A DNA stretch of 64,000 nt from positions 124,001 to 188,000 of the forward strand of contig NZ_SSGF01000018.1 of NCBI RefSeq assembly GCF_008015755.1, in the 5' to 3' direction. Below the pieces are notes generated by a model. It did no database searches, was not told the origin of the DNA, and saw only the letters and a program-made list of their open reading frames with translations. Position 1 is the stretch's first letter. Each line of letters begins with the position of its first letter. A program made the position numbers and the translations under genes. Shown piece by piece: positions 1 through 64,000 of this stretch. The stretch is from Methylophilus sp. (GTDB lineage: Bacteria > Pseudomonadota > Gammaproteobacteria > Burkholderiales > Methylophilaceae).

Positions 1-797
1 GCGCGCGTCAGAATCTGCTCCATATCGCCATCAGTCAACGCAGGGATCACCGGTGCGACCATCACACCGGTCGGAATGCCCGCTTCGCTCAGACGACGCA
101 AGGTTTCAAAGCGGCGCTCAGGGGCCGCCGCACGTGGCTCAAGCCTACGTGCAATCTGTCTGTCCAGCGTTGTAATACTCAGGTAAATACTCGCCAGCCC
201 TTTGGCTGCCATCGGCGCAATCAAGTCTATATCGCGCTCTACCAGCGATGACTTGGTGACCAGGCTGAATGGATGATTGGCTTCGGCCAATACTTGAATA
301 ATTTGCCGTGTGAGTTGATATTCACGCTCGATCGGTTGATAGCTATCCGTATTCATGCCCAACGCAATCGGCGCACATTGATACTTGGCATGTGCCAGCT
401 CTTTTTTGAGCAGCTCAGCCGCATCAGGCTTCATTAATAAGCGTGACTCAAAATCCAGTCCGGGCGACAGGCCTAAATAGGCATGCGTAGGACGTGCGTA
501 GCAGTAAATACAACCATGTTCACAACCTCGGTAATGGTTGAGAGTGCGGTCAAATGGCAGGTCGGGCGACTCGATGTAATTGATGATGGTTTTCGCCGCA
601 TCCTGCATCACTTCGGTGCGTAATGCAGGGGCCTCTTCATCCAGGCTGCCCCAACCGTCGTCTATGGCTTGCCGCGTGTGTGGATCAAAGCGGCTGACCT
701 GATTACTGTGCGCCGCCCGCCCCTTGTAAAGCAGCGGCCTTTCAATGACCGAAGGGGATGACTCCCCTTGTACATCTACTTGCGTTCTGAGATCCAT
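1..797 (-). CDS. PA0069-family radical SAM protein (3' end beyond window)
   Basis: Open reading frame on the minus strand that runs off the left edge, so only about 265 N-terminal residues are visible. The translation carries the radical SAM cluster motif CEHGCIYC (CxxxCxxC type) near residue 90, followed by ARPTHAYL, which is typical of the PA0069/Rv2578c family related to spore photoproduct lyase. Family members bind a [4Fe-4S] cluster and S-adenosylmethionine; the substrate is unknown. The ATG at 797 overlaps the end of the upstream glucan-synthase-like gene by 22 bp, suggesting translational coupling, although no functional link is known. The start is inferred from reading-frame conservation around SNQVSRFDPHTRQ. 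Family assignment is confident, function is not. Confidence 0.85.
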   Translation of the reverse strand, partial: MDLRTQVDVQGESSPSVIERPLLYKGRAAHSNQVSRFDPHTRQAIDDGWGSLDEEAPALRTEVMQDAAKTIINYIESPDLPFDRTLNHYRGCEHGCIYCYARPTHAYLGLSPGLDFESRLLMKPDAAELLKKELAHAKYQCAPIALGMNTDSYQPIEREYQLTRQIIQVLAEANHPFSLVTKSSLVERDIDLIAPMAAKGLASIYLSITTLDRQIARRLEPRAAAPERRFETLRRLSEAGIPTGVMVAPVIPALTDGDMEQILTR

Positions 798-3337
798 TGA
801 CATGCCAACGCACTCCAGTATGGCAGCGATTGCAGGGCCAGCATGGATACCCATAATTGCGCATCCAGATTGCTAAAGCCACGTGCATACAGCATGGCGG
901 CGGCGGACAGAATCAGCGACACCAGAATCAGCAATTCTTCCTTAATCGGGTCTATCAATTGCCAGTTGCTCAGTTTGGCTTTGGTTTTGTTGGTCACCAC
1001 AAATACACCTGCCTTATGCGTCAGGCCATTGATAATACCTCTGGCAATGGCGTGCGATAAACCTAGGCTGGCCAAAGACGCGCCAAAAATATCCGTCCAA
1101 CTGCAATGCATGGTTTTGCGGTACAACACCGGCCCCAGAATCGCCTTGATGGCCAGGAAGCATAAGATAGGCACAATCATCACCACCACTGGCAAGCTGA
1201 AATACTTGGGGAACGCCAACATGGCGATGGTCCAGCCAATAGAACCAATAGTGAATACCAGTTGCAGGGCTTCCCCAAACCAGCCGAACCAGCCAGTCAA
1301 GAAGTGATAGCGCTGGCTAAAGTTGAGCGACGATTTGCCCAGCAATTTAGGCATATGGTGCTTGAGAATCTGCATGGCGCCAAATGCCCAGCGGTTACGC
1401 TGCGACTTGAGCGCCTTGAAGTTGGCGGGCGTCAGGCCACGACCAAAGGTTTCATCAATGTAACGTAGCTCCATATTGTTCTCGAGCAAGCGCAAGCCTA
1501 ACTCCGTGTCTTCGCAGATACACCATTCTGACCAGCCACCCAGTGTTTGCAATGACACACGACGAATCAAGGTCATGGTGCCGTGCTGAATCAAGGCATT
1601 ACGTTCATGTCTATGGTGCATGCCAATGCGGAAAAAGCCTTCAAACTCCCAGTTACACATGCGGTGGAAGAAATGATTCTCCCATTCGCGGTGCGCTTGC
1701 GGCGCCTGCACCACCGCCACTTGTGACTCCTGAAAGTGCGGTACCAGATCAGACAGCCAGTCCGGGGTCACCACGTAATCGGCATCCACCACACCCACCA
1801 CTTGCGCATCCGGATGTGTTTTTTCCAGCGCAAAGTTCAATGCACCGGCTTTAAAGCCCGGCCAGGAAGGCAAATGGTAGAAATGAAAGTGATCCGGCAT
1901 GGTCGCCATATAGGTTTCCAGCGGTTTCCACTTGGCTTCATCCTTGGTGTTGTTATCGACCACAATCACTTCATAACGCGAGTAATTGAGTTTGCGCAGG
2001 CTATCAATGGTGGCGATCACCATTTCCGGCGGCTCGTTATAGCACGCCAGGTGGATAGACACGAACAGCTCCTGGTCGGCTGGCAATGGCTGCGCACGTT
2101 TGAACAAACGGCGCCAGGCAGGTTTAAACATCACCTCACTAAACTCGGCGGCATAAATCATTAAGACCATAGACGTCAGCGCAATGCCTAAAATCAGGCC
2201 AATCAGCACCACAAAGTCACGCAGCGTGTAGTAATAATCCCCTGGCAGATTCCAGGCGATGGTCAGCGTGGTGATACAGGCCTGGAACAACACCGCCATC
2301 GACAGCACCCCGCCGATGCCCCAATGCTTGAAACGCCAGGCAATTAACATCAGTGGAATAAAGGCCAACAAACTAGACCAGGTCGCTTTGGCAATCCAGC
2401 GCGTATTCGGCGGCACCGCGCCTTGCAGCGAATACTTCTGGTGACGGTCAGCGTTATACATGCCCCAATAAGCACCAGCCCACCCTTCCAGCGCCACTTT
2501 CCAGGGCTGGTCAAAGGCTTCCATCAGGTAAAAATCGAGGTCTTCAATCGAGTTACGGGCTAAAAACTCGCGAATAAAGCGCGCCTGATTGACTTCACTG
2601 GCCACAGAGGCACCAATGGCCGGGCCACGGCTAGGCCAGCCCACCTCGGTAATGACGATTTTTTTGCGCGGATAGGCCTGCATCAGCTGGTTGTAGCGCT
2701 CGATGGTGTATTGCACGGCTTTTTCAACCGGCACACCTTCGTGGTATGGCAGCAAATGTACGGCAATATAGTCTACATGTTTGACCAGTTCAGGATGTTT
2801 AAGCCACACATGCCATGGCTCAGCTGTGGATACCGGCACATTGCTATGTTCGCGCACAAAATCCAGGTAACCAATCAGCGACTGCACTGGCAAATCATTG
2901 CGCAGCAAGGCCTCGTTACCAACAATCACGCGGTCGATATTGCTATAGTTTTCCAGCTTTTCCAGCAGCGCAGAGACTTCACGCGTATTTTTCTGGTTGT
3001 CGGTATCAATCCAGGCACCGGCAATCACGTTCATATTGCGTCTGGCAGCCAGCGGCACGACTTCATTCAAATCCAGCGATGAATACATGCGGATATGGCG
3101 CGTATGCTTGTGCATCAGGTCCAGGTCTTGCGCCAGCTCGGCGGTGCTTGGGTGTTGCCCCTCCAGCGGACTTTGGTTGCCACGGTAGCCAGAATAGGCA
3201 AACCCGTTCACTGCCGGCTTCACGCTAATCAGCGGCAAGGCACGGTTAGCCAAGGCCCACAATCCAAAATGCAGCGCCGAAAACAGAATGGCAAACGCCA
3301 AACCAGGCACCAGTTTTCTAAACCAGGAAACGATCAC
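776..3337 (-). CDS. GH17 / GT2 fusion, beta-1,3-glucan synthase-like (NdvB-type)
   Basis: An 853-residue inner-membrane protein. An N-terminal membrane segment (about residues 10-30) precedes a GH17 domain (about 45-305) with both catalytic glutamates in place: VGNE (E142) and VITEVGWPS (E231). Two to three membrane helices follow (about 318-400), then a processive GT2 domain with DAD (518-520), ED (609-610) and QRNRW (646-650), then C-terminal helices. This architecture is that of Pseudomonas NdvB-like proteins tied to cyclic or periplasmic beta-1,3-glucans, so UDP-glucose is the likely donor (inference). The start is GTG. It lies 43 bp downstream of a second GH17 gene on the same strand, which probably acts in the same pathway. 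The polymer made here is not shown by sequence. Confidence 0.85.
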   Translation of the reverse strand: MIVSWFRKLVPGLAFAILFSALHFGLWALANRALPLISVKPAVNGFAYSGYRGNQSPLEGQHPSTAELAQDLDLMHKHTRHIRMYSSLDLNEVVPLAARRNMNVIAGAWIDTDNQKNTREVSALLEKLENYSNIDRVIVGNEALLRNDLPVQSLIGYLDFVREHSNVPVSTAEPWHVWLKHPELVKHVDYIAVHLLPYHEGVPVEKAVQYTIERYNQLMQAYPRKKIVITEVGWPSRGPAIGASVASEVNQARFIREFLARNSIEDLDFYLMEAFDQPWKVALEGWAGAYWGMYNADRHQKYSLQGAVPPNTRWIAKATWSSLLAFIPLMLIAWRFKHWGIGGVLSMAVLFQACITTLTIAWNLPGDYYYTLRDFVVLIGLILGIALTSMVLMIYAAEFSEVMFKPAWRRLFKRAQPLPADQELFVSIHLACYNEPPEMVIATIDSLRKLNYSRYEVIVVDNNTKDEAKWKPLETYMATMPDHFHFYHLPSWPGFKAGALNFALEKTHPDAQVVGVVDADYVVTPDWLSDLVPHFQESQVAVVQAPQAHREWENHFFHRMCNWEFEGFFRIGMHHRHERNALIQHGTMTLIRRVSLQTLGGWSEWCICEDTELGLRLLENNMELRYIDETFGRGLTPANFKALKSQRNRWAFGAMQILKHHMPKLLGKSSLNFSQRYHFLTGWFGWFGEALQLVFTIGSIGWTIAMLAFPKYFSLPVVVMIVPILCFLAIKAILGPVLYRKTMHCSWTDIFGASLASLGLSHAIARGIINGLTHKAGVFVVTNKTKAKLSNWQLIDPIKEELLILVSLILSAAAMLYARGFSNLDAQLWVSMLALQSLPYWSALACQWISERK

Positions 3338-3380
3338 TTCTCACTCTTTCCATCATTTAATGATGTCATTATTTAAATTT

Positions 3381-4949
3381 TTATTGGCTTAACTGCAGGC
3401 TTTTGGCTGGCAACACCAAAAGTGCCAAGCCGCTGGCTGCACACCACCACCAGGCCATCACATTGCCCGGCTCCGTCATGGCCACCGCAATCGCCATATT
3501 GGTGCCAATCAACACCAACACCGCCGTCAACCAAAGCCCTATCGCAGGCATGGTTGCCTGGCGCGACGCACCTGCTGGCGCGGTGATGATCGCAATCGTG
3601 ATCATGACTAAAGGCAGGCACACCAGTATCAGCGGAAAATCCAGGTAACGACCTTGAATAGCCAAGCCTGCACTGGTGAGCAAAAAGGCCAACGCCAGTA
3701 AGCGCAGTAGTGATTGCTCAAGACCAGGCTTAGCTACTAAGCTCAGCCATTGCCTGAGTTGCAGCAACACCAAGGCCCAACCCAGCAATACCAGGCCACC
3801 TAACATGGCATACTCAGCACTGTTGCGTGCGGCCAGTTGCACATAGCCCAGCTGCAAATAGGCATGCAAGCCGACCACTGCGCCAGTTAACGCCAGCAAC
3901 AGCATTTGGTTTACAGGCACGCGTTGGTATTTTCCCCAGCCTAATGCCGCCACGGCAAGTGCCAACGCCAGCAGATAGGGTTTAAAACCATCATGGCGCT
4001 CTGCCACCGGTCCTTGTAAATTAAATTTAGGCTGCAAATCGGTATCCAGCACACCCCAGTAACCGCCAACTGTGCCCTCCAGCTCGCGCTTCCATGGCTG
4101 GTCTACTGCTTCAATCACGTTATATTGCCAATGATTCACCTGCGCCGCTTGTAAAAATTCGCGCATGTAACGCGCCTGGTTGATGGCGCTTGGTTGAGAC
4201 CAGAACCGCTGACGCCCTTGTGACGGCCAGCCGGTTTCGCCAATCAGAATCGGCTTTTTAAACACGGTGCCCAAATGCCCCATCACAGACGCGGTGTGCG
4301 CAACTGCCTGGGTTATTGCAACTGGCTTGTCTTCCCAGTAAGGCAAAATATGCACGGTCACAAAGTCGACATCCTGCTCCAGCGTCGGATGCTTGAGCCA
4401 GAACTCCCACACATCAGCGTAGGTCACTGGCGCTTTGGTATTGGCTTTTGCCCATTGCAGGTATTCATGCATTTTTGGCTCAGATTGCTCACCGCGCAAC
4501 AACACCTCGTTGCCGACAACCAGGCCGCGCACAGTATCTGGGTATTGATTTGCCTGCTGCACGGCCAATTGCAATTCAGATTGGTTCAGTGCATCGACCC
4601 AGCCTATCCACACGCCAAGAATCACCTTCATGCCCAGCTTTTGCGCTGCCTTGGGCACATAATCCAGACCTTGGCCCACAGAATAAGTACGCACACAACG
4701 GGTGACTTTAGACAGCGCCTGCAAGTCTTGCTCAATCTGCAACGGATCGACAAAACTGTCTTTAATCGTAGGGTTCATACCGGGCTTGTAATACGGTGCA
4801 TACGACACGCATTGCAAGGGCAGCGCCTCCGCGGCCACTTCTACCAGCGCCTGCGGTTGTTGCAAGCGCCACAGGTAAAAGATAGACCCGATCAGGAACA
4901 GGGTTAGCCAGACGATGGGTGAAATTCGAGATAACAAACGCTGCAACAT
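3381..4949 (-). CDS. membrane-anchored GH17 glucanase/transglucosylase-like protein
   Basis: A 522-residue protein with an N-terminal signal anchor (about residues 12-28) and an extracytoplasmic GH17 domain (about 45-325). The catalytic pair is visible: VVGNE (E148) and LIGETGWPS (E238). About seven hydrophobic helices (about 328-515) follow, with no glycosyltransferase motif. GH17 enzymes hydrolyse or transfer beta-1,3-glucan, so this may trim, branch or cyclise the product of the downstream GH17-GT2 synthase; that role is inferred from the 43-bp spacing and common strand. The two GH17 domains share the same scaffold (DxxxWLKHP, HxLPY, QARxxREFL), suggesting duplication. The start is ATG at 4949, and a 216-bp divergent intergenic region upstream should hold the operon promoter. 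Confidence 0.8.
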   Translation of the reverse strand: MLQRLLSRISPIVWLTLFLIGSIFYLWRLQQPQALVEVAAEALPLQCVSYAPYYKPGMNPTIKDSFVDPLQIEQDLQALSKVTRCVRTYSVGQGLDYVPKAAQKLGMKVILGVWIGWVDALNQSELQLAVQQANQYPDTVRGLVVGNEVLLRGEQSEPKMHEYLQWAKANTKAPVTYADVWEFWLKHPTLEQDVDFVTVHILPYWEDKPVAITQAVAHTASVMGHLGTVFKKPILIGETGWPSQGRQRFWSQPSAINQARYMREFLQAAQVNHWQYNVIEAVDQPWKRELEGTVGGYWGVLDTDLQPKFNLQGPVAERHDGFKPYLLALALAVAALGWGKYQRVPVNQMLLLALTGAVVGLHAYLQLGYVQLAARNSAEYAMLGGLVLLGWALVLLQLRQWLSLVAKPGLEQSLLRLLALAFLLTSAGLAIQGRYLDFPLILVCLPLVMITIAIITAPAGASRQATMPAIGLWLTAVLVLIGTNMAIAVAMTEPGNVMAWWWCAASGLALLVLPAKSLQLSQ

Positions 4950-5165
4950 GATCCCCTGAAACGGAATGACTTAAAAAACAGCTTGCATTCTCTCACAAAT
5001 AGTACCGAGATGCGTCCTACAAGCCCTGTTAAAACCGCAGAAATAGTCCAAAAGAGACTTGGTAAATTGGGCGATTGGACTTATGATGAAAAGTATTCAA
5101 AAGTCTCGCAAAAAATACAGACTTTTAAACAATTTCACGCCAAAATAAATCATCTCAGAAGTCAT

Positions 5166-5636
5166 ATGAACGTTAAATCCTGCTTGACCACACTCGTGTT
5201 ACTTTCCTCTTTTTCACTGCCAGGGTTGGCTGCGCCAGTTGCTAGCCTGGACTACAGTGGCGAATATCTTTGCAAAGGCAACAACATCACCGTTGGTGAT
5301 TATGAAGTCACCATTTATTTAAAAAAGAATCGCCGCAACAGCACCTCCCAAGTGTCCGTCTATGACCTGGCGACACACACTGAAAACAAGCAAAGCTATA
5401 CCGGCCAAGCGATTACTCGCGGTAAACAGCTGGCAATGACCTTTAAACTCTCTGATGCCAAATATGCCGAATTTTCTACGGGCATGGGCCAATTCAGCAA
5501 GGTGGGTAAAACTGGCTGGACATTTAAAAATGACTACTACGAACCAGACGATACTGGCGGCAACTACGGCCACGAAGTCTGTACCATGAAACCAGCGACG
5601 ACATCCCCTGTGAGCGCGCCTGCCAGCAAACGTTAG
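5166..5636 (+). CDS. small secreted protein of unknown function
   Basis: A 156-residue protein. The frame is open upstream to 4983, but the ATG at 5166 is preferred because it places a classic signal peptide at the N terminus (MNVKSC, hydrophobic run to GLAA, cleavage likely after AA-AP near residue 23). The mature part is polar, with two cysteines about 110 residues apart (CKGN and EVCTM) that could form a disulfide in the periplasm, and a Ser/Pro/Ala-rich tail. I do not recognise a family. It sits alone between the divergent glucan genes and lpdA. The upstream in-frame extension lacks a ribosome site and looks non-coding. Confidence 0.6.
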   Translation: MNVKSCLTTLVLLSSFSLPGLAAPVASLDYSGEYLCKGNNITVGDYEVTIYLKKNRRNSTSQVSVYDLATHTENKQSYTGQAITRGKQLAMTFKLSDAKYAEFSTGMGQFSKVGKTGWTFKNDYYEPDDTGGNYGHEVCTMKPATTSPVSAPASKR

Positions 5637-5714
5637 TGCGAGGTTCGACAAGCCAAAAGTGAACTTGTTCTTTTGGTGATAAAATAGCAAAACTAATTGG
5701 AATATAAGGTTTTC

Positions 5715-7484
5715 ATGAGTCAAATAGTTGAAATTATGGTGCCGGATATCGGCAATTTTGACAGTGTCGATGTGATCGAAGTGCTGGTGGCAGTGGGCGA
5801 TACCATTGCTAAAGAAGACTCCCTGATCACGGTGGAGTCCGACAAAGCCTCCATGGACATTCCTTCTTCACACGCTGGTGTGGTTAAAGAACTAAAAGTG
5901 GCCGTAGGTGACAAAGTCGCCAAGGGCAGCCTGATTTTAGTGATAGAAAGCGCCCAGGCCGCGACCGCTGAAGCCAAACCTGCGGCTGCCGTTGAAGCTG
6001 CTCCTGCAGCCCAAACAACTGCACCGGCACCTGCAGCACCCGCACCAGCGGCTGCGACAGGCAATAATGACCTGACTTGCCAGGTGATGGTCCTCGGCTC
6101 AGGCCCTGGCGGTTACACTGCCGCCTTCCGTGCCGCCGATCTTGGCCTGAAAGTCGTGCTGGTGGAACGTTATTCAACACTGGGCGGGGTGTGCCTCAAC
6201 GTCGGTTGTATTCCTTCCAAGGCACTATTGCATACGGCCAAAGTCATTACCGAAGCCGAAGAAACTGAACATCACGGCCTGAGTTTCGGCAAACCAAACA
6301 TTGACCTCGACAAACTGCGCAACTGGAAAGCCAACGACGTCGTCGGCAAGTTGACCGGCGGCCTGGGGCAAATGGCCAAGGCACGTGGCGTGACAGTAGT
6401 AAGCGGTGTCGGTAAATTTACCAGCCCGAATCAGATCGCCGTGACTGCAGCCGACGGTAAAGTCACCCTGGTTGGTTTTGAAAACGCCATTATTGCAGCC
6501 GGTTCACAAGCGACAAAATTCCCAGGCGCACCAGAAGATGAGCGTATTATGGACTCCACCGGCGCGTTGGCGCTGGCCGACATCCCCAAACGCATGCTGG
6601 TCATTGGTGGCGGCATTATCGGTCTGGAAATGGGCACCGTGTATGACGCACTGGGCACCAAAGTCAGTGTGGTCGAGTTTATGGATGGACTGATTACCGG
6701 CTGCGACCGTGACTTGGTCCGTCCTTTGCAAAAACGCATGGAAAAACGCTTTGAAAGCATCATGCTGTCGACCAAAGTCTCAAAAATTGAAGCCAAAGCC
6801 GATGGTATTTATGTGGACTTTGAAGGCGCGAATGCACCGAAAGAAACACAGAAATACGACCGTGTGCTGGTCTCAATTGGCCGTCGCCCCAATGGTAAAA
6901 ACATCGGCGCAGAAAACGCAGGCGTCATCGTCGATGACCGCGGCTTTATTGCGGTCGACAAACAAATGCGTACCAATGTACCTAACATTTTTGCCATTGG
7001 TGACATTGTTGGCCAACCCATGCTGGCGCATAAAGCGACGCATGAAGCCAAAGTGGCGGCCGAAGTCATTGCCGGCCATAAAGTTGAATTCGTCGCTAGC
7101 GTGATTCCTTCTGTCGCCTACACCGACCCTGAAATTGCCTGGGTAGGCGTTACCGAAACAGAAGCCAAGGCCAAAGGCATTGAGATCGACAAAGCCAGCT
7201 TCCCTTGGGCCGCCAGTGGCCGCGCGATCTCCATTGCCCGTACCGAAGGTGCGACCAAACTGATTTTTGATAAAGATACCCATCGCGTCATCGGCGCGGG
7301 CATTGTCGGTATCAATGCCGGTGAGTTGTTGGCAGAGGCTGTATTGGCAATTGAAATGGGCGCAGATGCACACGACCTGGGCCTCACCATACACGCTCAC
7401 CCGACATTATCAGAAACTGTCTGCTTTGCAGCTGAGCTTAAAGAAGGCACCATTACTGATATGTTACCGCCTAAAAAACGTTAA
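5715..7484 (+). CDS. lpdA: dihydrolipoyl dehydrogenase with N-terminal lipoyl domain (E3)
   Basis: A 589-residue flavoprotein that reoxidises dihydrolipoamide in 2-oxoacid dehydrogenase complexes using NAD. An N-terminal lipoyl domain (1-80) has the lipoylated lysine in ESDKAS (K44). An Ala/Pro-rich linker (about 83-117) leads to the FAD site [11 protein letters not shown] (128-138), the redox disulfide [13 protein letters not shown] (C160, C165), an NAD site ([10 protein letters not shown]) and the C-terminal HAHPTLSE His-Glu pair. The start at 5715 has AAGG eight to nine bases upstream; the frame is also open from 5697. The lipoyl-E3 fusion is typical of betaproteobacterial pyruvate dehydrogenase. 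aceE and aceF are not adjacent, so the gene stands alone here. A hairpin terminator follows. Confidence 0.95.
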
Positions 7485-7504
7485 CATTCAAGGTGTTGCA
7501 CAAT

Positions 7505-7530
7505 AAAAAGCCCGCAATTGCGGGCTTTTT
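7505..7530. terminator. bidirectional rho-independent terminator
   Basis: Perfect 26-base palindrome made of an A5-GCCCGCAA arm and its complement, giving a GC stem flanked by A and T runs. It lies between the convergent lpdA and SPOR-protein genes and can serve both strands. Confidence 0.9.
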
Positions 7531-7546
7531 ATTTAAGGGCTCTCAG

Positions 7547-8383
7547 CTACTGACAAGGAATTTCTTTTAATACCGAGTCAGGAAAATGTGAACGTGACTT
7601 TTGCAGACTGGCAAACTGCTGTGGGGTCACCTGCTGTAGTTTAATGACCGCCTGGCCACCGTTACGCGTCGCTTTAATCAGCAATTTCACGCCTTTATTT
7701 TTGAGGTCGGCCATCAGTTTATCGGCAAGTTTTTCATCGCGGAACACGCCAAATGAAATCGCGTTACGCCATTTAGGGTCATCCTGCACAATAAAGAAAT
7801 CTTCAACGCCCAGCTTGCGCAATTCATCTGCCTTGGTCTGTGCGGCTTCTGCGCTGGCCAAGGGTGGCTTGTAAATCCAGTAGCGCACACTCTCCTGGCC
7901 GGTGCTGGTCATATTGGTTTGCGTTTTAATATTCATCTGTTGCGCCACACTCGCGGCTTCAGTCACCCGCGCCATATTAAAGCCGCTCCACTCGTAACAC
8001 GCCGTTTGCACGGCTGCATGCGTTTCTGCTGGCTTGGCCACCGGCGCTTTCTCTGCCACTGTTTTTTCGGCAGGCTTGCTTTCAAGCGGTTTTGCGTCCC
8101 CCGCTTTCACTTCTGACACTTTAATGTCTGCTTTAGACAAATTAGGGGTGATGACAGGTGAGCTGCTTACCGCCACCTCTGGCGCTGAAACAGGCTCAGG
8201 CGCAGGCGCAACGGCTACCGTGCGCTTAGGGTAAGTCGCCAGCGCTTGCGCACTCAGTAATTTGATTTGTTCAGGATGTAGCTCAGGCTTGAGGTTGCTG
8301 ATGGCTGACAACGATGCGTCATGCTTAAAATAAGCAAACACCGCCACGTTGGCTAACAGCAATATCCAGAATAGTCTTTTCAT
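7547..8383 (-). CDS. SPOR-domain membrane protein
   Basis: A 278-residue bitopic protein. A short cytoplasmic end and one membrane helix (WILLLANVAVFAYF, about residues 6-19) precede a Pro/Ala/Lys-rich periplasmic linker (about 55-125). A C-terminal SPOR-type domain (about 128-245) follows, with the repeated alpha/beta pattern and DFFIV and ISFGVF strands. SPOR domains bind denuded septal peptidoglycan, as in FtsN. It is 13 bp downstream of coaX in the usual betaproteobacterial birA-coaX-SPOR order and is probably co-transcribed. A division role is inferred from the domain only. Confidence 0.8.
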   Translation of the reverse strand: MKRLFWILLLANVAVFAYFKHDASLSAISNLKPELHPEQIKLLSAQALATYPKRTVAVAPAPEPVSAPEVAVSSSPVITPNLSKADIKVSEVKAGDAKPLESKPAEKTVAEKAPVAKPAETHAAVQTACYEWSGFNMARVTEAASVAQQMNIKTQTNMTSTGQESVRYWIYKPPLASAEAAQTKADELRKLGVEDFFIVQDDPKWRNAISFGVFRDEKLADKLMADLKNKGVKLLIKATRNGGQAVIKLQQVTPQQFASLQKSRSHFPDSVLKEIPCQ

Positions 8384-8396
8384 TGTTGTGTACTTT

Positions 8397-9173
8397 TCAT
8401 TTGTCTGTATGTTCAGCCAAGCAGGCCAACCCCTTTAACACCAGATTATCCACAATAATCGCTTGTGCTGACAATCTATCCGGCAAATATCTGTGCAATA
8501 AAGCCGCATCGCCGCCATTCAATATTAACAAAGGCGGCGACTCGGCTCTGTGCAACAGGCGCTCAAATTGTGCCGCAACAGAAGCCGCCAGGGCATGCAC
8601 ACACCCCTGCCATATGGCTTGCTGGCTGTCTTGCGCAAAGTCTTGCACTTCAGTATTTTCAGGCGGATACGCATAATCCAGTTGTGCAGCGCCCTGTTGC
8701 AAACTTTGCCACATCAAGCGTAATCCAGGCTGAATGCTGCCGCCAGCAAAAACCGCCCCGGTGCCTGATGCCAGCAAGGCATCCATGGTCATCGCCGTGC
8801 CTGCGGTCACTACCAGCGCTGACTGGCCAAACAGCTGCCACACGGCGAGTACACTGCACCAACGGTCACTACCCAGCTGTGCTGGCTGGTGATAGCTATT
8901 TTTCACACCTAGCGCAGAAGCGCTGGACTGAATCAAGTACAGGGGCTGTGCCAACGCAGGCAATAGCTGCAACCAATGCGCACCGGCCACATTGCTTAGC
9001 CAAACTTGTTTAGCCTGCGCGATCGCCTGCAACAAACGTTGCGCATCCGCATCGCCTTGCAGCCATTGCTGATGCGTTAAAGCATGCACTTGCCATGCAG
9101 CATCCTGCTGCAACTGATCTGGGCACCAGGCCCATTTGGTACGTGTATTGCCCGCATCAATTAACAGCTTCAT
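8397..9173 (-). CDS. coaX: type III pantothenate kinase
   Basis: A 258-residue cytoplasmic kinase catalysing the first step of coenzyme A synthesis, ATP-dependent phosphorylation of pantothenate. It belongs to the ASKHA fold: an N-terminal phosphate loop LLIDAGNTRTKWAW (residues 3-16), GSDRW, the TAGTAMTMDAL segment carrying the catalytic Asp, and GGSIQPGLRLM. Length matches the family (about 240-270). The start ATG overlaps the birA stop in an ATGA arrangement (4 bp), implying coupled translation. Confidence 0.93.
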   Translation of the reverse strand: MKLLIDAGNTRTKWAWCPDQLQQDAAWQVHALTHQQWLQGDADAQRLLQAIAQAKQVWLSNVAGAHWLQLLPALAQPLYLIQSSASALGVKNSYHQPAQLGSDRWCSVLAVWQLFGQSALVVTAGTAMTMDALLASGTGAVFAGGSIQPGLRLMWQSLQQGAAQLDYAYPPENTEVQDFAQDSQQAIWQGCVHALAASVAAQFERLLHRAESPPLLILNGGDAALLHRYLPDRLSAQAIIVDNLVLKGLACLAEHTDK

Positions 9174-10159
9174 GCCGCACTCCGCACACTGATTTCACCA
9201 GCATTAAACCGTTGCTGACCAGTAGCGGTTTCGACTAACAAACTGCCCTCTTCGGCCACGCCCAGCACTTGACCAGGAATGGTCTGGCCATTGGCCAACA
9301 ACAAATTGACTGGCTGCTGATGAAACGCATGCGCCGCCGTCCACTCATCTTGAAAATAAGCAAACCCTTGTTCGGCAAACTGGTTTAAGTGAATGGCAAG
9401 CTGGCTCAGGCATCGCCCAAGCAATACGTTCGGGTCCAAGGCCTGCGCGGACAAGGCATTGAGGCCTAATACCGGCTGGTCGATGCTGGCACGCATCTCT
9501 GGCGCTACCTCCAGATTGAGACCAATGCCAATCACAGCTGCGCTTGGCCCTTCCATATCGCCTTGCAACTCAATCAAAATACCGCCGAGTTTGTGCCACT
9601 GCCCTTGATGCTGTACCAGTAAATCGTTAGGCCACTTTAATTGCACCTCGGTCAAGCCCAGGCTATGCAAGGCCCGCACCAACGCCAACCCCACGACCAA
9701 ACTCAGGCCAGACAAGCCGGCCGCACCACACTGAAAGCGCCACAAAACTGAAAAGGTCACACTGCCGCCCAATTGTGAGACCCACTGGCGGCCACGTCGA
9801 CCACGCCCGGCGGTTTGAATATGTGCAGCAACGCAAGTGCCATGCGCCACACCGCGCGCACTCTCTTGCATCAAATAACGGTTGGTAGAATCGACCTGCG
9901 CCAATACCTGCACATGAAACCACGGCGCATATTCGCCACAGGCCTGCACCATGGCATCGGCATCCAGCAAAGTCACCGCTTTGGGGAGCCGATAGCCACG
10001 TCCACGCACTGAAAATACGGTAATGCCTAAGGTCGACACCGATTGAATCGCGTTATATACCGTGGCCCGCGTCACGCCAAAGCGCTGCGCCAGCGCTTCA
10101 CCGGAGTGAAACTTGCCATCGGCCAATACCGCCAATATCGGAAATGCCAGTTTGTTCAT
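9170..10159 (-). CDS. birA: bifunctional biotin--protein ligase / biotin operon repressor
   Basis: A 329-residue protein. An N-terminal winged helix (about 1-60; AQRFGVTRATVYNAIQ recognition helix) suggests DNA binding as in the E. coli repressor. The central ligase domain has the biotinyl-AMP loop GRGRRGRQW and KWPNDLL, then a C-terminal SH3-like domain (PGQVLGVAEEGSLLVET). It attaches biotin to acetyl-CoA carboxylase BCCP. First gene of the birA-coaX-SPOR operon. No biotin operon is in view, so the repressor target cannot be judged from here. Confidence 0.93.
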   Translation of the reverse strand: MNKLAFPILAVLADGKFHSGEALAQRFGVTRATVYNAIQSVSTLGITVFSVRGRGYRLPKAVTLLDADAMVQACGEYAPWFHVQVLAQVDSTNRYLMQESARGVAHGTCVAAHIQTAGRGRRGRQWVSQLGGSVTFSVLWRFQCGAAGLSGLSLVVGLALVRALHSLGLTEVQLKWPNDLLVQHQGQWHKLGGILIELQGDMEGPSAAVIGIGLNLEVAPEMRASIDQPVLGLNALSAQALDPNVLLGRCLSQLAIHLNQFAEQGFAYFQDEWTAAHAFHQQPVNLLLANGQTIPGQVLGVAEEGSLLVETATGQQRFNAGEISVRSAA

Positions 10160-10266
10160 CGAATTACTTTTTAACCGTGTCGCAGACCATAATCATAGCC
10201 CGCAGTGTAGCATATCCACCTTGCGCTACCGGTCGATCAAGGCTTCAAATACCGTGCATTAAGGGT

Positions 10267-10295
10267 TTTGGGGCACAGCACGAAGCGTGTAAAAT
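10267..10295 (+). promoter_or_regulatory. candidate sigma-70 promoter for glnS
   Basis: A TAAAAT -10-like hexamer at 10290-10295 lies 31 bp before the glnS start, with a weak TTTGGG/TTGGGG -35 candidate at 10267-10273 (16-17 bp spacing). The -35 match is poor, so this is tentative. Confidence 0.35.
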
Positions 10296-10325
10296 ACATA
10301 TACTTTAGAAACCTCAAGAACCGCC

Positions 10326-12107
10326 ATGTCGACAGAAAAAGAAACGATTCCAGCCGCCTCCAACTTTATCCGTGCCGTGATTGATAAAGACCTCGCAGAA
10401 AACAAATACGCGAGCAAAAAATGGGCGGGCTCGCCCGGCGATGCCAAGCATCAAGCCGGTGGCCAGGTAGATTTTGCCAAAATCCGCACGCGCTTTCCGC
10501 CCGAGCCTAATGGTTACCTACACATTGGCCATGCCAAATCGATCTTTTTAAACTTTGGCCTGGCGCGTGACTATAACGGCGTCTGCCATTTGCGCTTTGA
10601 CGATACCAACCCGGAAAAAGAAAGCCAGGAATACGTAGACAGCATCTCAGACATGGTGCAGTGGCTAGGCTTTGGCTGGGACAACACCACACCATCAGGC
10701 AACAAAGAAACGAATTTGTACTTTGCCTCAGACTATTTTGATGTGATGTACCAGGCAGCAGAAGCATTGATTACCCATGGTCATGCCTATGTCGATGAGC
10801 AAACCGCCGAAGAAGTGCGTATCAACCGTGGCACCCTCACTGAGCCAGGCAAGGATTCGCCTTTCCGCAACCGTAGCGTGGAAGACAACCTGCGCATTTT
10901 CCGTGAAATGCGGGATGGTAAGCACCCGGATGGCAGCATGTTATTGCGTGCAAAAATCGACATGGCGTCGCCTAATATCAATCTGCGCGACCCGGCCATT
11001 TACCGTATCCGCCGCGCGCATCACCACAATACTGGCGACCAATGGTGTATTTACCCCATGTACACGTTTGCCCACCCAATTGAAGATGCGCTGGAGCAAA
11101 TCACCCACTCCATCTGTACACTCGAATTTGAAGACCAGCGCCCGTTCTACGACTGGCTGATGGCGCGCCTGGTAGAAGCTGGTTTACTGGCCAACCCAGT
11201 GCCTTACCAATACGAGTTTGCACGCCTGAATCTGACTTACGTTGTGCTTTCCAAACGCAAACTGATCCAACTGGTGGAAGAAAAGCATGTGTCAGGTTGG
11301 GATGACCCACGCTTGCCTACCCTGGCAGGTGCGCGCCGTCGCGGCTATACGCCAGAAGGCTTCAAGCTGTTTACCGATCGTATCGGCGTGTCCAAGGCAG
11401 ACTCCTGGATTGACTACAGCATCCTCGAAGACTGCATGCGCGAAGTGCTCAACGAATCCGCGCCACGCAAAATCGGCGTGCTGGATCCGATCAAACTCAT
11501 CATTGATAACTATCCAGAAGGCCAAGACGAGGATTGCTACGCACCTAACCATCCGCAAAAACCAGACCTAGGCAAACGCGTGGTCAAACTTTCCAAAGAG
11601 CTGTGGATAGAGCGCGAAGACTTTATGGAAGAGCCAAGCAAAGGCTACTTCCGTTTGTTCCCCGGCAACATGGTGCGCCTGCGCTATGGCTACGTGGTCA
11701 AATGCATCAGTTGCGAAAAAGACGCCGCGGCCAATGTCACCACCGTGCATTGTGAATACCTGCCAGATACTAAATCCGGCACGCCGGGCTCAGATAGCGT
11801 CAAAGTCAAAGGCAACATCCACTGGGTCAGCGCTGCACATGCCTACACCGCAGAAATCCGCCTCTATGACCGCCTGTTTAAAGACGCGCACCCAGGTAGC
11901 GGCGACCGTGACTTCCTGGAAGACATTAACCCGAATTCAGTCACCACCATCACTGCTCAACTCGAACAAAGCGCACAAGAGGCGCAAGCAGGCGATATTT
12001 ACCAGTTTGAACGCCACGGCTATTTTGTCGCTGATCGTAAAGACAGCGTGGCTTGCAAACCTGTATTTAACAGAACAGTGACGTTGAAAGATAATTGGCA
12101 GAAGTAA
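10326..12107 (+). CDS. glnS: glutamine--tRNA ligase
   Basis: A 593-residue class I aminoacyl-tRNA synthetase charging tRNA-Gln. The signature PPEPNGYLHIGHAKS carries the HIGH motif (66-69), followed by RFDDTNP. The KMSKS equivalent is VVLSKRKL near residue 310. The C-terminal anticodon-binding beta barrels include GYVVKC and GNIHWVSA. Slightly longer than E. coli GlnS (554), because of an N-terminal extension of about 25-30 residues and small inserts. A flavin reductase gene begins 8 bp after the stop. Confidence 0.97.
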   Translation: MSTEKETIPAASNFIRAVIDKDLAENKYASKKWAGSPGDAKHQAGGQVDFAKIRTRFPPEPNGYLHIGHAKSIFLNFGLARDYNGVCHLRFDDTNPEKESQEYVDSISDMVQWLGFGWDNTTPSGNKETNLYFASDYFDVMYQAAEALITHGHAYVDEQTAEEVRINRGTLTEPGKDSPFRNRSVEDNLRIFREMRDGKHPDGSMLLRAKIDMASPNINLRDPAIYRIRRAHHHNTGDQWCIYPMYTFAHPIEDALEQITHSICTLEFEDQRPFYDWLMARLVEAGLLANPVPYQYEFARLNLTYVVLSKRKLIQLVEEKHVSGWDDPRLPTLAGARRRGYTPEGFKLFTDRIGVSKADSWIDYSILEDCMREVLNESAPRKIGVLDPIKLIIDNYPEGQDEDCYAPNHPQKPDLGKRVVKLSKELWIEREDFMEEPSKGYFRLFPGNMVRLRYGYVVKCISCEKDAAANVTTVHCEYLPDTKSGTPGSDSVKVKGNIHWVSAAHAYTAEIRLYDRLFKDAHPGSGDRDFLEDINPNSVTTITAQLEQSAQEAQAGDIYQFERHGYFVADRKDSVACKPVFNRTVTLKDNWQK

Positions 12108-12115
12108 GCGTTGTC

Positions 12116-12670
12116 ATGCACTCAGTAGACCTCTCAAAAGCTTTCCGTCTCCTCAATCACGGCCCCACCACCCTGATTACGTCTGCGCATACTAGCCAGC
12201 GCAATATCATGGCGGCGGCCTGGGTCTGTGCACTCGACTTTAACCCCGCCAAAGTCACGGTCGTGATCGACAGCAAAACCTACACTCGCGAGCTTATGGA
12301 AGCGGAAGGCACATTTGCGATTAACTTGCCTTGCGTGCAACAGATTGAGATTGTGAAACAGGTTGGTAGCATCAGTGGCCGCGATTTGCCTGGTACGGAC
12401 AAGTTTGTCGACTATGGCATTGATACGTTTGCGGCACAGGCAATCAGCGCACCGCTGGTAAAAGGGTGTGTTGGCTGGCTGGAGTGCAAAATCATCCCAG
12501 AACCACACAATCAGAACACGTACGATTTATTTATTGCCGAAGTCGTGGCGGCGCACGCCGATGAGCGCGTGTTTTCTGAGGGCCGCTGGCATTTTGAGGG
12601 GCAGGACGATTTGCGCACGATTCATCATATTGCCGGCGGCGTGTTCTTTGCCACCGGCCAACCCTGTTGA
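12116..12670 (+). CDS. flavin reductase family protein (FMN-binding split barrel)
   Basis: A 184-residue protein of the flavin reductase-like (DIM6/NTAB) family: PTTLITSAHTSQRNIMAAAWVCALDFNP resembles the FMN-binding start of the split barrel, and VGWLECKI with GRWHF lies near the C-terminal half. Such proteins bind FMN and reduce flavins or act as NAD(P)H oxidoreductases; the substrate is not evident. The ATG at 12116 is chosen; the frame is open back to a TTG at 12095, which would overlap glnS by 13 bp. Downstream is a clear terminator, so it probably ends the glnS transcript. Confidence 0.78.
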   Translation: MHSVDLSKAFRLLNHGPTTLITSAHTSQRNIMAAAWVCALDFNPAKVTVVIDSKTYTRELMEAEGTFAINLPCVQQIEIVKQVGSISGRDLPGTDKFVDYGIDTFAAQAISAPLVKGCVGWLECKIIPEPHNQNTYDLFIAEVVAAHADERVFSEGRWHFEGQDDLRTIHHIAGGVFFATGQPC

Positions 12671-12692
12671 GTGACATTCGCCTGCATCTAAC

Positions 12693-12720
12693 AACCCTGT
12701 GCGCAACACAGGGTTTTTTA
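12693..12720 (+). terminator. rho-independent terminator after glnS/flavin reductase
   Basis: Stem AACCCTGTG (12693-12701), loop CGCAA, stem CACAGGGTT (12707-12715), followed by TTTTT. It isolates the sucrose operon downstream from glnS transcription. Confidence 0.88.
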
Positions 12721-12750
12721 TTGCCTGTGTGTATTCAAAAAGATTGAAAC

Positions 12751-12779
12751 TTTCTGTTTTAAATTGATGTCAATATAAT
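12751..12779 (+). promoter_or_regulatory. candidate promoter of the sps-ams-mscS operon
   Basis: Perfect TATAAT at 12774-12779. The -35 region at 17-bp spacing is TTTCTG (12751-12756), a poor match, which would fit an activated or alternative-sigma promoter. Position is the only good candidate upstream of sps. Confidence 0.4.
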
Positions 12780-12870
12780 GCACACAAATTAAAAACAGTA
12801 TCGTAGGCTTGATTTCCTGCCTATTTCTGCTTCAAAAAATCGTTGATGCAATAGCATCTTTCTTTCAGCT

Positions 12871-12889
12871 GAGAACAGAGTCTGTTCTC
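12871..12889. promoter_or_regulatory. 19-bp perfect palindrome in the sps leader (candidate operator or hairpin)
   Basis: GAGAACAGA, one central G, then TCTGTTCTC: a perfect 9-1-9 dyad about 90 bp downstream of the TATAAT and 90 bp upstream of the sps start. It could be a repressor-binding site or an RNA hairpin. The regulator is unknown. Confidence 0.5.
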
Positions 12890-12890
12890 T

Positions 12891-12968
12891 ATGCATGTCA
12901 ATTCATGGCTTGTGGTGGCAATACTGGCCGACGCTTTTTTGCGATTGTATTACCGCGCCGATGATTGA
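12891..12968 (+). CDS. possible 25-residue upstream ORF / leader peptide
   Basis: ATG at 12891 directly follows the palindrome. The frame encodes a short hydrophobic peptide (MHVNSWLVVAILADAFLRL, then YYRADD) and stops at TGA 12966-12968, 11 nt before the sps ATG and just ahead of its GGAGG. No good ribosome site precedes it, so translation is uncertain. The arrangement would fit translational coupling or a leader peptide. Confidence 0.25.
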   Translation: MHVNSWLVVAILADAFLRLYYRADD

Positions 12969-12979
12969 GTGGAGGCGTC

Positions 12980-15166
12980 ATGCGTTTAAAAACAAATCAA
13001 CCATCTGAACAATTATATGTCTTGTTAATCAGCGTTCACGGCCTGATCCGCGGTGAAGACCTTGAACTCGGAATCGATGCAGATACCGGCGGTCAATGTA
13101 CTTATGTGCTTGAACTGACGCGCGCACTTGCCAACCATGCGCAGGTAGGTCGGGTCGATTTATTGACGCGTTTAATCGAGGATAGTCATGTCTCGGCCGA
13201 GTATGGGCAGAGCGAAGAGCGCTTGAGTGATCAAGCCCGCATTATCCGTTTACCGTGCGGCCCCAGACGCTACTTGCGTAAAGAGAGCTTGTGGCCGCAT
13301 TTAGACCAAATGGTGGATAAATGCCTGCATTATTTGCGTCAGCAGCGTCGATTGCCTGATGTGATTCATTCGCACTATGCCGATGCGGGCTATGTCGGTC
13401 GACAGTTATCCATGTTGCTGGGGATTCCACTGATCCACACCGGCCATTCGCTGGGCTTGCCCAAACGCGAACGGCTGCTTTCCAGCGGTAGAAAGCCGTC
13501 TGCCATTGAAAAGCAATTTAACTTTGACCGCCGCGTGGCAGAAGAAGAAGCCTTGCTGCGCGATGCGGCGCTGATTGTGACGAGCACCAGGCAAGAGGTT
13601 GAGTTGCAATATGGGATGTACGCGCATGTGGATGGCACTCGCTTTCGTGTGATTCCGCCTGGCACCAATACCAAGCGCTTCTCGCCTGCCGGTAGACGGC
13701 CGATTGCCCCCAGCGTTGAACAACGCATCTCACGCTTTTTGGCGCAGCCGAAAAAGCCGATGATTTTATGTATCTGCAGACCTGAGGTACGCAAGAATAT
13801 TAAAGGGCTGCTTGAGGCCTATGGCAGTCATGCCGAGTTGCAAAAGCGCGCCAATTTAGTGCTGGTTGCCGGTAGCCGCGAAGATATTCGTCAACTCGAC
13901 AAAGCCCAGCAAACGGTATTAAACGAATTATTGCTGGATATTGATCGCTATGATTTATGGGGCAAAGTCGCGATTCCCAAACACTTTCCGCAAGAAGATA
14001 TTCCGGAGCTTTATCGTCTGGCGGCCAAAAGCCACGGCATCTTTATCAATGCCGCCTTTACAGAACCATTCGGCCTAACACTGCTTGAAGCGGCGGCCAG
14101 TGGCCTGCCTATCATCGCCCCGGACGATGGTGGTCCACGTGACATTCTGTCGAACTGTCACAATGGCCTGCTAACCGATACGCTGGATAGTGAAGCGATT
14201 GCAGAAAGCTTGCTCAGTGCGTTGAGTGATAAAAAACGCTGGCAACAATGGGCACGCAACGGATTACTGAATATCAAGCGTCACTATACCTGGGCGGGGC
14301 ATGTCACTAAATACCTCAAAGAAGTCAGACACTTGCAGCGTAAACATCGCAAAAATCTGCGCAAGCAACGGATTGCGCTGCACCGCGGCGTCTCTACCAT
14401 GCCGATAGCAGATTATGCGTTTATCACTGACATTGATAACACCTTGCTGGGACATCGCGAAGGCCAACTGCGCTTGGTGGATTGGTTAAAAGACAATGCT
14501 GGCGGGGCTGTTTTTGGCGTGGCGACGGGCAGGCCCTTGGAAAGTGCAATGGATATTTTACGCAAAAACCGTATTCCGATTCCAGATGTACTCATTACTT
14601 CGGTCGGCTCAGAAATTCATTATGGTGCGCGTCAAACCCCTGATATTGGCTGGGCCAACCATATTCGCCATCTATGGCGGCGCGATGATGTGCTGCGTGC
14701 GCTTGAGACTATTCCAGGGCTGGTCTTGCAGTCTGCCGAAAATCAGCGGGAGTTTAAAATCTCTTACCTGGCGACGCCAGACGTCATGCCGGGGGTAGAG
14801 GCCATCAAACAGCACCTGCACCGTGCGCATTTACACGCACAAGTGATTTATTCACATGATGAGTTTCTGGATATTCTGCCTATCCGCGCCTCTAAAGGAC
14901 ATGCGATCCGTTACCTGGCCTATAAATGGGGGCTGCCGTTAAACCGCTTTTTAGTGGCGGGCGATTCAGGCAATGACAGCGAAATGCTTTCAGGCGACAC
15001 CATGGCCGTGGTGGTTGGCAATCACAGCCATGAGCTTGCTGAGTTGAAAGGCCAGCATAACATCTATTTTGCCCAGGCTGGCTATGCACTTGGCATTCTC
15101 GAGGGCATGGCGCACTATCAATTTGGAAAAGCGGTACCCAGCCCTGCCGAAACCGCAATGGCCTAA
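12980..15166 (+). CDS. sps: sucrose-phosphate synthase with C-terminal HAD (phosphatase-like) domain
   Basis: A 728-residue protein. The N-terminal GT-B synthase (about 10-455) joins fructose-6-phosphate and a nucleotide-glucose; it opens with LLISVHGLIRG and DTGGQ, and has the C-domain signature EPFGLTLLEAAASGLP near residue 361. From about residue 474 comes a HAD domain with FITDIDNTLL (DxD nucleophile) and GDSGNDSEM near 661, as in sucrose-phosphate phosphatases. With these motifs intact, the protein may both make and dephosphorylate sucrose-6-phosphate. The ATG at 12980 has GGAGG five bases upstream; a TTG at 12965 is rejected. First gene of an operon with amylosucrase and MscS. Confidence 0.93.
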   Translation: MRLKTNQPSEQLYVLLISVHGLIRGEDLELGIDADTGGQCTYVLELTRALANHAQVGRVDLLTRLIEDSHVSAEYGQSEERLSDQARIIRLPCGPRRYLRKESLWPHLDQMVDKCLHYLRQQRRLPDVIHSHYADAGYVGRQLSMLLGIPLIHTGHSLGLPKRERLLSSGRKPSAIEKQFNFDRRVAEEEALLRDAALIVTSTRQEVELQYGMYAHVDGTRFRVIPPGTNTKRFSPAGRRPIAPSVEQRISRFLAQPKKPMILCICRPEVRKNIKGLLEAYGSHAELQKRANLVLVAGSREDIRQLDKAQQTVLNELLLDIDRYDLWGKVAIPKHFPQEDIPELYRLAAKSHGIFINAAFTEPFGLTLLEAAASGLPIIAPDDGGPRDILSNCHNGLLTDTLDSEAIAESLLSALSDKKRWQQWARNGLLNIKRHYTWAGHVTKYLKEVRHLQRKHRKNLRKQRIALHRGVSTMPIADYAFITDIDNTLLGHREGQLRLVDWLKDNAGGAVFGVATGRPLESAMDILRKNRIPIPDVLITSVGSEIHYGARQTPDIGWANHIRHLWRRDDVLRALETIPGLVLQSAENQREFKISYLATPDVMPGVEAIKQHLHRAHLHAQVIYSHDEFLDILPIRASKGHAIRYLAYKWGLPLNRFLVAGDSGNDSEMLSGDTMAVVVGNHSHELAELKGQHNIYFAQAGYALGILEGMAHYQFGKAVPSPAETAMA

Positions 15167-15189
15167 TCTCATATTGACTGGAATGAAGT

Positions 15190-17142
15190 ATGTACGAACA
15201 AATATCGCACGCCATCCTGAATGACACATTACGACAGCTGTCGACCAGCAAACAGGACAAACAATGGCAATTTTTTTATACCCGTCTGGGGGCTAACTTT
15301 TACGCGATTTACTCCCTCTTTCACCATCTTTATGGTCACCGGCCAGACTTCAAACCACAGCTTGCGCATCTGGTCGCCGTTCTGGCCGAACGCTATGGGC
15401 AACGTTCAGCCGCACTCAAGGCACAGGACTTGGCGCGTGAGCAGGATCATGCATGGTTTATGCACCAGAAATGGGTAGGCATGGCGCTGTATTGTGATGG
15501 CTTTGCCGGAACACTGTCTCACATGCAAACAAAGCTGGCTTACTTGCAAGAGCTTGGCGTCAATATGGTGCATATCATGCCGATCTGCGATTGCCCGGAA
15601 ACCAATAACGATGGCGGCTACGCCGTGCGCGATTATAAAAAAATTGATCCGCGCTATGGCAGTGAGCAAGACCTGGATCAATTGATTCATCTGATGCAGC
15701 AACGCGAGATGTTGCTGGCACTGGATGTCGTGGTTAACCATACCTCTGATGAGCATGCCTGGGCAATCAAAGCCAAACAGGGCGATGCGACTTATCAGGA
15801 CTACTACTATATGTTCGATGATCGAACATTGCCAGACATCTATGAAAGCACCATGCCAGAAGTGTTCCCTGAACAGGCGCCAGGGAGTTTTACCTTCAAT
15901 GCAGAAACGCAGAAATGGGTGATGACGGTATTCAACCATTATCAGTGGGATCTCAATTACAGCAATCCAGCGGTATTAATCGAAATACTCGATGTGATTC
16001 TGTTTTGGGCAAATAAGGGCGTGGATATCCTGCGACTGGATGCCGTCGCCTTTCTGTGGAAAAAGATGGGCAGCAGCTGCCAAAACGAACGTGAAGCGCA
16101 TCTGATTCTGCAATTACTCAAAGACTGTTGCCAGGTGGTCGCGCCCAGTGTGTTATTCATCGCGGAAGCGATTGTTTCGCCTACCGAAATTATCAAATAT
16201 TTCGGCGAGGATGCCGTGAACGCTAAAGAGTGTGAAATTGCCTACAACGCGACGCTGATGGCTTTGCTTTGGGATGCCGTGGCCACCAAACAAACCCAAT
16301 TACTGTATAAAGGCATTGAAGGCCTGCCTGAAAAACTAGACCGGGCGACCTGGCTCAACTATGTTCGCTGTCATGATGACATCGGGCTCGGATTCAGTGA
16401 TGAATCTATCATAGCCGCCGGTTTTGACCCGGTGTCGCACCGACGCTTTCTGGTTGATTATTACACCGGCCACTATGAAGACTCAAACGCCAAAGGATTC
16501 GCTTTTGGCGTCAATAAAAAAACCGGTGACGCCAGAATTTCTGGTGCGCTGGCGTCGCTGGCCGGGTTGGAAACCGCGCTGGCCAAGCAGGACGCGTCAG
16601 CCATTGACGATGCCATCGCCACCATCAGCTTGCTGCATAACTTTATCATGGCCTTTGGCGGCATGCCTTTGCTGTATTACGGCGACGCAGTAGGCACACT
16701 CAATGATGATGCTTATCTGATCGACTCCTCGAAAATGAATGACAATCGCTGGGTGCACCGGCCAACACTTGACTGGGCGCAGATGGATAAACGGCAACAA
16801 AAAGGCACGGTGGAGCAGCGCATATTCAGCGCGATTAAACAGTTAATTGCTGTGCGTAAAGAGATTTCGGCCTTTGCCGATTTGAACAACCGCGCGTTGA
16901 TTGCTTTGGATAATCCTCACGTCATCGCCTTTAGCCGCGAAGTTGCCACCGGCATGCATGCCAGGGTACTCGTGATTGCGAATTTTGACGTACAAGCCCA
17001 TTGCATTCCCACGCAGGCGTTTCAACAAAAAGGCTGGCTTAAACAAACCACGGTCACCGACCTGTGCAGTGGCCAGTCGATCCCGCTCACCCCAGCGGGC
17101 ATCGTTATCCCCAAACTCACTGCATATTGGTTATCAATTTAA
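15190..17142 (+). CDS. ams: amylosucrase (GH13 subfamily 4)
   Basis: A 650-residue GH13 enzyme that transfers glucose from sucrose to alpha-1,4-glucan and releases fructose, or hydrolyses sucrose. Catalytic motifs align with Neisseria polysaccharea amylosucrase: DVVVNHTSDEH, ILRLDAVAFLWKKMG (nucleophile D284), FIAEAIVSP (acid/base E326) and VRCHDDIGLGF (H395, D396). Length is typical (about 630-650). It begins 23 bp after sps and precedes mscS by 22 bp, so synthesis and breakdown of sucrose are co-transcribed. Sucrose hydrolase cannot be fully excluded from sequence alone. Confidence 0.92.
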   Translation: MYEQISHAILNDTLRQLSTSKQDKQWQFFYTRLGANFYAIYSLFHHLYGHRPDFKPQLAHLVAVLAERYGQRSAALKAQDLAREQDHAWFMHQKWVGMALYCDGFAGTLSHMQTKLAYLQELGVNMVHIMPICDCPETNNDGGYAVRDYKKIDPRYGSEQDLDQLIHLMQQREMLLALDVVVNHTSDEHAWAIKAKQGDATYQDYYYMFDDRTLPDIYESTMPEVFPEQAPGSFTFNAETQKWVMTVFNHYQWDLNYSNPAVLIEILDVILFWANKGVDILRLDAVAFLWKKMGSSCQNEREAHLILQLLKDCCQVVAPSVLFIAEAIVSPTEIIKYFGEDAVNAKECEIAYNATLMALLWDAVATKQTQLLYKGIEGLPEKLDRATWLNYVRCHDDIGLGFSDESIIAAGFDPVSHRRFLVDYYTGHYEDSNAKGFAFGVNKKTGDARISGALASLAGLETALAKQDASAIDDAIATISLLHNFIMAFGGMPLLYYGDAVGTLNDDAYLIDSSKMNDNRWVHRPTLDWAQMDKRQQKGTVEQRIFSAIKQLIAVRKEISAFADLNNRALIALDNPHVIAFSREVATGMHARVLVIANFDVQAHCIPTQAFQQKGWLKQTTVTDLCSGQSIPLTPAGIVIPKLTAYWLSI

Positions 17143-17164
17143 ATAAGAAAGGATACTTAATCTT

Positions 17165-18040
17165 ATGTCTTGGCTCTCATACATTGGCATGGAAAATACC
17201 AGCGAAGCGTTTGTGCTGGTTAAAACCTTACTCAGAATTTTTCTAATTGTCGGGGTCGCCTATTTTTTGAATAGATTGACCAAAAAACTCATCACGCGTT
17301 TGCGAGACCACCTTATCGGCCATGCGGATTCAAATATAGAAGAAATCAAGCGCATGAATACCTTGAGCATGGTGCTGCGCTACATCGTCACCACGGTCAT
17401 TATGGCAATCACGGTGGTAGAAATTCTGCACGAATTGGGCATATCCATCGCGCCAGTCTTAGCCGCTGCGGGGGTTGTCGGTGTGGCGGTTGGTTTTGGC
17501 GCGCAAAGTCTGGTCAAGGATTACTTTAATGGTTTCTTTTTGCTGCTTGAGAACCAGATCCGCAAGGATGATGTGGTCGAGATTGCCGATAAGGCTGGGT
17601 TGGTGGAGGAAATTACGCTGCGTTATATCAAGATGCGCGATTATGAAGGCAATGTGCATTATGTGCCCAACGGCCAGATCACCACCGTCACCAACCGCTC
17701 ACGCGATTTTGCCTATGCGGTAATGGATATCCGCGTCGCTTATGACGAAAATATCGCCAAAGTCATGCAAATCATGCACGAGGTCGGCGCCAGCATTCTG
17801 CAAGACGCACAGCTGCGAGACAAAGTGCTGGATACACTGGAGATTGCCGGTGTGGATAACCTGGCAGAATCTGCGGTGATTATTCGTTGCCGCATGAAAG
17901 TACGGCCATTAGAACAATGGACCATCAAGCGCGAATATCTCAAACGGATTAAAAACGCATTCGATGCGCAGCAGATTGAAATTCCGTTCCCACACCTCAC
18001 GGTGTATCAAGGCCCAACAGCCGAGCCGCTGGCGGCTTAA
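17165..18040 (+). CDS. MscS-family mechanosensitive channel
   Basis: A 291-residue small-conductance mechanosensitive channel homologue. Hydrophobic helices lie at about 14-34 and 58-80. The pore-lining helix is Gly/Ala-rich (APVLAAAGVVGVAVGFGAQ, about 93-111), followed by LVKDYFNGFFLLLENQ, the canonical link into the beta domain. The soluble vestibule ends with VRPLEQWTIKREYLKRIK. MscS channels release solutes on hypo-osmotic shock. Placement behind sucrose synthesis and degradation genes supports an osmoadaptation role: accumulate sucrose under high osmolarity, vent or consume it on downshift (inference). A strong terminator ends the operon. Confidence 0.9.
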   Translation: MSWLSYIGMENTSEAFVLVKTLLRIFLIVGVAYFLNRLTKKLITRLRDHLIGHADSNIEEIKRMNTLSMVLRYIVTTVIMAITVVEILHELGISIAPVLAAAGVVGVAVGFGAQSLVKDYFNGFFLLLENQIRKDDVVEIADKAGLVEEITLRYIKMRDYEGNVHYVPNGQITTVTNRSRDFAYAVMDIRVAYDENIAKVMQIMHEVGASILQDAQLRDKVLDTLEIAGVDNLAESAVIIRCRMKVRPLEQWTIKREYLKRIKNAFDAQQIEIPFPHLTVYQGPTAEPLAA

Positions 18041-18041
18041 T

Positions 18042-18087
18042 AAAAAAGCGGGCACTATTGATCTTCCGTTACAGGGCCCGCTTTTTT
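18042..18087. terminator. bidirectional rho-independent terminator
   Basis: AAAAAAGCGGGC (18042-18053) pairs with GCCCGCTTTTTT (18076-18087) across a 22-base loop. It lies between mscS and the convergent small membrane protein gene. Confidence 0.85.
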
Positions 18088-18091
18088 ATTG

Positions 18092-18568
18092 CTAAGAAGC
18101 CTGCCGTTTCTGCCTGTAACGATAAGCCAGCAGAATAATGATACCTGCCACATTCGGCCACCAGATATACCAATGTGACCAGGGGATACCGTCAACTTTA
18201 AAGTCTGAAATCGGCCAGAACATCGGCGTGGCAAAATATTGCAGGCTATGGAAAGGAAAATCCAGCGTGATATGAAACGGCCAGGCCAGCATGGCAAAAG
18301 CGAGATCTTTACGCCACACGGCCACCAGGCCAATCACGGCAAACGCAATCACAAAACTGTGGCCAACGGTGTAAGCCGGATAAATCCAAGCCGGCAAGGT
18401 CACCAGCGCTGGTTTGCCGACACTGTAATTACCTTCAATCACGCGCAGCAATAGCAACGCGCCGAAAGAAATCAGATCAGGCATGGCCCCCATGAGCGCA
18501 GCAAATTTAGGGTATTTGCGAAAGCCAAACAGGCCATAACCCCATAACGCGTGACTAAAGGTGTCCAT
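18092..18568 (-). CDS. small integral membrane protein, possible metal-dependent hydrolase fold (YdjM/PF04307-like)
   Basis: A 158-residue protein with about four hydrophobic segments. It begins MDTFSHALWGYGLFG and has MPDLISFG, then HSFVIAF and WPFHITLDFPFH. This pattern of DxxSHAxxG, PD and HxxxDxxxH recalls the membrane-bound metal-dependent hydrolases of the YdjM family, which is the basis of the tentative call. The ribosome site GGAGA precedes the ATG. It is adjacent to glmM on the same strand, but a functional tie is not apparent. Confidence 0.5.
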   Translation of the reverse strand: MDTFSHALWGYGLFGFRKYPKFAALMGAMPDLISFGALLLLRVIEGNYSVGKPALVTLPAWIYPAYTVGHSFVIAFAVIGLVAVWRKDLAFAMLAWPFHITLDFPFHSLQYFATPMFWPISDFKVDGIPWSHWYIWWPNVAGIIILLAYRYRQKRQAS

Positions 18569-18584
18569 GCCTGTCTCCTTTAAA

Positions 18585-19937
18585 TTAAGCGGCTAATTGG
18601 CGGATGACCTCGGCGAGTTGCTCGGCCTGCGCTTGCACCAAGCTCGGATTCAAGCCTTCGACCATGACACGGATTTTGGGCTCAGTGCCAGACGCACGTA
18701 ACAGCACGCGGCCTTCGCCATTGAGCGCTACTTCAGCCTGTTTAACGGCGGTTTGTACTGCCTCTTGGTTGAGATCCAGCTTCTGTTTGGTAGTAACGTT
18801 AATCAGCACTTGTGGATAGAGGGTTAAATCTGCGCCCAGTTGCTGTAGCGTTTTACCACTCTCGCGTACCGATTGCAGCACTTGTAACGCCGCAATTATG
18901 GCATCGCCACTGGTGTGTTTATCCAGGGTGAGAATATGGCCAGAATTTTCACCACCCAGTTTCCAGTTTTTGTCCTGTAACAACTCCAGCACATAGCGAT
19001 CGCCCACTTTGGCACGGCCAAATGGAATCTGGTGTTTTTGCAGCGCATGCTCCAGTGCCAGATTGGTCATCAGCGTGCCTGCCACCCCGCCCTTGAGCTT
19101 ACCTTTAGCATACAAGCCCATGGCGATGATATACAGCAATTGGTCACCATCAAGTAGATTGCCTGCACCATCCACCATCATCACACGGTCGCCATCACCA
19201 TCAAAGGCAATACCAAGGTCAGCCTGATGCTCAACCACCGCTTTTTGCAGCGCCTGCGGATGTGTGGATCCTACGCCTTCATTAATATTGAGGCCATCCG
19301 GCTGGTTGCCAATAGCAATCACATCGGCACCCAACTCATGAAACACGGGGGGCGCCACATGGTAAGTCGCTCCATGTGCACAATCGAGCACGATTTTTAG
19401 GCCACGCAAGTCGAGATGGTTAGGAAAGGTACTTTTACAGAATTCCACATAGCGGCCAGCGGCATCATCGACACGTTTGGCTTTGCCTAGTTGCGCGGAC
19501 TCCATCACCTGCATGGGTTGCGCCAGCGCGGCTTCTATTGCATGCTCAATGTCATCTGGCAACTTGGTGCCTTGCGCAGAGAAGAATTTAATACCGTTAT
19601 CGTAATACGGATTATGGGAAGCCGAGATCACAATGCCCGCCTGCGCACGCAAGGCACGCGTTAGATAGGCAACGGCAGGCGTGGGCATCGGGCCGGTGAG
19701 TAACACATCGACACCGGCGGCTGACAAACCGGCCTCCAGCGAAGCTTCCAGCATATAGCCAGAAATACGCGTATCTTTACCAATGAGCACTGTCGGGCGC
19801 TTGCCGGCAGGCAAATGCTCGTGGCTAGCCAACACCCGCCCGGCGGCATAGCCCAGCTTCATGACAAACTCAGGCGTAATCACTGACTCACCGACACGGC
19901 CTCGAATACCATCGGTGCCAAAATACTGTTTACTCAT
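18585..19937 (-). CDS. glmM: phosphoglucosamine mutase
   Basis: A 450-residue alpha-D-phosphohexomutase interconverting glucosamine-6-phosphate and glucosamine-1-phosphate for UDP-GlcNAc, peptidoglycan and lipid A. Phosphoserine loop [10 protein letters not shown] (S107), metal loop AFDGDGDR (about 243-250), sugar loop GGENSGH and the C-terminal phosphate-binding [13 protein letters not shown] are all intact. AAGGATAAGAG precedes the ATG. It ends the conserved rlmE-ftsH-folP-glmM series and follows folP by 35 bp. Confidence 0.97.
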
Positions 19938-19972
19938 CGCTCTTATCCTTCTCTTGCTTATTTTTTATCTGT

Positions 19973-20797
19973 TTATTTTAATGCTGCCACAACTTTAAGT
20001 GCTTCTACAGTGGCTTTGACGTCATGTACGCGTAACAAATGTGCGCCTTGCATGGCGCTGATAACCGCTGCGGCTACGCTGGCATGCAGGCGGGCATCGA
20101 CATCATTCCCGGTCATTTGCCCCAAGACGGATTTACGTGAGAGTCCAACCAGCAACGGACATCCGAGATCCAGCAGTTGCGGCAAGGCTTTGGCTAATGC
20201 AATATTGTGCGCGCGTGTTTTACCAAAACCAAAACCGGGGTCTAGCATGATGCGATCCTGGGCAATGCCGGCAGCCAGGCAGGCATTGCGCTGCATGTGC
20301 AAAAACTGTTTTACTTCTGCCACCACATCCTCATAATGCGGTTCCAGCTGCATGGTTTGTGGCGTGCCCTGCATATGCATAATGCAGACACCAGCATCAC
20401 TATTGGCCACTGCCTCCAGGGCACCAGCCTCCTGCAAACCGCGCACATCGTTCACAATGGAAGCCCCGGCGGCAATCGCTGCGCGCATGACTTCTGGTTT
20501 GTAAGTATCGATCGAAATCGGCACTGGAATATCACGCGCAACCAATGCCTCAATCACAGGGATCACGCGTTGCAGTTCTTCTGCCACGGGTACTGGCGTC
20601 GCATTTGGTCGTGTGGATTCACCACCAATATCCAGTACGGCTGCGCCCTGTTCTATCAGATCCAAAGCGTGGGCGACAGCAAGATCGTCTTGATTAAATT
20701 GACCGCCATCAGAGAATGAGTCTGGGGTGACATTGACAATCCCCATCACTTTTGGGGTATCTAAATCGAGGCAAAAACGGCCACAATAAAATTGCAT
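19973..20797 (-). CDS. folP: dihydropteroate synthase
   Basis: A 274-residue TIM-barrel enzyme condensing p-aminobenzoate with dihydropterin pyrophosphate in folate synthesis; the target of sulfonamides. Signatures: MGIVNVTPDSFSDGG, DIGGESTRPNA, SIDTYKPEV, IVNDVRG and DPGFGFGKT. The ATG at 20797 is preferred because MQFYCGRFCLDL aligns with the E. coli start; a TTG at 20815 would add six residues. A terminator hairpin sits immediately upstream, so folP probably uses read-through or its own promoter. Confidence 0.96.
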   Translation of the reverse strand: MQFYCGRFCLDLDTPKVMGIVNVTPDSFSDGGQFNQDDLAVAHALDLIEQGAAVLDIGGESTRPNATPVPVAEELQRVIPVIEALVARDIPVPISIDTYKPEVMRAAIAAGASIVNDVRGLQEAGALEAVANSDAGVCIMHMQGTPQTMQLEPHYEDVVAEVKQFLHMQRNACLAAGIAQDRIMLDPGFGFGKTRAHNIALAKALPQLLDLGCPLLVGLSRKSVLGQMTGNDVDARLHASVAAAVISAMQGAHLLRVHDVKATVEALKVVAALK

Positions 20798-20813
20798 GTG
20801 TGATTGATTTTCC

Positions 20814-20843
20814 AAAAAATAAAGGCTGGCAAATGCCAGCCTT
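20814..20843 (-). terminator. rho-independent terminator between ftsH and folP
   Basis: On the minus strand: AAGGCTGGCA, a two-base loop TT, TGCCAGCCTT, then TTATTTTTT. Ten-base perfect stem. It should end much of the ftsH transcript before folP. Confidence 0.8.
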
Positions 20844-20890
20844 GTTATTTTAACTGAAAGCCCGGTTGCAAAATACCCGGTTAATCAATG

Positions 20891-22801
20891 CTAGGCATTA
20901 CTTTCAGTGTCATCGCCTTTTGCCGTTGGTTGTGGCGTTGGGTTAACCATGGTGCCTGAGCCGCTGCCACCAGAGCTGATTGTCGGGCCATTTTTTGGCT
21001 TAGGTGCACGCACTGGCAAACCGGCCATAATGTCATTTACCTGGTCTGCATCAATGGTTTCAAACTCCATCAGCGCTTTGGTCATGGCTTCTACCTTGTC
21101 GCGGTTATCTTCCAGCAATTTGCGGGCAATACCGTATTGTTCATCCAGAATACGACGAATCTCGGCATCAACCTTCTGCTGCGTAGCTTCTGACACCGTA
21201 CGTGAAGACATGCTGCCCATCCATGAATCTTGCTCGCTACCGGCATACACCATAGTACCCAAAGTATCAGACATACCGAACTTGGTCACCATATCGCGGG
21301 CCAATTTAGTGGCACGTTCAAAATCGTTTGAGGCACCGGTAGACATTTGATTCATGAAAATCTCTTCGGCAATCCGGCCACCAAACAGAATAGAAATATC
21401 TTCCAGCATCTTGTCTTTGTAGTTGCTGATACGGTCGTGCTCAGGCAACTGCCAAGTCAAACCCAAGGCCCAGCCACGCGGCATAATCGTCACTTTGTGC
21501 ACCGGATCTGCTTTTGGCAACAACTTGGCCACCACTGCATGTCCAGATTCGTGATATGCCGTATTCAAACGCTCTTCTTCACGCATGACCATAGATTTAC
21601 GCTCAGGCCCCATGAAGATTTTGTCTTTAGCGTCTTCAAAATCCTGCATATCAACCGTGCGCTTGTTGCGGCGTGCCGCAAACAATGCCGCTTCGTTGAC
21701 CAGGTTAGCCAGATCCGCACCGCTAAAGCCCGGTGTCCCGCGCGCCAGAATATCGGCTCTGACATCGGGATCAATCGGCACTTTACGCATATGTACGTTT
21801 AAAATCTGCTCGCGACCTTTGATGTCTGGCAAGCCAACCATCACTTGGCGGTCAAAACGGCCTGGGCGCAACAAGGCTTTGTCGAGTACATCGGCACGGT
21901 TGGTCGCAGCAATCACAATCACGCCAGAGTTCGCTTCAAAACCATCCATTTCCACCAGCATCTGGTTGAGCGTTTGTTCGCGTTCGTCGTTACCACCGCC
22001 AGTACCGGCACCACGATGACGGCCAACGGCATCAATCTCGTCAATAAACACGATACAAGGAGAATTTTTCTTGGCTGTTTCAAACATGTCACGCACACGC
22101 GCAGCACCCACACCAACAAACATCTCTACGAAATCAGAGCCGGAAATACTAAAAAACGGTACTTTAGCCTCACCCGCAATGGCACGTGCCAGCAAGGTTT
22201 TACCTGTCCCTGGCGGGCCTACCATTAATACGCCACGTGGGATACGGCCACCCAATTTTTGGAATTTGCTTGGATCTTTGAGAAACTCAACCAGCTCTGC
22301 CACTTCTTCTTTAGCTTCATCGCAACCGGCCACATCGGCAAACGTCGTGCTGTTGTTGGATTCATCCAGTTGACGCGCCTTGCTCTTGCCGAACGAAAAC
22401 GGGCCACCGCCCTTGCCACCGCCCTGCATCTGGCGCATGAAGAAAATCCAGACGCCAATCAGCAAAATCATCGGGAACCAGGAGACAAAAATACTCATGA
22501 GCATGGACTCATGCTCTTCTGGTTTGGCTTCAACAATCACATTGTTTTTGAGCAGGTCAGACACCATCCATGGATCTGAAGGGGTGAAGGTATCGTAATT
22601 TTTACCTTCATTGGTCGTCACGTGTAATGAGCGGCCATCAATCTGCACTTTCGCAACGCGGCCATCTCTGACCTCTTGCATAAATTGTGAGTAAACCACT
22701 TGACCACTGCTTCTGCCGGTGCCGTTAAATTGATTAAATACCGTCATCAGCAACAAAGCGATCGCTACCCAAATCGCGATATTTTTCAATAGATTATTCA
22801 A
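20891..22801 (-). CDS. ftsH: ATP-dependent zinc metalloprotease FtsH
   Basis: A 636-residue inner-membrane AAA+ protease that degrades membrane proteins and regulators such as LpxC. Two membrane helices (about 8-25 and 103-122) flank a periplasmic domain. Walker A GPPGTGKT (195-202), Walker B FIDEID, the second region of homology and the zinc motif HESGH near residue 417 are intact. The start is TTG, supported by AAGGAA five bases upstream. A Gly/Ser/Pro-rich tail ends the protein. Follows rlmE on the same strand. Confidence 0.97.
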
Positions 22802-22948
22802 GGTGGTTCCTTAATTTAAAATCGAAAGGCAGGGAAGTCCCTATCTGGAACTATGGAGGCAAAACCAAACTTTTCAAGCCTTTAATGGCATTGTATACCC
22901 AATTTTTTGCTAGTGCGACGAAAACTAAACGCAAAAAAGCATTGCAAT

Positions 22949-23569
22949 TCAAGGTTTACGTTGCAGGCCGAGCAGATAGACTTCACTACTGCGATCACGC
23001 GAAGCTTTAGGTTTACGTGTCACCACTTTTTCAAATTGGCCACGCATTTGCTTCACAATTTCGTCAAATCCGCTGCCAATAAACACTTTGACCAAGAAAT
23101 TGCCGCCCGGTTTCAACCATTGCTGACAAAAATCCAGTGCCAGTTCGGTGAGGTAGGTCGCACCCGCCTGATCAACATCCTTTAAACCACTCATATTCGG
23201 TGCCATATCGGCAATCACGACATCCACCAGCTTGCCATTGAGTGAGGCTTCCAGCTGCTTGAGTACACTGTCTTCACGAAAGTCGCCACAAATAAACTCA
23301 ACGCCAGGAATCGGGTGCATTTCCAGCATATCCAGCGCAATCACTCGCCCCTGCCCTTTGATGCGCTGCACCGCCACTTGCGACCAGCTACCAGGCGTGG
23401 AGCCTAAGTCGACCACCGTCATGCCAGGTTTGATCAACTTATCTTTATCATCAATTTCTAGCAATTTGTACGCAGCGCGGGCACGATAGCCGTCTTTTTG
23501 CGCGCGCTTCACAAACTCGTCGTTGAGGTGTTCCTGCATCCACGCTTTGCTGGTTTTGGAGGGTTTCAT
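22949..23569 (-). CDS. rlmE: 23S rRNA (uridine-2'-O-)-methyltransferase
   Basis: A 206-residue FtsJ/RrmJ methyltransferase modifying U2552 of 23S rRNA. A Rossmann fold shows the SAM loop VDLGSTPGSWSQ, ALDMLEM, IADMAPNMSG (catalytic Asp) and GGNFLVKVF (catalytic Lys). The N terminus (KTSKAWMQEHLND) matches the family closely. It precedes ftsH in the conserved order and is divergent from the yhbY-type gene 55 bp away. Confidence 0.96.
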   Translation of the reverse strand: MKPSKTSKAWMQEHLNDEFVKRAQKDGYRARAAYKLLEIDDKDKLIKPGMTVVDLGSTPGSWSQVAVQRIKGQGRVIALDMLEMHPIPGVEFICGDFREDSVLKQLEASLNGKLVDVVIADMAPNMSGLKDVDQAGATYLTELALDFCQQWLKPGGNFLVKVFIGSGFDEIVKQMRGQFEKVVTRKPKASRDRSSEVYLLGLQRKP

Positions 23570-23624
23570 AGGGGGAATTCCTGCTTCATGCTAAAATACT
23601 GATTGTTTTCAAGGAAATTTTTGC

Positions 23625-23933
23625 ATGCAATTAAACAGCAAACAAATCGCTTATTTACGTGGCCTGGCGCACACTTTAAATCCGGTGGTCATGATAGGCA
23701 ACAATGGCCTTACCGACGCCGTGTTAAAAGAAATTGATGTCAGCCTCAATGCCCACGAACTAATTAAAGTACAAGTGGCTGGTGATGATCGCGAGTTACG
23801 CAAAGCATTACTGACTGACATCGCGGATAAAACCAACGCGATTATCGTGCACCACATCGGCAAACAACTGGTGTTTTATCGCGCCAGTGAAACGGTTAAA
23901 GCCTCGGCCAAGATCGTGATTCCAAAACTGTAA
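23625..23933 (+). CDS. yhbY: YhbY/CRS1-CRM family RNA-binding protein
   Basis: A 102-residue single-domain protein. LRGLAHTLNPVVMIGNNGLT is the CRM-domain signature with the GxxG-type loop, and LIKVQVAGDD plus the ending KIVIPKL fit E. coli YhbY (97 residues). Family members associate with pre-50S ribosomal particles. The neighbouring rlmE, divergent, also acts on 23S rRNA. AAGGAA lies upstream of the ATG and a terminator follows. Confidence 0.93.
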   Translation: MQLNSKQIAYLRGLAHTLNPVVMIGNNGLTDAVLKEIDVSLNAHELIKVQVAGDDRELRKALLTDIADKTNAIIVHHIGKQLVFYRASETVKASAKIVIPKL

Positions 23934-23949
23934 AATATTGATATTCAAT

Positions 23950-23979
23950 AAAAAACGCGCTGTGAATAGCGCGTTTTTT
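23950..23979. terminator. bidirectional rho-independent terminator
   Basis: AAAAAACGCGCT, loop GTGAAT, AGCGCGTTTTTT: 12-bp perfect stem between convergent yhbY and the DUF4149 gene. Confidence 0.9.
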
Positions 23980-23987
23980 ATTTGTGC

Positions 23988-24443
23988 CTAACTGGACTTA
24001 ACCACCAGCCAAACACCCAGTAAACACTCCACCAGATAGGCAATACTGGCAATACCGTGCCAGGTTTTAAAGCGGCTGGCGAACACGCTTTGCATCACAT
24101 CATTGGGTAATGCACTGGCTTTTAATTGTGCCAGTAAGGGCTGGATGCCAAACTCACCAATCAGTACCAGCACCCACATCAATAACACTACCCAGAACAA
24201 TCCTTGCTTGAAGGCTGAGAAGCCATCATTGGCCAGACGCTGAATCAGCAACCACAATCCACTGACCAGACCAATATAACTGACAATGGTAAACAGTTTG
24301 CCAGCGACCAGGCCTGCCAGTTGGCGGTCTGCGATGATTTGGAACAAGACACTGGCTGTGATGGCCGTCATCCATAATGCGCCTACCCACGCTGTGAGTA
24401 ACAGCGGGCTAATCCAACCGGTCAGTCCTGCTTGTTTGGCCAT
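23988..24443 (-). CDS. DUF4149 membrane protein
   Basis: A 151-residue inner-membrane protein with four hydrophobic segments (about 10-30, 50-70, 78-98 and 130-148). Its position next to greA and the pattern of a TMEM205-like four-helix protein match the DUF4149 family; function unknown. ATG 24443 is chosen because AGGAG is nine bases upstream; the GTG at 24449 is only three bases from that site. Starts 28 bp after greA and is likely co-transcribed with it. Confidence 0.75.
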   Translation of the reverse strand: MAKQAGLTGWISPLLLTAWVGALWMTAITASVLFQIIADRQLAGLVAGKLFTIVSYIGLVSGLWLLIQRLANDGFSAFKQGLFWVVLLMWVLVLIGEFGIQPLLAQLKASALPNDVMQSVFASRFKTWHGIASIAYLVECLLGVWLVVKSS

Positions 24444-24471
24444 GGCCACGTACTCCTAAATCCCTGTACTC

Positions 24472-24954
24472 TTAAATATAGAGCACTTCAATAATTTCGT
24501 ACTCTTTCACGCCACCCGGTGATAACACTTCAACCACCTCGCCTTCAGACTTGCCAATCAAACCTCGCGCAATGGGTGAGCTCACAGAAATTTTGCCATT
24601 CTTAATGTCAGCTTCGTCTTCGCCAACGATCTGATACGTTTTTGCATCGCCTGAGTCCAGGTCTTCAAAGCGCACCGTTGCACCAAATACCACGCGGCCT
24701 TCTGCATTCAACGTGGTGGGATCAATGATTTGCAAGTTGGACAGCTTTGCTTCGAGCTCAGCGATACGGCCCTCAATAAAGCTCTGACGCTCTTTGGCAG
24801 ACTCATACTCAGCATTTTCAGACAAATCACCTTGCGCACGCGCTTCAGCAATCGCCTGAATAATATTAGGACGATCCACTGCGCGCAAACGTTGTAATTC
24901 TTCTTTGAGCAATTCTGCACCAATCACGGTCACAGGAATTTGATGTACTGCCAT
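24472..24954 (-). CDS. greA: transcription elongation factor GreA
   Basis: A 160-residue factor that rescues backtracked RNA polymerase by stimulating transcript cleavage. The N-terminal coiled coil has the acidic tip ([18 protein letters not shown]), and the C-terminal FKBP-like domain ends [14 protein letters not shown]. Length is normal (158 in E. coli). It follows carB by 92 bp, with a terminator hairpin in the gap. Confidence 0.97.
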
Positions 24955-24979
24955 GTTGAAATACCTTCAAAAAATGAGT

Positions 24980-25018
24980 ATAAAAAAAATAAACCACACC
25001 CGAATGAGCGTGGCTTAT
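24980..25018 (-). terminator. rho-independent terminator between carB and greA
   Basis: Minus strand ATAAGCCAC, 12-base loop, GTGGTTTAT (one G-U pair), then eight T residues. It likely attenuates carAB read-through into greA. Confidence 0.78.
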
Positions 25019-25046
25019 TTCAAATATCAATTAAGCCAAGTTTAAG

Positions 25047-28000
25047 TTATGCAAGGCGTTTGTGCAAGTCTTGCACGGAGTAGACATCCATGTCCTTGCT
25101 TTGTGCCATCCCGATACAAGCCGCTCTTGCGCCAGCCAGGGTCGTGTAATAAGTCACCTTGTTCTGCAGGGCGCTGCGACGAATCTCGTAAGAATCGGTG
25201 ATGGCTTTTTTGTCCTCAGTCACATTGACAATCAAACTGATCTCGTTGTTCTTGATCATGTCAACAATATGCGGTCTGCCTTCGGCTACTTTGTTCACCG
25301 GTGACACGTCCAGGCCTTGTTCAGCCAGCGCCCGTGCCGTGCCCTTGGTTGCCACCAGCGTAAAGCCCAGCTTGACCAAGTCGTTGGCAATATCAATCAC
25401 CTTGGCATGATCTTCATTACGCACACTGATAAACGCTCTGCCGCCGGTTGGCATTTTGACAGAAGCACCCAATTGCGATTTCACAAACGCCTCTGCAAAG
25501 GTGTTGCCTACGCCCATGACTTCACCGGTTGACTTCATCTCTGGCCCGAGGATGGTATCTACCCCTGGGAATTTAATGAACGGAAACACGGCTTCTTTGA
25601 CTGAGTAGTAAGGCGGCACGACTTCTTTAGTCACGCCTTGTGACTTCAGTGACTGGCCTGCCATACAACGCGCAGCAATCTTCGCCAGTTGTAAACCACA
25701 CGCTTTAGAGACGAACGGCACCGTGCGTGAGGCGCGCGGGTTCACTTCCAGCACATACACCACTTCGCCCTGCTCGGTATTCTGCACCGCAAACTGCACG
25801 TTCATCAGACCTTTTACACCCAGGGCTTTGGCCATTTGCACGGTTTGCTTACGCAACTCGTCTTGCAGGCTATCGCTCAGGCTGTAAGGCGGCAATGAAC
25901 AGGCGGAGTCACCAGAATGCACACCGGCTTGTTCCACGTGCTGCATGATACCGCCGATCAATACATCTTCGCCGTCACTTAACGCATCGACGTCAACTTC
26001 AATCGCGTCATTCAAGAAGCGATCCAGCAACACTGGGGATTCGTTAGAAACTTTTACTGCCTCGCGCATATAGCGTTCGAGCTGACTTTGCTCATGCACG
26101 ATTTCCATCGCACGGCCGCCCAATACGTAAGAAGGACGCACTACCAGCGGATAGCCAATCTCAGTTGCCAGACGAATCGCTTCTTCTGGCGCACGCGCAG
26201 TGCGGTTTGGTGGCTGCTTCAGATTAAGGGCATGCAACATTTGCTGGAACCGCTCACGGTCTTCGGCACGGTCAATCGCATCTGGCGTGGTGCCAATAAT
26301 AGGCACGCCAGCTTTTTCCAGATCGCGCGCCAATTTCAATGGCGTTTGACCACCGTATTGCACAATCACGCCGACTGGTTTTTCGATATTGACGATTTCT
26401 AGTACATCCTCCAGCGTCACTGGCTCGAAGTACAAACGGTCAGACGTATCGTAATCGGTCGAAACGGTCTCCGGGTTACAGTTCACCATAATGGTTTCGT
26501 AACCATCTTCGCGCATGGCGAAGGCCGCATGTACGCAGCAATAGTCAAACTCAATGCCCTGGCCAATCCGGTTAGGACCGCCGCCCAACACCATAATCTT
26601 TTTGTTATTGGTTGGCTGTGATTCGCACTCTTCTTCATACGTAGAATACATATACGCCGTGTTAGTCGCGAACTCAGCGGCACAGGTATCCACACGTTTG
26701 TAGACCGGACGCACATTCAGCGCCTGGCGGAACGCACGCACTGCATGTTGGTCGGTGTTCAGCAATTTAGCCAAACGGCGGTCAGAGAAGCCTTTACGCT
26801 TCAGTCTAAACAAGGTGTCCTTGTTTAAATCGGCCAGCGATTTGACTGACAAAGACAGTTCCAGCTTGATAATCTCTTCAATCTGCACCAGGAACCAGCG
26901 ATCAATCTTGGTAATGTCGAACACCTCGTCCAGGCTCATGCCCAAACGGAACGCGTCTGCCACATACCAGATACGCTCAGGACCTGGTTCACCCATTTCC
27001 TTGACGATACGGTCTTTGTCATCAGTAATAGAATCCAGACCATCCACGCCGACTTCCAGGCCACGCAAGGCTTTCTGGAAGGACTCCTGGAAGCTACGAC
27101 CCATGGCCATCACTTCACCCACAGACTTCATTTGCGTGGTTAGGCGGCTATCGGCCTGCGGGAATTTTTCGAACGCGAACCGTGGCACTTTGGTCACCAC
27201 ATAGTCAATCGATGGCTCAAATGACGCCGGGGTTTGACCACCGGTAATTTCGTTGCGCAACTCGTCCAATGTGAAACCCACCGCCAATTTGGCAGCGACT
27301 TTGGCAATCGGGAAACCAGTGGCTTTGGAAGCCAATGCCGAGGAACGCGATACACGCGGGTTCATCTCAATCACGATCATGCGGCCATCGTCAGGATTGA
27401 TCGCGAACTGCACGTTAGAGCCGCCGGTATCCACACCGATTTCACGCAGCACTGCTAACGAGGCGTTACGCATGATCTGGTATTCTTTGTCGCTCAGCGT
27501 TTGCGCTGGCGCGACGGTGATACTGTCGCCAGTATGCACGCCCATCGGGTCCAGGTTTTCAATCGAACAGATGATAATACAGTTGTCCGCTTTGTCGCGC
27601 ACCACTTCCATCTCGTATTCTTTCCAACCCAGCAGTGACTCTTCAATCAGCAGCTCATTGGTGGGTGAGGCATCCAGGCCACGCTCGCAAATCGCGATAA
27701 ACTCTTCGCGGTTATACGCAATACCGCCACCGCTACCACCCATGGTGAATGAAGGGCGGATAATGGCCGGATAACCAATCGTTGCCTGCACTTGCAAGGC
27801 TTCTTCCAGGCTATGCGCAATGGCAGAACGTGCAGAACCCAGACCAATTTTGGTCATGGCTTCTTTAAATTTCTGGCGGTCTTCGGCTTTATCAATCGCT
27901 TCTTTAGAAGCACCAATCAGTTCAACATTCAATTTTTGCAAGACACCGTGCTTGTCCAGGTCCAGCGCACAGTTCAGTGCGGTTTGGCCACCCATGGTCG

Positions 28001-28262
28001 GCAACAAGGCGTCTGGACGCTCTTTTTCAATGATTTTCTCAACAATTTGCCAGGTAATGGGCTCGATGTAGGTCGCATCCGCCATTTCCGGGTCGGTCAT
28101 GATAGTGGCCGGGTTAGAGTTCACCAAAATGACGCGATAGCCCTCTTCACGCAGCGCCTTACAGGCTTGCGCACCAGAATAATCGAACTCACAGGCTTGC
28201 CCAATAACAATAGGACCGGCACCGATAATCAGAATACTTTTAATGTCAGTTCTTTTTGCCAT
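25047..28262 (-). CDS. carB: carbamoyl-phosphate synthase large subunit
   Basis: A 1071-residue enzyme using ammonia from CarA, bicarbonate and two ATP to make carbamoyl phosphate for pyrimidines and arginine. Duplicated ATP-grasp halves are evident: [22 protein letters not shown] at the N terminus and [20 protein letters not shown] in the second half. A C-terminal allosteric MGS-like domain (about 935-1071) ends [11 protein letters not shown]. The start overlaps the carA stop by one base (TAATG). The product is also the presumed carbamoyl source for the carbamoyltransferase at 53-55 kb (inference). Confidence 0.98.
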
Positions 28263-29401
28263 TAGATGGACTTTCTTTCTTGCATTAACTGGATAAAGCG
28301 GTCGAATAACACGCTCATTTCTTGCGGTCCTGGGCTCGCTTCCGGGTGACCCTGGAAGCTGAAAGCTGGCTTGTCTGTGCGTGCGATCCCTTGCAAGCTA
28401 CCATCAAACAAGGACACATGCGTCACCTTGATATTGGCTGGCAAGGTCGCTGGATCTGCAGCGAAGCCATGGTTCTGGCTGGTGATATACACGCGCTTGC
28501 TTTCAACGTCTTGTACCGGATGGTTAGCGCCGTGATGACCAAATTTCATTTTTAATGTTTTGGCACCGCTCGCGAGGGCTAGCAACTGGTGACCCAGGCA
28601 GATACCAAAAGTAGGGATGCCAGTGTCTACCAAGGTCTTGATCGCACTGATTGCATAATCGCATGGCTCTGGGTCGCCAGGGCCGTTAGACAGGAAAATA
28701 CCGTCAGGCTTGTAGGTCAGCGCCTGTTCAGCAGTGGCTTGCGCAGGCAACACGGTGACTTTACAGCCGCGGGAAACCAGCATACGCAAAATATTACGTT
28801 TGACGCCGTAGTCAAAAGCGACCACATGGAACTGCGCATCAGCCGCTTTACTGAAGCCAGAGCCCAATTGCCACTCGGCTTCTGTAAACTCGTAAGGCTG
28901 AGTACAGCTGACCACTTTGGCCAGGTCCATGCCAGCCAGGCCTGGGAAACCATTCGCCAGGGCCAGAGCTTGCGCTTCATCGACAGATTCGCCAGCCATG
29001 ATACAGCCAGCCTGCGCACCTTTTTCGCGCAGAATGCGGGTCAGTTTGCGGGTATCGATATCAGCAATGGCCACCACATTGTTGGCGTTGAGATAATCGG
29101 AGAGATTTTGTTCACTGCGGAAATTGCTTTCCAATAAGGGCAAGTCACGAATAATCAGACCCGCAGCATAGACTTTGCCTGACTCGACATCTTCACTATT
29201 AGTGCCATAGTTACCAATGTGCGGATAAGTCAGTGTCACAATTTGTTCGGTGTAGGATGGATCAGTGAGAATTTCCTGATATCCGGTGATAGATGTATTG
29301 AACACCACTTCACCGACCGTATGACCGGAAGCGCCAATGCTAATGCCCTTAAAAACAGTTCCATCTGCTAACACTAAAATCGCTGGAATTGTTTTTGACA
29401 C
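28262..29401 (-). CDS. carA: carbamoyl-phosphate synthase small subunit
   Basis: A 379-residue glutaminase subunit delivering ammonia to CarB. The N-terminal domain begins [11 protein letters not shown] and has [21 protein letters not shown]. The class I amidotransferase domain has the nucleophile in GICLGHQLL and the His/Glu of GHPEASPGP. The GTG at 29401 is chosen because AAGGAG stands six bases upstream and the length then matches E. coli CarA (382); the frame is open to a TTG at 29473, with an ATG at 29449, adding non-conserved residues. Confidence 0.96.
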
Positions 29402-29407
29402 CTTTAG

Positions 29408-29413
29408 CTCCTT
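29408..29413 (-). promoter_or_regulatory. ribosome-binding site fixing the GTG start of carA
   Basis: AAGGAG on the minus strand, six bases before GTG 29401. It lies inside the longer open frame and argues for the short carA product. Confidence 0.8.
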
Positions 29414-29496
29414 AAGTTTGATACGAAACACATCGTTTAGAGGGTTCATCGCATCGCCAGAAAGGGGATTCAAGCTGCGGTGAATAGATGTGCAAA

Positions 29497-29525
29497 ACGG
29501 GAAAAGCTTGTTGGACTCTTCCCGT
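29497..29525 (-). terminator. hairpin between dapB and carA (terminator or carA leader attenuator)
   Basis: Minus strand ACGGGAAGAG, nine-base loop, CTTTTCCCGT, then TTT. Ten-base stem with one G-U pair; the T tract is short. It may end the dapB transcript or act in a pyrimidine-responsive leader of carAB. Confidence 0.5.
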
Positions 29526-29634
29526 TCAGAATTAAAGCATTATAGCGCAAATCGACTGCCCACTCAAGGGTAAGTCAGGGGCAAATGTTGCTTTTGTAAC
29601 TCAAACCAAGCAGACGCTCGGCAGCCATTAAAAA

Positions 29635-30441
29635 TCAGCTTTTATCAAACCCCAGCACATCACGCATATCAAACAAGCCTTGTGGCTTATCGGCCAGAAA
29701 CTTGGCCGCACGCAATGCACCCTGTGCAAACGTGGCACGACTTGAGGCCTTGTGTGTCAACTCGACGCGCTCACCTACCCCCGCCAGCACCACAGTGTGA
29801 TCACCAACCACATCGCCACCACGCAAGGTCGCAAAACCAATCGTGCCTGCTTCGCGCTCACCAGTGACGCCTTCACGTGCATATACCGCACAATCTTTAA
29901 GTGCTTTATCAATGCCTTTAGCAGCAGCTTCACCCAAACGCAGTGCCGTGCCAGAAGGCGCATCTACTTTATGGCGATGGTGCATCTCCACCACTTCAAT
30001 ATCGTAACCTTCATTGAGCACGCGCGCGGCTTGTTCAACCAGGTTAATCAGCAAGGTCACTCCCACACTCATGTTAGGCGCGAACACCACACCCACTTTT
30101 TGGGCGGCTGCTTCAATGCTGACTTTTTCAGCTTCACTAAACCCAGTGGTACCAATCACCAATTTCACATTGGCCTGCTGACAAGCTTGCAGGTACTGCA
30201 TGCTAGCTTCAGGACGGGTGAAATCTACCAGCACATCTGCGCCCTTCAGGGCCGCAGTAATATCCGAGGTAATTTTGACACCGGTCTGCATGCCAAACTG
30301 CTCGCCTGCATCGCGCCCTATCATCGCGCTCTCTGCGCGATCTAATGCAGCATGCAGTTGCAAACCACTGTCAGAAAAAACACCCTCTAATAAAGCATGC
30401 CCCATCCGGCCAGACACACCTGCAATCACAACTTTCAACAT
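29635..30441 (-). CDS. dapB: 4-hydroxy-tetrahydrodipicolinate reductase
   Basis: A 268-residue NAD(P)H enzyme of lysine and diaminopimelate synthesis. Nucleotide-binding loop VVIAGVSGRMG, DFTRPEA, GTTGF, and the catalytic signature EMHHRHKVDAPSGTA. ATG 30441 is used; a GTG lies one codon upstream. It begins 31 bp after the bamE-fusion gene, the usual bamE-dapB pairing in betaproteobacteria. Confidence 0.96.
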   Translation of the reverse strand: MLKVVIAGVSGRMGHALLEGVFSDSGLQLHAALDRAESAMIGRDAGEQFGMQTGVKITSDITAALKGADVLVDFTRPEASMQYLQACQQANVKLVIGTTGFSEAEKVSIEAAAQKVGVVFAPNMSVGVTLLINLVEQAARVLNEGYDIEVVEMHHRHKVDAPSGTALRLGEAAAKGIDKALKDCAVYAREGVTGEREAGTIGFATLRGGDVVGDHTVVLAGVGERVELTHKASSRATFAQGALRAAKFLADKPQGLFDMRDVLGFDKS

Positions 30442-30472
30442 CACTCACTCAATCATTCTTTAATATTTAGGA

Positions 30473-32737
30473 TTAAAACCCGATTTGTTCCAGTACACCA
30501 TCCAAGTGCTCAGCACTGCCTTCAGGCGCAGTCACTTGCTGGCTGCCAGAAGCTGCTTCAGCACCAGAAGCAGCCGTTTCACGCACAATCAACCAACGCT
30601 GAGTCGAAACATCCAACTGCAACTCCAAACGCTTAGACATCTCATCACGGTAGGATTTTGCAGCGTATTTTTGCGTGAATGTCACCACCGCCGCGTCTCC
30701 TGTACGAGAAACATTGAGGTTGCTGATATCCAGGCTGATTTTACCCTGCTGTGGCGACAGGCGTTTTTTACGCTGTGCTTCCCAGGCGGCACGGTTAGGC
30801 AAGCCCTCGGGTACAAAAGCAGGAGAATAGGCTGCAAAATAGGCATTCACATTCTTGCTACGCCAAGCTTGTGCCCACGCCTGCACCGCTGATTCAACGC
30901 CGCTGTCAGCAGCGACGGCGGTTGACGCTACGGACGATTCCGTTGTCACCACAGGCTCAGAGACGCTCACTTTCGGCAGATCCGCCACAGACGCGGCAGC
31001 AGCAGCCAATGGCGTGACACGCTCGCGCGTGATTAACCAGCGTTTCTGTGAGGAGTCATAGCGCATTTCCAAGGTTTTCGTCAGCGCATCCTTGTAAGAT
31101 TTAGCTGCGTACTTCTGTTCAAAATGCACAGTGGCTATCGCAGCCGTGCCTTCACGCTGTACTTGAATATTATTCAACTCCAGCGTAATCGCCCCCTGAC
31201 CCGCGGATAAGCGCTGCTTACGCTGTGCTTCCCAGGCTTTTTTGGATGGCAAGCCTTCTGGCACAAAATCAGGCGCGTAGGCGGCCAGATAGTTTTTAAT
31301 ATCCTTGCTACGCCAGGCTTGCGCCCAGGCAGCTACTGCCTGATTAATTTCGCCATCACCAGCCGGCACTTCTTGTGCAACCACGGCGGCTGGCTCAACG
31401 GCTTGAGCCGCTGCTTGCGGGGCTTTAGGCGCCAGCGTAGCCGCAGGCGGAACAACCGGCGCTACTTCCTTCACAATAGATTTCACTGGCGGCGGCGGCA
31501 GTTCCGGCTCAGGTTCAGGCTCTGGCAGTTGCTCGGCCACAAAGGTCGGTGATGACTCAGCCGCATGCTCTGCTTTAGGGGCAACGCCCTTCTCAGTCAC
31601 TTGATGCGCTTCAGCATCTGTCACCGGCGCGTTGGCTTCAGCCATATTACCTTTGACCATCTCCTGTTCGCTTGGCACCACTGGCGCCACATACTCCCCT
31701 TCAGGGATATAGGGAATGACCTCATCATCCTCAACCGCAGCCAAGGTTGCGGCTTTGGGCTTTGGCGGGGGTGGCGATGCTGGTTTGGCGGTTGGCGCCG
31801 CCGATTTTTTGGTTTGGGCTGGCTTCACCGCCGCCGCTGTCACGGCGGCTGCCGCAACCACAGGGGCCGTGATCTTACTCGCAGCAGGCGCCGCTTTGGC
31901 GACTGGCGGCAACACAGGCTCTGGCGCAGCAACCTCAGCTGGTGAAGCTGCGGGCGCTGGTTGAAACACCGGTGGCGGCTCTACCGTATCGGCAATTTGC
32001 GCAGCCATTTCTTTGTCATTGACGGCATGCGCCTTGGCTTCAGTGACCTGATGAGCGGCCGCATCGGTGTTACCCTTGGCCATCTCTTGTGGCGTAGGTG
32101 CTGCAACATACTCGCCTTCAGGGATATAGGGCACGACTTCTTCAGCCGCGACTGGTGTGCTCTTTGCCGCAGCCGCTTGCGCGTTTGCTGGCTCAGTTGT
32201 ATTAGATTGAGCGGTATTAGATGGCGTTACTTTAGCTTCTGTCGCCGCCACTGCAGCCGCAGCAGGCGCGACATCGCTTGCTTTGTCGCTAGCAACACCG
32301 CCATCGCCTCTCCAGAATTTCAGCTTATCGGTCCACGGCTGCTCATTGTCAGCGTCTATTTTTTTCTGTGGCGCTTCTGCAATGGTTTTAATGTCAGGAT
32401 TTTCCGCAGACGGAATCACATCACCACGCACGGACACCAGGCTATCCTTGTCAAAATCAAGAATCACTCGGCGTTTTTCAATCACGGCGCCTTGTTTGCG
32501 CAACTCGTAAAAATAATCCCAGCGATTGTCGCGGAAGCTATCTACAATCAGCGGAGTGCCCATAATGTAGCGCACTTGCGAACGAGTCATGCCAGGACGC
32601 AGCTGCAACAACATTTTAGAAGTGACTACATTCCCTTGCTGCACTTCCATCTTGAACGGCTTGAGCGAAGGAAGTTTGGCACCACATCCACTCTCCAGAG
32701 ATGCGACAGCCAACACAAATAAGATAGAATTACGCAT
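30473..32737 (-). CDS. BamE-like lipoprotein fused to a long Ala/Pro linker and two NTF2-like domains
   Basis: A 754-residue protein. Residues 1-18 are a lipoprotein-type signal ending SLESGC (C18; Glu at -3 is unusual). Residues 22-110 are a BamE/SmpA domain (QLRPGMTRSQVRYIMGTP, WDYFYELR, DFDKD), part of outer-membrane beta-barrel assembly. A 350-residue low-complexity Ala/Pro/Glu linker holds two PYIPEGEYVA repeats (about 203 and 342). Two homologous NTF2/SnoaL-like domains follow (464-574 and 614-722), each starting AVxAWAQAWRSK and containing FVPEGLP and YAAKSY, like the C-terminal domain of Cds6-type L,D-transpeptidase proteins. BamE is normally 110-200 residues. Start ATG 32737 is preferred over a TTG at 32800. 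Divergent from fur. Confidence 0.8.
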   Translation of the reverse strand: MRNSILFVLAVASLESGCGAKLPSLKPFKMEVQQGNVVTSKMLLQLRPGMTRSQVRYIMGTPLIVDSFRDNRWDYFYELRKQGAVIEKRRVILDFDKDSLVSVRGDVIPSAENPDIKTIAEAPQKKIDADNEQPWTDKLKFWRGDGGVASDKASDVAPAAAAVAATEAKVTPSNTAQSNTTEPANAQAAAAKSTPVAAEEVVPYIPEGEYVAAPTPQEMAKGNTDAAAHQVTEAKAHAVNDKEMAAQIADTVEPPPVFQPAPAASPAEVAAPEPVLPPVAKAAPAASKITAPVVAAAAVTAAAVKPAQTKKSAAPTAKPASPPPPKPKAATLAAVEDDEVIPYIPEGEYVAPVVPSEQEMVKGNMAEANAPVTDAEAHQVTEKGVAPKAEHAAESSPTFVAEQLPEPEPEPELPPPPVKSIVKEVAPVVPPAATLAPKAPQAAAQAVEPAAVVAQEVPAGDGEINQAVAAWAQAWRSKDIKNYLAAYAPDFVPEGLPSKKAWEAQRKQRLSAGQGAITLELNNIQVQREGTAAIATVHFEQKYAAKSYKDALTKTLEMRYDSSQKRWLITRERVTPLAAAAASVADLPKVSVSEPVVTTESSVASTAVAADSGVESAVQAWAQAWRSKNVNAYFAAYSPAFVPEGLPNRAAWEAQRKKRLSPQQGKISLDISNLNVSRTGDAAVVTFTQKYAAKSYRDEMSKRLELQLDVSTQRWLIVRETAASGAEAASGSQQVTAPEGSAEHLDGVLEQIGF
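30572..31348 (-). repeat. tandem duplicated NTF2-like domain inside the BamE fusion
   Basis: The coding segments 31016-31348 and 30572-30898 encode two copies of a domain of about 110 residues, more than half identical by eye, with shared blocks WAQAWRSK, FVPEGLP, AWEAQRK, LSxxQG, KYAAKSY and RWLI. This is an intragenic duplication separated by a linker of about 40 residues. Confidence 0.85.
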
Positions 32738-32761
32738 TGGATTCACTTTATAATCGGTATT

Positions 32762-32780
32762 ATTGAGAATAATCATTAAT
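32762..32780. promoter_or_regulatory. candidate Fur box between bamE-fusion and fur
   Basis: The 19 bases match the classic Fur consensus at about 12 of 19 positions, including an unbroken ten-base core AATAATCATTA-type run. It lies in the divergent region, upstream of both starts, consistent with Fur autoregulation. Inferred by eye only. Confidence 0.35.
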
Positions 32781-32866
32781 ATACCACGTAGTTTCGCCAA
32801 TTAAGAACGGCTGGCGACCTAAGCAGTGACAAAACTTAACGACAGACAACCCAATGGACAAAACCT

Positions 32867-33286
32867 ATGCATGATCCCAAAGAACTTAAAAATGCAGGCC
32901 TCAAAGCGACGTTACCGCGTCTGAAAATTCTGGAGCTGTTTGAAAACAGTGAGCAGCGCCACTTGTCTGCCGAAGATATTTATAAAGTCATGATCACCAA
33001 TGGTGAAGATGTGGGCCTGGCAACGGTGTATCGTGTTTTAACCCAATTTGAACAAGCTGGATTACTGGTGCGTCACCATTTTGAAAGCGGCAAAGCCGTG
33101 TTCGAGATGAACGAAGGCAGCCACCATGACCATATTGTGTGCGTTAAATGCGGTCGCGTTGAAGAGTTTTATGATGAAGAAATTGAAAATAGACAGAAAG
33201 CCGCCGCAGAAAAATACGGCTTTAGCATGCAAGATCATTCGCTGACTATTTACGGTTTGTGCAAAAAACAACCTTGCACTGAATAA
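32867..33286 (+). CDS. fur: ferric uptake regulator
   Basis: A 139-residue iron-responsive repressor. The N-terminal winged helix opens LKNAGLKATLPRLKILELFE with a recognition helix near VGLATVYRVLTQFE. The metal-binding C-terminal part has HHDHIVCVKCGRVEEFYD (first CxxC) and a second cysteine pair in CKKQPC. Length is typical. It is divergent from the bamE-fusion gene, with a possible Fur box in between, and is followed 20 bp downstream by a DNA glycosylase gene. Confidence 0.97.
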   Translation: MHDPKELKNAGLKATLPRLKILELFENSEQRHLSAEDIYKVMITNGEDVGLATVYRVLTQFEQAGLLVRHHFESGKAVFEMNEGSHHDHIVCVKCGRVEEFYDEEIENRQKAAAEKYGFSMQDHSLTIYGLCKKQPCTE

Positions 33287-33305
33287 CATCAAACATGACA
33301 GACTA

Positions 33306-33863
33306 ATGCGCGCGCATTGGTCTGTCCACACTGGTTTGTCCGAACTGCCACCCATATCTCAACATAACACGACCGGATTTGCGCCAGTCGCCAGCTCCGA
33401 CGCGCGTATCCTGATTTTGGGCACATTGCCTGGGGTCGCATCCATCAAACAGCAGCAGTACTATGCACATCCGCAAAATGCCTTTTGGCGACTGTTGGAA
33501 CAGCTATTCAACATCCCGGCCCAAGCTAGTTATGAACGGCACTGCCAATCAGCGCAGGCGCATGGCCTGGCTATCTGGGATGTCTGTCATACAGCGCAAC
33601 GCATCGGCAGCCTGGATAGCAGCATTCAAGGACACAGTATTATTGCTAACGATATTAATCATTTATTGACCAGTTGCCCACACATCACGTTGATTGCCTT
33701 TAATGGACAAGCGGCCGCGCAGCTATTCAAAAAACATATTCACCTCACGCCTACAATACCGACGGTGACGCTACCGTCCACCAGCCCGGCCAATGCAAGA
33801 CTTTCGTTTGAACAAAAACTGCTGCAGTGGGCAGTGCTCAAACAGCACAAAAACAATCATTGA
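33306..33863 (+). CDS. uracil-DNA glycosylase superfamily, family 6 (hypoxanthine/deoxyinosine glycosylase)
   Basis: A 185-residue DNA repair enzyme of COG3663. The signature ILGTLPGVASIKQQQYYAHP followed by QNAFW includes the family 6 catalytic Asn and the QYYAHP loop. FNGQAAAQLF precedes TLPSTSPANAR, the typical SPAN loop. Family members excise hypoxanthine produced by adenine deamination; Mug-type mismatch uracil activity is an alternative. ATG 33306 lies 20 bp after fur and the first 20 residues are not conserved, so a later start is possible. Confidence 0.85.
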   Translation: MRAHWSVHTGLSELPPISQHNTTGFAPVASSDARILILGTLPGVASIKQQQYYAHPQNAFWRLLEQLFNIPAQASYERHCQSAQAHGLAIWDVCHTAQRIGSLDSSIQGHSIIANDINHLLTSCPHITLIAFNGQAAAQLFKKHIHLTPTIPTVTLPSTSPANARLSFEQKLLQWAVLKQHKNNH

Positions 33864-33871
33864 TCGCAACA

Positions 33872-33899
33872 AAAAAGGCCTGATATTTCAGGCCTTTTT
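33872..33899. terminator. bidirectional rho-independent terminator
   Basis: AAAAAGGCCTGA, loop TATT, TCAGGCCTTTTT: a perfect 12-bp stem between the glycosylase gene and the convergent small membrane protein gene. Confidence 0.9.
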
Positions 33900-33922
33900 A
33901 TTACACAATTACTTGACTCAAT

Positions 33923-34102
33923 CTATTTGAGAGCAAACTTATGTGTAAAGATAGACACAGCCCCCAGCACAATCGAAGTCACCCCCATGAACAAATTACC
34001 TATCTCGCCACAAGCGATACAGTGCACCCCATTTGGTGTGATCATCAAAGCACCGATGATAATGACCCAGGCCCAAGCTATAAACCCGACTCTACTTTTC
34101 AT
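33923..34102 (-). CDS. 59-residue two-helix membrane protein with a CxxC motif
   Basis: A short gene with an excellent ribosome site, AGGAGA five bases before the ATG at 34102. The product has a helix at about 6-22 (VGFIAWAWVIIIGALMI), a short loop with HCIAC (Cys-x-x-Cys, about 27-31), and a second helix (about 37-52) ending THKFALK. It lies downstream of recN on the same strand but 200 bp away, and is closed by a terminator. Unknown family. The CxxC between the helices could bind metal or be redox-active; that is speculation. Confidence 0.65.
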   Translation of the reverse strand: MKSRVGFIAWAWVIIIGALMITPNGVHCIACGEIGNLFMGVTSIVLGAVSIFTHKFALK

Positions 34103-34303
34103 GCGACTCTCCTAAGCGTTTAATCTAACAACATGACGAATGTGACCATACCCGATGACAATTAAAATTAACATAAACTAACAACAGGCAAGCCGATTAA
34201 AGCATGTTTTTTCGTCACAATCAACGCAAAAAATCCACATCACAGAATGGAGAAAATAGAGTAAAAGATTTGACCGCACGGACGGCGGCCATGGGCTGAC
34301 AAA

Positions 34304-35965
34304 TCAGGAGCGACTCGCCTGTAACATTTCCCGGGCGTGGTTGCGGGTTGCTTCGGTGATTTGCAAACCACCGAGCATACGGGCCACTTCTTCTATACGC
34401 TCAGCGCTACTCAGCGCGCGAATACGGCTTAAAGTAGTGCCGTGTTGCTCAGACTTGCTGACCTGCCAATGTTGTTGCGCCTGCGCCGCCACTTGCGCCA
34501 AATGCGTAATCACCAACACTTGCCTGTGCTGGCCCAACTGACTCAGCAACTTGCCAACCACCTCGGCCACACCGCCGCCGATGCCAACATCCACCTCGTC
34601 AAAAATCATGCATGGCACGGTACCTAATGACGCGGTGGTGACTTGCAAAGCCAGACTGATCCTAGACAACTCACCACCTGAAGCAACTTTATTGAGTGGC
34701 CGCGGCTCGACGCCAGCATGGCCCGCGACCAGAAACTCGACTTGCTCGAGGCCGTAAACTGCCGCCTCACCTGGCGTTAAAGCGACAGCAAACTGGCCGC
34801 TCTTTAATGACAAGGCCTGCATTTGTTCGGTAATGGTTGTTGCCAATTTTTTTGCTGCTTGCTGCCTCGCCGCAGATAACTGTGTGGCCTGTGCCTGATA
34901 CTGCTGCCAGGCGGCTTGCGCCTGCTTAGCCAAAGCCCCATCATCGGCAAACGCCTCCAACTCAGCCATGCGACTCAATTGTGTCGCCAACAAATCTGGC
35001 AGCTCATCCGGCTTGACTCTAAACTTGCGCGCAACGCCATGAATCGCCTGTATCCGCGCCTCAACCTCTGCCAGACGCGCCGGGTCCAGTTCACTTTTTT
35101 GCAGGTAGCGATTCAGTGCACGACTGGCTTCCTCCAGTTGCACCACGGCAGAGTCCAGCGTTTCCAGCATCGGTTGCAAGCCAATATCAATAGTCTGCAA
35201 CTCGGCCAACTTGGCTTGTGCTTGCGATAACAAATCCAGCGCATTCACTTCATCGCCTTCGCTCATCATCTGCAAACTGGTTTCCATGCCACTAAGTAAA
35301 CTGGCACCATTACTCAAGCGCACGTGTTCCTGTTGCAAGGTGGCCCACTCTTCAGCCACAAAGCCCAATTGTTTTAACTCACGCGTGCTATCACGCAACA
35401 GGGCTAACTCATCCGCAAACTGGCTGGCATTCTGCTCATAGGCCAATTGCTGCTGATGCAGTTGCGACCAGTCTTTGTAAAATCTGCCCACTTGCTTTGC
35501 CAATGGCGTGGCTTGTGCATAAGCATCCAGAATCTCGCGCTGGGTGGCGACTTTGAGCAAAGAGTGATGTGCGTTTTGGCTGTAAATATCAATCAGCGCT
35601 TCGCCGATCTCGCGCAATTGACCAACGGTGGCCGAAGCACCATTGATAAATGCGCGACTGCGGCCATCGGCATAAATCACCCGACGCAAAATCAAGGCGT
35701 CATCCACATCCATCTCTTGCGCCTGCAACCACTCGCGCGCCGCAATATTATGTCTAATATCAAAGGTGGTAGAAATCTCGGCCTTTTCGCAGCCTTTGCG
35801 CGTCACATCGCCTTCATTACGCGCGCCCAGGCTTAACGACAAGGCATCGATCAAAATGGATTTTCCGGCGCCGGTTTCGCCAGTGAGTGCGGTATAGCCT
35901 GCTGAGAACTCAAGTTCCAGCGTATCAACAATCACAAAGTCTCGGATAGAAAGGGCTTGTAGCAT
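34304..35965 (-). CDS. recN: DNA repair protein RecN
   Basis: A 553-residue SMC-like ATPase in double-strand break repair, the same length as E. coli RecN. Walker A GETGAGKSIL lies near residues 29-38. Long coiled-coil segments occupy about 150-360. The C-terminal ABC signature KVASGGELSRISLAL is followed by Walker B MIFDEVDVGIGG. It starts 21 bp after nadK ends, the usual nadK-recN pair. Confidence 0.96.
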   Translation of the reverse strand: MLQALSIRDFVIVDTLELEFSAGYTALTGETGAGKSILIDALSLSLGARNEGDVTRKGCEKAEISTTFDIRHNIAAREWLQAQEMDVDDALILRRVIYADGRSRAFINGASATVGQLREIGEALIDIYSQNAHHSLLKVATQREILDAYAQATPLAKQVGRFYKDWSQLHQQQLAYEQNASQFADELALLRDSTRELKQLGFVAEEWATLQQEHVRLSNGASLLSGMETSLQMMSEGDEVNALDLLSQAQAKLAELQTIDIGLQPMLETLDSAVVQLEEASRALNRYLQKSELDPARLAEVEARIQAIHGVARKFRVKPDELPDLLATQLSRMAELEAFADDGALAKQAQAAWQQYQAQATQLSAARQQAAKKLATTITEQMQALSLKSGQFAVALTPGEAAVYGLEQVEFLVAGHAGVEPRPLNKVASGGELSRISLALQVTTASLGTVPCMIFDEVDVGIGGGVAEVVGKLLSQLGQHRQVLVITHLAQVAAQAQQHWQVSKSEQHGTTLSRIRALSSAERIEEVARMLGGLQITEATRNHAREMLQASRS

Positions 35966-35986
35966 GGGTGATTAGCGCGGGCCTGT

Positions 35987-36856
35987 TTAGCCCCAGTTTA
36001 ATTTGTTACGCAACATATCAAAATAGCAATAATCTTGTGGATGCACCAGTTGAATTTGCTGTGGCGCACGCTCAATGCGCACATGGTCGCCGACAGCCAG
36101 CGGATATTGCCCCTGGCCATCGTAACTGATCTGGGCATCGGCTGCATTCACGATAATGACCTCAATCACGCTGCAAGCAGGCACCGTAATCGGCCGGTAG
36201 CTCAAGGTATGCGGACTAATTGGCACAATGGAAATCGCTTCCAGATCCGGGTGCATAATCGGGCCACCGGCAGATAAGCCATAAGCAGTCGTGCCGGTGG
36301 GCGTGGCGAGAATCAAGCCGTCAGAGCGCTGTCGCGAGACAAACTGCCCATCCACATGCACCTCCAACTCAATCAGGCGAAAGGCGCTTTTAATCACCAC
36401 ATCGTTCAAAGCCACCGTCTGCTCAATGACCTGCCCTGCCCGCGTCACCGCCGATTGCAGCAACATGCGCGATTCGAGTTGGTGTTCACCCTGCAAGATC
36501 TTATCAATCTCAACCAGCATCTGGTCGGTTTGCAAATCGGTTAAAAAGCCCAGGCGGCCACGGTTAATACCCACCAGCGGCACGCCGGTATCCCGTAAGG
36601 CACGGCCCACACTCAGCATGGTGCCATCGCCGCCCATGACAATCACCAGGTCAGCCTTGGTGCCGATATCATCCAGGCTCGCCAGTTCAAAGCCTTCGTC
36701 ATCTACAAACTGTGCCGTGCGTTCTTCAACGCACACATGCAAACCATGTGACAACAAATGATGTGCCAAACGGGTCAAATCACTTTGCATGTGCTGCAAC
36801 GCGGTGGCGTCCATGTATTTTCCAACAATGGCGACGGAACGGAATGTAGATTGCAT
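35987..36856 (-). CDS. nadK: NAD kinase
   Basis: A 289-residue enzyme phosphorylating NAD to NADP. It has VMGGDGTML (GGDG motif), NRGRLGFLTD, and LATPTGTTAYGLSAGGPI. ATG 36856 is chosen because MQSTFRSVAIVGK aligns with family starts; the frame extends upstream to 36895 without support. Divergent from hrcA, transcribed with recN. Confidence 0.96.
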   Translation of the reverse strand: MQSTFRSVAIVGKYMDATALQHMQSDLTRLAHHLLSHGLHVCVEERTAQFVDDEGFELASLDDIGTKADLVIVMGGDGTMLSVGRALRDTGVPLVGINRGRLGFLTDLQTDQMLVEIDKILQGEHQLESRMLLQSAVTRAGQVIEQTVALNDVVIKSAFRLIELEVHVDGQFVSRQRSDGLILATPTGTTAYGLSAGGPIMHPDLEAISIVPISPHTLSYRPITVPACSVIEVIIVNAADAQISYDGQGQYPLAVGDHVRIERAPQQIQLVHPQDYCYFDMLRNKLNWG

Positions 36857-36959
36857 GGCCGCATTAAAGCATAGAAGCCTACAACTGAAAAGCACAAGGG
36901 ACTGTTATCCTGAGCGTAAATGGTGCAAAATTTAATAGTCGGCAACAAGGTGGTTAAAA

Positions 36960-37976
36960 GTGGATAAACGCGCGCAAATTTTGCTTAAAACACTGGTGGA
37001 ACATTACATCAGCGAAGGTCAGCCCATAGGCTCACGTACCCTGCTCCAGCATTCGGGCCTGGATGTCAGTCCGGCAACGATCCGCAACGTCATGAGCGAC
37101 CTCGAGCAATTAGGCTTTATCACCAGCCCGCACACCTCATCCGGCCGCGTGCCAACCAAAAAAGGCTATCGCTTGTTTGTAGACTCGCTGATGACCGTAC
37201 AGCCACTGGATCAGCGCGCAGTGACGCAACTAAAAACCGGCCTGACGTCGCCCAACCCGCAAGCGTTAATCAACAGTGCGGCAGACATGCTGTCGCAACT
37301 GACGCAGTTTGCTGGATTGGTGATGATTCCCAAACGCACGCGAAATATCTTGAAACACCTGGAGTTTCTGCATTTAAATGACAAAAAAATCCTGGTCATT
37401 TTAGTCACAGAAGACGGCCAGGTGCAAAACCGCATTTTACTCACCGACAAAGCCTTTAGCGCCAGCGAACTCACCGCCGCCAGCAATTACTTTAATAGCC
37501 ATTGCCAGGGTTTATCCCTAGAAGAAGTGCAGGCCAAGCTCAAACAAGAACTACAGCAGATGCAGGTCGATATTAACCGTCTGATGTCTGCCGCCCTCGA
37601 AGCCGCCAGCCAGCCAGAATCCTCTGAGCAGGAAACGGTGGTGATTGCTGGCGAACGCAATCTACTGCAAGTCGATGAACTCTCGACCAACGTCGGCAGC
37701 CTGCGCAAACTGTTTGAGATTTTTGAACGCCGCACGGCCCTGATGCAATTACTGGACCATAGCCAGCGCGCGGATGGCGTACAGATTTTTATCGGTGGCG
37801 AGAGTGGCTACCTGCCGCTGGATGAATGCAGCCTGGTCACCTCGCCCTATGAAGTGGACGGCCAGGTGGTCGGCACCTTAGGCGTGATTGGCCCGACACG
37901 CATGGCGTATGAGCGGATTATCCCGATTGTCGACGTCACGGCCAAACTGCTGTCGAATGCATTATCCAATCAGTAA
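36960..37976 (+). CDS. hrcA: heat-inducible transcription repressor HrcA
   Basis: A 338-residue repressor that binds CIRCE elements upstream of chaperone genes. The N-terminal winged helix has GSRTLLQHSGLDVSPATIRNVM and the wing HTSSGRVPTKKGYRLFVD; a GAF-like middle and C-terminal dimerisation region follow. The start is GTG, with AAGGTGG upstream. No CIRCE repeat is visible in the 100-bp divergent region, and groE/dnaK are not in the window. Confidence 0.96.
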   Translation: MDKRAQILLKTLVEHYISEGQPIGSRTLLQHSGLDVSPATIRNVMSDLEQLGFITSPHTSSGRVPTKKGYRLFVDSLMTVQPLDQRAVTQLKTGLTSPNPQALINSAADMLSQLTQFAGLVMIPKRTRNILKHLEFLHLNDKKILVILVTEDGQVQNRILLTDKAFSASELTAASNYFNSHCQGLSLEEVQAKLKQELQQMQVDINRLMSAALEAASQPESSEQETVVIAGERNLLQVDELSTNVGSLRKLFEIFERRTALMQLLDHSQRADGVQIFIGGESGYLPLDECSLVTSPYEVDGQVVGTLGVIGPTRMAYERIIPIVDVTAKLLSNALSNQ

Positions 37977-38094
37977 ATCACACCTTTATCTCTGTCAGAG
38001 GGTTCTGACAGCACTATCAGCTTAACGCTGCTACAGCACAACTCGCCGCCTGCTTACAATAAACCTACAATTTATTCAATGTGGAGAGATCAAT

Positions 38095-38328
38095 ATGAAC
38101 CGCGTTAATCAAACAACTTTGCAAAAATCTTTTATCTGGTCTGCGCTCTTGGTATTGTGCCTGAGCACTACTGCCTGCGGCTCCATGAGCACACGTGGTA
38201 AAAGCACTGCCTTAGGTGCGGGTATTGGTGCCGTTGGTGGTGCCGTGTTAACGGGTGGTAGCGCGATTGGTACGGTCGGCGGTGCAGCGATCGGTGGTGT
38301 CATTGGTAACCAGATCAACAAAAAATAA
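38095..38328 (+). CDS. small glycine-zipper lipoprotein
   Basis: A 77-residue precursor. The signal peptide ends LCLSTTACGS with C28 as the predicted lipidated cysteine. Lipidation leaves a mature peptide of about 50 residues made almost entirely of a GxxxG/GxxGA glycine zipper (ALGAGIGAVGGAVLTGG and GGAAIGGVIGN), like OsmB and similar envelope-stress lipoproteins. GGAGAG precedes the ATG. Single-gene unit with its own hairpin downstream. Confidence 0.82.
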   Translation: MNRVNQTTLQKSFIWSALLVLCLSTTACGSMSTRGKSTALGAGIGAVGGAVLTGGSAIGTVGGAAIGGVIGNQINKK

Positions 38329-38336
38329 TGCTTAGC

Positions 38337-38369
38337 GTGCGCCTATGAGTAGGCGCACGGCACTTTTTT
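38337..38369 (+). terminator. likely terminator after the lipoprotein gene
   Basis: GTGCGCCTA, loop TGAG, TAGGCGCAC (nine-base perfect stem), then GGCAC and six T residues. The five-base gap before the T run is longer than ideal. Confidence 0.65.
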
Positions 38370-38414
38370 AACCGGCAAACGTCATATGGGCTTTTATTCG
38401 CTTAAAATGCCTGT

Positions 38415-39521
38415 ATGAGCTATTACAAACCAGAGCCTGCTTACACCCACGGCAGCCAAGCAAAAGTGGGGATTCTGTTAGCCAACCTGGGGACGCCTGA
38501 AGCCCCAACGGCAAAGGCCCTCAGGCCTTATCTGCAACAGTTTCTGATGGACAGGCGTGTCGTTGAAATTCCGCGCTTTATCTGGTGCTGGATCTTGCAC
38601 TGCATCATTCTGGTATTTCGCCCGAAAAAATCAGCCGAAAAATACGCCAGTGTCTGGACAGACCAAGGCTCGCCATTGATGGTCTATGCTCAGCAACAGA
38701 AGAAGTTGCTGCAAGGCTATCTGTCACAAAAAATCAACTCGCCCTTTGCCGTCGAGCTAGGCATGACCTACGGCAACCCCAGCATGCAAAGTGCCATAGA
38801 GTTACTCAAAGCACAAGGCTGTGACCGCATTCTGGTGTTCCCGCTGTATCCGCAATATGCCGCCAGCAGCACCGCCGCCGCGCTAGACGCGGTGTGGCGC
38901 GCGTTACTTAAAATGCGCAACGTGCCCGCCATTCGCACTATCAAGCATTATCACGACCACCCACTCTATATTCAAGCACTTGCCAGCCATATTCAGGCCT
39001 ACTGGAAACTGAACGGCAAACCCGAAAAACTGGTCATGAGCTTTCATGGCGTCCCTAAATTTCATCTGCTCAAAGGCGACCCTTACCACTGCGAATGCCA
39101 TAAAACCGGTCGCCTGTTGGCCGAGGCCTTAGGCCTAACTAAAGAACAATACCAGATAGCCTTCCAATCCCGCTTTGGCCGCCAGGAATGGCTACAGCCT
39201 TACCTCGCCAATACGTTGGACGCCTTAGGCAAACAACGACTCAATCGCATAGACGTGGTCTGCCCAGGTTTTAGCAGCGACTGCCTGGAAACCCTGGAAG
39301 AAATCGCCATGGAAGGCAAACACTTATTCCAGTCTGTGGGCGGCGGGGATTATCGCTATATCCCAGCGCTGAATAGCGAGGCAGTTTGGATTGAAGCGAT
39401 GCGCGATATTGCGCTGGAGCATTTGCAGGGGTGGGTGAGTGATAACTTTGATGCAGTGAAGGCTGAAGCTGAGGCGCAAAGAAGCAAGCAGCGCGCACTG
39501 GAGATGGGTTCTGAAAAGTAA
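38415..39521 (+). CDS. hemH: ferrochelatase
   Basis: A 368-residue enzyme inserting Fe(II) into protoporphyrin IX, the last step of protoheme synthesis. VGILLANLGTPEAPTA at the N terminus, PLYPQYAASSTAA, the metal-site SFHGVPKFH (His near residue 214), FQSRFGRQEWLQPY, and the C-terminal CPGFSSDCLETLEEI are diagnostic. Length is that of betaproteobacterial HemH. Confidence 0.97.
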   Translation: MSYYKPEPAYTHGSQAKVGILLANLGTPEAPTAKALRPYLQQFLMDRRVVEIPRFIWCWILHCIILVFRPKKSAEKYASVWTDQGSPLMVYAQQQKKLLQGYLSQKINSPFAVELGMTYGNPSMQSAIELLKAQGCDRILVFPLYPQYAASSTAAALDAVWRALLKMRNVPAIRTIKHYHDHPLYIQALASHIQAYWKLNGKPEKLVMSFHGVPKFHLLKGDPYHCECHKTGRLLAEALGLTKEQYQIAFQSRFGRQEWLQPYLANTLDALGKQRLNRIDVVCPGFSSDCLETLEEIAMEGKHLFQSVGGGDYRYIPALNSEAVWIEAMRDIALEHLQGWVSDNFDAVKAEAEAQRSKQRALEMGSEK

Positions 39522-39602
39522 CGCTGGGCTCATCTTGATTCCAGTGCCAGCCCGCGCCGATTACGCGTTATAATCGCCTTTTAACGTTTTTATCGTTTCC
39601 TT

Positions 39603-40592
39603 ATGATCGTTATCACCGGTGGCGCAGGCATGATTGGTTCTATCATGGCCTGGCATTTGAACAACAAACTGGGTCGGCAGGACCTGGTGATTGTTGACCG
39701 CATCACGCATGAAAGCCAGTGGCAGAATCTGGTACACAGGCACTATGCTGAGTACCTGGACAAAGATCAGCTGTTCGATTTTCTGGAAGACAACGACGAT
39801 ATCACCGCGGTGATTCATATGGGGGCCATCAGCGCGACCACTGAGCGCGATTTTAACAAGCTGGTGGCGGATAATATGCATTATTCGCAGGACTTGTGGT
39901 CGTGGTGTGCCGAGTATGAGGTGCCGTTTTTTTACGCCAGCTCTGCCGCGACTTATGGCGGTGGTGAGCAAGGCTATGACGATGCTAGCATTGAGAACCT
40001 GCGCCCATTGAATGGCTATGGCTACTCAAAACACTTTTTTGACCAGTGGGTGTTACAGCAAGTCACGCAAAAACAGGCCACGCCACCGGCGTGGGCTGGC
40101 TTCAAGTTTTTTAATGTCTACGGGCCAAATGAATATCACAAAGAGCGCATGGCCAGCGTGGCTTATCACACGTTTAACCAATTTAAAGAAACCGGCACCA
40201 TGCGCCTGTTTAAAGGCACCAAGACTGGTGTCGAAGACGGCATGCAACTGCGTGACTTTGTCTATGTGAAAGACGTGGCGGATGTGATGGGCTTTTTTTT
40301 AGAGGCAGCGCTTAAAAACAAACCAGTTGCCAGCGCCATTTACAATATTGGTACTGGCCAGGCACGTAGTTTTAAAGACCTGGCGACCAATGTGATGACC
40401 AGCATGACGCGCGAGCCGAATATTACTTATATCGACATGCCGCAAGACTTGCAGGGTAAGTATCAGTATTTCACCCAAGCTGAAATGCAAAAGCTGCGCC
40501 AGGCCGGTTATAAAAAACCATTTACCACACTGGAAGAAGGCGTAAAGGACTACGTGCAGAACTACTTGCTGCAGGATGACCCTTACGCATAA
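39603..40592 (+). CDS. hldD: ADP-L-glycero-D-manno-heptose 6-epimerase
   Basis: A 329-residue short-chain dehydrogenase-type epimerase converting ADP-D,D-heptose to ADP-L,D-heptose for the lipopolysaccharide inner core. NADP site ITGGAGMIGS, then SSAATYGGG and the catalytic YGYSKHFFD (YxxxK). Head of a compact series hldD-gmhA-hldE-waaF; hemH lies 81 bp upstream. Confidence 0.96.
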   Translation: MIVITGGAGMIGSIMAWHLNNKLGRQDLVIVDRITHESQWQNLVHRHYAEYLDKDQLFDFLEDNDDITAVIHMGAISATTERDFNKLVADNMHYSQDLWSWCAEYEVPFFYASSAATYGGGEQGYDDASIENLRPLNGYGYSKHFFDQWVLQQVTQKQATPPAWAGFKFFNVYGPNEYHKERMASVAYHTFNQFKETGTMRLFKGTKTGVEDGMQLRDFVYVKDVADVMGFFLEAALKNKPVASAIYNIGTGQARSFKDLATNVMTSMTREPNITYIDMPQDLQGKYQYFTQAEMQKLRQAGYKKPFTTLEEGVKDYVQNYLLQDDPYA

Positions 40593-40607
40593 GAGGCTTC
40601 AGGAATT

Positions 40608-41177
40608 GTGAGCGATATGAACCATATTGAATACCTCAAAGGCGAGCACGCCGCGCATGTGGCGATGTTCCAAGCGCTGGAGCCGTTGTTCCCGATGATT
40701 AGCGACGTTGGCAACCTGCTTCGTGATTGCATTCAGCGCGGTGGCAAGGTGTTGCTGTGCGGCAACGGCGGCAGCGCGGCCGATAGCCAGCATATTGCGG
40801 CTGAAATCGTCGGCCGTTTTAAAAAAGAGCGCAAAGGCTTGCCGTCAATCGCACTGACTACGGACACGTCTATCCTCACCTCGGTGGGCAATGATTATGG
40901 CTATGACTATATTTTTGCCCGCCAGGTAGAAGCCTTGTGCCGCCCGGAAGACGTCTTGATTGGCCTCACCACCAGCGGCAACAGTGCCAACGTGGTGCGT
41001 GCGATTGAAACGGCCAATGAAATCGGCGCAACGACCATTGGTTTAACCGGCGGTAGCGGCGGCAAAATGAATACGCTTTGCACACACAATATCGTGGTGC
41101 CTTCCAGCGTCACGGCGCGCATCCAGGAAGCGCATATCTTTATCGGCCATTGCCTGTGTGAAATTCTGGAATCCTGA
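40608..41177 (+). CDS. gmhA: sedoheptulose-7-phosphate isomerase
   Basis: A 189-residue SIS-domain isomerase forming D-glycero-D-manno-heptose 7-phosphate, first step to ADP-heptose. [21 protein letters not shown] and [14 protein letters not shown] are the signature; QEAHIFIGH carries C-terminal active-site residues. The start is GTG 40608 (AGGA just upstream) or ATG 40617. The stop overlaps the hldE start by one base (TGATG). Confidence 0.95.
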
Positions 41178-42634
41178 TGAATCCTAGCATTGCAAACCTG
41201 GTTGCCCATTTTGGCGAGCACCCACAACACGCGCTGGTGATCGGCGATGTGATGCTGGACCGCTACCTGATGGGCGAAGTGAACCGCATTTCGCCTGAAG
41301 CGCCGGTGCCTGTGGTGCTGATTAAATCAGAACAACAGCGTGCAGGCGGTGCAGCCAATGTGGCAGCCAACCTCGCATTACTAGGCATACACACGCGCAT
41401 GATCGGTTTGATTGGCAACGATCATGAAGGCCAGCGTTTAATGGCGGCAATATCAGACTATGGCATTGATACACAAGCCATGCTGACCACCGCGACGCGC
41501 CCAACCATCGCCAAAACCCGCATTCTCGGCGGGCACCAGCAAATGCTGCGGCTGGATCAGGAAATCACAGCCGCGTTATCCGCCAGTGAAGCAGAACAAG
41601 TCACGCAAGCCATCGGCTCTGCGCTGCAACAGCAACCTGCGCTGATTATCTTGTCTGACTATGCCAAAGGCCTGCTCACAGAACAAGTATGCCAACAAGT
41701 GATTAGCTATGGACGCCAACACGGGATTCCGGTGCTCGTTGACCCTAAAGGACGCAACTACGACAAATACCGTGGCGCAACGGCTCTGACACCTAATAAA
41801 AAAGAGACCGCGGAAGCTTGCGATACGCACACCAATGATCCGGCATTAATCGACAAGGCACGTACACTCAAAGCCAGCCTGGCGCTGGATTTTCTTGCGG
41901 TCACCCGTGGTGAAGAAGGCATTACGCTGATCACAGAACAGACGGAGCACTTAAGTGCCACCGCCAAGCAGGTGTTTGATGTGTCAGGCGCAGGCGACAC
42001 CGTGATTGCGACCCTCGCTGCAGGTCTCATGCATGGTTTGAGCGCGCTAGATAGCCTGTCACTGGCCAATATCGCGGCTGGTGTGGTCGTGGGCAAAGTG
42101 GGCACAGTGCCTATTACCAAAGCCGACCTGATCGATGCGATTGCCACCGCCCAGGGCAGTGAGCAAGCACATAAAGTGAGTGAGTTGCCAGAGTTGTTGC
42201 ACAAAGTCGCCAACTGGAAACAACAGGGCCAAAGAATTGTGTTTACCAATGGCTGCTTTGACCTGCTGCATGCCGGGCATGTGACCTATCTCGAAGGCGC
42301 AAAAAAACGCGGCGACAAGCTGATTTTAGGCTTGAATACCGATCGTTCAGTCTCAGCACTCAAAGGCCCGACGCGCCCGGTGGTGAATGAAAAAGACCGT
42401 GCTCGAGTGTTGGCTGCGCTGGAGTCCGTCGATGCGGTTATTTTGTTCGATGAGGACACGCCTCTGAGCCTGATCAATGCCATTCAACCAAATGTCATTG
42501 CCAAAGGCAGCGACTATACCGCTGACCAGGTGGTTGGCGGCAATGAAGTCTTGTCATGGGGCGGTGAAATTGCCCTGATTGACCTGGTTGAAGGCCGCAG
42601 CACCACTAACCTGATTAAAAAATTGCACGCATGA
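41177..42634 (+). CDS. hldE: bifunctional heptose 7-phosphate kinase / heptose 1-phosphate adenylyltransferase
   Basis: A 485-residue fusion. The PfkB-like kinase domain (about 1-325) has AGGAANVAANLALLG and the catalytic DVSGAGDTVIA. The adenylyltransferase domain (about 345-485) has FTNGCFDLLHAGHV and KGSDY. It makes heptose 1,7-bisphosphate and later ADP-heptose. The GmhB phosphatase between these steps is not in the window. Overlaps gmhA by one base and waaF by four (ATGA). Confidence 0.97.
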   Translation: MNPSIANLVAHFGEHPQHALVIGDVMLDRYLMGEVNRISPEAPVPVVLIKSEQQRAGGAANVAANLALLGIHTRMIGLIGNDHEGQRLMAAISDYGIDTQAMLTTATRPTIAKTRILGGHQQMLRLDQEITAALSASEAEQVTQAIGSALQQQPALIILSDYAKGLLTEQVCQQVISYGRQHGIPVLVDPKGRNYDKYRGATALTPNKKETAEACDTHTNDPALIDKARTLKASLALDFLAVTRGEEGITLITEQTEHLSATAKQVFDVSGAGDTVIATLAAGLMHGLSALDSLSLANIAAGVVVGKVGTVPITKADLIDAIATAQGSEQAHKVSELPELLHKVANWKQQGQRIVFTNGCFDLLHAGHVTYLEGAKKRGDKLILGLNTDRSVSALKGPTRPVVNEKDRARVLAALESVDAVILFDEDTPLSLINAIQPNVIAKGSDYTADQVVGGNEVLSWGGEIALIDLVEGRSTTNLIKKLHA

Positions 42635-43653
42635 ACAAGATTCTGGTGATGGGCCCGTCGTGGGTGGGCGACATGGTGTTGGCGCAGAGCCTGTTTAAGC
42701 AACTCAAAATCGAGCAGCCTGATTGCCAGATCACAGTCGCAGCACCAGCCTGGACCTTGCCCTTACTAGAAAGAATGCCAGAAGTCTCACACGCAATTGC
42801 CCTGCCGTTTAAACATGGTGACCTTGCATTAGGTGAGCGTTTTAAACTGGGACGTGAACTGGCCAAACAAGGCTTTAGCCAGGCAATTTTACTCACCAAC
42901 AGTCTAAAATCTGCGATTTTGCCATGGGCGGCTAAGATTCCTGTGCGTACCGGTTTTAAAGGCGAAATGCGTTATGGCCTAGTCAATGATATGCGCACGC
43001 TAGATAAAAGCGTGCTCAAAAAAACAGTCGAGCGCTTTGTTGCGCTTGGCTTACCCAAGAATACCGTGCTACCTGACTCATTACCGCAACCGGCCTTGCT
43101 GGCGGACCCCACGCATGCAAACACCCTGTTAGCCAAACTCAACATCCCCGATACAAAACAGCCAGTACTCGGCCTGTGCCCAGGCGCAGAATATGGCGAA
43201 GCCAAACGCTGGCCCGCTGAATACTATGCAGAGGTGGCTAATCACGCCTTGCAGCTGGGCTGGCAAGTCTGGTTATTTGGCTCAGAAAAAGATCAGCCAG
43301 TCACCGCCAATATCCAACAACTGACGCAGCAACGCTGCGTAGACCTGGCTGGCCGCACCAAACTCGGTGAAGCGATTGATTTAATGTCACTGTGCCACGC
43401 CATCATCAGCAACGACTCCGGCCTCATGCACGTGGCCGCGGCACTCGACAAAAAACTCATTGCCATTTACGGCTCATCTGATCCCAAACATACCCCACCC
43501 ATGCATCCGCAAGCGGTGGTGGAATATCTGGGACTGGAATGTAGCCCATGCTTTGAACGTGTCTGCCCGCTGGGGCATTTGAACTGCTTACGACAAATGC
43601 ACGCGGAAAAAATCATTATGCAGCTGTTCCCCAACCACAGCGGAAGTCACTAG
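42631..43653 (+). CDS. waaF: lipopolysaccharide heptosyltransferase II
   Basis: A 340-residue GT9 glycosyltransferase adding the second heptose of the inner core. MGPSWVGDMVLAQSL, LCPGAEYGEAKRWP and SNDSGLMHVAAAL (nucleotide-heptose site) are characteristic. waaC is not in view. Overlaps hldE by four bases and is followed after two bases by a membrane protein gene. Confidence 0.94.
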   Translation: MNKILVMGPSWVGDMVLAQSLFKQLKIEQPDCQITVAAPAWTLPLLERMPEVSHAIALPFKHGDLALGERFKLGRELAKQGFSQAILLTNSLKSAILPWAAKIPVRTGFKGEMRYGLVNDMRTLDKSVLKKTVERFVALGLPKNTVLPDSLPQPALLADPTHANTLLAKLNIPDTKQPVLGLCPGAEYGEAKRWPAEYYAEVANHALQLGWQVWLFGSEKDQPVTANIQQLTQQRCVDLAGRTKLGEAIDLMSLCHAIISNDSGLMHVAAALDKKLIAIYGSSDPKHTPPMHPQAVVEYLGLECSPCFERVCPLGHLNCLRQMHAEKIIMQLFPNHSGSH

Positions 43654-43655
43654 CC

Positions 43656-45233
43656 ATGTTTGCCAGACTGCCCTTTTTTGCGCATCGCCAGTCGATCAGC
43701 CTCAGTACCTGGCGCTGGTTATATTTGTTGCTAGCGCTGCTGATCGCGATAAAAGTGATGGCTAACCAGCACGGTTGGGTGAACAATGACTCCTTGTTAT
43801 ATTTCGAGCAAGCCAGACTGCTGGCAGCTAAAGAATGGTCAGCCGCTTTTCAATTATTTTCATGGCCATTGTATGCAGGGTTATTGGCGATTATTCATAC
43901 GCTCAGTGGGCTAGAAATCCAAACAGCGGCCCAGTGCCTTAACGCAGCCTGTTTTGTGGTGTTTGTCGCAGGTTTCCAGCAGTTATTGCTGGTCGCCGGG
44001 GCCAAGCAGCGCACCCTGCATTGGGGTGTATGGTTGTTGTTCTCCACCACCTATCTCGTCGGTGATATTCTGGGCATGCTACTGCGGGATGAAGGATTCT
44101 GGGCGGCTTACACCTGGGGATTAGTGTATTGGTGCCGATACGCGGAGTCACATCAACTCAAACAGGCACTTGCATTTCAAGCCTGCATGGTCGTAGCTAC
44201 GCTGTTTAGAATTGAAGTTGTCGCTTATCTCGTCGCGATTCCACTCTTAAGCTTGATTGCCCCGGCAACCGGCTGGCGCAAAAAAATCAGCCGATGGCTG
44301 ATGGCTAACGTGCTGGCAATTGCTGTGATCATTATTCTGATCATGGCCATCGTATCAGGCGTGGTCAAGCCTCAACAATTGGGCAGGCTACAAGAGGTCA
44401 GCTCTCAACTGACGCAGTTGTTTACTCACCGCTTAGATTTTATTGATCAAAAAGCAGACATCCTTGGTCAACAAGTCTTGGGTAACTTACTGGATGACTA
44501 TGCAAGGATTAGCTTGTGGAGCGCGTTACTATTGATCATTCTGCTCAAGACAGTCAAAGTTGCGGGCTACCCAACATTGATATTACTCGCCTGGCCCAAA
44601 CGCGCATGGTGGGGCAGCATCAACATTCACATGCAAAGACTGATGGCGCTCACACTCACCACTGGCTTGGTGGTTAGCACGGTCATTATTCTGAACACTT
44701 TTGTCTTATCCAGCCGCTACGTGATTGCCAGCGGAATTGTCATGCTATGCATGGCCGCCTTTGCCATCAGCCATTTTGAGCGGTGCTGGCCACGTTGGGT
44801 GATCCGCTTATGGATGCTGATCATGGCACTGATGGTACTTAGCAATGTGTGGGACCATCGGGCAATTGATTTGGACCGCGATGCGGTGAATGCGGTTAAA
44901 AAGATCAGTGCAGCTGACTCGCGCGTGTTTTATGACACCGAAAACGCTAGGTTTTATGCCAAAAAGCCATTTCTCAATCGCATAGATGGCTATAAACGGC
45001 TTAAACAAACGGAAGCGAACGGTCAAATCGATGCCTATGATATTTATGTCATCAGCCCTCACCATGACAGTCCTGACTATGAGACGTATGCGACACAATT
45101 GCTGAACAGCCACCACTTTGTGTTAACGAAAACACTCTACGGCTGGCGCAAAAAATCCAAAGCCTATATCTTTATCAAGTCTGATAAGAAAAATGCTGCC
45201 AGTGCTGTGGCTCCGGCCATCACTGAAAAATAA
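43656..45233 (+). CDS. polytopic membrane protein, probable GT39/GT-C-type glycosyltransferase
   Basis: A 525-residue inner-membrane protein with roughly ten hydrophobic helices and a polar C-terminal domain (about 400-525). After the first helix comes WVNNDSLLYFEQARLLA, which resembles the acidic loop of GT-C enzymes (ArnT/PMT type), and LLRDEGFWAAY is a second acidic-aromatic site. Such enzymes use lipid-linked sugars on the periplasmic side. It starts two bases after waaF, so a role in core or lipid A glycosylation is likely but inferred. O-antigen ligase is a weaker alternative. Confidence 0.6.
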   Translation: MFARLPFFAHRQSISLSTWRWLYLLLALLIAIKVMANQHGWVNNDSLLYFEQARLLAAKEWSAAFQLFSWPLYAGLLAIIHTLSGLEIQTAAQCLNAACFVVFVAGFQQLLLVAGAKQRTLHWGVWLLFSTTYLVGDILGMLLRDEGFWAAYTWGLVYWCRYAESHQLKQALAFQACMVVATLFRIEVVAYLVAIPLLSLIAPATGWRKKISRWLMANVLAIAVIIILIMAIVSGVVKPQQLGRLQEVSSQLTQLFTHRLDFIDQKADILGQQVLGNLLDDYARISLWSALLLIILLKTVKVAGYPTLILLAWPKRAWWGSINIHMQRLMALTLTTGLVVSTVIILNTFVLSSRYVIASGIVMLCMAAFAISHFERCWPRWVIRLWMLIMALMVLSNVWDHRAIDLDRDAVNAVKKISAADSRVFYDTENARFYAKKPFLNRIDGYKRLKQTEANGQIDAYDIYVISPHHDSPDYETYATQLLNSHHFVLTKTLYGWRKKSKAYIFIKSDKKNAASAVAPAITEK

Positions 45234-45284
45234 TATAAAAACACTGATAAAAACTAAGCGTATCTATTTGGGGTGCAGGCACTC

Positions 45285-46247
45285 ATGTCTCTGATCGGCA
45301 AACTTTCTAAAAAGTGGCGTGCGGGGTTGCGCCGCATGCGTTTAGGGTCACAGTTCAAACACCAGTACAACTGTCACCCGGACTTTGACCTGATCCGCGG
45401 TGAGACGCACTGCACGGTCTTATGGCAACAGCAAGTGCTAGCTAGCATTCCATTTGCGCATACCCTGAGTAAAACCATGGACGGCCCTTGCTGGATCGTG
45501 GCTTCTGGCCCTTCCCTTGCCGAGGCTGATCTGCACAAAATCGCGACATTCCCCACCATCAGCCTCAATTGTGCCATCAAGAAATTTGTCGATCACAGAC
45601 TGACGCCGACACACACGATTATTGTCGACCATCGCGTATTTGAGCGGCAATGGGAATGTGTCACTGCCGCCATCCAGTCAGGTGCAAACTGTTTTTTCAG
45701 TTTTGAGGGTTTAAGTATTATTGCTGAGCGCGCGCCCACATTATTGCAGCAAGGCAATATTTACTTGATTGAATCCGCCACTAGAAAATATGGCGTTGCG
45801 CGATGGAGTATTAAGCAATGCCTGCAGCAGTTTCAGCAGGATCCAGAAATCACATTGGCCGCTGACCTACTGCCATATTGCCGGGCGATTGGTTTTAGCC
45901 ACAACTTGCAAAAAGGTGTTTTCGCAGGCAAAACGGTTGCCACCTGGGCGGTACAACTGGCTTTCGGCTTGGGCTATCGCGCGATTTATATCGTAGGCAT
46001 GGACTTAGGCGGCACTGGCAAAGCGCATTTTTATGCGGATAAAAACAACCCTGCCCCTGATTTTTTACGCTATTACGAGCCTCATATCCGAGGTTGTTTT
46101 GAATTGGCCAGAGAAGCCAGTGATAAAAAAGGTGTTAAGTTATATAATCTGTCTTTAAAAAGCGCCTTACCAGCACAGATTATTCCAAAAATCACTTTTG
46201 CCGAGGCTTTGCAACAAATAGAAGATCAAACGTCCTCTTTGAAATGA
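45285..46247 (+). CDS. DUF115 / MptE-like protein of glycan clusters
   Basis: A 320-residue cytoplasmic protein. WIVASGPSLAEADLHKI is the Rossmann-like DUF115 signature (GSGPSL), followed by SLNCAIKKF and a second conserved block IYIVGMDLGGTGKAHFY. Relatives occur in flagellin-glycosylation and polysaccharide loci and resemble pterin diphosphokinase MptE; biochemical role is unclear. ATG 45285 has GGGGTG upstream; the frame also opens at GTG 45273. Six bases separate it from the next gene, so they are co-transcribed. Confidence 0.65.
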   Translation: MSLIGKLSKKWRAGLRRMRLGSQFKHQYNCHPDFDLIRGETHCTVLWQQQVLASIPFAHTLSKTMDGPCWIVASGPSLAEADLHKIATFPTISLNCAIKKFVDHRLTPTHTIIVDHRVFERQWECVTAAIQSGANCFFSFEGLSIIAERAPTLLQQGNIYLIESATRKYGVARWSIKQCLQQFQQDPEITLAADLLPYCRAIGFSHNLQKGVFAGKTVATWAVQLAFGLGYRAIYIVGMDLGGTGKAHFYADKNNPAPDFLRYYEPHIRGCFELAREASDKKGVKLYNLSLKSALPAQIIPKITFAEALQQIEDQTSSLK

Positions 46248-46253
46248 CCCACT

Positions 46254-46916
46254 ATGAAAATTATCATCCCACTGCAAACCTGCTCAACCCGCATCCCGCA
46301 CAAAAACATCCGTCCGTTTTATCAGGATGATTCATTGTTTGACATTAAAGCCAAACAAATTCTCACCTTTGAATCACCGGAAAATGTCTATGTGTCGTCT
46401 GAAAGTGTCGAACTGGTGAAACCCTTGTGTGATAAATATGGTTTTCATTTCATGCAACGCGATAATGCACTGACTGGCAACAAAATCTATCAGCCTGATT
46501 TGGTCAAAGCCTTGACGGATCCCTTGCCTGGTGATGATGACATTATGTGGATACAGGTTACCTCGCCGCTATTTAATCAGTTTAAAGAGGCGCTTGAGGC
46601 TTGGAAGACGGTGCGTGATGAGCATGACTCACTGGTTGCAGTGAAACCATTTAAAGGCCATTTGCTGGACGCCAAAGGCAACCCGGTCAATTACGGGTTT
46701 GGTTATTGGCACAAAGTATCGCAAGACCTGCCAAAACTGTATTCTGTGCTGTGGAGCCTGTTCATTCTCAAACGTGAAACCGTCAACCGCTTTCACTACC
46801 ATATTGGCGTGAATCCATACCTGTTTGAAACCAACCATATGGTGGTCGATATTGATTACCACGAAGACTTTGAACTGGCGGGGATGATTTACACCAAGCT
46901 GCACGGCACGATTTAA
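46254..46916 (+). CDS. acylneuraminate cytidylyltransferase-like nucleotidyltransferase
   Basis: A 220-residue GT-A-fold nucleotidyltransferase. IIPLQTCSTRIPHKNIRPF matches the CMP-sugar synthetase loop IIPARxGSxRIPxKNI, but the usual Arg is Gln and the Gly is Cys. IMWIQVTSPLFN matches the LQPTSPL block. VDIDYHEDFELA ends it, as in NeuA/KdsB relatives. It probably activates an acidic sugar, but the altered loop makes activity uncertain. Terminal gene of the hldD-waaF series. Confidence 0.62.
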   Translation: MKIIIPLQTCSTRIPHKNIRPFYQDDSLFDIKAKQILTFESPENVYVSSESVELVKPLCDKYGFHFMQRDNALTGNKIYQPDLVKALTDPLPGDDDIMWIQVTSPLFNQFKEALEAWKTVRDEHDSLVAVKPFKGHLLDAKGNPVNYGFGYWHKVSQDLPKLYSVLWSLFILKRETVNRFHYHIGVNPYLFETNHMVVDIDYHEDFELAGMIYTKLHGTI

Positions 46917-46942
46917 ACGCTAGCCAGCAGTGGCTAGCGTTT
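46915..46942. terminator. hairpin shared by two convergent stop codons
   Basis: AAACGCTAGCCA, loop GCAG, TGGCTAGCGTTT: perfect 12-bp stem containing parts of the TAA stops of the nucleotidyltransferase and waaP genes. T tails are short (three), so it may act as a barrier or 3'-end stabiliser. Confidence 0.65.
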
Positions 46943-47783
46943 ACATGACGACGCCATTGCTTATTTTGCGCTGATATTTGATATATAACTTATCTGCTCT
47001 GGCAAATACCTGCTGCCACACTGAACTATTACGCTCCACACGCCAATCGCAGTGCGGCCAAGCCGAATAGTAATATTTTAAAAACGTCAACCAGTCGCCT
47101 CGACTCAGTCCGACATCCATCGCCGAAAAATATAAAGCTGCCATGTCTTTGATTTGCATGCGCGCTGAAGGGGGCGTGTGTATTTCAACCCGATGCAGAT
47201 CAAGCACATATAACGCAGGTGGGACCTGCGCCATTTCCTCACGTTTGAAGCAAAAATGGCAAATATAAAAATCGCGGTGATAAATGCCGTGTGCATGTAG
47301 CCTGCCGGCGACCTCAGCGACCTGTCGGATCAGCGCACGTTTGTACTGCAGCCTCGGCGGCTGTGTCTGCCAGAGCAACGCCAGGTCCTCCAGCGTGACG
47401 ATATCTCCGAGATCTTCAGTCATGACAAAAGAACGCAGGTTCGCTGGTACACAGCCTTGTACGCCGTCTGCAACATAAGGCGTGGTCGGAATATTTAAAT
47501 CTGTCAGTGCTTGAATAGCAACAACCTCATTGCGCGCACTGACAACTGGACGTTTAAAAGACATCCAGTTTTTAAAGATCTCCAGCCAGCCAACACCGTT
47601 ATGCCGCTTGATAAAATAGTAGCGCTGTCCGAACTTCACTTTGAGCGTCTGTCGAGTCGCAACGGCACGAAATACCTGCCCATCAATATGCATCAGGTAC
47701 TCAAACAAATCATCCCGCGCCAGAATATCCGGAGGCAGTTCATGATCCGTTGCAAAATTAAGCGTTTTTTTCACGGCAATCAA
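46941..47783 (-). CDS. waaP: lipopolysaccharide core heptose(I) kinase
   Basis: A 280-residue protein-kinase-like enzyme phosphorylating heptose I of the inner core. It aligns along its length with E. coli WaaP: FRAVATRQTLK, MTEDLGDIVTLED, catalytic YHRDFYICHF (D171) and VLDLHRVEIH (D195). TTG 47783 overlaps the upstream stop as TTGA; a GTG at 47774 is the alternative, and no ATG is available. In Pseudomonas the homologue is essential for outer-membrane integrity. Confidence 0.9.
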   Translation of the reverse strand: MIAVKKTLNFATDHELPPDILARDDLFEYLMHIDGQVFRAVATRQTLKVKFGQRYYFIKRHNGVGWLEIFKNWMSFKRPVVSARNEVVAIQALTDLNIPTTPYVADGVQGCVPANLRSFVMTEDLGDIVTLEDLALLWQTQPPRLQYKRALIRQVAEVAGRLHAHGIYHRDFYICHFCFKREEMAQVPPALYVLDLHRVEIHTPPSARMQIKDMAALYFSAMDVGLSRGDWLTFLKYYYSAWPHCDWRVERNSSVWQQVFARADKLYIKYQRKISNGVVM

Positions 47784-49654
47784 TTTTTAAGGTTGGCCAA
47801 GAAGCGTGAGCAATTTTTAATTGCCTGTAGCAGTTGCGGCTGATGCTTCGCTGTCAGGGCAGCCTGCTGCTCGGCGTCTAAAGCCTCATCGTTGCGCCCG
47901 GTAGGCACATAATGCTTCATCCCGTTTTGCTGATAGGCAATGCGATATTTCATGTCGTTGGTCAACACCCCAATGGTGCGCCAATCGCTGACGACAATAA
48001 AGTCTCGCGGTTGCGTATCATAAAGGTTGCGCCCTAATGAGTAGCCATTGGCATCAGCAGGGGCGCCCAGCGCCTGCAACAGGGTCGGTGAGATATCCAG
48101 GTGACTGCTGACATGATCAATCTCAGAAGGTATGCGACCAGGCATCCACATCACCATAGGCACATGCGTTTGCTCTTCAACAAACGTGGAGTTATGCCCC
48201 CAGTTACCTTTTTCAAGAAACTCTTCGCCATGGTCGCCAGTGATAATGACAATGGTGTTTTCCAGCAAACCCTGGCTACGCAACTCGTCCAGTACACGTC
48301 CAATTTGCATGTCTATCCAGTGTGCAGCATTCGAGTAGCGATTTTTGAACTCGCCTATTCTTGGCTGCAGAGAGGCACGAGACATTCCCCAATAATTGAC
48401 ATCACCCAGATACGGTGAAGCGACGACGGCCTGCTCCGGGAAATCATATCGAGCATGCGTAGATTCAAAAAAGAAGAAACTCATAAAGGGTTTGCGACGG
48501 TCTCGCTGTTTGAGAAAAGCGATCTGCTGGCTTGCATTCCACTCATCCCGACGCCACGGATTCATGCTTTCATCCGCTTCATGCAAGTCTGCCAACGAAA
48601 ACTTGGCAAATAACGTTTTATTAAATTCAGGATAAGAGAATTTTGCACTGGTGCGTAAATCAAACTGATAGCCAAGAGACTGTAATCTATCCATCAGCAA
48701 AGGCGACTGTTGCGCGTGCAGAAAGCTCGCCCAATAAGAGCCATACAAGCCATAAAACATGCCAAACAGCCCTTCGCGGGTGCCATTGCCACTGGAGTAA
48801 TGTTGTGTGAATAAGCTGCCCTGCTGACCAAGCTGCCAACTGTGAGGCATAATTTGTGGCGTTAACCGGTCCCAGCGCAGCGATTCCGCAGCAAAGATGA
48901 CAATATTGGGCGGATGATCTACCGTTTTGTAGTTGATGGCTTGCACCGGGTAATGCAGCCTCGCGGTATCCACGGACAAGCGATGATTATGGCGTCTTTC
49001 AATATCCATGCCATAGCGTGCTGCCAATGAGCGCATCAGTACCTGCTGATAAAACGGATACACCTCGGCAGTATCTAACACTGCACCAATATTTTTTACA
49101 TCACTAATGCCATAAATCAGCGCTTGAACCACAAATAATATCGGGGCCAGTATCCAGATAGCCTGCGCAGATAATTTGGCAAGCCTGAATTGCGCATGGC
49201 GCAGGCTGATTAACCAGAATACTGTTTGAATGAAAGTCACGAACAACACTGAGCCAGCAATCGACAGGTAAGTGCCGCCGCTGGTGCCTAGCGAAGCCAG
49301 GCCACCTTTGGTCGTCATCAGGTTCCAGATGAAGCCATTAAAGTGGAAACGATACAAATCATAAATCATCAGATCCGATTTGATAAACATGAGCCCAGCG
49401 GTGCTCAGCACAATGGCCAGCGCAGCCAGCAATCGCGGATAAGCCCTGAGCAATATGCTCGCCAGCCACGCAGGCAATATGGCGATCAGGCTGTAGAGAA
49501 ATGCATAAAATCCCCAGGCAGACAGGTGAAAAAACCACGACAGACTGGTAGCAGCCGCAACCCCTTCAGACAGAAATCCCCAGGTCACCCATAACATATG
49601 CAAGGTGGTGAGTAACAAAAAAAGCCGAAAAACGGCATGATTGGATGGTTTCAT
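47780..49654 (-). CDS. PbgA/YejM-like inner-membrane sulfatase-fold protein (DUF3413)
   Basis: A 624-residue protein. Five N-terminal helices (about 8-160) carry HFNGFIWNLMTTKGG, a match to the YejM/PbgA (LapC) membrane domain. The periplasmic alkaline-phosphatase/sulfatase fold (about 245-600) has IVIFAAESLRWD, SSGNGTREGLFGMFYG, IVIITGDHGEEF and WGHNS. YejM senses periplasmic lipopolysaccharide and controls LpxC turnover via LapB/FtsH; a phosphoethanolamine-transferase role is an alternative. It sits between a HAD phosphatase and waaP in one operon, which supports a lipopolysaccharide role. Confidence 0.78.
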   Translation of the reverse strand: MKPSNHAVFRLFLLLTTLHMLWVTWGFLSEGVAAATSLSWFFHLSAWGFYAFLYSLIAILPAWLASILLRAYPRLLAALAIVLSTAGLMFIKSDLMIYDLYRFHFNGFIWNLMTTKGGLASLGTSGGTYLSIAGSVLFVTFIQTVFWLISLRHAQFRLAKLSAQAIWILAPILFVVQALIYGISDVKNIGAVLDTAEVYPFYQQVLMRSLAARYGMDIERRHNHRLSVDTARLHYPVQAINYKTVDHPPNIVIFAAESLRWDRLTPQIMPHSWQLGQQGSLFTQHYSSGNGTREGLFGMFYGLYGSYWASFLHAQQSPLLMDRLQSLGYQFDLRTSAKFSYPEFNKTLFAKFSLADLHEADESMNPWRRDEWNASQQIAFLKQRDRRKPFMSFFFFESTHARYDFPEQAVVASPYLGDVNYWGMSRASLQPRIGEFKNRYSNAAHWIDMQIGRVLDELRSQGLLENTIVIITGDHGEEFLEKGNWGHNSTFVEEQTHVPMVMWMPGRIPSEIDHVSSHLDISPTLLQALGAPADANGYSLGRNLYDTQPRDFIVVSDWRTIGVLTNDMKYRIAYQQNGMKHYVPTGRNDEALDAEQQAALTAKHQPQLLQAIKNCSRFLANLKN

Positions 49655-49687
49655 TGCCTAAACTCTCATTGCGTCAACAGGACAACA

Positions 49688-50368
49688 TTAAACAAACGCC
49701 TCGTGTGGGCGCAATTCGAGATGATGACATACTGTGACTTGATGTGCCTGACAGTAAGCTTTCCAATCCGGCATATCTGTCCAGTCGGCGACAAAAATAA
49801 AGTCTAATCCGGCCCCGGTCGAAGCCTGATGGTCAAAGCGGCTATCGCCAATAAACAAGGCTGGGAACTGGATGCTGCCGTCGGCAATCAGGCTGGCCAG
49901 GTGTTCGTTCTTTTTGGTCGGGCCGCCATAGATACCGAGTTCAAACAAATGATCGAGATGACGGCGAGGAAAAATCTGCCGCAGCTCTTCCTGATCGCCA
50001 CCCGACATCAGCATCCACTTGGCTTGTGACGTCTTTTGCTTTAAATCCATTAACGCCGGGGCAACCTCGCACTGCATTAAGGTTTCGTCCAGAATCTCGG
50101 TAAACGTCTCCATAAAAGCCTGAAATAATTCTGGCGTCAGTGGCTGCTTAATGATCTCGGTGATGTAATAACGGATTTTGTCATTACGCGGAATGCTGCC
50201 TAGTTTAATGTGGTAATCGACAAAGGCTTGCGCTTGCGCATCGCTACCGCCCATGCGTTTGGCGGTATTGTAATAAGCATCGACTTTGGTCTGGTTACTG
50301 TTGAGGACGACACCATCGCAATCCAAAACGATGGTTTTATAAATGGAAAGGTCTGGAAGCTGGGACAT
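49688..50368 (-). CDS. HAD-family hydrolase (probable sugar-phosphate phosphatase)
   Basis: A 226-residue HAD phosphatase. Motif I IVLDCDGVVLNSN (DxD near residue 15-17), a helical cap, motif II MLMSGG, motif III Lys in GGPTKKNEH, and motif IV FIGDSRFDHQ. It resembles phosphoglycolate-phosphatase-like enzymes found near CMP-sugar genes. First gene of the HAD-PbgA-waaP operon (33 bp to the next). Substrate unknown; a terminator separates it from eda. Confidence 0.75.
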   Translation of the reverse strand: MSQLPDLSIYKTIVLDCDGVVLNSNQTKVDAYYNTAKRMGGSDAQAQAFVDYHIKLGSIPRNDKIRYYITEIIKQPLTPELFQAFMETFTEILDETLMQCEVAPALMDLKQKTSQAKWMLMSGGDQEELRQIFPRRHLDHLFELGIYGGPTKKNEHLASLIADGSIQFPALFIGDSRFDHQASTGAGLDFIFVADWTDMPDWKAYCQAHQVTVCHHLELRPHEAFV

Positions 50369-50380
50369 AGGCTGGCTAAT

Positions 50381-50408
50381 AAAAAAGGCTTGTATTGCTA
50401 CAAGCCTT
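50381..50408 (-). terminator. rho-independent terminator after eda
   Basis: Minus strand AAGGCTTGTA, loop GCAA, TACAAGCCTT, then a T run. Ends eda before the HAD gene. Confidence 0.88.
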
Positions 50409-50438
50409 CATTATAGTCGATTTGTGTCAGCGGTTTGC

Positions 50439-51068
50439 TTATTTAGCCGCCACAATCGCTGAAGCTTCTTTTGCCAGCTTGGTGATGTGTGCCCAGTCTT
50501 TACGTTCAACGGCATCAGATGGCGTTAACCAGGTACCACCACACACAACCACGTTAGGCAACGCCAGGAAGTTAGGTGCGCTTTCTACACTCACGCCACC
50601 TGTCGGACAGAATTTCACGTCTGCAAACGGGCCAGCAAAGCCTTTGAGCAGATTAATGCCACCCACAGCCACGGCCGGGAACAGCTTGAGGAAATAGTAG
50701 TCATCGGCATTCGCCATCATGATTTCAGAACCGGTAGACACGCCTGGCAGCAATGGCAAACCAATTTTACGCGCAAACTGACCTAACTCAGTGGTATAGC
50801 CTGGGCTTACCGCAAACTGGCAACCGACATCTTTAGACGCTTGCGCATCTTTGAGGTTACGCACAGTGCCTGAACCCAAAATCGCATCAGGTACGTGCTT
50901 GGCAATTTGTTCCATGGCTTGCAAGGCAACTGGTGAGCGCAATGTCACCTCCAGCACCTTAACGCCACCTTCAAGCAAGGCTTCTGCCATTGGCACGGCA
51001 TCTTCCACTTTGTTGATGACAATCACCGGAATGACCGGGCCATGATTAGCTAACTCTAATGTGCTCAT
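50439..51068 (-). CDS. eda: KDPG aldolase (2-dehydro-3-deoxyphosphogluconate aldolase)
   Basis: A 209-residue class I aldolase splitting KDPG into pyruvate and glyceraldehyde 3-phosphate. VIVINKVEDA, EVTLRSP (active-site Glu and Arg), GSGTVRN, and the Schiff-base lysine in FLKLFPA. Together with edd it completes the Entner-Doudoroff route, the cleavage branch of the ribulose monophosphate cycle in many methylotrophs. It lies 155 bp downstream of edd, with an inverted-repeat element between. Confidence 0.96.
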   Translation of the reverse strand: MSTLELANHGPVIPVIVINKVEDAVPMAEALLEGGVKVLEVTLRSPVALQAMEQIAKHVPDAILGSGTVRNLKDAQASKDVGCQFAVSPGYTTELGQFARKIGLPLLPGVSTGSEIMMANADDYYFLKLFPAVAVGGINLLKGFAGPFADVKFCPTGGVSVESAPNFLALPNVVVCGGTWLTPSDAVERKDWAHITKLAKEASAIVAAK

Positions 51069-51127
51069 GTTATGAATATTGACCTAAAAAATAAAAAATT
51101 GTTTTCTAATCGCTTGGCTTCACTGTG

Positions 51128-51224
51128 AATTAAAAGTGCTAAGCAAGACTAGGCGCAGGAGCGCAGACAGTACGAATAGTACGGCAAGCGATCTGCAACA
51201 ACGTCTTGCGACGCACTTTTAATT
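51128..51224. repeat. 97-bp inverted-repeat element between edd and eda
   Basis: Perfect 12-base terminal inverted repeats AATTAAAAGTGC (51128-51139) and GCACTTTTAATT (51213-51224) enclose a second repeat pair GCAAGAC (51143-51149) and GTCTTGC (51203-51209). A central GTAC-GAATA-GTAC palindrome lies within the core. There is no coding capacity. The outer arm shares one base with the edd TAA stop. It looks like a REP or MITE-type mobile palindromic unit and could fold in the edd-eda mRNA. Confidence 0.7.
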
Positions 51225-53038
51225 TACAACCAGGTAACCGCGCCTTCTTCGGCCGACAGCACATTCCTGCGCATGCCACCAAACAGCTCGCGGCCCATGC
51301 CATGTGCATTGTGATGACGCTTGGCATCGCTCAGCTCTTCAGCTTCACGCTCAGCCCAGGTGTCTTCATCTACCAATACGTTCAACTGGCCTACTGTGCC
51401 GTTGAGGCGAATAATGTCGCCATTGCGGATTTTGGAAATGGCACCGCCGGCACTGGCTTCAGGGCTCAGGTGAATCGCCGCTGGAATCTTGCCAGAAGCG
51501 CCACTCATGCGGCCATCAGTCACAATCGCGACACGGAAACCTTTGTTTTGCAGCACAGCCAGTGGCGGTGTCAGTTTATGCAACTCCGGCATGCCATTGG
51601 CTTTTGGACCCTGGAAGCGCACCACAGCAATAAAGTCTCTTTCGAGCTCGCCACGGTCAAAAGCTGCCAGCAACTCTTCTTGCGCATCAAACACAATCGC
51701 AGGGGCTTCAATGATGTGACGGTCTTCTGGCACCGCAGAAATCTTGATCACGCTGCGACCTAAATTACCTTTAAGCAAACGCAAACCGCCAGACTCGTTA
51801 AACGGATGTGCCGCAGTACGCACGATGGTTTCATCGCCACTCTCCGCCGGGTAATCCGTCCATACCAGTTTGTCTGCTGTTTTTTCTGGTTTTTTACCGT
51901 AGTCACGCATGCCACCACCGCTCACGGTGAACACATCCGGATACATATAACCGCCTTCGATCAGCTCGCGAATCACGAAACCAGGGCCGCCAGCGGTCTG
52001 AAATTCGTTGACATCGGCTTTACCATTCGGGTAAACGCTAGCCAGCAAAGGCGTTGCCTTAGCCAGATAGTGGAAGTCGGTCCAGTCAATGATAATGCCC
52101 GCGGCACGCGCCACCGCTACCCAGTGAATCAGGTGGTTGGTTGAACCGCCGGTCGCCAGCAACGCCACCATGGCATTCACAATGACATGCTCGTCAACCA
52201 GACGGCCAATCGGCACAAATTTTTCTTTTTTAGCGTTTTGCACTACCAGGCGCACCGCTTCACGCGTTAAATCTTCACGCATGCCATCATGGGGATGGAT
52301 AAACGCCGCACCAGGCACATGCAAGCCCATGGCTTCCAGCAACATCTGGTTACTGTTGGCCGTACCATAGAAGGTACAGGTGCCTGCACCGTGATAAGCC
52401 GCAGACTCACTCGCCAGCAATTCTTCACGGTCACACAGGCCTTGCGCATATTTTTCGCGCACTTTGGATTTTGAAGTGTTATCAATACCAGTGCTCATCG
52501 GGCCTGCTGGCACGAACACGCAAGGCAAGTGGCCAAAATGCAAGGCACCGATCAACAAGCCCGGCACAATTTTGTCACAGACGCCTAACAACAAAGCAGC
52601 ATCAAATACATCATGAGACAAGGCGACTGCCGTACTCATGGCAATGGTGTCGCGGCTAAACAGGCTGAGTTCCATGCCTGGCTCGCCTTGCGTGATGCCA
52701 TCACACATGGCTGGCACACCGCCAGCAACCTGCACGGTCGCACCTAATTTACGCGCCTCATCACGAATAATATCCGGATAGTTAACGTAAGGCTGATGCG
52801 CTGACAGCATCTCGTTATACGCCGTGACAATACCCACATGGGTTGGCTTTTCGGCATAAATCTTGAACTTGTCGTTTGCTGGCATGGCCGCAAATGCGTG
52901 CGCCACGTTGGCACAGCCCAGACGATCCGGGCCTTTTTCGCGGTTCAGGTAATCATCAATACGCTGCAAATATGCCTTACGTGTCGGGCGGCTGCGCTCG
53001 ATGATGCGTTCTGTTACTTCAATGTGAGATTGTTTCAT
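51224..53038 (-). CDS. edd: 6-phosphogluconate dehydratase
   Basis: A 604-residue IlvD/Edd-family iron-sulfur dehydratase converting 6-phosphogluconate to [20 protein letters not shown], the cluster cysteines in [16 protein letters not shown] and [10 protein letters not shown], and [17 protein letters not shown] are diagnostic. Length matches the family. A strong promoter lies about 125 bp upstream. The stop codon abuts the inverted-repeat element. Confidence 0.97.
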
Positions 53039-53053
53039 TGACTATCGCTCAAC

Positions 53054-53068
53054 TGTGTTTTAACTACC
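53054..53068. promoter_or_regulatory. weak HexR-like site upstream of edd
   Basis: TGTGTTTTAACTACC resembles the dyad TGTAATTAAATTACA bound by HexR, matching about 10 of 15 positions, between the edd promoter and start. HexR regulates Entner-Doudoroff genes in many proteobacteria. The match is weak and no hexR gene is in view. Confidence 0.2.
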
Positions 53069-53162
53069 TGATGAACTATCCTGGTGAACTGCTTTGAACT
53101 TGCTATTTAGTCACAGTTTAGGGTCGTAATATATATGAATCCAAACAGGTTCCCTAGCTACG

Positions 53163-53191
53163 ATTATCGCCAAACTGGTGCATCACGTCAA
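53163..53191 (-). promoter_or_regulatory. sigma-70 promoter for edd
   Basis: Minus strand TTGACG (53191-53186), a 17-base spacer, then GATAAT (53168-53163): five of six matches in each hexamer. Predicted 5' leader about 120 nt. Confidence 0.7.
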
Positions 53192-53266
53192 ACTGAATTA
53201 CCAAGTTTGATGGTTTTTTTAGACGATTCAATGACTTAAAACAATATAAACCGTTTGCTAGCACTC

Positions 53267-53288
53267 GCTTGAGGCCCTTGCCTCAAGC
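53267..53288 (-). terminator. stem-loop after the carbamoyltransferase gene
   Basis: GCTTGAGGC, four-base loop, GCCTCAAGC: perfect nine-base stem seven bases past the stop codon. No T run follows, so it may stabilise the 3' end rather than terminate alone. Confidence 0.45.
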
Positions 53289-53294
53289 CAGCGT

Positions 53295-55016
53295 TCAGGC
53301 GGATTTGGTCACCAGAATATCTTCCAGCATCAAATACTCGAGATCACAACCATAAAACATATTCAAGGCATCGGTTGGACTGCAAATCATGGGCTCGCCA
53401 CGACGATTCAGCGAAGTATTCAACACCACGCCATTGCCGCGTAACTGCTCCAGATGCTCAATCAGCGCGTAATAGCGTGGATTGGTCTCTTTGGTCACCA
53501 CTTGCGCGCGCGCCGTGCCGTCTTCGTGCACCACTTCCGGAATACGCGCCTTCCAGGCCGGATTCACGTCAAAGGTAAACGTCATATAAGGGGCCGGATG
53601 CTCGGTTTGCAGAATATCCACCGCCACGCGATCCAGCATGCTGGGACAAAACGGCCGCCAGCGCTCACGGTATTTAATCTGCGCATTGATGCGGTCAGCC
53701 ACGCCAGGGAAACTCGGATCACCCAGAATGCTGCGGCAACCCAGAGAGCGTGGACCAAACTCCATGCGGCCCTGAAACCAGGCCAAGGGATTGCCCGCTG
53801 CCAGCAACTCTGCCGCTTTGCGTGGGCCATCTTCAACACGGGTGAAAATCGGCTTGGCCGGATGTGCTTCACAAGCCGCGATACACTCCTCGTTGGTATA
53901 TGCAGGGCCGAGGTAAGCGTGCTCCATTTTATGGATGGTTTCACCTGCCAGATGCGCGGCATAGGTCGCGGCGCCCAAGCTGGTCCCGTTATCGCCGGAG
54001 GCAGGCTGCACAAATAATTCTTTCACGTGCGGCAAGGCAATAATGCGCTGGTTAAGCTTCACATTGAGCGCCACCCCACCCGCCATCACAATCTTGCCGG
54101 TCTCGCGAAGAATATCGCCCAGGTAATATTCAATCATTTGCAGCGCAATGTCTTCCAGTAGCTGCTGTATGCTGGCGGCGTAATGAATATAAGGGTCGTC
54201 AATTTCGTCACCTTCACGCTTGGGGCCCAACCATTCAATCAGTTTAGGCGTAAAGTAATAGCCTTTACCGTTTTCTTTATAACGACGCAAACCGACCACA
54301 TTCACATAGTCAGTGTTAATGATGAGTTCGCCGTTTTCAAACTTGGCCAGGCGACTTAAATCATATTTTTTCGGGTCGCCATATGGTGCCATGCCCATGA
54401 CTTTAAATTCGCCATCCAGCATCTCGAACCCCAGGTATTCAGTGATGGCGCCATACAGGCCACCCAATGAATCCGGGTCATAGAATTCTTTTATTTTGTG
54501 AATCTTGCCGTTTTCACCATAACCAAAAAAGGTGGTGGCATACTCGCCTTTACCATCAATACCGACAATGGCTGTTTTTTCTTTAAACCCACTAAGGTGA
54601 TAAGCGCTGGAAGCATGGGCCAGATGGTGCTCTACCGGCACATACTTGGCGTTGGTCAAGCCAAGGTCTGCCATCAGTTTGAGTGATTTATCGCGATTGC
54701 GACGAAAGCGGCGGTTACCGTTAAAAATCGCATCTAACGCGCGATCAGGGGCGTACCAGTAACGCTTGGCATAATGCCAGCGCGCAGCCGAGGTGAGTGG
54801 GATTTCGCCATAAGGGAACGCTACCACTTCGACCTGGTCCGGCGTAATGCCTGCCTGTTTCATACAGAATTTGGCAGCTTCGTAAGGCCAGTGATTTTTG
54901 GCGTGCTTGTCGCGAATGAAACGCTCTTCTTCTGCCGCAGCAATAATCTTGCCGTCCACCAGAATGGCAGCAGAAGCGTCATGCCCCAAGGCACCGGATA
55001 AACCTAAAACAATCAT
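53295..55016 (-). CDS. NodU/CmcH-family carbamoyltransferase (WapO-like)
   Basis: A 573-residue enzyme transferring carbamoyl from carbamoyl phosphate via carbamoyl-AMP to a hydroxyl. The N-terminal Kae1-like domain has LGLSGALGHDASAAI, metal-binding HHLAHA (130-135) and GIDGKGEYAT. VMAGGVALNVKLN and the C-terminal domain with EFGPRSLG, RERWRPFCPS and VLNTSLNRRGEP complete the fold. In P. aeruginosa a homologous enzyme is linked to carbamoylated heptose of the core. Last gene of the operon beginning at 59017; 55 bp follow the tandem-kinase gene. Confidence 0.9.
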   Translation of the reverse strand: MIVLGLSGALGHDASAAILVDGKIIAAAEEERFIRDKHAKNHWPYEAAKFCMKQAGITPDQVEVVAFPYGEIPLTSAARWHYAKRYWYAPDRALDAIFNGNRRFRRNRDKSLKLMADLGLTNAKYVPVEHHLAHASSAYHLSGFKEKTAIVGIDGKGEYATTFFGYGENGKIHKIKEFYDPDSLGGLYGAITEYLGFEMLDGEFKVMGMAPYGDPKKYDLSRLAKFENGELIINTDYVNVVGLRRYKENGKGYYFTPKLIEWLGPKREGDEIDDPYIHYAASIQQLLEDIALQMIEYYLGDILRETGKIVMAGGVALNVKLNQRIIALPHVKELFVQPASGDNGTSLGAATYAAHLAGETIHKMEHAYLGPAYTNEECIAACEAHPAKPIFTRVEDGPRKAAELLAAGNPLAWFQGRMEFGPRSLGCRSILGDPSFPGVADRINAQIKYRERWRPFCPSMLDRVAVDILQTEHPAPYMTFTFDVNPAWKARIPEVVHEDGTARAQVVTKETNPRYYALIEHLEQLRGNGVVLNTSLNRRGEPMICSPTDALNMFYGCDLEYLMLEDILVTKSA

Positions 55017-55071
55017 GCAGAAACTCGCGTAATGATCAAATGGAAATAATTAAAAGAGAGATGCACGCCAG

Positions 55072-56538
55072 TCATAGGGCAATGCCCGCAAGTCTGAGTG
55101 GCGTATGGTCCTGATAAATCAGGCTAAACGACTTTATCAGCGCATTATACAGGGAAGTATCGGCTTGCCAATTTTGCAGCAGGCGGCGGATATCTTTCGC
55201 ATGCGCGCGCAGCGCGATTTGCGTGCGGCGATGTTGCTGCATGCTATCTAAATCAATCACCACAATTTTGCCCTGATCTGTGACTTGCAGATTGCTGGCT
55301 TTCATATCGCCATGGGACACCTTGAGCAAATACCATTGGTAGCAAAGCGTTACCAACTGGTGGATCACCTGCTCACGCTGAGTGTTATCTGTGCACTGCT
55401 GAAAAAAAGTCAGCGCATCTGGCCATGGGCTATAAGCAGAGACGAAATAAGCACGCCCGCGCATGCCACAATAGCGCTGCTCATACATCAACAACGGCTG
55501 CGGCGTCAGCATGCCGTAATACTGCAAGCGATGCGCATTGCGCCACGAGGCGGCAGCCCGGCTAGGGCGCCAGGCACGGCTTACGCCATGCAACCAGTCT
55601 TTGATGTTATAACGCTTGATGACCACAGACTGGTCTTGCAAATGCGTATGCACCACCGTGCAAGTATTGCCGGGCTTGAGCACCACACCAACATGCATGG
55701 CCACTTCCAGCGCGGGCAAGTCGGTCATGTGCAATCCGCCTGCGCTACTCACGGCCTGCGCGCTTTGCCCGGTCTGTTGCCAGGTCACATCACTACAAGT
55801 GCGGAAAATCTTACGCGTGACATAGCGCTCAACCTCTTGCGCTTTCATTTGCTTGGCCCAGGCCAATAATGTCGCAGGCAGCAAAGTAGCTTGCCAGCCG
55901 CGTGCCGCATCATACGCAGCTAGTAATGACGCCACCCAGGCATGCTGGTCCAGCACCTGTATTTTTGAAATCAACTCAGCCAGTTGCCGATACGCCTGAC
56001 GCTTGCTCAAGCGCGCTTGCTGAATACCATCGCCATCCAGCGACCACACCTGACCATCCGCCACCAAAAAATTCTTCAGATGCAAATCGGTTTGTATCAG
56101 CCCGGCAGCATGTTGTGCCGCCAACGTTTGCACCAGCTGCTTGAGCAACGCCAACCCTTGCGCAGATGGCAACGATTGATACAACACATCCGCATTATCG
56201 GCAGGCGCAATCGCCACGTAGATCAATACCCTGGCACGTCGGTCTGCAGACGCGCCTTGCCATAACAAGGTTGGCGTTGCCAAACCGGCCTGCGTCAGCC
56301 AATGCACGCCTTGCGCATCACGCGCGGCATATTTTTCTGCCTGCGCACCGAGAAACACCTTGGCGAACACGGCCTGGCCAGACCATTGCGCACGAAATAC
56401 CCAACGTCGCTGCGGCAATACTCGCGCCGCAGCCAAGCCGGTCAACGCTGTCTGGTCAGACAGGACAATCGCGCCTGTCGCGCGATCTACAACCTCACAC
56501 TGGGCTGGCGCGATAGTCGCGTCATGCATTGCCACCAT
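55072..56538 (-). CDS. tandem two-domain lipopolysaccharide kinase-like protein
   Basis: A 488-residue protein with two kinase-like lobes. Domain 1 (about 45-215): AVFAKVFL (K60), IQTDLHLKNFLV (D151) and SLDGDGIQ. Domain 2 (about 290-470): VVIKRYN (K308), VSHGDMKASNLQV (D411) and VVIDLDSM. Both keep the lysine and Asp residues expected of InaA/WaaP-type sugar kinases. P. aeruginosa has a two-domain protein of similar size beside its core carbamoyltransferase. ATG 56538 overlaps the preceding stop (TAATG). Targets are probably heptose or other core sugars (inference). Confidence 0.72.
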   Translation of the reverse strand: MVAMHDATIAPAQCEVVDRATGAIVLSDQTALTGLAAARVLPQRRWVFRAQWSGQAVFAKVFLGAQAEKYAARDAQGVHWLTQAGLATPTLLWQGASADRRARVLIYVAIAPADNADVLYQSLPSAQGLALLKQLVQTLAAQHAAGLIQTDLHLKNFLVADGQVWSLDGDGIQQARLSKRQAYRQLAELISKIQVLDQHAWVASLLAAYDAARGWQATLLPATLLAWAKQMKAQEVERYVTRKIFRTCSDVTWQQTGQSAQAVSSAGGLHMTDLPALEVAMHVGVVLKPGNTCTVVHTHLQDQSVVIKRYNIKDWLHGVSRAWRPSRAAASWRNAHRLQYYGMLTPQPLLMYEQRYCGMRGRAYFVSAYSPWPDALTFFQQCTDNTQREQVIHQLVTLCYQWYLLKVSHGDMKASNLQVTDQGKIVVIDLDSMQQHRRTQIALRAHAKDIRRLLQNWQADTSLYNALIKSFSLIYQDHTPLRLAGIAL

Positions 56539-57413
56539 TAGCGGGACTTCCACCACTGCGTCAGCTGTTGCAGCCAGTTGTCTTGGCCTGAAAATAACTT
56601 TTTCGCCCGTTTATCGCGTTTTTTCATCATTTTTTTCACTTGCGATTTGGTCGCTGCATCGTCATGCGGCCTCGCCACATACAAAGTATGCCGCGAATCA
56701 CCCTGCTCGTTAGGGATGGGTAAGGCTTGATAGTAATACAGCGCAATCGAGCGGCGTGTCACGCCTTCTGGCGTGGTTAATGGGTCAGGATGACCATGGA
56801 AGCTGTCGGCATCGGTATTAAAAATCACGCAGCGGTTAAATAGCGGCGCCACCGTTTGCTGCTTGGCCTGCATTTGCCTGTCCCATAGCTCGAGATTGCC
56901 GCCATACTCCGGCAACCAGTCATGGTTTAAATACACCAGCATATTCACCCGGCGGTAGAGCTGTAAGCCTTCATTCACCTGAAAGTCGGCATGAATGCCG
57001 AGCAAGCCACCGGCCGAGGTTTCATGCAAGCCGCCGCCAGCAAAATACGGGTCTGGTAACAGCCCTTTCATGCCTGTTAACGCCTCAATAAACTGCAACA
57101 TCGGTGCCGAGTTAAACAAGGCAAACGCCGCACGCAGGGTTTCGTCACAGTCATACGGTGAAATCTGCCGCTTGTGCGTGCCGCCATAGCCCTTTTCATA
57201 CACTTTGTCATGCGCTTTGGGGTCTTGCGGAAAATGATCCAGCAACAACTGCGTAAACGCCGTCGGGAAAATATTGTCGATCACCGCGTGCGGAAAAGGC
57301 TGTGCCTGCGCATAATCCTCTGCCAGCAAACTGCCTATATCCTTAGCCTGGCGCGCATCCAACGCAAAGCCATGCGCCATTTCAATTGGTAATACCCCAT
57401 CAGACATCGTCAT
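56538..57413 (-). CDS. 2-oxoglutarate/Fe(II)-dependent oxygenase
   Basis: A 291-residue prolyl-4-hydroxylase-like dioxygenase. The jelly-roll iron ligands are LGIHADFQ (H141, D143) and DSFHGHPD (H206), with 2-oxoglutarate-binding R220/R221 in TRRSIALYYY; YLNHDWLPEYGGNLELW is typical of the fold. The Lys-rich C terminus is basic. Substrate is unknown; in this operon it may hydroxylate a sugar or lipid of the surface glycan. ATGA overlap with the preceding GT2 gene. Confidence 0.82.
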   Translation of the reverse strand: MTMSDGVLPIEMAHGFALDARQAKDIGSLLAEDYAQAQPFPHAVIDNIFPTAFTQLLLDHFPQDPKAHDKVYEKGYGGTHKRQISPYDCDETLRAAFALFNSAPMLQFIEALTGMKGLLPDPYFAGGGLHETSAGGLLGIHADFQVNEGLQLYRRVNMLVYLNHDWLPEYGGNLELWDRQMQAKQQTVAPLFNRCVIFNTDADSFHGHPDPLTTPEGVTRRSIALYYYQALPIPNEQGDSRHTLYVARPHDDAATKSQVKKMMKKRDKRAKKLFSGQDNWLQQLTQWWKSR

Positions 57414-58219
57414 TTCGTCGTTTCCTGCTGTGACTGTAATTGTTTAAGCATGGCCTGTTTGCGCTGCAAACGGCGGTTTTGTGCTGTGTAGCCACTGACC
57501 AGGCCAACAGTGCCGGCCTCCACATGGTCAAGATAGCGGAACAACCTGGCAGGAGACATGCGCTCAATCACATAGCCTTGAGCCGCCAGCTTGTCTTGCA
57601 ACACATAACCGGGAATTTGCTGCTCCATATAAAAACGATAGCCCAGCTTTTTCATCAGGCCAACGTTCCACAAGGCAAAAAAGCTCTTGATATAGGGCTC
57701 GATATAAGGCCGCGCCTGGCGTGCAGGCAGGCCGAGTTGCTGCTTGAGACGGCGGCTGTGGTATTTAAAAAAGCCGGTAAACGCACGCCAGAACAAACGC
57801 ACATGCCCGCGGTTGAGCTGATGCAAACAGCCAATCGCCGCAATATTGGGCTGGCGCTGCATACGTTGCAAACACTCAATAAAAATCTGTGGCTCGTAAA
57901 TAAAGGTGTCTGTGTGCATCAAAAACAGGTAATCGGTCTTGATCGCCGCCAGGATCAAATCCAGGCCTTCTCCATGCGCGGCAAAGCCCTGCTCTTTCCC
58001 AGGCGACGGGCGTTCGATTAAATGTATCCAGTCTAGGCTACGCAAATACTCAGTGCTGTCATCAGCAGAATCATTATCGACCACCCAGACCTCCACCGCG
58101 TTGGCATCCAACGCCCCGCTCTCCAAGTGGCTTTTGATAAAATTCAAGCAGGTACGGGTCAAATCCAGCGTTTTGTAATTCACCAGCCCGATACTAAATC
58201 TTGGTAAGGTATGTGTCAT
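57410..58219 (-). CDS. GT2 family glycosyltransferase
   Basis: A 269-residue GT-A glycosyltransferase. IGLVNYKTLDLTRTCL, VVDNDSADDS (nucleotide-binding Asp pair) and LFLMHTDTFIY (DxD-equivalent HTD) show the family. The C terminus is basic and amphipathic (QNRRLQRKQAMLKQ), suitable for membrane association. No C-terminal membrane helices, so a single-sugar transferase rather than a processive synthase. Second gene of the operon, 15 bp after the InaA-type kinase. Confidence 0.82.
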   Translation of the reverse strand: MTHTLPRFSIGLVNYKTLDLTRTCLNFIKSHLESGALDANAVEVWVVDNDSADDSTEYLRSLDWIHLIERPSPGKEQGFAAHGEGLDLILAAIKTDYLFLMHTDTFIYEPQIFIECLQRMQRQPNIAAIGCLHQLNRGHVRLFWRAFTGFFKYHSRRLKQQLGLPARQARPYIEPYIKSFFALWNVGLMKKLGYRFYMEQQIPGYVLQDKLAAQGYVIERMSPARLFRYLDHVEAGTVGLVSGYTAQNRRLQRKQAMLKQLQSQQETTK

Positions 58220-58234
58220 AAACAGGGTTATCCG

Positions 58235-59017
58235 TTAACGCTTGCTACGTGTGGTAATGCGTTTGAGTAACTGGCGCTCACACCAGTTTAAAGGCCGGGC
58301 AAATGCCTCAGTATGCAAATACTGTTTAAAAAAATACAGGCGATCGCGGTCAGTTAAGCCCTCGGTATGCCGATGCAGTGCCGCCAGGTCAAACCGGGCA
58401 CGGCGCCAGGCGCCCAGGCTTTGCCTGGCTTTTTCCAGGTCAATCAGCGCCACTTGTGGCACTGCATCCGTCTGGCGGACAAAAATATGTTTGGGATACA
58501 AGGCACGGTGCACCCAGCCCAGATTATGAAAACGCCGGATTTGCTGGGCAACGGCACGCAGCAGACGTCTGCGCTCTACAGCAGGCTGGCTCAGTATGGT
58601 CGGTAGCAAGTACTTCAGATCGACAAAGCCATGCAAATTCTCAGTCACCAGAATCGCGCGCTGATTTCCCTGGTGTAAGGACTCGGCATACATCAACACT
58701 TTAGGTGCCGGAATCCCCGCCTTGGCCAAAGCCTGCAAACGCTCAAACTCACGCCGGAATGTTGGCTCGCCTGACAGCGGATGGCGCAAGGTACGGCGGC
58801 CATGATTCTGCTGTTTTTTCACAAACAACGCCAGTGCAGACTGATTTTCAACAGCCAGCACCAGCTTGCCGACGCCGCTCCAGCCGCCTCGACGCTCATT
58901 CGGCGGCTCAAACCAGGCGATGTCACGTGACCACCAGGCTTCAAAAGCATCGAGCCCGTGCTGCTGCAAGGCGGTCTGCCAGGCTGGATCTTGATAATGC
59001 GTCAAGGAATGTTCCAA
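58235..59017 (-). CDS. InaA/WaaP-type lipopolysaccharide kinase family protein
   Basis: A 260-residue kinase-like protein: GVGKLVLAV and LFVKKQQNHGRR (glycine loop and lysine), FRREFERLQAL (Glu of helix C), VTENLHGFVDLKYLL, WVHRALYPKHIFV (catalytic loop, where HRA replaces HRD) and ALIDLEKARQ. Relatives phosphorylate lipopolysaccharide core sugars. Missing Asp in the HRD motif could weaken activity. The start is TTG 59017, the first usable codon after a stop. First gene of the five-gene decoration operon. Confidence 0.72.
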   Translation of the reverse strand: MEHSLTHYQDPAWQTALQQHGLDAFEAWWSRDIAWFEPPNERRGGWSGVGKLVLAVENQSALALFVKKQQNHGRRTLRHPLSGEPTFRREFERLQALAKAGIPAPKVLMYAESLHQGNQRAILVTENLHGFVDLKYLLPTILSQPAVERRRLLRAVAQQIRRFHNLGWVHRALYPKHIFVRQTDAVPQVALIDLEKARQSLGAWRRARFDLAALHRHTEGLTDRDRLYFFKQYLHTEAFARPLNWCERQLLKRITTRSKR

Positions 59018-59125
59018 AATATATTATGCTGAAATAATTGAGGCCAATGCAGGTTTTTAAACCGCAGTTTGTTAACATAAGGGCTAATCCTAAATTTTAA
59101 CAGAATGCGTTTATAAATTAGTCTC

Positions 59126-59998
59126 ATGCTGCTGTTTTTCTGTAAAGCCATCGCCTGCCTGCCATTGTCCTGGGTACATAGATTGGGCATTTTTTTCGGC
59201 TATCTGTCTTATTGTTTCGACCCCAAAAGCAATCGGATTGCGCTGGCGAATATACAACAAAGCGGGTTAGCTGCTGACGACATTGAGGCGCAACGTTTGG
59301 TCAAAACCAGCCGCCTGGAAGCAGGTAAAGCCATTCTGGAAACGCTGTTTATCTGGGGAAAACCATCACCCAAGCTGTTGCCGTTGATACAGCAAGTGCA
59401 TGGCTGGCAACATATTGTTGAGGCGCAGGCACAAGGCAAAGGCCTGATTTTTCTCACCCCGCACCTGGGCTGTTTTGAAATCACGTCGGTTTATTATGGT
59501 GCGCGTGCGCCGATCACCGTGCTTTACCGACCACCCAAACTGCAGTGGTTAAGTCAATTGGTGGTTGAAGGCAGGCAAAAAGGCCAGGTGCAGATGGCGC
59601 CAGCCAATGCCAATGGGGTGAAAAAGTTGCTACAAGCATTGAAATCAGGCCAGGCTATCGGCATTTTGCCGGATCAGATTCCTAGACAAGGCGAAGGCGA
59701 ATGGGCCGATTTTTTTGGTAAACCAGCCTATACCATGGGTTTAGCTAGCAAGCTGGCCAGCAAAGCAGATGCGGTGATTATCATGGCGTTTGGCGAGCGA
59801 CTGCCCGCTGGCAAAGGGTTTGACATCCACCTGACGCGGGTAGAGGACATCAGCACACCAGCACAATTGAACCAGGCGATTGAGCGCCAGGTCGCCGCAT
59901 GCCCCAGCCAATATTTATGGCAATACAACCGCTACAAGCAGCGACGCTACGCCCTGCACAAACTGGAAAAAAGCCAACCCGACCAGGTTGAGCGCTAA
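59126..59998 (+). CDS. LpxL/LpxM-family lipid A acyltransferase
   Basis: A 290-residue lysophospholipid-acyltransferase-fold protein adding a secondary acyl chain to lipid A. N-terminal hydrophobic segment (about 1-30), then the HxxxxE motif LTPHLGCFEIT (H113, E118), and GILPDQIPRQGEGEWADFFG as in LpxL. The C terminus ends WQYNRYKQRRY, conserved in the family. Divergent from the decoration operon with 108 bp between, consistent with joint envelope function. Laurate versus myristate specificity cannot be read from sequence. Confidence 0.9.
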   Translation: MLLFFCKAIACLPLSWVHRLGIFFGYLSYCFDPKSNRIALANIQQSGLAADDIEAQRLVKTSRLEAGKAILETLFIWGKPSPKLLPLIQQVHGWQHIVEAQAQGKGLIFLTPHLGCFEITSVYYGARAPITVLYRPPKLQWLSQLVVEGRQKGQVQMAPANANGVKKLLQALKSGQAIGILPDQIPRQGEGEWADFFGKPAYTMGLASKLASKADAVIIMAFGERLPAGKGFDIHLTRVEDISTPAQLNQAIERQVAACPSQYLWQYNRYKQRRYALHKLEKSQPDQVER

Positions 59999-60017
59999 GC
60001 GCCAAGCCAGCAATTGG

Positions 60018-60722
60018 CTAAGCTAGGCCCTGGATCCAGCGGCTGTAGACTTTATCGGCCACGCGGTGCAACACTTCGCAATCGGCCTCAACCGCTGCCA
60101 GCATGGTATCCGCGGACTGCACCGCCGGGCTACTGGCTGAGCTGGCAATATCACTCTGCCATTGCTCGGTCCAGATTTTCACCATGGTTGGCGTCATTTC
60201 AATATGGCATTGCAAGCCGATATGCTTACCCATGACATAAGCCTGGTTCGCGCAATAGGGGCTGGATAAAACATGCGTGGCACCCGCTGGCACGGTAAAC
60301 GTCTCACCATGCCAATGAAAACTGTTAAAGCCTTGCAAGTCTCCAAACCAGTCACGCGCCAGCGCATGATCTGCGACCTTGACCTCACCCCAACCAATTT
60401 CTTTGACCGGGTTTTTGCTGACGACACCACCCAGCGCTTTGCTGATCAGTTGGCCGCCCAGGCAGTGGCCAAGCAAGGGCACATCCTTGTCCACTGACTG
60501 CCGAATCAATTGCAGCAAAGGCGGAATCCACGGCAGATCATCGTTCACACTCATGGGCCCACCCATCAGCACAATGCCACTGTAATCATCCACAGACGTG
60601 GGTACTGTCTCGCCTTTATCAATGCGCACTTCGCACCACGGAATAGCATGTTGCGCCAAAAAAGTGCCCAAATAACCAGCACCCTCGCAGCAAGCGTGCC
60701 TGAATATCACTACCGGTTTCAT
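60018..60722 (-). CDS. class I glutamine amidotransferase-like protein
   Basis: A 234-residue stand-alone GATase1 domain similar to the GuaA amidotransferase half. The nucleophile is in LLGHCLGGQLISKALGG, and QCHIEMTP carries the His-Glu pair. GGPMSVND is the oxyanion-side loop. Members of COG0518 include gamma-glutamyl hydrolases and unknown functions; no synthetase partner is near. Three bases after rluE, so co-transcribed. Confidence 0.8.
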   Translation of the reverse strand: MKPVVIFRHACCEGAGYLGTFLAQHAIPWCEVRIDKGETVPTSVDDYSGIVLMGGPMSVNDDLPWIPPLLQLIRQSVDKDVPLLGHCLGGQLISKALGGVVSKNPVKEIGWGEVKVADHALARDWFGDLQGFNSFHWHGETFTVPAGATHVLSSPYCANQAYVMGKHIGLQCHIEMTPTMVKIWTEQWQSDIASSASSPAVQSADTMLAAVEADCEVLHRVADKVYSRWIQGLA

Positions 60723-60725
60723 GAT

Positions 60726-61268
60726 TTACCTTACCAAACTGACTTCCTGATATTGTCCTAGCAAGATTCCGTCCAACGTATACGGCCCAATCGCATAACG
60801 AATCAGGCGCAAGGTCGGAAACCCCACGTGGGCGGTCATGCGCCGCACCTGGCGGTTCTTGCCTTCGCTAATCTTCAGCTCCAGCCAGGTAGTTGGGATA
60901 TGTTTGCGCTCACGAATCGGTGGCACGCGCTGCCACAATTGGTCAGGTTCAGTGATGATGCTGACCTGCGCAGGTTGCGTGACAAAGTCACCCAGATCCA
61001 CGCCCTGCTCTAGTGGCATCAAATCTGCTTGTGTAGGCACACCTTCAACTTGGGCCCAATAGGTTTTGATCTGTTTATGCTTGGGATGACTCAAACGATG
61101 TTGCAATGCACCATCATCGGTTAAAATAAGCAATCCTTCGGAGTCAGTATCTAACCGCCCGGCTGCATAGACGTTGGGAATCGGAATATAGTCTTTGAGC
61201 GTTGCGTGTTTTTCATGTGCAGTGAATTGGCACACGACGTTAAAAGGTTTGTTAAACAGTAATAACAT
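60726..61268 (-). CDS. rluE: 23S rRNA pseudouridine synthase E
   Basis: A 180-residue RsuA/RluE-family synthase. [11 protein letters not shown], the catalytic [14 protein letters not shown] (Asp), [10 protein letters not shown] and [20 protein letters not shown] align closely with E. coli RluE, which acts on U2457. ATG 61268 is chosen; the frame runs back to 61403 inside icd, but that part is antisense to icd and not conserved. Its ATG shares a CATG with a possible icd start on the other strand. Confidence 0.9.
61227..61255 (+). promoter_or_regulatory. candidate icd promoter inside rluE
   Basis: TTGGCA (61227-61232), 17-base spacer, TGTTAA (61250-61255). Five of six matches at -35 but weak at -10. 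A start here would give a very short leader for icd. Confidence 0.3.
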
Positions 61269-61278
61269 GGAAAGCGCT

Positions 61279-62517
61279 ATGTCTAAAATCAAGGTGCCAG
61301 CCACTGGCAGCAAAATTATTGTCAATGCTGATAATACCCTAAATGTTCCAGACCACCCTATTATCCCGTTTATCGAGGGTGACGGGATTGGTATCGACAT
61401 CACCCCCCCTATGATTAAAGTGGTGGATACTGCGGTTGAGAAAGCCTATGGCGGCAAGCGTAAAATTTCCTGGATGGAAGTCTATGCCGGTGAAAAATCC
61501 ACTACCGTCTACGAAAAAGACACTTGGCTGTCCGACGAAACCATGGCTGCCTTGAAAGAGTACGTCATTTCGATCAAAGGCCCATTGACAACACCAGTCG
61601 GTGGCGGCATCCGTTCACTCAACGTGACACTGCGTCAGGAGCTGGACTTATACGTTTGCTTGCGCCCTATCCAGTATTTCACTGGCGTACCTAGCCCGGT
61701 CAAGCACCCAGAAAAAACCGATATGGTCATTTTCCGCGAAAACACGGAAGACATCTATGCCGGGATTGAATGGGCTGCAGGCACCGAAGAAGTGAAAAAA
61801 GTCATCAACTTTTTGAGCGATATGGGCGTACGCAAAAAAATCCGTTTCCCGGAAGCCTCTGCGATTGGCATCAAGCCAGTCTCCATTGACGGCAGCAAAC
61901 GCTTGATTCGTAAGGCGATTCAGTACGCGATTGATAACAACCGCAAATCAGTGACCATCACCCACAAAGGCAACATCATGAAGTTCACCGAGGGTGGCTT
62001 CCGTGACTGGGGGTATCAACTGGCCAAAGAAGAATTTGGCGCCGAGCTGATTGACGGCGGCCCATGGTGCAAGCTGCCTAATGGCATCATCATTAAAGAC
62101 TGTATCGCAGACGCATTCTTGCAAGAGATTCTGCTGCACCCGGAAGATTACGATGTCGTGGCCGCATTGAACCTCAATGGCGACTATATGAGTGATGCGC
62201 TGGCAGCCCAAGTTGGTGGTATCGGGATTGCGCCCGGAGCGAACTTGAGCGATACCATCGCCATGTTTGAAGCCACCCACGGCACCGCGCCGAAAATCGC
62301 CGGTAAAAACCTGGCCAACCCAAGCTCCCTGATCTTGTCCGCCGAAATGATGTTACGTCATATGGGTTGGGTAGAAGCGGCTGACCTCGTACTCAATGGC
62401 GTCGCCAAGGCGATTGCCAGCAAGCGGGTGACTGGCGATTTTAGTAGCCAAATGGAAGGTGCCACGCAAGTCGGCACGGCAGAGTTTGGTGATGAAATCA
62501 TCAAACAAATGGCCTAA
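61279..62517 (+). CDS. icd: isocitrate dehydrogenase (NADP)
   Basis: A 412-residue enzyme making 2-oxoglutarate and NADPH. It aligns throughout with E. coli Icd: [31 protein letters not shown], phospho-/substrate-loop [29 protein letters not shown] and [10 protein letters not shown]. The NADP specificity is inferred from this close similarity. ATG 61279 is preferred over 61267, with GGAAAG just upstream. In Methylophilaceae the citric-acid cycle is incomplete, so icd would supply glutamate and NADPH (inference). A terminator follows. Confidence 0.96.
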
Positions 62518-62544
62518 GTTTTAGCCACTGCACCAAACGATAAA

Positions 62545-62572
62545 AAAACGGCTCGCAAATGCGAGCCGTTTT
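62545..62572. terminator. bidirectional rho-independent terminator
   Basis: AAAACGGCTCGCA, loop AA, TGCGAGCCGTTTT: perfect 13-bp stem between convergent icd and the cold-shock gene. Confidence 0.9.
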
Positions 62573-62598
62573 GTATTTTTTACCCCTAAAAGAACAAA

Positions 62599-62802
62599 TT
62601 ATGCTTTTTGTATGTTTGAAGCCTGTTTCCCTTTTGGACCCTCAGTCACATCAAAGGATACACGTTGGCCTTCTTTCAAGCTTTTATAACCAGATTCAAC
62701 GATTGCGGAGAAGTGCGCGAACAAATCGTCACCGCCGTCATCGGGAGTAATGAATCCAAAGCCCTTAGAGTCGTTAAACCACTTTACGGTACCTGTTGCC
62801 AT
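62599..62802 (-). CDS. cold-shock protein (CspA family)
   Basis: A 67-residue OB-fold RNA/DNA-binding protein. [17 protein letters not shown] and DLFAHFSAI are the RNP1 and RNP2 motifs with their aromatic residues intact. AAGGAAG precedes the ATG. It has a strong promoter and a leader of about 125 nt. Which Csp paralogue this is cannot be told from sequence. Confidence 0.96.
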
Positions 62803-62926
62803 TTTACTTCCTTACTTTTTTACTTAACAGGGAGGCGCCCCAAAAGTTTGTCTCAAGTACTCCAGTCGCAATAAACAAGCTTTGCTTTACTTAAAGACGG
62901 CTACAAAAAACCTGAACCCAAACGCC
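62803..62926 (-). ncRNA. long 5' leader of the cold-shock gene
   Basis: About 125 untranslated bases between the predicted start site and the csp ATG, as is common for CspA mRNAs, where the leader acts as a temperature-responsive structure. No defined riboswitch fold was identified by eye. Confidence 0.45.
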
Positions 62927-62933
62927 TTAAGGA

Positions 62934-62962
62934 TTTATAATTTAGCATTATTTAAATGTCAA
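62934..62962 (-). promoter_or_regulatory. strong sigma-70 promoter of the cold-shock gene
   Basis: Minus strand TTGACA (62962-62957, consensus), 17-base spacer, TATAAA (62939-62934). Flanked by AT-rich sequence resembling an UP element. Confidence 0.82.
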
Positions 62963-63150
62963 GGCTAATTTTGTATCTTTTAACGAAAGCTAAAAAATCT
63001 CCTTAAAATTTGCATAAATGCTGCATGAGAGCCCGTCTTTTCTACGATTTGAATCTTTGAGCCTCCACGTATACTCCAGTAAAAAGGTGAGTTGTATCAG
63101 TATATTAACGGATCTGTTTCACTGTTTGGACGACGTATTTAAAGACATCT
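62963..63150 (+). other. upstream region of pilB
   Basis: Together with the csp leader and promoter this makes a 348-bp gene-free stretch. The pilB side has a TATACT at 63070-63075 with TTTGAA/TTGAAT about 15-16 bp upstream as a weak promoter. No RNA gene or repeat was seen. Confidence 0.4.
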
Positions 63151-64000
63151 ATGGCAACACTGGAAAGTTCAAAAAAACTGGGCGGTATGGCGCGCATGCT
63201 GGTGCAGTCTTCGCTCATGGGCGAAGACGACGCAGCGGCGTTGCAGGAGAAATGCCACGCACAGAAAATCAGCTTTTTGGCCGCCACGCTGGCGCAAAAA
63301 AAGATTTCTGCCAAAGATATTGCGCAAACGGCTTCGCAAGCTTTCGGCTTTCCTTTTTTTGACCTCAATGCCTTAGATCAGGACTCTCTGCCAGACAAAA
63401 CCATAGACATCAAACTGATGCAATCGCATCGCGTCTTGCTGCTGCAACAAAAAAGCAACGTGGCTTATATTGCCATCTCCGACCCGACGAATCTGCATGC
63501 GTTGGACACCATACAGTTTCAAATGGGCGCGACCTTGTTTCCGGTGGTGGTGGAGGATGACAAACTCGGTAAATGGATAGATAAAATTGTCGAATCCAAA
63601 GATACCAGCATGTCTAACCTCAATGCTGGCGGTGATGAGTTTGACCTTGGCCTGGAAGACGCGGGCGAAGAGCAGGAAGCAGAAATCCTGCAAGAAGTGG
63701 ATGATGCGCCGGTGGTCAAGTTCTTGCAAAAAATATTGCTGGATGCCATCAATATGGGCGCATCCGACTTGCACTTTGAGCCTTACGAGAAGTTTTACCG
63801 TATTCGCTTCCGGGTAGACGGCGTCTTAAGAGATATGTCACAACCGCCCTTAGCCATCAAAGAAAAACTGGCCTCGCGTATCAAGGTGATTTCAAACCTG
63901 GATATTTCCGAGAAAAGAATTCCGCAAGATGGCCGCATGAAATTAATTATTTCAAAAACGCGCGCTATCGACTTCCGTGTCAGTACCCTGCCCTTGATCC
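63151..64000 (+). CDS. pilB: type IV pilus assembly ATPase PilB (5' part; continues beyond window)
   Basis: The first 283 codons of a type II/IV secretion-type hexameric ATPase that powers pilus extension. The N-terminal MshEN-like domain (about 15-150: FPFFDLNALDQDSL, LQQKSNVAYIAISDP, DTIQFQMGA) is followed by an acidic linker (about 160-185) and the start of the ATPase core: VVKFLQKILLDAINMGASDLH, RIRFRVDGVLRDM and ISEKRIPQDGRM. Walker motifs lie beyond the window. ATG 63151 is chosen although no strong ribosome site is visible. Confidence 0.93.
   Translation, partial: MATLESSKKLGGMARMLVQSSLMGEDDAAALQEKCHAQKISFLAATLAQKKISAKDIAQTASQAFGFPFFDLNALDQDSLPDKTIDIKLMQSHRVLLLQQKSNVAYIAISDPTNLHALDTIQFQMGATLFPVVVEDDKLGKWIDKIVESKDTSMSNLNAGGDEFDLGLEDAGEEQEAEILQEVDDAPVVKFLQKILLDAINMGASDLHFEPYEKFYRIRFRVDGVLRDMSQPPLAIKEKLASRIKVISNLDISEKRIPQDGRMKLIISKTRAIDFRVSTLPLI

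Follow-up and report, generated by a model that had tools for sequence, protein, structure and literature searches.

Introduction

How barrel assembly and the cell wall are coordinated is still an open question, and links between BAM and the wall are already known by two means, direct binding in Escherichia coli and Pal in Caulobacter. In E. coli, BamE touches BamD and POTRA-5 of BamA (PMC13067283), and the BAM subunits, BamE included, are reported to bind tetrapeptide peptidoglycan; according to the same report, mature, tetrapeptide-rich peptidoglycan suppresses the folding activity of BAM and pentapeptide-rich peptidoglycan has little effect (PMC9242858). In Caulobacter, Pal is reported as the anchor of BAM to the wall (PMC2797634). 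Peptidoglycan contact has also been described for the NTF2 domain of Campylobacter Pgp2. Sacculi pull down this protein and its K307A variant just weakly, NMR places peptidoglycan fragments in the pocket of the NTF2 domain, and among the pocket substitutions Y233A, K257A and K307A equal a deletion and F242A and E324Q are intermediate (PMC8038945). The NTF2 domain of Csd6 has been proposed to bind pseudaminic acid (PMC8038945), and that of Bdellovibrio Bd1075 directs the location of Bd1075 on the cell (PMC8938487).

Here we analyzed a protein encoded in a window of 64,000 nucleotides, which is the whole stretch of Methylophilus sp. DNA under study, and which carries a BamE domain and two NTF2 domains of the Csd6/Pgp2 type. 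No description of such a BamE was found in the openly licensed literature. We think it probable, although well short of certain, that this protein is the true BamE of the organism and has a built-in peptidoglycan grip, which would make it a covalent tether of BAM to the wall and might also let it sense how mature the wall is; we infer its docking in BAM, its binding to peptidoglycan and the resulting effect.

The sole BamE found in the genome carries two NTF2-like domains

The bamE gene occupies positions 30473..32737 of the minus strand (ORF with ATG at 32737) and encodes 754 amino acids, with a divergent fur-type gene upstream and dapB downstream. The BamE domain (residues 35–103; 32429..32635, minus strand) matched Pfam PF04355 with an E-value of 4.7e-25 and 87.6 bits against a cut-off of 23.2. 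It contains nearly all of the 25 columns that are invariant among 43 family sequences and is followed by a WTDKLKFW motif (residues 135–142; 32312..32335, minus strand). Of the 143 intact BamEs of the family, 136 have a loose form of this motif (FW) at this place. In the PDB, the N-terminal part of the protein aligned best with true BamEs, and the full-length AlphaFold2 model matched Neisseria gonorrhoeae BamE (5wam, 3.8e-6) at rank 16, behind NTF2-fold matches. The score against the NCBIfam equivalog PRK11548.1 (42.3 bits) was under the cut-off of 93, so the protein is filed only under the Pfam family and outside that equivalog. By profile search it is the sole PF04355 match at E<=0.001 in its own genome, a statement limited by the assembly (2.75 Mb, 94% complete), and no second bamE was found elsewhere in this assembly. 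BamC (PF06804) is encoded there as well.

A putative signal peptide was read from the sequence (residues 1–17; 32687..32737, minus strand) before Cys18, with an unusual Glu at position -3 of the lipobox. This position holds Glu in 13, Gln in 1 and Gly in 1 of the 15 Methylophilus BamEs of the type with two NTF2 copies (counting G079, which is cut); in the rest of the family members read it is occupied by Cys, Ser, Thr or a hydrophobic residue. Cys is so common at -3 that a strict PROSITE-style lipobox pattern also failed for 75 of the 135 other family BamEs, and for that reason we report only the charged residue at this position. The Glu, Gln or Gly at -3 may, judging from the sequence, alter lipidation.

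The NTF2 domains keep the pocket residues of Pgp2

The profile Cds6_C (PF24125) matched the protein with an E-value of 5.2e-32 and 110.9 bits against a cut-off of 27, in two stretches of which residues 464–572 scored best, and each NTF2 copy separately exceeded the cut-off in the genome profile search. NTF2 domain 1 comprises residues 464–572 (31022..31348, minus strand) and NTF2 domain 2 residues 615–721 (30575..30895, minus strand); the matches of the genome profile search span 31022-31348 and 30578-30895. In the full-length AlphaFold2 model, the BamE domain and both NTF2 domains are folded, the NTF2 cores having a pLDDT of about 90 or more, and domain 1 modelled alone reached 92.3. The first-pass annotation had read the protein as an intact BamE domain followed by a long linker and two NTF2 domains, and this architecture was borne out: PF04355 and Cds6 were both found above their cut-offs, the linker has about 355 residues, and the C-terminal repeats do have an NTF2 fold that is modelled with confidence.

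Foldseek placed Bd1075, Pgp2 and Csd6 at ranks 1–5 and 7 when domain 1 alone was compared with the PDB, rank 6 being 3f7s, an uncharacterized NTF2-like protein. A profile of 18 NTF2 domains from BamE, TPR and YkuD proteins (A1) had PDB matches at E<=0.01 only with Bd1075, Csd6 and Pgp2 (wild type and K307A). With the full-length model, tandem NTF2-fold epoxide hydrolases came first (rmsd of about 15), then Bd1075, with Pgp2, BamE 5wam and Csd6 lower; that epoxide hydrolases head these matches indicates that the NTF2 fold is a general one. The YkuD catalytic domain had no Pfam match in the 754-amino acid protein.

We then compared the pocket residues, taking the Pgp2 numbering from the profile alignment and verifying the offset with T220, W225, Y233, F242 and the K307A entry. 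Pgp2 residues Y233, F242, K257, K307 and E324 align with Y483, F491, R506, K554 and E572 of domain 1, so that four are identical and K257 is replaced by Arg; the corresponding residues of domain 2 are Y633, F641, R656, K702 and E720. Among the NTF2 copies of Methylophilaceae BamEs, the Tyr and Phe are present in 48/48 and the Arg, Lys and Glu in 47/48, with one gap, and the copies from BamEs of other families agree in 6/6, bar one Phe-to-Tyr change. Because the A1 alignment shows the same Tyr, Phe, Lys and Glu without exception in its TPR-NTF2 and YkuD-NTF2 paralogues, their conservation may partly reflect the fold. In a second alignment, the pocket Tyr is Phe or Leu in 4 of 14 YkuD copies and Phe in 3 of 4 copies of a protein encoded next to bamE in genome G402 (see below). 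The NTF2-like control 3f7s aligned over the first 72 residues only, with an E-value of 0.1, and is weak as a control for the pocket.

NTF2 domains are an insertion in a minority of long family BamEs

BamE is present in 178 of 187 Methylophilaceae genomes, of which 150 were read and 28 left out of the sample. Seven of the 150 loci are cut by contig ends and were omitted from the tail counts, leaving 143 intact proteins. All 143 are long (at least 225 amino acids), and no separate short bamE was seen in the 150 genomes. NTF2 domains are absent from 110 of the intact proteins (225–432 amino acids); 19 have one (285–535 amino acids) and 14 have two (704–926 amino acids), the latter all from Methylophilus. 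The one-copy forms come from Methylophilus (5), g16 (9), g6 (1) and g18 (4 of 48), and one Methylophilus genome (G077) encodes a BamE without NTF2. The protein had first been singled out for its length as well as for its domains; since a long BamE is the family rule, the odd feature is the NTF2 insertion and not the length. The 110 proteins without NTF2 also imply that the putative grip is dispensable in most relatives.

A disordered linker and a conserved C-terminal end flank the NTF2 domains

The linker (residues 106–460; 31358..32422, minus strand) is rich in Ala, Pro and Glu and predicted to be disordered: in the AlphaFold2 model, built with 43 family sequences, the pLDDT is below 50 over most of residues 110–455, and it is low over the last 25 or so residues of the protein. 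Two exact copies of PYIPEGEYVA (residues 203–212 and 342–351) overlap a first repeat VPYIPEGEY (residues 202–210; 32108..32134, minus strand) and a second repeat IPYIPEGEY (residues 341–349; 31691..31717, minus strand), the latter in a conserved stretch that continues to VTEKG. The motif sits inside longer conserved stretches (DEVIPYIPEGEY...EMVKGN...VTEKG). It occurs twice in 8 proteins and once in 6, which are 13 of the 14 intact proteins with two NTF2 copies plus that of G079, which is cut; the two-copy protein of G062 has no exact match. Among the family BamEs read, it was seen only in Methylophilus proteins of the two-copy type, and the suggestion that these repeats are binding sites is unsupported.

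The protein ends in LEQIGF-COOH (residues 749–754; 30476..30493, minus strand). An IGF terminus is shared by 140 of the 143 intact family BamEs, and 119 also fit the longer pattern [FYIL]-[FYIL]-[EDKN]-x-x-L-[EKR]-x-IGF. Because this conserved end follows the NTF2 domains, these lie between the BamE domain and that end; they had been described as the C-terminal part of the protein, which is right in that they come after the linker and wrong for the very end. In family BamE tails the conserved end reads GYFERMLEKIGF and variants of it, and the two-copy proteins keep little of it beyond the final residues. Of 12 genomes tested for the DNA pattern of LE[KQ]IGF-stop, 11 have it just once, where bamE ends, and G141 has it twice. 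Tails ending in GFFxRM-like peptides (GFFGRMLEKIGF-like) were seen in 8 of 57 uncut BamEs outside the family, so such an end either predates the Methylophilaceae or recurs. When the GYFERMLEKIGF and KFW motifs were tested as amphipathic helices, their hydrophobic moments did not exceed those of shuffled sequences (11–72% of which were as high), and for this reason we do not claim membrane binding for these motifs.

Two further tail types were observed. At loci L161 and L128 (G119 and G148, g18), the BamEs have N-termini of the g18 type and Methylophilus-like NTF2 domains and ends (SEHLDGVIEKIGF, IEHFDGVIEKIGF), and a tail swap between genera is possible on this sequence pattern. In family f36, the BamE tails at L235, L237 and L220 contain several RSxGERFMRLxGFGKK-like motif repeats.

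BamE-NTF2 fusions recur in other families of the order

Two other proteins of the genome contain Cds6_C, a 415-amino acid YkuD-NTF2 protein and a 362-amino acid TPR-NTF2 protein, which are encoded by adjacent genes. A TPR-NTF2 gene beside a YkuD-NTF2 gene recurs in the Methylophilaceae and in other families of the order (L200:4261-6699 and several of L262–L276). In an NTF2-domain tree rooted on the YkuD type, a branch with 100/100 support parts the BamE copies and the TPR type from the YkuD type, the BamE copies of the Methylophilaceae cluster together (99/90), and two TPR copies (G272 and G382) are placed among BamE copies. Hence, the first-pass designation of a domain from L,D-transpeptidase proteins is correct in that this is the Csd6/Pgp2-type accessory domain, and needs amending because the BamE copies group with the TPR-NTF2 paralogue and not with the YkuD type.

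These relationships bear on a reading in which the ligand of the NTF2 domains is a protein, for instance the TPR-NTF2 protein or the YkuD LD-carboxypeptidase, so that BamE would recruit a wall enzyme. The adjacency of the two paralogue genes, here and in other families, and the closeness of the BamE copies to the TPR type speak for it, as does the fact that NTF2-like folds frequently dimerize. The conserved residues, however, include the pocket that in Pgp2 binds peptidoglycan, and we regard partner binding as unlikely.

To place the fusion in the order, we surveyed 300 genomes (9 from the Methylophilaceae), finding BamE in 292 and Cds6_C in 165. Among 58 BamE loci read outside the family, five encode BamE-NTF2 fusions: G460 (with two copies) and G431 in f25, G411 in f43, and G237 and G281 in f3. 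Two of the five were checked, those of G460 and G411, and both are also supported by Pfam. Thirty of the loci were chosen by BamE score and gave no fusion; the other 28 (one of them, G188, cut at its end) were picked for long frames, for numerous Cds6_C matches or for belonging to f25, and gave all five, which makes five a lower bound and not a rate. In G402, also in f25, bamE is plain and encodes 118 amino acids. Upstream of it and in the same orientation is an ORF of 852 amino acids (L268:4496-7054), at a distance of 26 bp, or of about 59 bp should the second ATG serve as start codon; the ORF product begins like a secreted protein and has four Cds6_C domains linked by long KAEAAK-type stretches. 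This ORF stands between a recN-like gene and bamE, and a dapB-like gene is present too (both by resemblance). Fusions in several families together with this adjacency indicate a working link between BamE and NTF2 domains.

The NTF2 domains of BamE are under purifying selection

On a tree of 97 BamE domains (97 of the 150 genomes), the presence of NTF2 takes 4 changes, at least 3 of them required by supported branches. The NTF2 trees indicate that copies 1 and 2 arose within Methylophilus, and a single clade of all BamE NTF2 copies was not rejected (p-AU 0.137). With both trees based on about 100 columns, the sequences are compatible with an ancient gain followed by losses and with transfer between lineages. 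In the pairs that allowed its calculation, dN/dS was 0.00–0.03 for the BamE domain, 0.03–0.12 for the NTF2 domains and 0.10–0.18 for the linker; several pairs were saturated. Between G063 and G068, the closest pair, the NTF2 domains (0.10 and 0.12) do not differ from the linker (0.10). By these ratios, the NTF2 domains are under purifying selection.

A second reading makes the NTF2 domains passengers in a disordered tail that was already long, kept for stability or a weak, general affinity for the wall, with no role in barrel assembly. It gains from the family rule of long tails without NTF2 (110/143) and from the patchy distribution, with its 3–4 changes on the tree. The low dN/dS of both copies and their conserved pockets tell against it, as do the duplication within Methylophilus and the recurrence of the domain, which is fused to BamE in other families too and in one genome encoded next to bamE, and we judge it improbable.

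Far less credible still is a TpgA-like adaptor, that is, a BamE-fold protein tying one particular outer-membrane protein to the wall. In TpgA, an N-terminal domain is joined to one that binds peptidoglycan (PMC13082670), and phmmer weakly finds the TpgA N-domain (9vnj, 8.4e-4). Nevertheless, the protein scores 14.9 bits against a TpgA cut-off of 350, has no OmpA-like domain, aligns best with true BamEs and is the sole PF04355 protein found, and a TpgA-like identity was rejected. An assembly or sequencing fusion deserves practically no credence: no evidence for it was found, no separate short bamE was seen in the 150 family genomes read, and it is refuted by the same architecture in 14 Methylophilus genomes, this one included, five of which are listed as one-contig assemblies.

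Discussion

We favor the reading of the 754-amino acid protein as a BamE with a built-in hold on the wall. The BamE domain would dock in BAM beside BamA and BamD, as in E. coli, and the flexible linker would extend from it to the sacculus, where the conserved pockets of the two NTF2 domains would grip stem peptides of the peptidoglycan. The fusion would then make the contact between BAM and the wall permanent, or act as a sensor that places or tunes barrel assembly. More tentatively, and by analogy, it may be a hard-wired sensor of wall maturity, whose NTF2 domains read stem peptides and gate or place OMP insertion; if so, it would be a genetic counterpart of the control that peptidoglycan exerts over BAM in E. 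coli.

The physical link between barrel assembly and peptidoglycan that the first-pass annotation suggested is thus favored by the sole BamE found, the NTF2 fold, the LD-carboxypeptidases as nearest structures and the retained pocket, while the binding itself is deduced from these likenesses. Among the points against a tether, BAM of E. coli needs no NTF2 domain to bind peptidoglycan, the NTF2 domain of Csd6 has pseudaminic acid as its proposed ligand, and dN/dS shows constraint on the linker as well, which in the closest pair is no weaker than that on the NTF2 domains.

The architecture has a practical side. The contact between BAM and the wall in E. coli is spread over ordinary subunits and should be hard to cut without harming BAM, whereas in Methylophilus the putative contact is made by a domain that is separable, sits on a subunit outside the BAM core and has known pocket residues. 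Methylophilus uses methanol, and its type species has been cultured. Whether BAM must hold the wall could be tested directly by deletion of the NTF2 domains or by point mutations in them, and the relatives with and without the domain are natural comparisons.

Compared with BamE (SmpA/OmlA), the protein is alike in its intact BamE domain, in being the sole copy found and in having BamEs as best N-terminal PDB matches, and differs by its long disordered tail, IGF C-terminus, two NTF2 domains and unusual lipobox. It shares with Csd6, Pgp2 and Bd1075 the accessory NTF2 domain, for which these are the closest structures by both profile and fold and whose pocket is kept; these proteins have an LD-carboxypeptidase (YkuD) domain, whereas the Methylophilus BamE has none and bears the NTF2 domain in two copies. 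The wall-binding domain of TpgA is OmpA-like. Acinetobacter TpgA resembles the Methylophilus protein in joining a weakly BamE-like N-domain to a peptidoglycan-binding domain, and is reported to serve a trimeric autotransporter (PMC13082670); it is not the BamE of its cell. Caulobacter Pal is, as reported, likewise a peptidoglycan anchor for BAM (PMC2797634), as a separate OmpA-domain lipoprotein, whereas in Methylophilus the proposed anchor is an NTF2 fold inside BamE itself. E. coli BAM, finally, shares the contact with tetrapeptide-rich peptidoglycan, BamE included (PMC9242858); there the ordinary subunits bind, with no dedicated domain, unlike the proposed role of the NTF2 fusion of Methylophilus.
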